Shown here piece by piece: positions 1-34,457 of a stretch of DNA of 34,457 nt. Origin of the DNA: Candidatus Neomarinimicrobiota bacterium (GTDB lineage: Bacteria > Fidelibacterota > UBA2242 > B5-G15); the NCBI GenBank assembly GCA_017656425.1, contig JACDNV010000022.1, forward strand, positions 1-34,457. The letters are read 5' to 3'. The first letter of the stretch is position 1. Every line of letters starts with the position of its first letter. A model generated the notes under the pieces. It worked only from the letters and a program-made list of their open reading frames with translations. It did not search any database and had not been told where the DNA came from. The position numbers were made by a program, and so were the translations under genes.

Positions 1-155
1 CTTTTGGATCAATGGTATTCTCAGTTTTCCCCGCATGGGGTATGTTTGGAATGGCGTTGTTTATCGGTGTTGGAATGTGTTTTATTACAACGGTTCTGGT
101 AATCCCCGGATTTATAGGATTGATTGAGAGAATAAAAAAAGAAAAAAGTAAATAG
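1..155 (+). CDS. C-terminal end of an RND/MMPL-type membrane transporter (partial)
   Basis: The window opens inside a reading frame that ends with TAG at 153-155; only about 50 residues are visible. They form one long hydrophobic glycine-rich segment, with a run like ALFIGVGMCFITTVLVIPGF, and then a short basic tail (ERIKKEKSK). A last helix with a conserved Pro-Gly/Pro-Ala turn and a lysine-rich cytoplasmic end is the usual close of RND-superfamily/MMPL exporters (lipid, hopanoid or drug export). The N-terminal part lies outside the window, so substrate and subfamily cannot be given. Another polytopic membrane protein remains possible. Confidence 0.5.
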   Translation, partial: FGSMVFSVFPAWGMFGMALFIGVGMCFITTVLVIPGFIGLIERIKKEKSK

Positions 156-536
156 AGAAATAGTTTACCTATAACATTGCTATTCATAATACGCATCCAA
201 TTCAAATTCCAATGGTATAAATAAGGGTATTATTCAACGATTTTTCGCTAAGGAAAATGTACTCGTAATTTCGAAAGGCATAACATTGCCATAATTGTCT
301 TCCCTAACAAGCATTTCGGGCATTTGTTACAGGTTATTAATACGTTTAGCGGTCATATATTTAAAACACATGGTAATTGAACCAAAAATCATTTTTAAAA
401 ATAATTTTTAATATAGCTCTTAACCATACATTAAAAACTCTCATTAATAAAAAACGGTTAGAAACAGTGAACCTAATTCATATTTTGCTAATTATAAATA
501 AAAGTAAGAAATTACGTGATTGATCTCAGCGAGATA
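156..536. other. Intergenic region, no gene seen
   Basis: About 380 very AT-rich bases between the transporter tail and the peptidoglycan-enzyme operon. I see no open frame of useful length, no tRNA-like fold and no strong terminator. The promoter of the downstream gene pair presumably lies in the last 100 bases, but no convincing -35/-10 pair can be pointed to. Confidence 0.5.
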
Positions 537-1799
537 ATGAAAATAAAGTTTTCAATATTTGTCGCTATAAATATTATACTGCAAACACAGAATTTCACTT
601 TTCCATCCAATAAATCCATATATTTTCAGAATATCGTAAATATTAGTAAGGATTCCACCGATGAGATAATCGTAGTTGATAAATCCAAACAATATCTATT
701 TGTGGTGAAAAGTTACCTTGATTCACCTCTTGCCTTTGTCGACTCTTTCAGAGTAACTACCGGTAAAAATAATGGGAATAAAGAACGTGAAGGAGATAAT
801 AAGACTCCAGAAGGAATCTATCGCATCATAGGTAGTATACCCGGTAATCAGTTGCCTCCATTGTATGGTCCTATTGCTTATATTCTCGATTATCCAAACT
901 TTGTAGATAGAATATATGGTAGGACAGGATCGAATATATGGATTCATGGACGGGACAAAGAGATTACAAACTATCAAACAAAAGGCTGTATTTCACTGCA
1001 TAACCATTCAATATTAAGATTATCGAAATACATTAAATTAAACAAAACACTTGTTCTTATCCAGGATACAATACATATTGTAAATGAAGAAAAATATCAG
1101 AACATCACAAATAACTGGAATAAGTATCTATCATCATGGGCTGAAAGCTGGGAAAAAGATACCGCCAGTTATTTCAGATACTACTCAGACAAATTTCGAA
1201 CAAAGAAATTCCACAACTTTAAACAATTCAAAAAATACAAAAGGTACCTGGAAAGAATATACAACTGGAAACATATAGAAATTGGTGAAGCCCTAGTATA
1301 CCAGACAAAATATGAGACTCAGGCAGAATTCTATCAGGAATTCATCTGTCCTAAATTTTACTCAACAGGGATAAAAACAATTCGTATGATACCCGAAGAA
1401 AATGGATGGAAAATTGTAAATGAGGATTTCAGCCCAATAGAGCCTCAGGTTTACATAAAGGATATAGTGAATAAATTTGTAAAAGAGTGGATTGCCGCAT
1501 GGGAGTCAAAAGATATTGAAAAATACATCACATTCTACGATACCAGCTTTAAAGCTGGAGAAATGAACCTTAACGAATGGTATAATTATAAAAAAAGAAT
1601 TTTTGAAAAGGCAAGACGGATTGATATTTCAGCAACAAATTTAAATATTGTATCACCTGAGAAATTTATCTGGAAGGTAACTTTTATACAGAGGTATAAA
1701 TCCAAATCATATTCCGACATAGGGCGAAAAATTCTAATTTTGAAAGGTAAACCTAATAGCTTTAAGATAATCGAGGAAAAATGGGAAAGAATAAAATAA
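537..1799 (+). CDS. Csd6-like L,D-carboxypeptidase/transpeptidase (YkuD domain plus two NTF2-like modules)
   Basis: Predicted periplasmic peptidoglycan enzyme of 420 residues. After an N-terminal signal-like segment (MKIKFSIFVAINI) comes a YkuD/L,D-transpeptidase domain (about 45-185). Its catalytic features are visible: HGR with His137, and TKGCIS with the nucleophile Cys151. Two related C-terminal modules follow (about 195-300 and 305-420). Each opens with a W-x3-W-E-x-K-D/K-D-T pattern and looks like the NTF2-like domain of Helicobacter Csd6, an L,D-carboxypeptidase that trims tetrapeptides to tripeptides and affects cell shape. Csd6 has one such module; here there seem to be two. A GTG start at 516 is possible, but ATG 537 places the signal sequence at the N terminus. 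The stop overlaps the start of the next gene by 19 bases, so the two are co-transcribed. A crosslinking transpeptidase role cannot be excluded. Confidence 0.8.
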   Translation: MKIKFSIFVAINIILQTQNFTFPSNKSIYFQNIVNISKDSTDEIIVVDKSKQYLFVVKSYLDSPLAFVDSFRVTTGKNNGNKEREGDNKTPEGIYRIIGSIPGNQLPPLYGPIAYILDYPNFVDRIYGRTGSNIWIHGRDKEITNYQTKGCISLHNHSILRLSKYIKLNKTLVLIQDTIHIVNEEKYQNITNNWNKYLSSWAESWEKDTASYFRYYSDKFRTKKFHNFKQFKKYKRYLERIYNWKHIEIGEALVYQTKYETQAEFYQEFICPKFYSTGIKTIRMIPEENGWKIVNEDFSPIEPQVYIKDIVNKFVKEWIAAWESKDIEKYITFYDTSFKAGEMNLNEWYNYKKRIFEKARRIDISATNLNIVSPEKFIWKVTFIQRYKSKSYSDIGRKILILKGKPNSFKIIEEKWERIK

Positions 1800-3220
1800 T
1801 AATTTCTGCCATAATCATTTTACTTTTCAACTGCGTAATACGTGCAGAAAAAAAGATTAGACCCTATAAAGAACACCTGGTTTATTTTAAAAATACTCCC
1901 AATGAACTCAATGTCTATAAACTATATGGCAGACAGGATGGGAAAACAGTATTTATCCTGGGTGGTATCCAAGGCGACGAGCCGGGTGGTTTTCTATCAG
2001 CTGATCTTTATCCAGACCTTGTTCTTGAAAAGGGAAATTTGATTATCATACCGCGTGCAAATTTTCATTCCATAATTCTGAATAAAAGAGGCGTAAATGG
2101 AGATATGAATAGAAAATTCCAGAATAATAAACCTAAGGATGTAGATGACCAGATTGTCAATCTAATAAAGCAGTTCATGTCCGAGTCTGATCTATTTTTA
2201 AATCTTCACGATGGATGGGGATTCTACAGGGACGAGTATATTGATGAGATGAGAAATCCATATAGATTCGGACAGTCGGTCATTGCAGATGCAGATTTTT
2301 ATGTAAAAGAAAACGGTGATACAATATCTCTTAAGAAAATGGCAGATACTGTTATCGAAAAGGTAAACAAAAAAATAATTAATCCAGAACACCACTTCCA
2401 TTTTATGAATACAAGGACAAACGAACCGAATACACCATTCGCTGATCAGCGAAAGTCAGCTACATTTTTTGCTCTGACAAATTATAATATACCTGCTTTT
2501 GGAATCGAGACCTCCAAAAACCTTAAGGACCTGGAACTTAAAATAAGGTATCACAATTACGTTATAAATGAGTTTTTAAACCTTATGGGTGTAGAACCTG
2601 AACATCCGGCAATTCTTTATGAACCACCAAGACTGATTTATGCTATGATAGTTGTCAATGACAGATTCCCAAATATGGTGATTGATGGCTCAGTGTTAAA
2701 TCTATACAAAGGTGATAATATCAAAGTAACGCATATTGAATCCAACTACAAAAGAGGACTGACGTGTGATATCTTAAATGTTGGTAGCGAGCAGGACTAC
2801 ATGAAAGATTTTGAAATAACACAAACAACGAAGATAATTTTCAGGAAGGATAATTTTAACATTGGCGAGGTGGGGATAAATGTAAACGAAATGAGGACCG
2901 ATTATGTGGTCTTTTTAACCGAGGTTAATGGTAAAAAACAGCTGTTCTTTCAGAATGACACCTTGAAAATACATAGAGGAGACAAATTAAGAATTATAAA
3001 TGTATTGATTGATGGTATGGAAAGTACATCTCTGACTGTAAATCTAAAAGGATTTGTACCAAACGTCAAATACAATACCGGCGAGGATAGAGGATATCTT
3101 ATAGATACCGGCAATCTTTACTGGAAAAAATACTCATTATACGGAATGGGGAAAGTCTATCCAATCGTCGTGACCCGTGGAGCAAAGGAAGTCGCAAAAG
3201 CATTTTTAAGATTACAGTAA
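1781..3220 (+). CDS. Csd4-like M14/M99 metallocarboxypeptidase
   Basis: Secreted 479-residue zinc carboxypeptidase of the M99 branch of M14. Residues 1-22 are a signal peptide ending in Arg-Ala. The metal site reads GGIQGDEPGG (Gln64, Glu67) and NLHDGWGF (His143). The catalytic glutamate is probably Glu243 in FGIETSK. Gln in place of the first His is the hallmark of H. pylori Csd4, which removes the terminal D-residue from muramyl tripeptides during helical-shape formation. The domain is followed by a C-terminal beta-rich half (about 275-479) with repeated hydrophobic strands, as in Csd4 relatives. The gene starts 19 bases inside the Csd6-like gene. Product exchange (tetra- to tri- to dipeptide) is the natural inference for the pair. 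Family assignment is firm; a role in shape is inferred. Confidence 0.85.
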   Translation: MGKNKIIISAIIILLFNCVIRAEKKIRPYKEHLVYFKNTPNELNVYKLYGRQDGKTVFILGGIQGDEPGGFLSADLYPDLVLEKGNLIIIPRANFHSIILNKRGVNGDMNRKFQNNKPKDVDDQIVNLIKQFMSESDLFLNLHDGWGFYRDEYIDEMRNPYRFGQSVIADADFYVKENGDTISLKKMADTVIEKVNKKIINPEHHFHFMNTRTNEPNTPFADQRKSATFFALTNYNIPAFGIETSKNLKDLELKIRYHNYVINEFLNLMGVEPEHPAILYEPPRLIYAMIVVNDRFPNMVIDGSVLNLYKGDNIKVTHIESNYKRGLTCDILNVGSEQDYMKDFEITQTTKIIFRKDNFNIGEVGINVNEMRTDYVVFLTEVNGKKQLFFQNDTLKIHRGDKLRIINVLIDGMESTSLTVNLKGFVPNVKYNTGEDRGYLIDTGNLYWKKYSLYGMGKVYPIVVTRGAKEVAKAFLRLQ

Positions 3221-3307
3221 GTTTAGAAAAGTTACCAGATTTAGATTGACATTAGCAGAGTGTAAAATTAAATTCGAAGGCTTTAAAATATAGAGGGTGA
3301 TAATATT

Positions 3308-5224
3308 ATGTTTAGAAAAACAACTATCAGATTCATTATAATAGGAATATTACTGCTACTGGCTTCATATTCCCTTTACTGGACGATTGCCTACCATACG
3401 ATGGATGAATCTAAAAAGGAAAAACTACAGGCAGAAGGAAAACTGGACAAGTTCATAGATCGATCAATGAAAATGGGACTTGATCTACAGGGTGGGATGC
3501 ACATTGTTCTTGAATTGAATCTGCCAAAATTGATTGAAAGCATTGCTACCAATAAAACACCTGAATTCTATGACGCATTAAATAAGGCAACTGAGGAATA
3601 CAAAGCAACAGAAAGAGATTTCTTTGACATACTTTTGAATAAAGCCAACGAGAAAAATTTAAGGCTTATTAGGCATTTTACAAACAGAGGTTTCAAGAAC
3701 AACGAAATCATAGATAACCTCAGAAATGAAGCAAAAGATGCTGTATCAAGAGCCCTCGAAATTATTCGTAATCGTGTTGACCAGTTTGGGGTATCAGAAC
3801 CGACAATTCAAAGAGCGGGGCAATACAGGATAATTGTCGAACTTGCCGGAGTTCAGGATCCCGAAAGAGCAAGAAAGATTATACAGAGCACTGCACTCCT
3901 TGAATTTTATTTATTAAAAGATCCCTCTATCACTCAAAAATTCATCGAAGCCGTCGATAACTATTTAAAAACAGGGAAAAAAGAAGATGTATCCATAGAT
4001 ACATCAAAAGCAATAGATACTACGGAAATTGAATTAAAAGAGGCAAAGGAAAAAGCTATCTCTGTCTCGGAACTGCTCGGAAAAACACCACTTGCTGAAG
4101 AAACCCTAACCGATACAGCAGACACAACTGTCATTGTTGATCAGGAGCTGCTCGGTGAGAGACCTTTCTCATCTCTCTTAAGAAATGTCGGAGGTATGAT
4201 TGGTGTACCTGAGAAAAACGTCCCTGTAGTTAAAAGAATTCTTAGCGATCCAGAAGTGCAAAAATTATTACCATACGATTCAAAAATTTTGTGGTCTGCA
4301 AAACCCGAAAGACTGACTCTTGCAGATGGTACCACTTCTAATTTTTATCTACTTTATCACGTTGATCGGGAAGCAGCAATGCAGGGCAAATACATTACCG
4401 ATGCCAGAGCAACTATCGGAGGAAGCGGTACACAAACCGCAGGGCAACCTGTAGTAAATCTAAACATGAATTCTGAAGGGGCAAGAATCTGGGCAAGAGT
4501 TACTGGATCAAATATTGGTAAGAGATTGGCAATAGTGCTCGATGATAAGGTTTATATCGCACCTGTCATTAGGACAAAAATAGCAAATGGTGCATCTGTC
4601 ATTGAAGGTCTCGAAGGTATGAATGAGGCAAAGGACATAGCAATCGTATTAAGGGCCGGTGCACTTCCAGCTCCTGTTGATATAATTGAGGAAAGGACTG
4701 TTGGACCATCCTTAGGGCGTGATTCGATTAATATGGGTGTAAAACTTGGTATAATTGCCTTTGTAATAGTAATAATTTTTATGACTTTTTATTATAAACT
4801 TTCTGGGCTCTTAGCAGACCTGGCATTGCTTTTAAACCTCGTCTTTGTACTTGCTATTATGAGCGCTTTCAAAGCCACTCTGACATTTCCTGGTATAGCT
4901 GGTTTGATACTGACTGTAGGAATGGCTGTAGATGCAAATGTACTAATATTTGAAAGAATAAGAGAAGAGCTCGATAGAGGTAAGACAGTAAGATCTGCAA
5001 TAGACAGCGGCTATGCCAGAGCCCTCTCTGCAATATTGGATGCCAATATTACGACACTACTTACTGCTCTTATTCTAATGCAATTCGGAACAGGCCCGAT
5101 CAAAGGATTCGCAGTAACACTATTTTGGGGTATACTATCTAGCTTATTCACCGCGATATTCGTAACCAGAACTATATTTAATTATATAACCGAGAAAAGA
5201 GTGTTAAAATCATTAAGCATATAA
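3308..5224 (+). CDS. secD: Protein translocase subunit SecD
   Basis: SecD (638 residues) works with SecF in the inner membrane, using the proton gradient to pull preproteins through SecYEG on the periplasmic side. The first helix is at about 8-28, followed by the conserved GLDLQGGMHIVLEL motif and a large periplasmic part. The part includes an insertion at about 215-290 rich in Thr/Ser/Glu and a P1-head-like region. Five C-terminal helices carry GMAVDANVLIFERIREEL, the signature of SecD TM4-TM5. The start has a good ribosome site (GAGGGTGAT) ending 6 bases before ATG 3308. secF begins 13 bases after the stop. The 87-base gap upstream is the likely promoter region. Assignment is secure. Confidence 0.97.
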   Translation: MFRKTTIRFIIIGILLLLASYSLYWTIAYHTMDESKKEKLQAEGKLDKFIDRSMKMGLDLQGGMHIVLELNLPKLIESIATNKTPEFYDALNKATEEYKATERDFFDILLNKANEKNLRLIRHFTNRGFKNNEIIDNLRNEAKDAVSRALEIIRNRVDQFGVSEPTIQRAGQYRIIVELAGVQDPERARKIIQSTALLEFYLLKDPSITQKFIEAVDNYLKTGKKEDVSIDTSKAIDTTEIELKEAKEKAISVSELLGKTPLAEETLTDTADTTVIVDQELLGERPFSSLLRNVGGMIGVPEKNVPVVKRILSDPEVQKLLPYDSKILWSAKPERLTLADGTTSNFYLLYHVDREAAMQGKYITDARATIGGSGTQTAGQPVVNLNMNSEGARIWARVTGSNIGKRLAIVLDDKVYIAPVIRTKIANGASVIEGLEGMNEAKDIAIVLRAGALPAPVDIIEERTVGPSLGRDSINMGVKLGIIAFVIVIIFMTFYYKLSGLLADLALLLNLVFVLAIMSAFKATLTFPGIAGLILTVGMAVDANVLIFERIREELDRGKTVRSAIDSGYARALSAILDANITTLLTALILMQFGTGPIKGFAVTLFWGILSSLFTAIFVTRTIFNYITEKRVLKSLSI

Positions 5225-5237
5225 AGTAGGGATAAAT

Positions 5238-6134
5238 ATGAGATTATTAAAAACTACCAATATCAACTTTTTAAAATACAGTCGAATTGCCGCTATCATT
5301 TCTCTTTCATTCCTAACAATCTCTGTCATTTCAGTTTTCTTCGTGCGTGGGTTGAACTATGGAATTGATTTCAAAGGTGGAGTGCTGGTTCAGGTACGAT
5401 TTGAAAATCCAATAACAACTGCAGAAATAAGATCGATTTTTTCTGAAAACAATCTTGGAGATGCAATAATTCAAAAATCAAATGAAACAAATGAATTTAT
5501 CATAAGGCTTGAGAAACCACAAGGCTCAGAAAATATAAGAGAAAAGATATCGGAAATTTTATCGAAAATAGAAAATAATAAGTTTGAAATACGAAAAGCT
5601 GACCAGGTAGGTCCGAAAATTGGAAAAGAGCTCAGAAAAAAGGCTTTACTGGCAATAATCTCAGCTCTTTTCGTAATTGGGGTATATATTACGATTAGAT
5701 TCCAGGTAAGATATGCAATAGGTGCCGTCGTTGCTCTTGCGCATGATGTACTTTTTACGCTCGGTATTTTCTCTCTGACACAGCTGGAAATTTCACTATC
5801 AACAGTGGCAGCATTCCTCACAATTGTTGGATATTCTCTAAATGATACAATTGTAATTTATGACCGAATACGCGAAAACATTAGACTCTTAAAACGTGAA
5901 ACACTTCCAAATGTTATAAATAAAAGTTTAAACGACACGTTAAGCAGAACAATTATAACTTCATTTACAACATTTATTGCGGTCTTTGTTCTATCCTTCG
6001 CGCCTGGTGAGATAAAAGTATTTTCAATAGCGATGATATGTGGAGTCATGGTTGGTACATATTCTTCGATATATATTGCCTCACCAGTTGTTATCTATTT
6101 TTATAACAGATTTAAAGCGAAGAAAAGAAAGTAA
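5238..6134 (+). CDS. secF: Protein translocase subunit SecF
   Basis: SecF (298 residues) pairs with SecD. Visible landmarks are the first transmembrane helix (about 16-36), the GIDFKGGVLVQVRF motif just after it, a short periplasmic domain with IGKELRKKA before TM2, and the C-terminal helices with ALAHDVLFTLGIFS and GYSLNDTIVIYDRIREN. The protein ends in a basic tail (RFKAKKRK). A weak AGTAGGG precedes the ATG. The next gene, purA, starts only 2 bases after the stop, so secD, secF and purA form one transcription unit. Separate SecD and SecF proteins, rather than a fusion, are encoded. Confidence 0.97.
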   Translation: MRLLKTTNINFLKYSRIAAIISLSFLTISVISVFFVRGLNYGIDFKGGVLVQVRFENPITTAEIRSIFSENNLGDAIIQKSNETNEFIIRLEKPQGSENIREKISEILSKIENNKFEIRKADQVGPKIGKELRKKALLAIISALFVIGVYITIRFQVRYAIGAVVALAHDVLFTLGIFSLTQLEISLSTVAAFLTIVGYSLNDTIVIYDRIRENIRLLKRETLPNVINKSLNDTLSRTIITSFTTFIAVFVLSFAPGEIKVFSIAMICGVMVGTYSSIYIASPVVIYFYNRFKAKKRK

Positions 6135-6136
6135 TA

Positions 6137-7390
6137 ATGCCAGTAACAGCCGTTATCGGTGGACAGTGGGGTGATGAGGGTAAAGGAAAGATTATTGATT
6201 ATCTCTCCTGTGACGCAGATATAGTTGCAAGGTTTCAGGGTGGCTCAAACGCCGGTCATACAATACAAATTAAAGATAAAGAGATAATTCTTCACCAGAT
6301 CCCCAGTGGTATCCTTAGAAAGAGCATTACATGTATCCTCGGAAACGGTATGGTAATCGATCCTGTCAATCTCGTTAGAGAAATAAAAGATGTTGAAACT
6401 ATTGGTATAAATACAACAGGAAGATTATTCCTTTCTTTAAATGCTCATATAGTCACTCCTATACATAAATTTCTGGATGCATATTGGGAAAATAAGGCAG
6501 GTAACAGAGCAATTGGCACAACAAAAAGGGGCATTGGCCCAGCCTATACCGATAAAATCAAGAGATGTGGAATTAGGGTGAGAGATCTGAAAAACAGGGA
6601 AAATCTAAGGGAAAAGGTCCAGAACCAGCTGGATTATTTAAAACTATTAGATAATATTTCCAACGAGGATATAGAGGGTATTCAAAAAGAACTTGAGCCG
6701 TTTTTTGAAAGCTGTGAACAGATAAAACACCTTGCAGCTGATACATTTAGTATTATTCATAAACACATTGAAAATGGGAGTAACATTTTACTTGAAGGTG
6801 CTCAGGGCACACTTCTTGATATAGACCATGGCTCCTATCCTTTTGTAACTTCTTCAAACACAATATCGGGAAATATTTGTGCAGGACTTGGAATCTCGCC
6901 AAAGGATATTGACAAAATTATAGGAGTATTTAAGGCTTATAACACAAGGGTTGGTGCTGGTCCATTTCCCACAGAGCAGTTAAATGAATACGGGGAATAT
7001 TTACAGCAAAAAGGCTACGAATTCGGAGCCACTACAAGAAGGAAACGTCGGTGCGGATGGTTCGATGCTGAACTAGCAAGATTTGCCGTTAAAGTTAATG
7101 GGGTTGATTACATCGCTTTAACAAAACTGGATGTGCTCGATGAACTTGATGAAATAAAAATATGTACCCACTATGAAAATGGTCGATACCCTGAGGTCTA
7201 TTTAGAAGATGCCAAACCAGTATATATCTCACTTCCTGGGTGGAAAAAGTCCATTAAGCAAATAAAAGAGTTTGATAAACTACCAGCAGAGACAATAAAT
7301 TACATAAAAAAGATAGAAGAACTGCTATCAGTTCCAATTAAAATAGTTTCGACCGGTAAAGAGAGAGAAGAGATAATTTTTATCGATTAA
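6137..7390 (+). CDS. purA: Adenylosuccinate synthetase
   Basis: Cytosolic enzyme joining IMP and aspartate with GTP to make adenylosuccinate, the first committed step to AMP. The protein is 417 residues, normal for bacterial PurA. Signature motifs are all present: GGQWGDEGKGKIIDYLS (P-loop with catalytic Asp), GGSNAGHT (catalytic His), TTKRGIGPAYTDK, EGAQGTLLDIDHGSYPFVTS, NTRVGAGPFPTE, TTRRKRRCGWFD (IMP-binding arginines) and TKLDVLDELDEIKIC (GTP/guanine site). It follows secF at 2 bases and therefore probably relies on translational coupling. No clear terminator follows before the tRNA gene 96 bases downstream. Confidence 0.97.
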   Translation: MPVTAVIGGQWGDEGKGKIIDYLSCDADIVARFQGGSNAGHTIQIKDKEIILHQIPSGILRKSITCILGNGMVIDPVNLVREIKDVETIGINTTGRLFLSLNAHIVTPIHKFLDAYWENKAGNRAIGTTKRGIGPAYTDKIKRCGIRVRDLKNRENLREKVQNQLDYLKLLDNISNEDIEGIQKELEPFFESCEQIKHLAADTFSIIHKHIENGSNILLEGAQGTLLDIDHGSYPFVTSSNTISGNICAGLGISPKDIDKIIGVFKAYNTRVGAGPFPTEQLNEYGEYLQQKGYEFGATTRRKRRCGWFDAELARFAVKVNGVDYIALTKLDVLDELDEIKICTHYENGRYPEVYLEDAKPVYISLPGWKKSIKQIKEFDKLPAETINYIKKIEELLSVPIKIVSTGKEREEIIFID

Positions 7391-7486
7391 TAAGTAGGAT
7401 TTTAGGATAAATAAACCTAAAAAATGGAGACTAATTATACCTTGCTCAAGCTTTTTAAAATATTTAAATTTGCTTCGCTTTTTAAT

Positions 7487-7560
7487 GGAGCCGTAGTTCA
7501 ACCGGTTAGAGCGCCGGCCTGTCACGCCGGAGGTTGCGGGTTCGAGCCCCGTCGGCTCCG
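7487..7560 (+). tRNA. tRNA-Asp (anticodon GTC)
   Basis: A complete 74-nt cloverleaf. The acceptor stem GGAGCCG (7487-7493) pairs with CGGCTCC (7553-7559), with G7560 as discriminator. The anticodon stem CCGGC/GCCGG (7514-7518/7526-7530) closes a 7-base loop with GTC at 7521-7523. The T arm is GCGGG/CCCGT with a TTCGAGC loop. CCA is not encoded. The gene sits 96 bases after purA and marks the left edge of the accessory island. Its 3' end is copied twice just downstream. Confidence 0.97.
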
Positions 7561-7798
7561 CTATTTCTTAAGTGAATATCCTTAACACTATACGTATATA
7601 TTATACCCCAAAAAATAAACACACCGGAGGTTGCGGGTTCTCCCTTAGGGATCTCTTCGAGAGAGCCCCGTCGGCTCCGCTATTTCTTAAATGAATATCC
7701 TTAACACTATACGTATATATTATACCTTAAAAAATAACCACACCGGAGGTTGCGGGTTCTCCCATAGGGATCTCTTCGAGAGAGCCCCGTCGGCTCCG
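7561..7798 (+). repeat. Two tandem 119-nt units carrying modified copies of the tRNA-Asp 3' end
   Basis: Units at 7561-7679 and 7680-7798 are nearly identical. Each has a 60-nt AT-rich spacer (CTATTTCTTAA...TATACGTATATATTATACC) and then the last part of the tRNA-Asp gene from the anticodon-stem 3' side through the T arm and acceptor strand to the discriminator. In both, about 22 bases are inserted in the T loop. These bases can form two small hairpins, TCCC-TTA-GGGA and TCTCT-TCG-AGAGA. In unit 2 the first hairpin loop is ATA instead of TTA, leaving the stem intact. The spacer also follows the real tRNA, so the array reads tRNA, spacer, partial copy, spacer, partial copy. A third unit starts (CT) and stops. 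Confidence 0.9.
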
Positions 7799-7870
7799 CT
7801 AAGACAATAACAATAACATTACCCAAAGCTAATAGATATAAATATCATAGGTTGTAGTCCTTTAAAAGAA

Positions 7871-8293
7871 GCTGATACTTCCAATCCGTAAAACTCTTGT
7901 AAATGCTCTTGTATATCACGAACAATCCCTTTCGCGTATAAAGAAAGAATCTTGCCCTCCAATTCACTAAATTCTCGCTGATATTTGGGTATCAAAACTG
8001 GCTCAAATTCTCCGTGCCTATCCCGTTGAACTTCAATGTCAACCTTGCCAAATTCACTTTTCGGCTGCTCGCTGCTGCTACCATTACGATAATTCGTCGT
8101 TTTGTTACCTCACTTATTGTAAGTTCATAACCTAAAATTATATATAAGTTCCTCCTGTAAAAGCTGATCAATAAGTTTCTTTACCAGTCTCTTAATAAGA
8201 CCATTTTTACCCACTAAATCATCAATTGTTCTAAAATCTCTTAAATTACTCTCAAGTTGATCAATAATAGCTCTCTCCAACTTCATTTTCCAT
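7871..8293 (-). pseudogene. IS256-family transposase, N-terminal fragment, frameshifted
   Basis: Read on the - strand, ATG 8286 gives MKLERAIIDQ... with VGKNGLIKRLVKKLIDQLLQ and then a TGA. The family homology resumes in a shifted frame with SEFGKVDIEVQRDRHGEFEP, PKYQREFSELEGKILSLYAK and RDIQEHLQEFYGLEVS. These are the classic N-terminal motifs of IS256/mutator transposases (R-N-G, E-V-P-R-D-R, F-P, I-L-S-L-Y-A-K-G, I-Q-E-H-L). Two residues are missing from the KGMSTRDI-equivalent, and homology stops at about 7871. The whole DDE catalytic domain is therefore absent. A short end-like motif lies upstream at 8331-8345. Confidence 0.8.
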
Positions 8294-8344
8294 GCCCCCG
8301 TTAACTATGTTTAATCATATAATTCCGGAAGGTATTTACATAAG

Positions 8345-8740
8345 TTAAAAATGTCGATGTGAGTGTCTTTTAAAATCCCATTGAGAAATCTCTCCTTCTT
8401 TTTTCAGTTTACATAAGATTCTTGACACTTCCTCAGATAGGGTATCTTCCTTTAGTTGCATTCCGGTACCCTCAATTTATCTAAAAGCCCATGATAATTT
8501 GTTGACTAAACTTGTCCCTATAAAAGTCAAACCTATGAACTTAAACAAGTTTTCTATATAAAGCTCTCTGATAACTAAGATAAATTCTAATGTAATACAC
8601 AATTTTTCCAGTAAATCTCAAAAGGGAGGACCCTCTTTTACAATTCTCTCTTTCAAACCTGTAACATCTCCTTCCACTATTTTTCTCTACCCTATCAATC
8701 TCTCGTCTGTTACCCTCTTAATCATTCTTATCTCTATCAA
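8345..8740 (-). pseudogene. Decayed gene of unknown family: one frame with three internal stops
   Basis: From ATG 8725 (or TTG 8740) a single - strand frame runs 127 codons to TAA 8345. It is broken only by TAG, TGA and TAA at codons 13, 36 and 83. Between the stops the protein looks real: MIKRVTDERLIG, RKIVEGDVTGLKERIVKEG, DLLEKLCITLEFILVIRELY, LFKFIGLTFIGTSLVNKLSW, and a charged stretch QLKEDTLSEEVSRILCKLKK. No frameshift is needed, so point mutation alone has silenced it. I do not recognise the family. Its upstream region shares a 28-bp motif with the start of another reading frame at the right end of the window, which suggests a repeated, probably mobile, gene. Confidence 0.55.
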
Positions 8741-8758
8741 TTCTCCTAACCTTCTCAA

Positions 8759-8785
8759 CAGTATACCATTTGAATGAACTGTACA
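8759..8785 (-). repeat. Dispersed 28-bp motif, island copy
   Basis: On the - strand this reads TGTACAGTTCATTCAAATGG followed by TATACTGT. It matches 34404-34431 (+) at 26 of 28 positions. In both places the motif lies 15-40 bases upstream of the start of a reading frame that begins with similar bases (...TTGATAG...). It could be an element terminus or a shared promoter/operator. Confidence 0.6.
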
Positions 8786-8911
8786 GAAAATTAGTTAAAC
8801 ATATTATATAGAAGCAGAAGTCTAAAATTTAAGTTTATTAAATGATGAATATAATTGTTATAAGATAAATTGTAAATATTATGTTTAAGTATATATAATT
8901 TACGATATAAC

Positions 8912-9337
8912 CTATTCACTAAATTCAATCACATCAGCACAAACCTTAAGTTTTAAGCGAGTATATACTCCTAAATTCAATATATCAGTATCATATCGGA
9001 CATTTGTTAGCGCTAACTTTTGATTTATAATAGGGCCATACTTTTTTTCATAATTTTTCCAAAGGTTATTGATAGCTGTAGTATATAATGACCCAATGTC
9101 TCCCATCCCAATCAATCCAAGACACTCTGTTATTGCTCCAATGGAATAGCTCACACCTATAATATAACTTATTTCTGCTTCTCCCCCGACATTAACTGCC
9201 TTTATTTTAAAATTTGGTTTACTAAGTTCAACATGGGTCTGATTCATGGTTACATACATCCCTGTACTCGAACATCCTGAAAATATCACAAGTACAAACA
9301 TAATAAAGATAGCAATAAATAGTTTTTTCTTAACCAT
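8912..9337 (-). CDS. Small outer-envelope lipoprotein, probably DUF6567-like
   Basis: The product is 141 residues. The N terminus MVKKKLFIAIFIMFVLVIFS is followed by Gly21-Cys22-Ser-Ser, a lipobox with Cys22 as the lipidated residue. The mature part has no membrane segment. It contains patterns I associate with DUF6567-type lipoproteins of Bacteroidota: VELSKPNFKIKAVNVGGEAE, a Gly-rich SYSIGAITECLGLIGMGDIG, YTTAINNLWKNYEKKYG and LTNVRYDTDILNLGVYT. An aspartate-free second Asp/Glu-Phe C terminus (DVIEFSE) closes it. GAGGAG lies 7 bases before ATG 9337. The gene stands alone between IS debris. Function is unknown; family naming is from memory and moderate. Confidence 0.75.
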   Translation of the reverse strand: MVKKKLFIAIFIMFVLVIFSGCSSTGMYVTMNQTHVELSKPNFKIKAVNVGGEAEISYIIGVSYSIGAITECLGLIGMGDIGSLYTTAINNLWKNYEKKYGPIINQKLALTNVRYDTDILNLGVYTRLKLKVCADVIEFSE

Positions 9338-9452
9338 AGCGAACTCCTCTTTTTTAATAATAAAATTTTCCCAACTCTAATTATCTTTCACTTTACTGAC
9401 ATATATTAATTTATAATTGTAATATTTTTTACCAACAAAAAAATTAAGTCAT

Positions 9453-9542
9453 GTCAAAAATGTTGTGTAAATTCACCCGCCTCATCACTAAGCATGCGGT
9501 GTAATCGTAATGGAACATAGTGGAATGAAGATTACACTGCAT
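9453..9542 (-). repeat. Solo end fragment of the IS256-type element
   Basis: These 90 bases match 11229-11318 with a single difference (G/A). In the second place they form the terminal, 3' part of the deleted IS256-type element, next to the transposase stop codon. Here the rest of the transposase is missing and the homology stops abruptly at 9542. It is a second, severely truncated copy. Confidence 0.75.
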
Positions 9543-9607
9543 TATAAGGAAGGTGCCCCAATTTTTGAGTAAATGGGATAAATAAAATATCTTTCTTACT
9601 TTTTCTG

Positions 9608-9756
9608 ACTTTTGTAAATACCTCCTTTGAGTTATGTTTAACCGTTTAACAAACGAAGGTATTTATCATTAAACTAGAGAAAGCCATCATCAAGAAACTG
9701 GAAAAGGACCTGGAAACTGTCAAAACTATTTTCAACCTTCTTGCCCCGAATCCAGT
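9608..9756 (+). mobile_element. IS256-family left-end and transposase N-terminal fragment
   Basis: The end motif ACTTTTGTAAATACC (9608-9622) matches 14 of 15 bases of the motif upstream of the other IS256 fragment (8331-8345, - strand). From 9668 the + strand reads IKLEKAIIKKLEKDLETVKT, clearly related to MKLERAIIDQLESNLRDFRT of that fragment. The ATG is replaced by ATT. The frame is cut at 9757 where the inverted-repeat element begins. Confidence 0.55.
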
Positions 9757-10105
9757 CCCGATTAGGGATCCTACGGATTATCTTTCTTAACTTCACTATT
9801 AACTCATTCTTTCCCTGTGAGAGTTTGTTTCTGATAAGATTTGGGGCTTTGAGGTAAATCTCTTAAACCAGAAAGTCCCATATATTGATATCTTTTCACC
9901 CACTTCAGCACAGTTTTTACATTTACACCGAACTCACAGGCTGTTTTTCTGTATGATCTGATTTTATAGTATCTTTTTCCGCGGGAAACCCTTGGGCAAC
10001 AATTTTCCCTCTGAAATTGTATAATATTTTCTCCCACAGGGATCATTGGGATTGTCTTTTAGTTTGTTATTTGCTATGATACTATCCGTAGGAGCCCTAA
10101 TCGGG
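9757..10105. mobile_element. 349-bp inverted-repeat element carrying an HTH reading frame
   Basis: The left end CCCGATTAGGGATCCTACGG(AT) at 9757-9778 and the right end at 10084-10105 are perfect inverted copies except for one base (21 of 22). The left end interrupts the IS256 fragment ending at 9756. The interior holds only a short helix-turn-helix frame on the - strand. No target duplication is obvious. It resembles a MITE or a deletion derivative of a larger IS. Confidence 0.6.
9804..10046 (-). CDS. Helix-turn-helix transposase remnant (IS481/IS3-like N terminus)
   Basis: The product is 80 residues. The core YRKTACEFGVNVKTVLKWVK plus RYQYMGLSGLRDLP fits the N-terminal HTH of IS481/IS3/IS630-type transposases: a winged pattern A-x2-F-G-V-x3-T-V-x-K-W-x3-Y, then G-x2-G-L and a Ser/Pro-rich linker (QSPKSYQKQT). 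The DDE catalytic domain is missing; the frame stops at LTGKE. It lies between the two 22-bp inverted repeats. It is probably non-functional as a transposase, but it could still bind DNA. Confidence 0.6.
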   Translation of the reverse strand: MIPVGENIIQFQRENCCPRVSRGKRYYKIRSYRKTACEFGVNVKTVLKWVKRYQYMGLSGLRDLPQSPKSYQKQTLTGKE

Positions 10106-10196
10106 ATAGGTCATGTTTTTTCTCCTTATCTGTGATTCCTTTTTCAATAATCTCACAGAGCATAGTCTGTCTACGGGCTATGTTCTCATCACTCAT
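10074..10196 (-). CDS. Short 40-residue frame spanning the right inverted repeat
   Basis: ATG 10196 to TAG 10074 encodes MSDENIARRQTMLCEIIEKG and then ITDKEKKHDLSRLGLLRIVS. The charged N terminus with an I-x2-G-I-T-D-K pattern resembles the start of an HTH of transposase type, but it is too short to name. Its last codons are the right inverted repeat itself. It may be the broken 5' part of the HTH gene just downstream. Confidence 0.3.
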   Translation of the reverse strand: MSDENIARRQTMLCEIIEKGITDKEKKHDLSRLGLLRIVS

Positions 10197-10334
10197 TACC
10201 CTTAATTTAATCAATTCTACTGTACCACCATGTGTATGAACTTTCCCAACCCAATAGTTATTTTAAATTGATAATTTTAAAAAATTTAACCAAATTTGAT
10301 GTTCAGTAAACTAATGTGATAGGGTAAAGCAGAA

Positions 10335-11156
10335 ATGAAAAATCTAATATTTAAGTCTACAATATCTGTGTTGCTTCTTGTCATATACGTTTTCCAACAC
10401 CAATACTGTGAAAATAGTATGAGGAAGTTCAATCCAGAGAAAGATTTGTTGTCGCTTCACTACGACCACGCACCCGATAAAGATGATGGTCAAAGTGCGG
10501 CAGCAGATCGAACAATACTGCAATCTATGTTCGGAAAAGAGTGGATAAAAAAGCATGTTGTTCCCGTTTCTGGAACATATGGTAAGAATGCGGAAATGTT
10601 CAATATACAGTCTAATGTTGTAATGGATGCAGTTTGGAATGACTGTGGTGGATGGCTAGCGGGGCACGATAATCGCAAAAAAGTAATTGCCCAACTGGTA
10701 GAACGTTGGGCAAAAATACTAAAAGCTGGCGGGGATGTATGGGTAAAGGAAGGAGGACAATCAGATATCACTGCAGAGGTCGTTCGAAGAATCCGTAAAC
10801 TGGCACCAGAGATAAACACAAAAAGACGAATACATGTTGTACAACATTCAAGCTGGAATGAGGAGCAGACTACTGATTCTGCTCTTGCCTACGTAAGAGA
10901 ATATACCAATTATATCAGAATTGATGATGCAAATGCTTACCTGAATATCAAAGGAGGTGATGAAGCTTTTGTAAAGACTGCTTGTAAAAATCCGAACTTC
11001 GGTAAAATATGGGAAGCAGCATTCGAATACTACAATCCTAAAGAAAGGCTTGATTTCTCAGATACAGGGGAACTTATGTATATACTTGGACTTGGGAAAA
11101 TCGAAATAGACGAATTTAGAAGTCGATTTCTGTGTAACGATGACAGTAGTTTCTAA
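10335..11156 (+). CDS. Conserved secreted protein of unknown function, possibly nucleoside-hydrolase-like
   Basis: The product is 273 residues with a signal peptide (about 1-25, LLLVIYVFQHQYC). The mature N terminus carries LLSLHYDHAPDKDDGQSAAA. This acidic cluster is reminiscent of the DxDxxxDD calcium motif of inosine-uridine nucleoside hydrolases. Other strongly patterned stretches are PVSGTYGKNAEMFNIQSN, VWNDCGGWLAGHDNRKKVIA, KAGGDVWVKEGGQSDITAEV, IHVVQHSSWNEEQTTDSALA and RLDFSDTGELMYILGLG. Such dense Gly/Asp/His conservation looks enzymatic. I believe similar hypothetical proteins exist in marine bacteria but cannot name a family. The gene is flanked on both sides by IS debris and has no operon partner. 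Start ATG 10335 has only a weak AAGCAG site. Confidence 0.65.
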   Translation: MKNLIFKSTISVLLLVIYVFQHQYCENSMRKFNPEKDLLSLHYDHAPDKDDGQSAAADRTILQSMFGKEWIKKHVVPVSGTYGKNAEMFNIQSNVVMDAVWNDCGGWLAGHDNRKKVIAQLVERWAKILKAGGDVWVKEGGQSDITAEVVRRIRKLAPEINTKRRIHVVQHSSWNEEQTTDSALAYVREYTNYIRIDDANAYLNIKGGDEAFVKTACKNPNFGKIWEAAFEYYNPKERLDFSDTGELMYILGLGKIEIDEFRSRFLCNDDSSF

Positions 11157-11228
11157 TAATAAAAATACAGCTAATAGCCGATGAATCTGATTAAGATTAT
11201 TGAATTAAGAGTACATAGATCGAGTTAA

Positions 11229-11915
11229 GTCAAAAATGTTGTGTAAATTCACCCACCTCATCACTAAGCATGCGGTGTAATCGTAATGGAACATAGTGGA
11301 ATGAAGATTACACTGCATCACAAACCTCCAGCTTCATATTTAATATTTCGTCAAATTTGCTATCTCCCACGTTCAAATACCTTCTTCCACTCTGCCAATG
11401 CTCACTATACTCCATGCATATCATCCCCACTAACCTCAAACAGGATTTATCATTAGGAAATATCCTGACAACTCTCGTTCTCCTCTTTATCTCCTGGTTT
11501 AATCTCTCTAACATATTTGTACTTTTCATCCTTATACGATCCCTCTCACTTATCCCATATACTCCAAAACAATAATCTATCTCTTCATCTACCCATTCTG
11601 CTATGCGATACCTTCCATCTCTCTCTAACTTCTCTATCAATAAAGACTTCCTTCGCTGTGCCTCATCTATATCTGGTGCCCTGAATACATCCTCTAACCA
11701 ACATATATATCTCTTTACCTCCCTTCGTGAAAATTTGCTTACGAAATTTCTTATGAAATGTGTCTGACACCTCTGCCAGATTATACCAGGGAAACTTCTA
11801 CTTATCGCAACTGACTATATAGATTACTCCCTCAAAATATAACCCCGATAGTGCTAATAGCAATGCCTCCTCATTTTGCTAATATCGACTGAATAATTCC
11901 GTAGAAAAATTACCC
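11229..11915 (-). mobile_element. 3' part of an internally deleted IS256-family element
   Basis: The element end GTCAAAAATGTTGTGTAA (11229-11246) is an imperfect inverted match (15 of 18) to TTATACAAAATTATTGAC at 19967-19984. Between 11308 and about 11802 the - strand encodes the transposase C-terminal half: AISRSFPGIIWQRCQTHFIR, the family's WQRCQ-x-HF signature, through DRIRMKSTNMLERLNQEIKR to the TGA at 11308. Further 5' (11803-11915) the frame jumps from the N-terminal domain (QNEEALLLALSGLYFEGV) straight to the later IYIVS motif. The middle of the protein with part of the DDE site is therefore deleted, and a TAG lies at 11879-11881. The N-terminal remainder is found 7.9 kb away at 19695-19984. 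Confidence 0.8.
11802..11915. repeat. 114-bp direct repeat, left copy
   Basis: The segment starting TTATCGCAACTGACTATATA and ending GAAAAATTACCC recurs at 19695-19808 in the same orientation with one mismatch (GATA/GACA). Both copies lie within the transposase remnant and share its internal deletion and TAG. After the left copy the sequence leaves the IS; before the right copy it leaves the GH3 pseudogene. Confidence 0.9.
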
Positions 11916-11956
11916 CTAGGGAGATGTGAAATTAGTGAAGTCAGTATTTTGTTTTT

Positions 11957-12529
11957 TCACTTTTGAAGAATTACCACAAAATCCTTTGAAGGCATAAAAT
12001 TGTGTTTTTCCCATAAATATATTTTGAAATTTCCTTTAGCAAATATCGTATCTGGATCGAAAGAAAAACTTCTTATGTTTACATTTTTGCTAATAATAAG
12101 TCTATATATAGCTTCCAATAAAGGTTTATTCCATTTTGCTGTTGTGGTAAGGTAATAATGCAGAGTGTCAGACTGGATTTTCTGAGAGTATTCAATATAA
12201 TAAATTGATGTATCGCACGGTTCTATCGATAAAGGGAATAAAATACCACCTTTATTTCTTGTAGTTACCTTAACATATTTTTTCTCTTTTAAATTGAATA
12301 CTGTGATACTTTCTCTGATTGTGCTTTTTAAAAAGTCCTTAATGGGGAAGAAAAGTAATGTCATTGCAGGTCTTGAGGAATTATTAGAAAAGTAATACTC
12401 TCCTTTTACATGCAGCGTATCTCCAACTAATATAAAACTTATGTCTTCCTTGAAAAAGTCAATACTCTGGGAATAGACACAAGGTGTAATTTGAAAGATG
12501 ATGATAAATACTGGAATTATAAAGCGCAT
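11957..12529 (-). CDS. Secreted protein of unknown function
   Basis: The product is 190 residues with a clear signal peptide (MRFIIPVFIIIFQITPCVYS, cleavage near Ser20-Gln21). The mature part looks all-beta, with alternating hydrophobic strands such as ISFILVGDTLHVKGEYYFSN and SIYYIEYSQKIQSDTLHYYL. It lacks cysteine pairs apart from Cys104. No catalytic motif is visible and I do not recognise the family. The start lies 5 bases after the stop of the sorting-domain segment upstream, so it belongs to the same operon. No T9SS-type tail is present. Base composition is like the neighbours. Confidence 0.7.
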   Translation of the reverse strand: MRFIIPVFIIIFQITPCVYSQSIDFFKEDISFILVGDTLHVKGEYYFSNNSSRPAMTLLFFPIKDFLKSTIRESITVFNLKEKKYVKVTTRNKGGILFPLSIEPCDTSIYYIEYSQKIQSDTLHYYLTTTAKWNKPLLEAIYRLIISKNVNIRSFSFDPDTIFAKGNFKIYLWEKHNFMPSKDFVVILQK

Positions 12530-12534
12530 TGAAA

Positions 12535-12828
12535 TTATTTCAGAAAGACAATTGAACCCCTATAAAAAATCTTGTTTTCATAACTGATTGTGTAGTAATA
12601 AACTCCCGAATTAACAGTCTTCCCGATCTCATTTTTACCATCCCAGGTTAGATAATGCCTATATCTTATTTGGATTGTTTTTACCAGTTGACCAAGAGAG
12701 TTATATATAGACAGTTTGCCTTCACCATTTTTGAATCCTTGTGGCATAGAGATATAAAAATTAACTATTGAATTAAAGGGGTTAGGATAAGCAATAGACT
12801 TTATTTGAAAATTTTGCTGGTTAGGGAA
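12535..12828 (-). pseudogene. Out-of-frame C-terminal sorting/FlgD-like domain of the upstream secreted protein
   Basis: Read on the - strand this segment encodes FQIKSIAYPNPFNSIVNFYI, then LSIYNSLGQLVKTIQI and YLTWDGKNEIGKTVNSGVYY, ending YRGSIVFLK. It has the Y-P-N-P-F-N start, the W-D-G-K-N-x2-G FlgD-Ig loop and the S-G-V-Y-Y-Y strand of outer-surface sorting domains. It has no start of its own at the right place (ATG 12747 lies inside the domain). It is in a different frame from the body of the protein immediately upstream, which suggests a frameshift near 12805-12845. Confidence 0.75.
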
Positions 12829-13637
12829 CTTACCTCTACGGAGTTGCCTTCTTTAAGGTATATATTACATTCTACCGTAGAATCAGGGTAGGTATGGATG
12901 CTTAGTGGTTCAATTGGTATATTATAGATGCTATCATTCATAGCGTGGATAAAAGAGAAATACGCTTTTCCGGCAATTATTCTAGTAACATAACTTTTGT
13001 CTTCTCTGAGGTGAATAGGTGTGTCCAGTTTGTAATTCCCAGAAGAGATGGTATCACCATTTTTATCGATTATGAATCCAGTCATTGTAGCAAGAGTTCC
13101 AAGTGTATCATTAAAAGAGCCAATAGTTGGAGTTTTATCATAGCAGATACATTCCATTCCACTGGCAGGTGAAGTATAATAACTGCTTATAGAATATCCA
13201 TCTGGAGGACTTCCAATTAAAGATTTTTCTGTTCCCCAGTTTACGAAGACAGTATAGTGAAAAGGTGGTTCTAGTGATATTTTTACACTACCACTATCTG
13301 GAATCAATTTTATTGTATCGCCAAAGTCCTCTGAGTGAAGAATATACAAATATATCAAATATTTTTCATCGTATTCATATATAGAGGTATCGCAATAAAT
13401 AAATTTTTCTCTATTGAGTGGGAACAGTGCTGATTTTTGACCGTTGCTTATGTAAATTGTGTCCGGGAAATAGTCCACATTGAGTTCAGCTATGCGCCCA
13501 TAAAGTATTTCTGTATCCCATGAACCACTTCCTCTAAAAAAGATTTCATTAATGGAGTAAAAATCGAAAGGAATGGGATTAGAAAATACTATGATGTACA
13601 TACTTAAAATAAGTATTAGTATTGACTTCCTCTTCAT
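12801..13637 (-). CDS. Secreted protein body, likely frameshifted before its sorting domain
   Basis: ATG 13637 follows GGAGGATAAAGAA, a strong site. The TTG at 13652 overlaps that site and is less likely. The 278 residues begin with a signal peptide (MKRKSILILILSMYIIVFS). An acidic beta-rich mature part follows, with repeated D-T-I/D-T-S elements (PDTIYISNGQK, FGDTIKLIPDSGSVKISLEP) and an Ig-like look. There is no recognisable enzyme motif. It ends at TAA 12801 just where the out-of-frame sorting domain begins. The intact ancestral protein was probably about 370 residues. A real mutation or an assembly error in a homopolymer are both possible. Confidence 0.65.
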   Translation of the reverse strand: MKRKSILILILSMYIIVFSNPIPFDFYSINEIFFRGSGSWDTEILYGRIAELNVDYFPDTIYISNGQKSALFPLNREKFIYCDTSIYEYDEKYLIYLYILHSEDFGDTIKLIPDSGSVKISLEPPFHYTVFVNWGTEKSLIGSPPDGYSISSYYTSPASGMECICYDKTPTIGSFNDTLGTLATMTGFIIDKNGDTISSGNYKLDTPIHLREDKSYVTRIIAGKAYFSFIHAMNDSIYNIPIEPLSIHTYPDSTVECNIYLKEGNSVEVSSLTSKIFK

Positions 13638-14404
13638 TTCTTTATCCTCCAATCCTTAGTTAATTATATAAAAAATACTATTTAAAATCAATAAATAAAC
13701 AAGACCAATAAAAATTATTCTATTAAAATTGCTAAGTAGAGATAAAAAGGTGAACAATTTTGTTCTATTTTTAACTTGGACTTTTGTAATATTTCATTAT
13801 ATGTCTTAACCTATCCTAAAGAAAAGCATAAATTTTATAATTTGATAAAATTGTAAATCTGGCCACTTCTTTTAATCCTGGCTTAAACCAAATAGTTAGC
13901 TTTCGAATAAACATGTTCATGGCATGAGCAAGAATAACATCATTAATGAAATCACTTGTAATGAATATGACTTTCTATGAAGAAATGTACCTACTTATTC
14001 GTTTCTTACATAATGGGTAACCTTACATTAGTTAATATCAACAAAGGAGTGCAATATATTTCCTAAAATGCATATCCTCATCCTTTTATGTATGTCCTTT
14101 GATAAGGTCTATATCCTATGATTTTATATCTCTGCTTAATTAGTTCATTTCCTAAGCATTCTTCCAGAATCTCGATTAATCTTGGTCTAATTTTAGAAAA
14201 TACTTGCATAATAAAATCTCTAAAAGTTAGGTTTTCTATGAAAGTTTTAAATTGCATAGGTACTTACTTCATGTTAATACTCTGGGGATACCTTCCTTGC
14301 TTTACAATAAAACTTCAACCGAAAATTTAGCAGACCCCATTATCTTTTTTTTTATTAAATTAAGAAAGCAGCTTTTTAACTTGTATATAAAAGGGATGAA
14401 AGTC
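13638..14404. other. Gene-poor stretch with two decayed coding remnants on the - strand
   Basis: About 770 bases without an intact gene. On the - strand, 14257-14077 reads MQFKTFIENLTFRDFIMQVF, then SKIRPRLIEILEECLG and IGYRPYQRTYIKG before a TGA, like the start of a transposase. Further down, 13956-13811 reads NDVILAHAMNMFIRKLTIWF and KPGLKEVARFTILS up to a stop. The two could be the ends of one gene with the middle scrambled. I cannot name the family. The last 140 bases should hold the promoter of the GH43 gene. Confidence 0.35.
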
Positions 14405-16387
14405 ATGAAAAGATTAAAAATACTATGTCTTGCATCAATTAATTGCTTAATACTGTTTCAACTGAGTTTTGGAAGGTCTCCATCTTTTAAAACCTATACC
14501 AACCCTGTAATTCCAGGAGATCATCCAGATTGTTCATTAACAAAAGTTGGAAATGATTTCTATACCTCCTCTTCGTCTTATAATCCTACACCGGTTATTT
14601 ATCATTCAACAGACTTAGTTCATTGGGAAGCAATTGCCCAGCCGGTAAGCGCAGCATGGCCCGGATATGGAGATGCTCCAGGCCCAGGTTGTGTTGGAGG
14701 TCAAATGGTATATTATAATAACAAATACTGGTATTTTTTCAGTCATAGGGATAAATTTTATTTTACAACTGCTGATAAACCAGAAGGACCATGGTCCTTA
14801 CCAACGGTAATGAAATGCCCTCCAAGTGTACCTGGATTAGGCTATGATAACTCAATTTTTATTGATGATGATGGCAAATGGTACTTACTAGTAAAAAACG
14901 GACAGGTTAATAATTGGATTGTAGAATTGGGAGAAGACGGACAGCCTTCTGGTGCAGTTTACGATTTGAGATGGATAAATCCTGCCCCTGATTTTCCTTA
15001 TAGTTGGGCTGAAGGACCCGTAATGTGGAAATATAATGGTTATTACTATTATTCCTTTGCTCTTAATGTAGCGGGAGGACAAAAGGTAATGAGGAGTAAA
15101 ACACTTACTGATGATAAGGATTCATGGGAAATGCTGGGTGATTTGTTTAACGTTAATGATCCTGACAAAGCAACTTCGCTCTTTTTTGAGTCTAATCACT
15201 GCTCACAGGTAGTTATGCTCAATGATAGCACATTTTGGCTACTACATCCGGTTTATCCTAAAGCCAGCGAATGGAGAGGACAAGGACGAGCAACTCTTTT
15301 AAATCAAGTTCATTATGATTCTAATGGTAAGCCCATAGCTGATTACCCTGTTAATAAACCATTCACTGCACCAAATTTGCCAAGTAGTGGAATCCCATGG
15401 ATGGTGCCTAAATCCGATTTTTTTACATCAGATAAATTGAACCCTGAATGGTCATTTTTAGGATACACCCCTGAAAATACATATTCACTTACTGATCGAC
15501 CTGGATGGTTACGACTATCTCCAAAGAGTAGAACCAGATGGAATATGGTTATTAAGGGAGATAGAGAACATAATTATTCGCTAATAACCCGTGTCGACTT
15601 CTGCCCATCGTCAGCAAATGATGAAGCTGGTCTTATAATTATAAGAGGTGATGAAACAAAGTATGTGAAATTATTTAGTTCAATAAATGAAAATGGACAT
15701 AAAGTAGTAGTCTTTAGTTATGATAATATTAGATATGAAGTGGAAAACACTGTGGAAAATATAGTATGGCTAAAAATGGTTAGGAACAATCATAAAATAA
15801 TTGGGTATTATAGCAGTAATGGAAGGGATTGGAAACAAGTTGGTAAAAGTGTAGATATAATTGCGATCGATTCATATACCGATCCAAACTTTTGGGTTTG
15901 GGAAGGAACTAGGCAAGGTTTATACGTCCAGGGTAGGGCCGCATATTTCGATCTTTATATATACCGCGATGCCTATACTCCTATAATGGCTTCATGCCCG
16001 GCTAACCAGTACGGTACCAGTGCAAATACTAAGTCTGATAAGATATATCCACTCGAAAGTATTCATAATGATGACTGGACACTATATGCTGGTGTTGAAT
16101 TTAGAAATAAAGAATATGGAATATTACCAAAATCAATACAAATTATTGCATCAAGTGCCACTGACGGAGGTATTGTTGAAGTATGGCTTGATTCAATAGA
16201 TACAGGAAATAAAATAGGAATATGTAAGATTAGAAACACTGGAGGTTGGGAAAATTATAAAACCTTTTCAGCAAAGGTAAAAAAAGTAACAGGCAGGCAT
16301 GATGTTTATCTTAGATTTAAAGGAAAAGGTAATGAAAGGCTTTTCAGGATAAAATGGTTGAAATTTATCCCAGACAAAATACGTTAA
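14405..16387 (+). CDS. Secreted GH43 glycosidase (xylosidase/arabinofuranosidase type) with C-terminal accessory domains
   Basis: The product is 660 residues from ATG 14405 (AAGGGA 7 bases upstream). The alternative ATG 14396 overlaps that site. The signal peptide is about 1-23. A five-bladed GH43 domain (about 30-335) shows the three acidic residues: Asp42 in PGDHPDCS (base), Asp148 in GYDNSIFIDDDG (pKa modulator) and Glu203 in SWAEGPVMW (acid). A concanavalin-like GH43 C-terminal domain follows (about 345-530, FFTSDKLNPEWSFLG onward), then a CBM6-like module at the end (VEVWLDSIDTG, IRNTGGWENYKTFSAKV, HDVYLRFKG). It probably releases xylose or arabinose from hemicellulose outside the cytoplasm. 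A broken GH3 gene 3 kb downstream supports a xylan-use locus. A 9-bp hairpin follows the stop. Confidence 0.9.
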   Translation: MKRLKILCLASINCLILFQLSFGRSPSFKTYTNPVIPGDHPDCSLTKVGNDFYTSSSSYNPTPVIYHSTDLVHWEAIAQPVSAAWPGYGDAPGPGCVGGQMVYYNNKYWYFFSHRDKFYFTTADKPEGPWSLPTVMKCPPSVPGLGYDNSIFIDDDGKWYLLVKNGQVNNWIVELGEDGQPSGAVYDLRWINPAPDFPYSWAEGPVMWKYNGYYYYSFALNVAGGQKVMRSKTLTDDKDSWEMLGDLFNVNDPDKATSLFFESNHCSQVVMLNDSTFWLLHPVYPKASEWRGQGRATLLNQVHYDSNGKPIADYPVNKPFTAPNLPSSGIPWMVPKSDFFTSDKLNPEWSFLGYTPENTYSLTDRPGWLRLSPKSRTRWNMVIKGDREHNYSLITRVDFCPSSANDEAGLIIIRGDETKYVKLFSSINENGHKVVVFSYDNIRYEVENTVENIVWLKMVRNNHKIIGYYSSNGRDWKQVGKSVDIIAIDSYTDPNFWVWEGTRQGLYVQGRAAYFDLYIYRDAYTPIMASCPANQYGTSANTKSDKIYPLESIHNDDWTLYAGVEFRNKEYGILPKSIQIIASSATDGGIVEVWLDSIDTGNKIGICKIRNTGGWENYKTFSAKVKKVTGRHDVYLRFKGKGNERLFRIKWLKFIPDKIR

Positions 16388-16425
16388 ATTGGTATTAATT
16401 TTGTGTTCGAGTTACCTTTTATAGT

Positions 16426-16454
16426 GTGAGTCCAGTTACAAGGTATGGACTCAC
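16426..16454 (+). terminator. Hairpin after the GH43 gene
   Basis: GTGAGTCCA (16426-16434) and TGGACTCAC (16446-16454) form a perfect 9-bp stem around an 11-base loop, 39 bases after the stop. It is followed by TCATAAAAAATATTTT rather than a clean T run. It may be a weak terminator or an mRNA 3'-end stabiliser. Confidence 0.5.
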
Positions 16455-16509
16455 TCATAAAAAATATTTTAAAGCGCTATTTAAGTACTGGATTTATGTT
16501 ACAGATAAT

Positions 16510-16899
16510 AACGTTTTGTATTCACGAAGTCGCCGAAGGCAATTTACCGAAGGGTAAGATAGCCTTACGGCAATTGCAAAATGAAGATTGCAAAGTGCAA
16601 AAGTCAAATTTATTTCTGTCTACATTTTGAGTACAAAAGCCAAATCTGACAAAAGGCGATTTTGCATTTTTCAATTTGCATTCTGCATTCTGCATTGAGC
16701 CTTTGCGCTTAACGTCTTGTATTAACGAAGTCGCCAAAGGGTAAGATAGCCTTACGGCAATTGCAAAATGAAGATTGCAAAATGCAAAAGTCAAATTTAT
16801 TTCTGTCTACATTTTGAGTACAAAAGCCAAATCTGACAAAAGGCGATTTTGCATTTTCCAATTTGCATTCTGCATTCTGCATTGAGCCTTTGCGCTTAA
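16510..16899. repeat. Two tandem copies of a 190-200-nt intergenic repeat
   Basis: Copy 1 (16510-16710) and copy 2 (16711-16899) are almost identical apart from a 12-base deletion in copy 2. Each contains AACGAAGTCGCC..., GGGTAAGATAGCCTTACGGC, heptamer-like runs (TGCATTCTGCATTCTGCATT) and, on the other side, related inverted runs (GCAAAATGAAGATTGCAAA). The apparent 90-residue frame inside is a by-product of the heptamers. Tandem copies of this sort are dispersed intergenic repeats rather than genes. Confidence 0.8.
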
Positions 16900-17752
16900 T
16901 TAATAAATAAAGGAACTATGGTCATATTTACTTGCATTAAATTCTTCACCAGCAAATATAATATGCTATTATTTTTATGATTAGGCTAGAATATTCAAGA
17001 AAAACCAGAGAAAAAAACATTTATGTAACCTTGTTAAGATTTAATCGCGTTTGTAATAAAGGAAATATACAGAATTGGAATAATCTGAAGAGATGGCTTT
17101 TTATCATACCATTTTTCCCAAAATTGATGGGTCCACATTTGATCCCTTAAGTTCTGTTATATTTTGACAAAAGAGGAGAGCTAATGCTCTATGCTACGTT
17201 ATGATGGGGGTTCTTTTGCTGAAAGAAAAAAATGTTGAACACATCCCAAAGGGATACTTTGAACAACGAGATAATAAGCCACCTTGACTTCGGAATTAAG
17301 ACCAGGGTTGTCCTGGATTTTAATAATCTTCTTAGAACACCGTTTACGGAACCGTTCATTTTTGATTTTCAGAATGATATAGCCAGATATTGTACATAAA
17401 CAGGCTTTTACCTCATTGAGAGATTATTTGATCAATTTGCCCTTGAACAGTTAAAAAGATTAAAGATCAATCTTTATATACATCGTTGTGATTCATTTTC
17501 GTTTCCGGGAATATCCATATTACGGTCCTATCCATTTGCTTGCAGAGATAATTTTTCGCTTTTACAGACAGTTGAGTACCAAATATAAAGCAAATTACTG
17601 TTATGAATATATGGGCGAAAACATAGCTAAAATTGCAGAGATAACTTATTTCATATCAAAAGGTTGGACTAGCCAGACTGTTTGTTTAATCTTAACAAAG
17701 TCACGATAGGTTAAGAAAATGTTGCTTATAAAATAAATATCAGAGTATAATC
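16900..17752. other. Gene-free stretch with probable decayed coding sequence
   Basis: About 850 bases with no intact gene. The + strand has short protein-like pieces in different frames. One is HLDFGIKTRVVLDFNNLLRT followed by PFTEPFIFDFQNDIARY (about 17276-17395). Another is EYPYYGPIHLLAEIIFRFYR followed by QLSTKYKANYCYEYMGEN (17500-17625). They are separated by stops and I cannot assign them to a family. The residue pattern suggests one old gene of glycan-use type, but this is a guess. Confidence 0.3.
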
Positions 17753-17790
17753 AAAGGTAACCCTGAGGCAAGCTTGGGGGTTACCTTTTT
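17753..17790 (+). terminator. Rho-independent terminator-like hairpin upstream of the FAD oxidoreductase
   Basis: AAAGGTAACCC (17753-17763) pairs with GGGTTACCTTTT (17778-17789) around a 14-base loop and runs into TTTTT. It lies only 32 bases before the start codon at 17822. It either ends transcription from the decayed region or acts as an attenuator in the leader of the FAD gene. Confidence 0.75.
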
Positions 17791-17821
17791 GATTGATAAA
17801 GACAAATTGAAAGGAGGAACT

Positions 17822-19288
17822 ATGAACAGAAAAGAGTTTTTGAAAAGCGTTGTATTACTAGGGTTGGGCGGAAAGGCAGGTTTAGCCCGGAGCCTGGTGA
17901 AAACTTCGGAATCGCAAGAGGACTTCTACATGGAACCGCCGAAAAAATTACCTGTTAGGAAATTTGATGTAGTTGTAGCAGGGGGTGGTACAGCAGGTGT
18001 TTTTGCAGCTATAGCCGCGGGACGACAAGGTGCTAAAACGGCACTGATCGAGTCTAAAGGATATTGTGGTGGTATAGCTGTTGAAGGCGGTACAGCTCTT
18101 CATAGTTTTTACAATCTTTACACAGCATTCCCGGGATGTAAGAAGCGCAAGGTGGTACAGGGAATTCCTGCCGAATTTATTGATAGGCTGACTGAAATAG
18201 GGGGTTGCTCTGGATTTCCAGAAATGAAAACGGGCCGGAACTACGATTCTGTCTGCACGGCAGTTGATACTGAACTTTACAAACTATTGGCTTTTCGAAT
18301 GCTGAGAGAAGCAGGGGTTTTTGTTGCGGTCAATACTCTTCTTACTGGTGCAATAGTGAAGGGTTCTCGTGTCCAGGGAGTGATTGTTGAAAGTCGTTCT
18401 GGTCGAGAAGTATTTATGGCAAAGAGTTTTGTTGATTGTACTGGCTATGGTGATCTCAGTGCCTATGCTGGAGCAGAGTTTACAGTACCCAATGATTATG
18501 CCAGTTGTCACAGCTTTGGTTTGGCTAATGCTTCGATCGATGATTTATACAGATTTCTAGAATCATATGACGCACTTGGTCAGATTTGTTATGGTACTCG
18601 CAGCGGAGAGAAAAATAAATTAGTCCGAGTGGGTGGTAGTCAATTAGATAAAAAAATTCCGGAGTTTGCGGAGAAAGCAAAGAATGTTGGCGTGGCTATG
18701 ATAACCACTACCGTACATGATAATTACCTGATGTTCATTAAGTGTAATTATAAATTCCCTGGCAGTGTTATTAATCGTGATGATGTAGCCAAAGCAGAGA
18801 TGGAGTTTCGCGAGCGTATGTTCAAGGCTGCCGAGCTCCTAAAAGAATATATTCCTGGTTTTGAAAAATCTTTTATAGCCCGAACAAGTCCATCTCTTTG
18901 TATACGACGAGGCAGGCATATTGTCTGTGATTATGATATCACCCACGAAGATGTGATTGAAGGTCGCCATTTCGATGATGATGTATTTGTTTACGGTTTT
19001 CATGATCTTGCACCACGTTTTCTAATTAAGGATGGCGGCACATATGGTTTTCCTTATAGAGCACTTTGTGTTAAGGGGATAGAAAATCTTTACGCAGCGG
19101 GTATGATGGTCACATCTGATTTTCGTGCACACATGTCAACTCGCAATACGGTTAGCTGTATGGCACAAGGGCAAGCTGCCGGGACAGCAGCCGCTTTGAT
19201 TTCAAAGAAAAATATTGGCTCACGCGAGTTAAAATATTTTGCTTTAAGAAAACAATTGGAAAAAGATAATGTATATTTTGAAGAGTAA
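17822..19288 (+). CDS. FAD-dependent oxidoreductase with Tat-like N terminus
   Basis: The product is 488 residues from ATG 17822, which follows AAAGGAGGAACT, a strong ribosome site. The N terminus MNRKEFLKSVVLLGLGGKAG has the Tat-like pattern R-K-x-F-L-K with only one arginine. The Rossmann dinucleotide motif is VVVAGGGTAGVFAAIAAGRQ (Gly54-Gly59), with the ribose-binding acid in ALIESKG. GGIAVEGGT follows, a pattern usual in the FAD_oxidored (PF12831) family, and the C-terminal FAD contact is IENLYAAGMMVTSDF...QGQAAGTAAAL. Members often sit in polysaccharide-use loci. The substrate is unknown. It stands between the terminator-like hairpin and the GH3 pseudogene, so it may have been part of a carbohydrate operon. 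Confidence 0.88.
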   Translation: MNRKEFLKSVVLLGLGGKAGLARSLVKTSESQEDFYMEPPKKLPVRKFDVVVAGGGTAGVFAAIAAGRQGAKTALIESKGYCGGIAVEGGTALHSFYNLYTAFPGCKKRKVVQGIPAEFIDRLTEIGGCSGFPEMKTGRNYDSVCTAVDTELYKLLAFRMLREAGVFVAVNTLLTGAIVKGSRVQGVIVESRSGREVFMAKSFVDCTGYGDLSAYAGAEFTVPNDYASCHSFGLANASIDDLYRFLESYDALGQICYGTRSGEKNKLVRVGGSQLDKKIPEFAEKAKNVGVAMITTTVHDNYLMFIKCNYKFPGSVINRDDVAKAEMEFRERMFKAAELLKEYIPGFEKSFIARTSPSLCIRRGRHIVCDYDITHEDVIEGRHFDDDVFVYGFHDLAPRFLIKDGGTYGFPYRALCVKGIENLYAAGMMVTSDFRAHMSTRNTVSCMAQGQAAGTAAALISKKNIGSRELKYFALRKQLEKDNVYFEE

Positions 19289-19320
19289 TACTGGGGGTAC
19301 CGCTATGAAAAAATTAGCGA

Positions 19321-19694
19321 ATGTTTGACGGTATTCTTAAAGGTTTAGGTACTTTTTTAATTACTCAGGTTAAACCCGTTAAAATTTCCCAAAATAATTG
19401 GATTGATTGGAATAAAAATGGGGTAATGTAACCTTATGAGAATCCTAATTTACCAATTGAAGCTAAGGTAAAAAGTTTAATCTCTCGTATGACGTTAGAA
19501 AAAAAAATTTCACAGATGGGGAATAATTCACCAGAGAATGGTTATTTGGGAATACAAGAATACCATTAGTGAAATGAGTGTTTACAAGGTGTAGCGAGAG
19601 GAACTAAAAATGTTACAGTTTTTCTCCAGGCTATTGGAATGGCAATCACATGGGATCTAGAATTGATATATAGGGTTGCATCTGCTATTTCTGT
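19321..19694 (+). pseudogene. GH3 glycosidase remnant (beta-xylosidase/glucosidase N terminus)
   Basis: ATG 19321 reads WIDWNKNGVM, then TAA where family members have Asp. The same frame goes on with PYENPNLPIEAKVKSLISRM and TLEKKISQMG, the usual GH3 N terminus, up to a TAG at 19567. A frame change then gives NECLQGVARGTKNVTVFLQA and IGMAITWDLELIYRVASAIS, which matches the N-E-x-L-H-G-V-A...V-F-P-Q-A-I-G-x-A-x-T-W-D signature. The sequence stops at 19694, exactly where the 114-bp IS repeat begins. All of the catalytic region after that is gone. Confidence 0.85.
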
Positions 19695-19808
19695 TTATCG
19701 CAACTGACTATATAGATTACTCCCTCAAAATATAACCCCGACAGTGCTAATAGCAATGCCTCCTCATTTTGCTAATATCGACTGAATAATTCCGTAGAAA
19801 AATTACCC
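19695..19808. repeat. 114-bp direct repeat, right copy
   Basis: Right copy of the repeat at 11802-11915, with one mismatch. Its left edge cuts the GH3 pseudogene. Its right edge continues into the transposase N-terminal part. Confidence 0.9.
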
Positions 19809-19984
19809 TCTCTATCCCTCGGTAACCTTATTCCCATTTCCCCCAATCGTTTTAAAAAATTCCTATCACTGTATCCATTCCTATATACCCCCATATCATC
19901 AAAACGCTTATACGGTGCTACTCCTTTATGTTTATCAAATTTCATATCTATTATTCAATTTCCATTTTTATACAAAATTATTGA
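19695..19984 (-). mobile_element. 5' part of an internally deleted IS256-family element
   Basis: ATG 19945 (-) begins MKFDKHKGVAPYKRF and goes on with VYRNGYSDRNFLKRLGEMG, IRLPRDREGNFSTELFSRY, a TAG at 19774-19772, then QNEEALLLALSGLYFEGV. These are N-terminal IS256 motifs (R-N-G-Y-S, P-R-D-R-x-G-x-F). The end sequence TTATACAAAATTATTGAC (19967-19984) is the inverted partner of the end at 11229. This fragment lacks everything beyond IYIVS. Joined to 11229-11801 it would give one deleted element of about 860 bp. Confidence 0.8.
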
Positions 19985-20027
19985 CACTATCTCAAAAAAT
20001 TATCCCCAGTAACTTGAAATATAAAAA

Positions 20028-21443
20028 CTACCCACCCCTCAGTGTAAAACTAAACTCTGAGCCCTTACCAACGGTACTTTTAACATTTATCTTGCTACCA
20101 TGAGCTTCAAGAATGTGCTTTACGATGGTAAGGCCAAGCCCAGTGCCACCTGTCTCACGACTTCTTGTTTTATCTACCCTGTAAAATCTTTCAAAAATTC
20201 TCTGAATATCATCTCCAGGAATACCGATACCTGTATCTATGACACTTACACCAATTTTTCCATCTTCTTTTTTATATAATTTTACCTTTACCCTGCCTCT
20301 ATCTGTATATCTAATCGCGTTGGATAATAGATTTTCCATAACCTGACTTATTCTTAACCTATCACAATAAACCATATAACTCTCTTCGGGATCAAAATCA
20401 ATTTCAACTTTAAGACCTTTTTCATCAGCCTTAGCCTGAAAGTTACTTATCATATCTTCAATCAAATTTTTTATATCAAAATATTCAAAATTCATTCGCA
20501 TCTCACCTGATTCTATTCGGGATATCTGCATCAAATCATTTATAAGGTCACTCAACCTCAATACATTTTTTAATGCCTTGCTGATAAAACTTTTCGCAGT
20601 TTCATAATCACCATGATTTATCGCTTCGGTAATTGTTTCAAGATAACCCACTATTATACTAACTGGTGTCTTGAGTTCATGAGTCACATTACTAAAAAAA
20701 TCAGTACGAGCCTTCTCAATTTTATCTCTATCATCTTTATCCTTCTTGATTGTTTTTGATAGTACATTTAATGAGTTTGCCAGCTTACCAACTTCATCTT
20801 TTGTATTTATATCGATTTGTAAACCATACTCACCTTCTTTAATTTTTGACGCCGCATTGACTATTTTTTTAATAGGATTTGAAATAGTAGAAGACAGGAA
20901 AAAACCTATCATAATACTAAGTAAAAATGCAATTATACTAGAGTAAATAATAATGTTGTTAATTCTTTTATGTAAAATGACTATTTCAGATAATGGTTTG
21001 GAGATTCTTATATAATATTTATTACCATTTATTTGAAACTTTTTTGAAACATATAAAAGATCTATTTTTAATGTATTGCTATATCTTATTGAACTACCGA
21101 ATACTTCTGAATTTGACTGAACAACTTCCGGCCTGTTTATATGATTATCCATTAAAGGTATACTATCATCAGCAACATCAGTATCGTATATTACCCTGCC
21201 AGTCGAATCAATAAAAGTCATTCGACATCCCGTAGTTTTCCTAAATCCATCGCAGTAATCTTTTATACTCTGATGTTCTCCATAGCCTTCAATAAAAAGG
21301 AGAACATAATTTTCAAGACTCTCCTGAATTTGTTTTATTATAAAATTTCTTGCTGTAAATGCCACCAGAAGTGCAATGATAATAATTGTAATGATATTAG
21401 TTGTTAAAATTGTGCAGGCAATTTTATTTCTTATCTTCATCAC
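20028..21443 (-). CDS. PhoR-type sensor histidine kinase
   Basis: Membrane histidine kinase of 471 residues. TM1 (about 9-30) and TM2 (about 163-185) enclose a periplasmic sensor of about 130 residues that holds two cysteines (Cys64, Cys73). A HAMP domain (186-238) follows. HisKA has FFSNVTHELKTPVS with phospho-acceptor His255. The ATPase part has N box ENLLSNAIRYT, G1 DTGIGIP, F box FERFYRVD and G2 GGTGLGLTIV. Domain order matches PhoR/WalK-like kinases with an extracytoplasmic dCache/PAS-like sensor. Its start overlaps the stop of the response regulator gene by 4 bases (ATGA), so the pair is translationally coupled. The stimulus cannot be told; phosphate sensing is only one possibility. Confidence 0.93.
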   Translation of the reverse strand: MMKIRNKIACTILTTNIITIIIIALLVAFTARNFIIKQIQESLENYVLLFIEGYGEHQSIKDYCDGFRKTTGCRMTFIDSTGRVIYDTDVADDSIPLMDNHINRPEVVQSNSEVFGSSIRYSNTLKIDLLYVSKKFQINGNKYYIRISKPLSEIVILHKRINNIIIYSSIIAFLLSIMIGFFLSSTISNPIKKIVNAASKIKEGEYGLQIDINTKDEVGKLANSLNVLSKTIKKDKDDRDKIEKARTDFFSNVTHELKTPVSIIVGYLETITEAINHGDYETAKSFISKALKNVLRLSDLINDLMQISRIESGEMRMNFEYFDIKNLIEDMISNFQAKADEKGLKVEIDFDPEESYMVYCDRLRISQVMENLLSNAIRYTDRGRVKVKLYKKEDGKIGVSVIDTGIGIPGDDIQRIFERFYRVDKTRSRETGGTGLGLTIVKHILEAHGSKINVKSTVGKGSEFSFTLRGG

Positions 21444-22129
21444 AAATCCGTACGAAATTTATATCCTACCCCCACTATAGTCTGTATATAATCACTGTAT
21501 CTACCCAATTTTTTTCTTATTCTGCCTATATGAACATCTACCGTTCTATCAATTACATAGACATCTCCTCTCCATATTTTTTCAAGCAGCACTTCTCTGG
21601 GGTACACCTTACCTGGATTTGATGCAAGAAATGCCAGAAGTTCAAACTCTTTCTTGGGAAACTCAACCTTTTTTCCATCAATCCGAACGAGGTGGCCCTC
21701 AAGGTCAATTTCTAACCCGGCATATTTTATTATCTTTTCCACACTCTTCTTTTTATTATCTTCAATCCTTCTAAAAATCGACTTCACTCTGCTTATCAGA
21801 GAATTTACTCCAAAAGGTTTTTTCACATAATCATCAGCACCCAGTTCAAGACCAAGTACCTCGTCAAATTCCGTATCTTTTGCAGTTAAAAAGATTATAG
21901 GAACTTTATAACCCCTTTCCCTTATCTCTCGACATACTTCATACCCATCTTTACCTGGCATCATAATATCAAGAATAACCATATCAATTCCCTCGGTTTC
22001 CATCAATTTTATAGCATCCAGGCCGTTTGATGCTTCTAAAACTTCATATCCGCTCATTGTTAGATTATAACTTAAAATATTCCTCAAGTCTTTCTCATCA
22101 TCCACGATTAAAATTTTCTTCCTATCCAT
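21440..22129 (-). CDS. OmpR/PhoB-family response regulator
   Basis: Transcription factor of 229 residues. The receiver domain (1-118) has the acidic pair Asp10/Asp11, phospho-acceptor Asp54 in VILDIMMPGKDGYE, the Thr of FLTAKD and Lys in YVKKPF. The winged-helix DNA-binding domain (about 130-227) ends in VDVHIGRIRKKLG and TIVGVGYKF, as in PhoB/WalR. A GAGAAGG site lies 8 bases before ATG 22129. It is first in a two-gene operon with the kinase downstream. A hairpin at 22194-22223 separates it from the previous gene, so its promoter must lie in the 65 bases between. Confidence 0.95.
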   Translation of the reverse strand: MDRKKILIVDDEKDLRNILSYNLTMSGYEVLEASNGLDAIKLMETEGIDMVILDIMMPGKDGYEVCREIRERGYKVPIIFLTAKDTEFDEVLGLELGADDYVKKPFGVNSLISRVKSIFRRIEDNKKKSVEKIIKYAGLEIDLEGHLVRIDGKKVEFPKKEFELLAFLASNPGKVYPREVLLEKIWRGDVYVIDRTVDVHIGRIRKKLGRYSDYIQTIVGVGYKFRTDL

Positions 22130-22193
22130 ATTGACAACCTTCTCAATAATTAAATAATAACCATTTAACTTTCAATATTCAATAAAAAATATA

Positions 22194-22223
22194 GGGGGAA
22201 AGGCTATTAAAAAGCCTTCTCCC
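22194..22223 (-). terminator. Terminator hairpin between the sorting-domain gene and the regulator operon
   Basis: GGGGAAAGGCT (22195-22205) pairs with AGCCTTCTCCC (22213-22223) with one mismatch and one G-U pair. On the - strand it is followed by CTATATTTTTTA. It ends the transcript from 22872. Confidence 0.6.
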
Positions 22224-22245
22224 TTTAAACAACTTCTTGCTAAAC

Positions 22246-22872
22246 TTATTTAATAATAGATATCTTCTGGAAACTATACCTATGACCATTGCTAATTCTA
22301 AATATATAAATACCCGATGATAAATCATCTACCTCTATACTCTTGATGTGTATTCCTCTGGGATAATTTTCAGAAAAAACCCTTTTTAACAATCTCCCTG
22401 ATAGGTCGAAAATCTCTCCGACAACAAAGCTCTGTTTATCCATTTTAAACTTAATTTTCGCCGTCGGATTAAAAGGATTGGGATATATGCTTAAAATTCG
22501 AAATTCATCTATAAAAACTTCTTTCTCAAAATCTATACTATTTTCAGCAGGTAATCTTCTCGCATTGTCAAGCCACGACCAACCTTTTAACCACAATTCC
22601 TCACCAAAAGCACCGACAAAATCTACACTTTCAAAAAAGCCATCTTCAGGCAAATTGTCTACATTTTCAAATACAGGGCTCCCAGAATTTGGTCTTGGAT
22701 CTATAATTCCATTCCCACTTTCCCTCCCTTCTAACATTCTCAAAAGCGGGTTCAAATTTCTTGCTGTGAAGAGATCTTCTACATCGGGATGAAATAGTCC
22801 AGAAACACAGTTATAAATTATGTTATTTGGAGAAAATATAAGAGAATCTCCGATTAAATGCACATTCAACAC
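22246..22872 (-). CDS. C-terminal part of a surface protein with a sorting domain, apparently 5'-truncated
   Basis: The frame opens at GTG 22872 with no signal peptide and no ribosome site. The first 110 residues (VSGLFHPDVEDLFTARNL, IDPRPNSGSPVFENVDNL, GFFESVDFVGAFGEELWLKG WSWLDN split across the line) look like the end of a right-handed beta-helix or repeat-type secreted protein. Residues 125-208 are a T9SS-type sorting domain: RILSIYPNPFNPTAKIKFKM, then VVGEIFDLSGRLLKRVF and LSSGIYIFRISNGHRYSF. Such domains occur at the end of much larger exported proteins, so the N-terminal part was probably lost by deletion. RNase G ends 99 bases upstream. It may be a pseudogene. Confidence 0.65.
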   Translation of the reverse strand: MLNVHLIGDSLIFSPNNIIYNCVSGLFHPDVEDLFTARNLNPLLRMLEGRESGNGIIDPRPNSGSPVFENVDNLPEDGFFESVDFVGAFGEELWLKGWSWLDNARRLPAENSIDFEKEVFIDEFRILSIYPNPFNPTAKIKFKMDKQSFVVGEIFDLSGRLLKRVFSENYPRGIHIKSIEVDDLSSGIYIFRISNGHRYSFQKISIIK

Positions 22873-22971
22873 ACGTGGAATGATAATACTACTATTTAAA
22901 GAGGATATGAAATATTTATGAAGATTTTTTTAAGTTTATATAAAGAAAGTTTAAAGGACTTTTAACCTTTT

Positions 22972-24513
22972 TTAATACTTATCGGTGATATCTTCACCGG
23001 TTTTTTGTGAAATAAATCGAAACTCATCCAACCTTAAAGATGGATTTTCTTCTATTTTGAGAAGAATAAGATTTTTCCACTGAAGCTTTTTCACTATTTT
23101 TTTCATTTCATTTTTAAGGTATTCCCCCATATATGGGTGTACCTGTAGAGTTAACTTCAACTCCCTCGATTCTGCTCTGAATCTTCTAAGCCAGCTTTCA
23201 ATCTGGGTAATGAATGAATCTTTTGACATGATTCTACCTGTACCATGACAGGATGGGCATTCCTCACTTACAGTATAAAACAGGTTCAGGCGGGTTCTCT
23301 GCCTAGTCATTTCTAACAGACCAAAATCCGAAATTGGAGCAATTGCAACCTTTGCTCTGTCCTTTCTAAACTCTTTCAAAAGCTCATGAAATACTTTCTT
23401 TTTATTTTCTTCTTTTCCCATATCAATAAAATCAATAACAATTATACCACCAATATCCCTCAACCGCACCTGGCGTGCAATCTCATAAGCAGCCTGAATA
23501 TTGATTTTAAGGGCATTTTCCTCATAGTCCTTTTTACCAATAAACTTCCCGCTATTAACATCTATTGTCGTCATTGCTTCTGTATGCTCGATAACAATAA
23601 ATCCACCGCTCTTTAGCCAGACACGTTTATTCAATGATTTGCGAATTTCCTTTTCCACACCGTAAAAGTCAAATATCGGAGTTTTCGAACTATAATACTC
23701 AAGTCTTTTTACCATATCAGGGGAGACTGAGCTTACATACGAGTGTATCTTTTTGTACAGACTCTTAGAATCTACAACAACTTTCGAAACATCAGGTGTT
23801 AAAAGATCCCTCATTACCGAACTTACCATCTCGATATCCTCGTATACACAAACTGGAGCAGATTCTGTCTTTGCTTTCTTCTCTATCCTTTCCCATTTCT
23901 TTAGTAAATCATCAAGGTCCTTTTTTAAAGTGTCCTTCTCCTTTCCCTCGGCCACAGTCCTGATAATCAATCCAAAATTGTCTGGCTTAATGCTCTTCGC
24001 TAAATCTTTAAGCCTTTTTCTCTCGCTTCGTGAGGTTATTTTTTTAGACACACCGACATAGCTAATGTTCGGTACAAGCACAAGAAATCTACCAGGAAGG
24101 GAAATGTCGGTTGTAACTCTTGGTCCTTTATCAGCAAATGGTTCTTTTATAACCTGAACTAGTATATCCTGGCCTGTTTTAATATTAATTTCACCGGTAT
24201 CTGGCTCTTTTAGTTGACTCGGCAAAATTTCAATTTCCTCATCATCCTCCCGATCCACATCCTCAGTTATTGATACAATCGATGCAGGATTATTAACTTC
24301 AGAAAAAGGTAAAAAAGCGTTCAAACCGTATCCAATATCTACAAAGGCAGCTCTGATACCCTCAACAACATTTTCGACTTTTCCCTTATAAATATTTCCC
24401 ACCATCCTGGATTTACCAGATTTTTCTATGAATAATTCTACAAGTTTACCATCTTCTAATATGGCAATTCTTGTCTCTTGCAGGCACTTACTCATCAAAA
24501 TAACTTTATCCAT
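22972..24513 (-). CDS. rng: Ribonuclease E/G (RNase G type)
   Basis: Endoribonuclease of 513 residues that processes rRNA and initiates mRNA decay by cutting single-stranded A/U-rich sites. It has the S1 RNA-binding domain near the N terminus (about 36-127, GNIYKGKVENVVEGIRAAFV), which carries an acidic insertion (about 78-112). It also has the 5' sensor and the DNase-I-like catalytic part with magnesium ligands Asp318 (TTIDVNSGKF) and Asp361 (VIDFIDM), and the Zn-link Cys419/Cys422 (CPSCHGTG). The spacings 43 and 101 between these residues equal those of E. coli RNase E. There is no long C-terminal degradosome scaffold. The start overlaps the radical SAM gene by 8 bases, a common neighbourhood for this pair. 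Confidence 0.95.
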   Translation of the reverse strand: MDKVILMSKCLQETRIAILEDGKLVELFIEKSGKSRMVGNIYKGKVENVVEGIRAAFVDIGYGLNAFLPFSEVNNPASIVSITEDVDREDDEEIEILPSQLKEPDTGEINIKTGQDILVQVIKEPFADKGPRVTTDISLPGRFLVLVPNISYVGVSKKITSRSERKRLKDLAKSIKPDNFGLIIRTVAEGKEKDTLKKDLDDLLKKWERIEKKAKTESAPVCVYEDIEMVSSVMRDLLTPDVSKVVVDSKSLYKKIHSYVSSVSPDMVKRLEYYSSKTPIFDFYGVEKEIRKSLNKRVWLKSGGFIVIEHTEAMTTIDVNSGKFIGKKDYEENALKINIQAAYEIARQVRLRDIGGIIVIDFIDMGKEENKKKVFHELLKEFRKDRAKVAIAPISDFGLLEMTRQRTRLNLFYTVSEECPSCHGTGRIMSKDSFITQIESWLRRFRAESRELKLTLQVHPYMGEYLKNEMKKIVKKLQWKNLILLKIEENPSLRLDEFRFISQKTGEDITDKY

Positions 24514-27040
24514 TTTTTAATTCCTTAAAATTTTTAAATAGAACTTTTTTCCTATGAATTCTTACATCTTCCATATTGATTCGAAAAACGTCCAAAACCT
24601 CATCTATTCTTAGCGTCCTTCCGTTATCCACTAATATCTCAATATCAATCAAATTGTCGTAAAGGTCAACTTTACCAAGCAGTTTACGTGCATCTATTTT
24701 TTTAGTTCCTCTCTTATTTTTCAAATCCCTTTCTATAATATAACTTTCCTTCTTCATTATCTCATTTATTCTTCTCTTTATTTCAGATAAAATATTATTT
24801 TCAAAGTATATCGAATAAACAAATCCTTTAACATCTGAATAGATTGAGGGAGTATCTGGAGTAATTCCGTATACTTCAATGACTCTAATTCCATCCGGAA
24901 GATTTTTATTTATTATATCTTTTAAATCAACAATATTAGCTTTTAAATACACATCAATATATTCCGCCTCTGATGTGCACCCAAATGGTAGTGGAAATCC
25001 AAGTGACAGCTTCGGCTTTTGTGAAAATCCCTTCGTAAATGATAGCTTCAAATTTGCTTTTCTTAATGCCATAACGAATATCTTTGTAATATCATGGTGT
25101 GAATAATATTTAAACCTCTCATCTCTTGCATATTTTATCCTGAATTTTATCTCATCCGTCTCCTCTTTTATACTTTTGAGTTTGTATGAAATATAATCTT
25201 CTTTTAAATCTCTTGCATCTTTATCAAATACCATCCCTACTTCACGATTGCAAACTTGGCATAGACTACAGCGGTCACGACAGTCTTCAGTAAGTTCTCC
25301 ACTGTAAGCCTTCTCTCTCTCAGACAGTAAAAATTCCTTAGATATACCTGTGTCAATAAAGTCCCATGGGAGATTTTTTGTTGTATCCCTTTCCTTTAAA
25401 TATTCAAGTGGATCGATACCCTCCTGTTCAAAAGCTTTATACCAGCATTCTATCGAGAAATGCTCACGCCATGAGTCAAACTTTGCACCCTCCATCCATG
25501 CTCTGTAAATTACCGATGATATAGCCCTATCACCTCTGGATATTACTCCTTCCAGCAGGGAGTACTCAGGATCGCGTGTCATCACTTTTACATTTCTCAA
25601 TCTTCTTAGCATAGATTTTATTAAAAAAATTTTTCGCTGTGTCTCATCGGGACTACATTGTGCTTCCCATTGAAACGGAGTAAAGGGTTTTGGAATAAAA
25701 GTTGAAATGGTAATATTCAAAGATAATCTACCTTTCCCAACGGTAAGAATTTTTCGTACAAGTTCATATATAGCATATAGGTCTTCATCAGTCTCAGACG
25801 GTAATCCTATCATGAAATATAGCTTCAATAACCTCCAACCATAAGAAAGTAAAATCTCTGTATCTTTAATAATTTCTTCCTCGGAATAATACTTATTAAT
25901 TACTTTTCGCAATCTATCTGACCCAGCCTCAGGTGCAAACGTTATACCTGATTTACTGGTTTCCCGGATAACTTTCGCTACTATATCATCAAATCTGTCA
26001 AGTCTCAGTGAAGGCAATGACAATGATAATTTCTCTCTTACAATATAAGGATAAATTTCATTTAATAACGATTTTAACCCGGAATAATCGGTACTAGAAA
26101 GAGACAATAAAGAAATCTCATCCATTCCAGTTTTTTTAATTGTTGAAAATATTTGATCTTTTACCTCTTCATGGTTCCTTTCCCTAATTGGCCTATAGAT
26201 AAAACCAGCCATACAGAAGCGACAACCTCTGGAGCATCCTCTCATAATTTCAAAAGTCAATCTATCATGAGAAACGTCAATTATTGGAATTACAGGATGA
26301 CTTGGATAATAAGAGTTTTTTAGAAACCTAGTTCTATAGACTTTTATCTTTCCAGGGACGCCTTTCTTAGTGGGCTCTGGATAAATGTAAGAGATTCCAC
26401 CTGCTTTATTTTCTTTATAAAATCCTGGTATATAAATATTGTCAAATTTATTAAGAAGACCATTTAAAACATCTTCTCTCGTAGCTGACTCTCTTCTCAA
26501 TCTTCCTATTTCACGAACAAATTCTACAACCTTTTCTTCAGCGTCACCGATATAAAAAACATCTATAAATGGTGCAAGGGGCTCAGGATTATAAGCTCCC
26601 GTACCACCTGCAATAACTATAGGCTCATCATAAGCTCGCTTATCAGAAAATATTTCAACGCCTGAAAGATCAAGAATATTTAAAATGTTTGTATATGTAA
26701 GCTCATAAGAAAGGTTAAACCCAATAATATCAAAGTTTTTTAAAGGGTATCTGGACTCAAGAGAATAAAGTAGGATTTTATTCTTTCTAAGCTCGCTTTC
26801 GAAATCTATCCATGGAACATAGGCACGCTCTGCAATTATATCAGGTTCGCGATTTAAAATATGGTAAAGAATATTAAATCCAAAATATGACATCCCGATT
26901 TCATAGAGATCTGGATAAACCAAAACAATAGATGTTTTTTCCCAAGTCCACTTTTTCGTGATAGATCCTGGTTCCCCACCAATATAACGACCGGGCTTTT
27001 CAACTTTTAATAAAATTCTTTCTAAAAGTTTATTTTGCAA
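24506..27040 (-). CDS. B12-binding radical SAM protein fused to DUF2344 (TIGR03960/TIGR03936 type)
   Basis: 844 residues, a fusion of two domains often encoded as neighbours. The first part is a B12-binding-like Rossmann region (about 35-175, with VYPDLYEIGMSYFGFNILYH and IVIAGGTGAYNPEPLAPFID). It is followed by the radical SAM core whose cluster motif is MRGCSRGCRFCMAG (Cys269, Cys273, Cys276). A cysteine-rich linker (CRDRCSLCQVC, about 590) follows. The C-terminal DUF2344/sam_1_link domain (about 620-844) includes SHHDITKIFVMALRKANLKL and SFTKGFSQKPKLSLGFPLP. Function is not established; tRNA or rRNA modification is often suspected because of the link to RNase G and ribosomal genes. Start is TTG 27040, which fits the family N terminus L-L-E-R-I-L-x-K-V-E-K-P; the ribosome site is poor. 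Confidence 0.92.
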   Translation of the reverse strand: MQNKLLERILLKVEKPGRYIGGEPGSITKKWTWEKTSIVLVYPDLYEIGMSYFGFNILYHILNREPDIIAERAYVPWIDFESELRKNKILLYSLESRYPLKNFDIIGFNLSYELTYTNILNILDLSGVEIFSDKRAYDEPIVIAGGTGAYNPEPLAPFIDVFYIGDAEEKVVEFVREIGRLRRESATREDVLNGLLNKFDNIYIPGFYKENKAGGISYIYPEPTKKGVPGKIKVYRTRFLKNSYYPSHPVIPIIDVSHDRLTFEIMRGCSRGCRFCMAGFIYRPIRERNHEEVKDQIFSTIKKTGMDEISLLSLSSTDYSGLKSLLNEIYPYIVREKLSLSLPSLRLDRFDDIVAKVIRETSKSGITFAPEAGSDRLRKVINKYYSEEEIIKDTEILLSYGWRLLKLYFMIGLPSETDEDLYAIYELVRKILTVGKGRLSLNITISTFIPKPFTPFQWEAQCSPDETQRKIFLIKSMLRRLRNVKVMTRDPEYSLLEGVISRGDRAISSVIYRAWMEGAKFDSWREHFSIECWYKAFEQEGIDPLEYLKERDTTKNLPWDFIDTGISKEFLLSEREKAYSGELTEDCRDRCSLCQVCNREVGMVFDKDARDLKEDYISYKLKSIKEETDEIKFRIKYARDERFKYYSHHDITKIFVMALRKANLKLSFTKGFSQKPKLSLGFPLPFGCTSEAEYIDVYLKANIVDLKDIINKNLPDGIRVIEVYGITPDTPSIYSDVKGFVYSIYFENNILSEIKRRINEIMKKESYIIERDLKNKRGTKKIDARKLLGKVDLYDNLIDIEILVDNGRTLRIDEVLDVFRINMEDVRIHRKKVLFKNFKELKNG

Positions 27041-27062
27041 TTTTTAACCAGCTATTAAAAAA

Positions 27063-27329
27063 TCAATCTTCAGGTATGAATAACCCGAGTAGGAAATAGA
27101 CAACCAAACCGGGAATAATTCCCGAATAGATAATAATAATTGCTGCTATGATACGGATAATATTTGAATCTATATTAAAATATTTACCCAGACCGCCACA
27201 GATTCCAAGAATCTTTCTATCATCTTTCGATCGCGTTAATTTTTTTATCTCAAATGTTTTTCCACAGTAGGGACAGTATTTAAAATCCTCAGAAATCTCA
27301 TTACCACAAAATTTACACTTTTTAGTCAT
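27063..27329 (-). CDS. Zinc-ribbon plus PspC-domain membrane protein
   Basis: 88 residues from ATG 27329, preceded by GAAGGAAG. A zinc ribbon (Cys5, Cys8, Cys19, Cys22: CKFCG and CPYCG) is joined to a PspC domain with LTRSKDDRKILGICGGLGKY and one long hydrophobic C-terminal region (IIRIIAAIIIIYSGIIPGLV). PspC-type proteins take part in envelope stress response, but ribbon-PspC proteins of this size are mostly uncharacterised. The start overlaps the stop of the HD-domain gene by 8 bases. The radical SAM gene follows 22 bases downstream. Confidence 0.88.
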   Translation of the reverse strand: MTKKCKFCGNEISEDFKYCPYCGKTFEIKKLTRSKDDRKILGICGGLGKYFNIDSNIIRIIAAIIIIYSGIIPGLVVYFLLGLFIPED

Positions 27330-27891
27330 TAATACTTCCTTCAAGTTGCAGCTGATTCGCTATACTTTTTAATGCATCGATTACATTCTGAATATGCTCA
27401 TCCTCGGGAATACCAAGCTCTTGTATTCCCTGCATTATTTCTTCTCTATTAACCTTTGCCGCGAACGCTTTCTGTTTAAATTTCTTTTTAACGGAACTAA
27501 CCGTTACTTCATAAATACTTTTGGAAGGTCTTACAAGAGCTACTGCTATAATAAATCCTGCCAATTCATCTACTGCAAACAATGTCTTCGCCATTAGAGT
27601 ATCTCTTTTTACCCCTGTATATGAAGCATGACCCAATATAGCAGTTATAACATCTTCAGGGTAACCTTCATTCCTGAGTATTTCTGCTCCTTTATAGGGA
27701 TGATCTTTTTCAGTTGGATAAGCCTCATAATCGAAATCATGAAGAAGACCAGTTATACCCCATTTTTCTACATCTTCGCTAAATTTTTCAGCATAGAACC
27801 TCATTGCTGCTTCGACAGCAAGAGCATGTTTCCTTAAATTTTCATTTTTTGTGTACTTACATAAAAGTTCCCACGCTTTTTGTCTATCCAT
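27322..27891 (-). CDS. HD-superfamily hydrolase
   Basis: 189 residues with the HD metal-site order: His22 in RKHALAVEAAM, His51-Asp52 in GLLHDFDYEAYP, a later His88 in GHASYTG and Asp108 in FAVDELAGF. The spacing D-F-D-x-E, then G-A-E-I-L and I-L-G-H-A-S, is typical of the small stand-alone HDIG proteins that are predicted phosphohydrolases on nucleotides or phosphorylated metabolites. Substrate unknown. The C-terminal third (VNREEIMQGIQELGIPED) is a helical tail common in this group. It is transcribed with the zinc-ribbon gene (8-base overlap) and lies 14 bases after the short gene upstream. Confidence 0.88.
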   Translation of the reverse strand: MDRQKAWELLCKYTKNENLRKHALAVEAAMRFYAEKFSEDVEKWGITGLLHDFDYEAYPTEKDHPYKGAEILRNEGYPEDVITAILGHASYTGVKRDTLMAKTLFAVDELAGFIIAVALVRPSKSIYEVTVSSVKKKFKQKAFAAKVNREEIMQGIQELGIPEDEHIQNVIDALKSIANQLQLEGSIND

Positions 27892-27905
27892 AGTAATTCC
27901 TGCTG

Positions 27906-28181
27906 TTAATTGATAGCATTACTATCATATAGCTCTATAATAATACCTCTTTTGAGCAAAATTCTGGCAAATCTCCTGTGATAAATCAAAAAATACTCCT
28001 TCTCCCTACCCGGGAATCTTTTTAATATTTCCGCCTTTACTTTTAGCAAAAACTCATTTGCACTTGCCTCATCAAATTCATCAAATCTTAATCTTTTTAC
28101 TGCCCAATCTGTATATCTCGTAAGCCATCTCATTTTTGAATCTTCGATCTGCTTTTCTCGATCGCCCTTTTTACGACTCAT
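27906..28181 (-). CDS. Small basic hypothetical protein
   Basis: 91 residues from ATG 28181 (TTG 28199 would add six). Strongly charged, largely helical: REKQIEDSKMRWLTRYTDWA, FDEASANEFLLKVKAEILKR, HRRFARILLKRGIIIELYD. There is no cysteine, signal peptide or membrane segment. I do not recognise the family. It is the first gene in line before the HD hydrolase (14 bases apart). Its position after a 49-base gap from the hybrid kinase gene leaves it unclear whether it is in the same transcript. Confidence 0.6.
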   Translation of the reverse strand: MSRKKGDREKQIEDSKMRWLTRYTDWAVKRLRFDEFDEASANEFLLKVKAEILKRFPGREKEYFLIYHRRFARILLKRGIIIELYDSNAIN

Positions 28182-28248
28182 AATAAAAATATACTTCAAC
28201 CGCCAAAATTTAACTTAAATAAATTAATTTATGTAGGATATAATTATT

Positions 28249-31200
28249 TTATGGTTTCTTTTTAGACTTCAAAATTTTCTGTTTCTTCAAAACCATACAT
28301 TCAGACGCTACTTTCTGAATCTCATCAAATTCAAAAGGCTTTGTTATTACTCTATCAATACCATATTCTTTAGCAGTTTTTATATTAACCTGGCTTCCCC
28401 ATCCTGTAACAAGTATGACGATCGTATTTTCACGCAGTTTTTTAACCTGAGTCGCAAGTTCAAAACCCGAAACCTGCGGCATACCAAGGTCAGTAAAAAC
28501 GACATCTATTTCAGGATCTTTCTTAAATATTTCAAATGCTTCAATTCCATCCCTCGCACCAACAACATCATATCCCAATAATCTAAGGATATCCTCGAGA
28601 AGTACCTTTGGCCCTTCATCATCATCTACAACAAGTATCTTATTAATATATACATCAGTTAGCTCTACCTCTTTCTTTTCTATTATTCTTCTCTTCCTTG
28701 TTTTCTTTGCAGAGGGTAATAAGATTTTTACTGTCGTACCTTTACCTAATTTACTATCTATTAATATCCTTCCATTATGCCTCGTAACAATTCCATAAGT
28801 AATGCTCATTCCAAGACCAGAACCCCTTACACCTTTCGTCGTGAAAAACGGATCGAACACTCTCTTTTTAACCTCCTCTGACATACCAACACCTGTATCA
28901 GTTATTTCAACTTTTACATGTTTCCCTTCCATGGAAGTTCTCACTAAAATATCACCACCTTCCGGCATAGCATCTATCGAATTACTAATTATATTCATAA
29001 AAACTTCTCGCAACTCTGACTCATTACCCTCAACAAGGTCAATGTCACCAAATGATTTAAGGATATTAAAAAATATTCCTTTTGAATCTGCTTCATCTTT
29101 CCATTTAGGTCTTAAATATCTTATCGCATCATTGACTATATCATTTATATTTACAGTTGTAAAATGCTTATCACTTCTAAGACGTGTGAAATCTTGTATC
29201 CTTTGAACCGTTTCCGCTCCATCAAGAGCAGCTTTTTCTATTAATTCGAGCCCATGCTCAACCTCAGATGATATATTCAACCTTTTTAATAGCTGGGCTC
29301 GACCAAGAATTGCACTCAATACATTATTAAAATCATGAGCCACTCCACCAGCCATCTCTCCAAGAGCTCTAATCTTTTCAATATGTGCAAGATTCTCCTG
29401 TATCCGCTGGGCTTCCCTCTCTATTTGCCTCATAAGGAGAATCTGGGATATGAAATTTGCCATTACTTCAATAGGCTTTACCGTTTCGTCAGTTGGTTTC
29501 ATACCACTCTTTGAATCATCCAGAGACAACATCCCTACAAGCTCACCTTCTTTATTAAGAAGAGCTACAAATAAATTATCCTCTCTATGCCACCTATCAG
29601 GTCCTGATTCATATTCCCTTTTTCCAAAATCAACTGTCTCCAATCTTAATATATGCTTCATTGTATGGGGAACATAACATGACTGTCTTCCAAGCTTTAT
29701 GCCTCTATCGAAAACAGATTTGTAGTACTCCTTTGACGCCTCTGCTTTTTTTAATTTTTCTAATACATGATTATCAATACCGACTGCCCCTAAAATACGC
29801 CTGTAGGGTGGTTCGTCAGTAAAGACATAAAATAAAAGCCTTGAAAAATCAGAAATTTCAACAATACTTTTGCAAATTAATTCAAAAAGTAAATTATCAT
29901 CTTTCACAGTAAGCATTTCCGCTGATACAAGACTAAATTCCTCTATTTCTTTAGCATACCTGACTAATTTCTCCTGTGCCTCTTTTATTTCACTTATATC
30001 TAAAATAATTCCCCTTGTCCCTTGAAAACTATTATCAATTTTAATTGACGAAATCTTTACCAATGCTGGAAACTGCTTTCCATCTGCTGTCTTTATACTG
30101 GACTCGAAGCTTATTGGAATCTCAGTTTTTCTCACTTTATTAAAATTTTTCTTCGCTTTTTCGTATTCACTTTCTTTAAATAACCTATAAATTACAATCC
30201 CTTTTTCAAGTTGATCGGAAGATATATTAAAAATTTCCATTCCTTGCTGATTTAAAAAGGTAATGTTTCCTCCCTTATCTGTTTCGAAGACTACACCAGG
30301 TAGTAAATTGGTTAGTTCCCTGTACTTTCTTTCACTTTCCTCAATTTCCAAAGTAGCAAGATGCCTTTCCGTAATATCTCTGGTTATACCTACCAGCCCT
30401 ATAACTTCCCCAGATTCTGACTTTATTGGTACTTTTGTAGCCGAAAGCCACCTCGTTTTACCATCTCTTATAACCTTTTCAATTTTATCAATCAGAGGTA
30501 AACCTGTTTTTATTATCCTTCTTTCATCTTCAAAAGCCTCAGCGGCAAAATCCTGATCAAAAAAGTCAAAGTCAGTTTTGCCAATAGCTTCCAACGGATT
30601 TTTTATACCAAGAAGCTCTGCCTGGGCTTTATTTATTCTAATAAACCTTGATTCGACATCTTTAAAATAAATTGAATCGGGGATGTTATCCATTAAAGTT
30701 TGTAACAATTCTGTTTCAAATCTTAGTTTCTTTTCCACCTCCTTTCTTTTCTCTTCCTCATCAAGAGCATGAAGTGCATATGATATATCCATCCCAACTT
30801 CAACAAACAAATTTTTATATTCCATTCCAGATAAAATTTCCTTGTTGGATGAGGCAAATAGAACACCATAAAAATTACTTTCATACTTAATAGGATAAAT
30901 AAGAGAACTAAATCTTTCACATGATTTATAAAGTTTGCAATTTTTACAGAATTCCTCAGGGAATCTTACTTCTAAAACCTGTTCCTTAACCTTAGCAAGA
31001 TTAACACATTCTGGCAAATAAGCTGAAGCATTTTCTTTCAAAATATTATTAGCCCTTTTCCCCCATCCTATATTGTAACTTTTAATTGGAAGTTTCTTCT
31101 CATCAAAAAGAACAATCCATACTCTTTGAAAGACATCCGTTTCAACAAGATGACCACATATACCACTTAATAGCTTATCCCTATTCTTTTCTTTGGCTAT

Positions 31201-32097
31201 ATGTTGATTTACATTCCTGATAGCCTTTAATAATTTATTCAACAATTCATTTCTATATGTAATTTTGCGAAGTTCAGTCACATCAATAAAAATAAATCCA
31301 TATAAATCACCGAATATATGATACATACGGATGATAAAATATTTATCTAAAGGCTTTACGTACGATTCAAAACTTATAGATTTATGCGTATCCTTCAGAT
31401 CCAACACCGCTTTCAGATTGGGAAGGGCTGGTGGTGTATAAAAATCTTTCAACATTTTTCCAATATAGTCCTTCTTCTTCCGACCTGTAATTCTTTCGAA
31501 GGCAGGATTTATATCAATAAGTAAAAAATCATAACTATCTTTGCCTATCTGGACGAATTTTCCTATAACCTGTCCTTCAGTTATATTTTCAAAAGACTTA
31601 CGAAATTTTAATTCACTTTCACGTAATTCATACTCTTTCTTCTTTATCTCTGTAATATCCCGCTGTGTACCCCAGGCACGTATTAGTTTCCCATCTTCAA
31701 TTTCCCCGATGAAGTTATTCACAAAAACATGTGCATTACCCTCTTTATCTTTTTCAATAGACATTCCATCTATAAGTCTGAAACCATTCCTGATAAAACT
31801 TCTTAAATATTCAATATTATTTGGATCGTCCTTTATAAGAAGATTAGAAAGTCTGGCACCCAGAATATCTTCCTTTTTTTCAAAACCATACATCCTCGCC
31901 ATCACATCGTTGCATTCGGCTAAATATCCTCTTTCATACATAAGCTCAATTATTTCATCTTCAGGAAGGTCTATTGGAACTGGCTCGTCAGCTTCGAAAC
32001 ACCAGATTCCTTCAGCGGCACAGGATAAAAGCGAATTATATTTTTTTAATAACTCTTTATATTTTTCTTCAAAATCGCTTTTTTCCATCGGAAGCAT
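28249..32097 (-). CDS. Large hybrid sensor histidine kinase (PAS-PAS-GAF-PAS-PAS-GAF-HK-REC)
   Basis: 1282 residues with no membrane segment, so a cytoplasmic sensor. Order: PAS (about 20-155, ending RAWGTQRDITEIKK), PAS (165-280), GAF (290-440), PAS (455-575, SIYFKDVESRFIRINKAQ, closing LVGITRDITER), PAS (585-705), GAF (715-895), HisKA with GEMAGGVAHDFNNVLSAILG, HATPase (NIISNSIDAMPEGG, DTGVGMS, GSGLGMSITYG) and a C-terminal receiver (ILVVDDDEG, FTDLGMPQVSGFE, VTGWGS, ITKPFEF). The first GAF has a cysteine cluster FCKNCKLYKSC at about 381-391, a candidate metal or redox site. An H-D-F-N-N box and a fused receiver are typical of NtrB-like hybrid kinases. No output partner is adjacent. Start ATG 32097 (or 32088). 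Confidence 0.93.
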   Translation of the reverse strand: MLPMEKSDFEEKYKELLKKYNSLLSCAAEGIWCFEADEPVPIDLPEDEIIELMYERGYLAECNDVMARMYGFEKKEDILGARLSNLLIKDDPNNIEYLRSFIRNGFRLIDGMSIEKDKEGNAHVFVNNFIGEIEDGKLIRAWGTQRDITEIKKKEYELRESELKFRKSFENITEGQVIGKFVQIGKDSYDFLLIDINPAFERITGRKKKDYIGKMLKDFYTPPALPNLKAVLDLKDTHKSISFESYVKPLDKYFIIRMYHIFGDLYGFIFIDVTELRKITYRNELLNKLLKAIRNVNQHIAKEKNRDKLLSGICGHLVETDVFQRVWIVLFDEKKLPIKSYNIGWGKRANNILKENASAYLPECVNLAKVKEQVLEVRFPEEFCKNCKLYKSCERFSSLIYPIKYESNFYGVLFASSNKEILSGMEYKNLFVEVGMDISYALHALDEEEKRKEVEKKLRFETELLQTLMDNIPDSIYFKDVESRFIRINKAQAELLGIKNPLEAIGKTDFDFFDQDFAAEAFEDERRIIKTGLPLIDKIEKVIRDGKTRWLSATKVPIKSESGEVIGLVGITRDITERHLATLEIEESERKYRELTNLLPGVVFETDKGGNITFLNQQGMEIFNISSDQLEKGIVIYRLFKESEYEKAKKNFNKVRKTEIPISFESSIKTADGKQFPALVKISSIKIDNSFQGTRGIILDISEIKEAQEKLVRYAKEIEEFSLVSAEMLTVKDDNLLFELICKSIVEISDFSRLLFYVFTDEPPYRRILGAVGIDNHVLEKLKKAEASKEYYKSVFDRGIKLGRQSCYVPHTMKHILRLETVDFGKREYESGPDRWHREDNLFVALLNKEGELVGMLSLDDSKSGMKPTDETVKPIEVMANFISQILLMRQIEREAQRIQENLAHIEKIRALGEMAGGVAHDFNNVLSAILGRAQLLKRLNISSEVEHGLELIEKAALDGAETVQRIQDFTRLRSDKHFTTVNINDIVNDAIRYLRPKWKDEADSKGIFFNILKSFGDIDLVEGNESELREVFMNIISNSIDAMPEGGDILVRTSMEGKHVKVEITDTGVGMSEEVKKRVFDPFFTTKGVRGSGLGMSITYGIVTRHNGRILIDSKLGKGTTVKILLPSAKKTRKRRIIEKKEVELTDVYINKILVVDDDEGPKVLLEDILRLLGYDVVGARDGIEAFEIFKKDPEIDVVFTDLGMPQVSGFELATQVKKLRENTIVILVTGWGSQVNIKTAKEYGIDRVITKPFEFDEIQKVASECMVLKKQKILKSKKKP

Positions 32098-32154
32098 CTC
32101 TGCTAACTCTGATAAACTGCCAGCATATTTGGGTTATAGACCCAGCTTCAGTAT

Positions 32155-32343
32155 TTATTCTCCCTTTTTACTTTTAAACTTTGAAAAAAATACTATCATC
32201 TTTTCAGGTAATAAAACCATTAATATACCGAAGACGATACCGACAACACCAACAAGTACAATAAACCACTTTGGTAATATTAAAAGTAATAATCCCACAA
32301 CAAGCAAAATAATTCCCAAATTTCTCATGTCTTCGCTAAGCAT
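32155..32343 (-). CDS. Small two-helix membrane protein
   Basis: 62 residues from ATG 32343 with GGAG 7 bases upstream. Two hydrophobic helices (about 9-24 and 28-45, NLGIILLVVGLLLLILPKWF and LVGVVGIVFGILMVLLP) are separated by a Pro-Lys-Trp turn. A basic tail follows (FFSKFKSKKGE). No family recognised. It is located 57 bases upstream of the hybrid kinase and probably co-transcribed with it. Confidence 0.7.
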   Translation of the reverse strand: MLSEDMRNLGIILLVVGLLLLILPKWFIVLVGVVGIVFGILMVLLPEKMIVFFSKFKSKKGE

Positions 32344-32610
32344 ATTTATCTCCATTTTTTGTTATCATACTTGCTTAAATATATGATTATATTTCAATAT
32401 TGTCAATTATTTAAATTTCTGATACATAAAAGTGTTAAGTAAATCACAATTTGAAATATAGACCCACTTAATTTTGTCGTATAAATTATTGCAATTAACA
32501 TTTTTAATAAATTTTGTAAATTTATTTGGTGTTTTCGAACAAAACATTTGAAAGTTATGAATATTTAAATAAAATTTGTGTCAAATGAAAAACATAACGC
32601 GTTTTAGAAA

Positions 32611-33516
32611 ATGGATACAAGAAAAAAGACAATCCTTGATCAGAAATACGATATAAAAACGATAAACAAAGTTGATGAAAATGTTTTGCCAATTATTTCA
32701 GTAAGCCGACGATCCGATATCCCGGCATACTATGCCGAAAAATTTTTAAAAGACGTTAAAAGGGGATTCATATTATTTAAAAATCCCTTTAATTTTCAAC
32801 GACTCAAAGTAGACATTAAGCCCGATAAAATATCAGCATTTGTTTTTTGGTCAAAAAACTATAGACCCTTCATGAAAGCACTTGAGAAAATAAATGAACT
32901 ATACACCGGACGTTTTATTTTACATTTCACTATAAATAATTATAAAGGAAAGGCGAAAAATATCCTTGAACCAAATATACCTGAAAGTCTTGAGATGATC
33001 GAGTTAGCTAAAGAACTATCAGAAAAATATGGGAAAGAGAAATTATCTATTCGTTACGATCCAATTATAATTTCCAATCTGACTCCACTTTCTGAACGAC
33101 TCGAATCATTTGAGGAAATAATTGAAAATCTGAATGGCTATATCTTAAGGATATATGTAAGTTTTGTGGATATTTACAAAAAAGTATCAAGAAGATTTTT
33201 AAAAAATGAGAACAGAATAAAAATAACAGAACCAACTGTCGAAGAAAAGGCGTCATTACTTTCCAGAATGAAGAATGCGGCATCGAAAAAGAATATAAAA
33301 ATTTTAACGTGCTGTGAAGATCAGGTAGGTCAAATGGCAGGCATAGAGAAAGGGCACTGCATAGACGTAAACATCTTGAAAAAGCTATTTCCCGATGTAC
33401 CTTTTACTAATGAGATTCGACCAACGAGAAATGAATGCGGCTGCTACTATAGCATTGACATCGGTGAATATAATACCTGTAAATCGAAATGTCTTTATTG
33501 TTATGCTAACAGATAG
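32611..33516 (+). CDS. DUF1848 family protein with C-terminal radical-SAM-like cysteine motif
   Basis: 301 residues. The DUF1848 landmarks are all present: ISVSRRSDIPAYYAEKFL near the N terminus, RGFILFKNPFN, FVFWSKNYRPFM, LSIRYDPIII, and the cysteine-rich end NECGCYYSIDIGEYNTC then KSKCLYCYANR. The last cluster is Cys290-x3-Cys294-x2-Cys297, the spacing of a radical SAM [4Fe-4S] site. It lies at the C terminus instead of the N terminus. Additional cysteines lie at 234, 235, 250, 276 and 278. The reaction is unknown. It is the only gene here read to the right and shares a 267-base divergent intergenic region with the small membrane protein. It converges with the GrdB-like gene 3 bases downstream. 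Confidence 0.9.
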   Translation: MDTRKKTILDQKYDIKTINKVDENVLPIISVSRRSDIPAYYAEKFLKDVKRGFILFKNPFNFQRLKVDIKPDKISAFVFWSKNYRPFMKALEKINELYTGRFILHFTINNYKGKAKNILEPNIPESLEMIELAKELSEKYGKEKLSIRYDPIIISNLTPLSERLESFEEIIENLNGYILRIYVSFVDIYKKVSRRFLKNENRIKITEPTVEEKASLLSRMKNAASKKNIKILTCCEDQVGQMAGIEKGHCIDVNILKKLFPDVPFTNEIRPTRNECGCYYSIDIGEYNTCKSKCLYCYANR

Positions 33517-33519
33517 ATT

Positions 33520-34299
33520 TTACCACTCAGGTATTTCTCCCCAGGACCATATATAATTCAGATTTATTATCTCACCCACCAGCTTCATTTTTTCAAGCAT
33601 TCTTAAAATATCTCGTAGAATGGCGGTATGCAGCGATATATGGTGAGCCTTACCAAGTGGTCTTCCAAAGGGGAAATTAATAAAAGCGCATCTAGCAAGA
33701 GAAAAGGTCAGAGCCTGCTCATAGAACAATGTTAGTGTTGCAGTTGGGATTTTACTCTCTTCAATCAATCTCGATATTATACATGCAGTTTCACCTGTAG
33801 TCGCCGATACCGGAATTACTATAGCTCCATCTACTTTGCCTTTTTTCAATTCCCGAATCATCCTTTTAATATTCTTTTCCAAAAGTTCTCTATTCTCGTT
33901 AAAACCAGCAAAGCTATAGACATTCTCATAAATCTTCCCGACAAAACCTTCTTTCTGTAACAGGATTAACCTCTCAATAGGGCAGATTACATTTATATCC
34001 TCTTTAGCCTCAGAATCTTCCCAATCAATATTTACATATCTTAGCTGATTACTTTTTACTCTGGAATTAATAATTCTATACTCGTAATTCTCACTTTTAC
34101 CTTCATTTGTAAAGGGTTTATCATCTTTATGATATACACCGGCTACGGAGATAAAGGCTATTGTGCTATCCACAAGCTTTTTCTGAAAAGGAGTCCATAC
34201 GACATTTCTAAAAGGGAGTTGCTCCCTATAAATACGAGCCATCTGCTCATAAATTATCCTTTTATTCTGAGGTAGGTAATCAAAATTCGACCTTCTCAT
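33520..34299 (-). CDS. GrdB/PrdB-like reductase-family protein without selenocysteine or cysteine
   Basis: 259 residues with features of the glycine/sarcosine/betaine/proline reductase B-subunit family: FISVAGVYHKDDKPF, the R-Y-V-N-I-D-W block with the D-x-N-V-I-C-P-I-E-R-L motif, VYSFAGFNEN, the loop GAIVIPVSATTGETACII (residues 159-174) and NFPFGRPLGKA. In true reductases the loop after the V-x-V-x strand carries Sec or Cys. Here it reads Ser-Ala-Thr-Thr-Gly, and there is no in-frame TGA, so reductive cleavage chemistry is unlikely. Adjacent Cys106 and Cys173 are elsewhere. It may be a binding or regulatory relative. GGAG sits only 2 bases before ATG 34299, an unusually short spacing. The gene converges on DUF1848. 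Confidence 0.65.
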   Translation of the reverse strand: MRRSNFDYLPQNKRIIYEQMARIYREQLPFRNVVWTPFQKKLVDSTIAFISVAGVYHKDDKPFTNEGKSENYEYRIINSRVKSNQLRYVNIDWEDSEAKEDINVICPIERLILLQKEGFVGKIYENVYSFAGFNENRELLEKNIKRMIRELKKGKVDGAIVIPVSATTGETACIISRLIEESKIPTATLTLFYEQALTFSLARCAFINFPFGRPLGKAHHISLHTAILRDILRMLEKMKLVGEIINLNYIWSWGEIPEW

Positions 34300-34403
34300 T
34301 GCTCCAAACTATCGATTTCAAATTATTTTGAAAAATTTTTAAAAAAACGCTCAGAAAAATAACACGTTAAAAGAAATTTTGCAAATATAAACCAAGTGTA
34401 TAG

Positions 34404-34431
34404 TGTACAGTTCATTCACATGGTATACAGT
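34404..34431 (+). repeat. Dispersed 28-bp motif, right-end copy
   Basis: Reads TGTACAGTTCATTCACATGG then TATACAGT, matching the inverse of 8759-8785 at 26 of 28 positions. It lies 12 bases upstream of the start codon at 34443. Confidence 0.6.
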
Positions 34432-34442
34432 TAAGGAGATTA

Positions 34443-34457
34443 ATGGGGTTGATAGGG
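34443..34457 (+). CDS. Start of a reading frame running off the window
   Basis: ATG 34443 follows AAGGAGATTA, a strong ribosome site. Five codons are visible (M-G-L-I-G). The upstream 28-bp motif and the bases TTGATAGGG recur in front of the three-stop pseudogene at 8345-8740. This is therefore probably an intact copy of that repeated gene. Confidence 0.4.

Follow-up and report, generated by a model that had tools for sequence, protein, structure and literature searches.

What are the two 119-bp units that follow the tRNA-Asp gene of this Candidatus Neomarinimicrobiota bacterium, and how does each come to carry a piece of that gene interrupted by a pair of hairpins? The window, by which we mean the whole 34,457-nt stretch analysed, is an entire contig (C22) of a 2.8-Mb, 50-contig genome. 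Its only tRNA is an intact tRNA-Asp(GTC), the putative target gene, encoded at 7487-7560 on the plus strand like all parts of the array described below (ARAGORN; Rfam RF00005, 67.2 bits).

Layout of the array

A preliminary description, made from the letters of the sequence, had reported an intact tRNA-Asp followed by two tandem 119-nt units, and ARAGORN, Rfam and TRF bear this out. TRF detects a 119-bp period across 7544-7801 with a 96% match. The unit boundaries are drawn in the insertion register because the junction between C56 and R57 of the T loop is fixed, which places the first unit at 7544-7662 (TRF, the sequence and comparison with other loci) and the second, with the same layout, at 7663-7781 (TRF and sequence comparison). 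Each reads, in order, as a tRNA 3' half (R57 to the discriminator), a spacer, a partial tRNA copy ending at C56, and a twin hairpin. Compared in the spacer-to-copy register, the units are identical at 114 of 119 positions (5 differences). Rfam has no family that matches them, the tRNA being its only match in the window.

The partial copies, at 7620-7640 and 7739-7759, run from C36 to C56 with a single mismatch (CACGCC to CACACC) at their 5' ends. Together with the segments beyond the hairpins, 7620-7679 and 7739-7798 reproduce tRNA-Asp from C36 through the discriminator, interrupted by the hairpin insert. The copying had been called exact, which is slightly too strong in view of that one substitution. 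As first described, a 22-base insertion occupies the same place in both T loops (7641-7662 and 7760-7781), exactly between C56 and R57, that is, between GGTTC and GAGCC. It comprises two 11-base hairpins, TCCC-TTA-GGGA and TCTC-TTC-GAGA in the first unit and TCCC-ATA-GGGA and TCTC-TTC-GAGA in the second. The sole change between units, TTA/ATA, indeed falls within a hairpin loop and leaves the stem unaffected. The array ends in a displaced tRNA-Asp 3' end (R57 to the discriminator; 7782-7798), an exact repeat of the 3' end of the tRNA that, under an insertion model, would be the original host 3' end.

A simple chance repeat is ruled out by the TRF period and by searches in which the T-loop halves had no other mismatch-free occurrence within the window and the insert had no further occurrence in the genome at ≤3 mismatches. 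No sigma-70 promoter was found in the spacer. An archaeal reading, prompted by a TATA-like spacer, was dropped, as the window proteins are bacterial. Directly behind the array on the minus strand (~7810-8110) lies what appears by eye to be a decayed IS256-type transposase fragment. Further along the window, 16550-16899 contains a non-coding 187-bp tandem duplication (1.9 copies, 98% match) with short repeats of the ATTTTGC type.

Paired hairpins in tRNA copies

The insert had been described as folding into two short hairpins. Minimum free energy folding of a lone unit does not return them, yielding an extended T-stem hairpin without the pair and a weak z-score (-1.3 to -1.5), but comparison across genomes does. 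The twin-hairpin fold thus rests on comparison, and energy folding by itself would have missed it.

A search for copies near the tRNA genes of this genome revealed a second array, behind tRNA-Lys(CTT) where contig C2 ends, with tandem partial copies at a 111-bp period. Each of these copies carries TCCCGGAGGGATCCCTATGGGA after GGTTC, in the variable region. The architecture is that of the Asp insert, two 11-nt hairpins of the form TCYC-NNN-GRGA, with compensatory changes in the stems. Behind tRNA-Arg(TCT) (L011, G000:C4), a short, degraded D-to-anticodon copy lies ~38 nt downstream and is perhaps the remains of another element.

The preliminary description had proposed searching the lineage for the unit. 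With the unit itself as DNA query, matches among 100 relatives were confined to the genome of the window, because spacers and tRNA bases differ. These limits of DNA searching called for searches by T-loop pattern, tRNA and GIY-YIG domain. A scan of 84,980 genomes for GTTC followed by a twin hairpin returned 23 loci. Roughly half of these are the 3' ends of tRNAs such as Val, Ser and Met, and their genomes carry the labels Ignavibacteria, Bacteroidetes, Melioribacter and Calditrichaeota. One locus (L130) closely reproduces the arrangement in the window, with tRNA-Val followed by two tandem 94-bp units. The T-loop twin hairpin was not found in viral contigs.

When the sequence of the insert was left unconstrained, 17 T-loop inserts were recovered, of 22 nt (13 cases), 44 nt (two cases, each with four 11-nt hairpins), 24 nt and 30 nt (one case each); the 15 inserts of 22 or 44 nt pair in register. 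The 44-nt inserts at L223, behind tRNA-Lys(TTT), are of the four-hairpin kind. On average, 7.77 of 8 stem positions are paired in the 22-nt inserts, compared with 3.15 in shuffled sequences. A covariance analysis, also proposed at the outset, found compensatory changes in both stems: across 14 inserts, the tRNA-Lys insert included, 97.3% of cells are paired and 18 are doubly changed, against 5.4 in shuffles, and sliding the structure along the inserts abolishes the pairing signal. The covarying stems argue for selection on the hairpin structure.

The C56/R57 insertion point recurs in Asp, Val, Ser, Pro and Lys copies. Other copies bear hairpins in the anticodon region (L100, L176, L219 and L226) or the D loop (L062 and G010), and some have them in two loops. 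At L062 (1-230, G240), the 5' part of tRNA-Ser is repeated in tandem 80-bp copies whose D loops contain twin hairpins; this array stands upstream of an apparently intact tRNA-Ser that the contig end cuts.

Seven matches to the pattern TCYCNNNGRGATCYCNNNGRGA occur in the genome of the window, four of them in the Asp and Lys tRNA copies (none for the reversed control), and the pattern is present in 26 of 245 genomes of the phylum (reversed control, 0 of 245). One member of the phylum matches CP070656.1 (Candidatus Neomarinimicrobiota) without a difference along 3 kb, in keeping with a probable origin of the window in that phylum. Twin hairpins are also found away from tRNAs, at intergenic sites and inside a transposase-like gene, and are therefore spread through these genomes more generally; for those in tRNA copies, the uninterrupted form is present next door. 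An apparent transposase gene (L048, 736-757 and 784-805; G000:C26) contains two identical twin hairpins spaced 48 bp apart. At L115 (1133) and L116 (6581), twin hairpins cap a palindrome, GTAGGGGCGTTC..GAACGCCCCTAC, that looks like a REP element.

Small GIY-YIG genes behind tRNA genes

In several twin-hairpin loci, the DNA that separates the intact tRNA from its hairpin-marked copy encodes a small GIY-YIG protein (PF01541, E-values of roughly 1e-15 to 1e-16), with the near-invariant Y, YIG, R, H and E residues retained. A complete element consists of a GIY-YIG gene of ~80-120 codons directly behind a whole tRNA, with a partial tRNA copy at its far end; many of the genes have such a copy downstream, derived from the neighbouring tRNA and bearing hairpins in its loops. 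The genome of the window has a GIY-YIG gene directly behind tRNA-Ser(TGA), and a gene of the Asp type was not found in it.

For a set assembled independently of the hairpins, we collected GIY-YIG matches from 23 genomes of the order and examined 57 small genes, 50 of which have enough upstream sequence. More than half of these (27 of 50) follow a same-strand tRNA at ≤120 nt and not one (0 of 50) follows a tRNA of the opposite strand, while about half of the small genes have no adjoining tRNA. Eight further genomes were reached via the hairpin pattern, so that only the order set gives a hairpin-independent rate. The assemblies are drafts, and several loci stop at contig ends. Partner tRNAs include Ser, Pro, Asn, Met, Glu, Asp and Ala. 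In a tree built from few columns, where near-copies aid clustering, the tRNA isotype tracks the GIY-YIG phylogeny (25 changes versus 37.4 in shuffles, with 0 of 200 shuffles as low), and the Pro and Asn clusters bring members of the order together with genomes that were reached from outside its phylum. Controls from other phyla yielded a single small GIY-YIG gene, with no tRNA nearby, too small a number for judging taxonomic range. Two near-identical small GIY-YIG genes (L144 and L150; G000:C9 and C10) also have no tRNA nearby and fall in a separate clade with other copies of that kind. Our literature search, which covered mainly open-access papers, found no account of GIY-YIG genes that follow cellular tRNA genes and have hairpin-marked copies.

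These genes bear on whether the array records the passage of an integrase. Elements that integrate at tRNA 3' ends leave the tRNA whole and a displaced 3' piece behind, and a displaced end behind an intact tRNA, as in the window, is the usual sign of such integration. The units could accordingly be read as attachment-site scars of a tyrosine-integrase element, either a phage or an integrative element. However, a Pfam scan of 20 window proteins detected no integrase, the 119-bp units contain no gene, a 22-nt hairpin insert in just one of the two attachment sites would be unexpected, and related loci carry small GIY-YIG genes instead, with hairpins in the displaced piece. We consider such scars very improbable, and the suggestion that the insertion is a known att core finds no support. 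The earlier suggestion that integration, repeated at the tRNA 3' end, left a relic comes near the reading that we favour, differing in that the gene involved would be of the GIY-YIG homing type and not an integrase.

tRNA-Asp elements in relatives and the origin of the units

GIY-YIG versions associated with tRNA-Asp occur in G010, G006 and G020, which represent three other genera of the same order. There, the stop codon of the GIY-YIG reading frame is directly followed by a tRNA-Asp copy that begins in the anticodon and includes a hairpin. The right end of L181, AAATAACCACGCCGGAAGTTG, and the second unit of the window, AAATAACCACACCGGAGGTTG, have matching junctions, and a copy that starts against a stop codon, as in the window, is seen at L181, L199, L225 and L247. 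L199 encodes an Asp-type protein of 82 aa. An ORF-less tRNA-Asp unit with the same stop-codon/copy junction is present in G004. At L151, three ORF-less units spaced ~120 bp apart come after a complete tRNA-Ser/GIY-YIG/copy unit, an arrangement indicating that ORF-less tandem units arise from the GIY-YIG system elsewhere.

The window spacer, at ~60 bp, has no GIY-YIG reading frame between tRNA and copy. It does encode HYTYILYPKK* in the first unit (7586-7618), with the stop abutting the tRNA copy, and, by translation, HYTYILYLKK* in the second (7705-7737). A GIY-like motif with a stop arises in 0.12% of shuffles, and the possible vestige is short and in frame with the stop before the copy; the peptide is only suggestive of a remnant GIY-YIG frame.

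Within one genus, an occupied tRNA-Asp locus (G010) and an empty one (G021) have flanks that are 94-95% identical on both sides. Elsewhere in the order, tRNA-Asp loci are mostly empty, without any copy, and no close empty-site relative was found for the window locus. A test for chimeric acceptor stems, in which the displaced 3' end would be a better pairing partner for the tRNA than its own 3' end, gave mostly ties (18), with one positive (the Asp locus L199) and three negatives.

Taken together, these comparisons lead us to think that the window units are probably ORF-less, tandemly repeated derivatives of a GIY-YIG homing-type element targeting tRNA-Asp. As they contain no GIY-YIG reading frame, we class them as ORF-less derivatives and not as a complete element. 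Might unequal recombination have produced the same array with no endonuclease, through a partial tandem duplication of tRNA-Asp into which an independent twin-hairpin repeat was inserted before amplification? A tandem tRNA-Asp duplication does exist in G002, and the dispersal of twin hairpins beyond tRNAs would supply the repeat, but the constant C56/R57 point in five isotypes, the common stop-codon junction and the association with GIY-YIG genes are left unaccounted for, and we regard this course of events as quite unlikely.

Under the homing-type reading, the GIY-YIG protein would cut an empty tRNA gene, and the element would be copied in by break repair (intronless homing), carrying a tRNA 3' half. 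The supplied half would keep the target tRNA intact, and the window units may then have formed as the ORF was lost and tandem duplication took place. Most tentatively, and as a guess, the hairpins could disable the displaced tRNA piece, either by removing the cutting site or by preventing its action as a tRNA fragment. Hairpins in two loops of a single copy fit such neutralisation better than a mere mark of the junction.

The preliminary description had also considered a transcribed array, and the units might be maintained as tRNA-like small RNAs released from the tRNA precursor, acting as decoys, sponges or stability elements, by analogy with E. coli tyrT/rttR. The stems covary as expected of structure under selection, the units lie directly behind the tRNA on its own strand, and the E. 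coli loci likewise have a tRNA gene trailed by tandem repeats that each copy its 3' end, where the rttR small RNA is annotated. When we checked tyrV, its copies proved to be 178 bp apart with 19 nt of tRNA-Tyr, unlike the 119-bp unit of the window; a tpr reading frame is annotated, no twin hairpin is seen at the junction, and the Rfam rtT family has no match in the window. Against a maintained RNA, the same copies terminate complete GIY-YIG elements elsewhere, most tRNA-Asp loci of the order have no copy and so do not conserve such an RNA, and no Rfam family matches the units. This explanation seems unlikely, and the GIY-YIG derivative remains our preferred account of the units.

A broader proposal, which we advance tentatively as somewhat less secure than an even bet, is that a selfish GIY-YIG family in Neomarinimicrobiota, Ignavibacteriota, Bacteroidota and Calditrichota replaces the 3' half of tRNAs and marks the displaced half with pairs of 11-nt hairpins that are under selection and would block re-cutting or a harmful tRNA fragment, and that its ORF-less units spread as tandem satellites. 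If so, free-standing GIY-YIG homing at tRNA genes would extend from phages to bacterial chromosomes, with essential genes of many isotypes as targets. By providing the 3' half of the tRNA, the element seems to keep its target functional, as integrases are known to do. The paired hairpins, whose structure is constrained across phyla, would be a so far unexplained feature, and annotators would need to treat such copies as neither tRNA genes nor integrase scars.

The closest characterised relative is SegB of phages T4 and T6, a free-standing GIY-YIG homing endonuclease of tRNA gene regions (PMC13096335, PMC2988022) whose cuts in the DNA cause a tRNA segment to be amplified in tandem (PMC13096335). 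Both systems place a GIY-YIG gene next to tRNA genes. However, SegB is a phage gene with no described hairpin-marked partial tRNA copy, whereas the elements here lie in bacterial chromosomes, encode proteins of ~80-120 aa, have a far-end partial copy of the adjacent tRNA and form ORF-less tandem units. By sequence, the closest solved structures are small GIY-YIG proteins of the UPF0213 family (PDB 1ywl and 1zg2), structural-genomics proteins of similar size with no assigned role, for which no link to tRNA genes was found in the literature searched. The hairpins themselves recall the double-hairpin and repetitive hairpin elements of mitochondrial DNA (PMC2800124), which are also tandem, small and dispersed, with conserved stems and variable loops, and occur inside RNA genes as well. 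Those elements have other sequences and longer stems, unlike the paired 11-nt hairpins of these bacterial chromosomes. At L243 (~1204-1500, G010), the functional tRNA-Asp is preceded by a tandem series of tRNA-Asp copies whose D, anticodon and T regions bear hairpins; the series lies within a stretch that is missing from the empty allele of G021.
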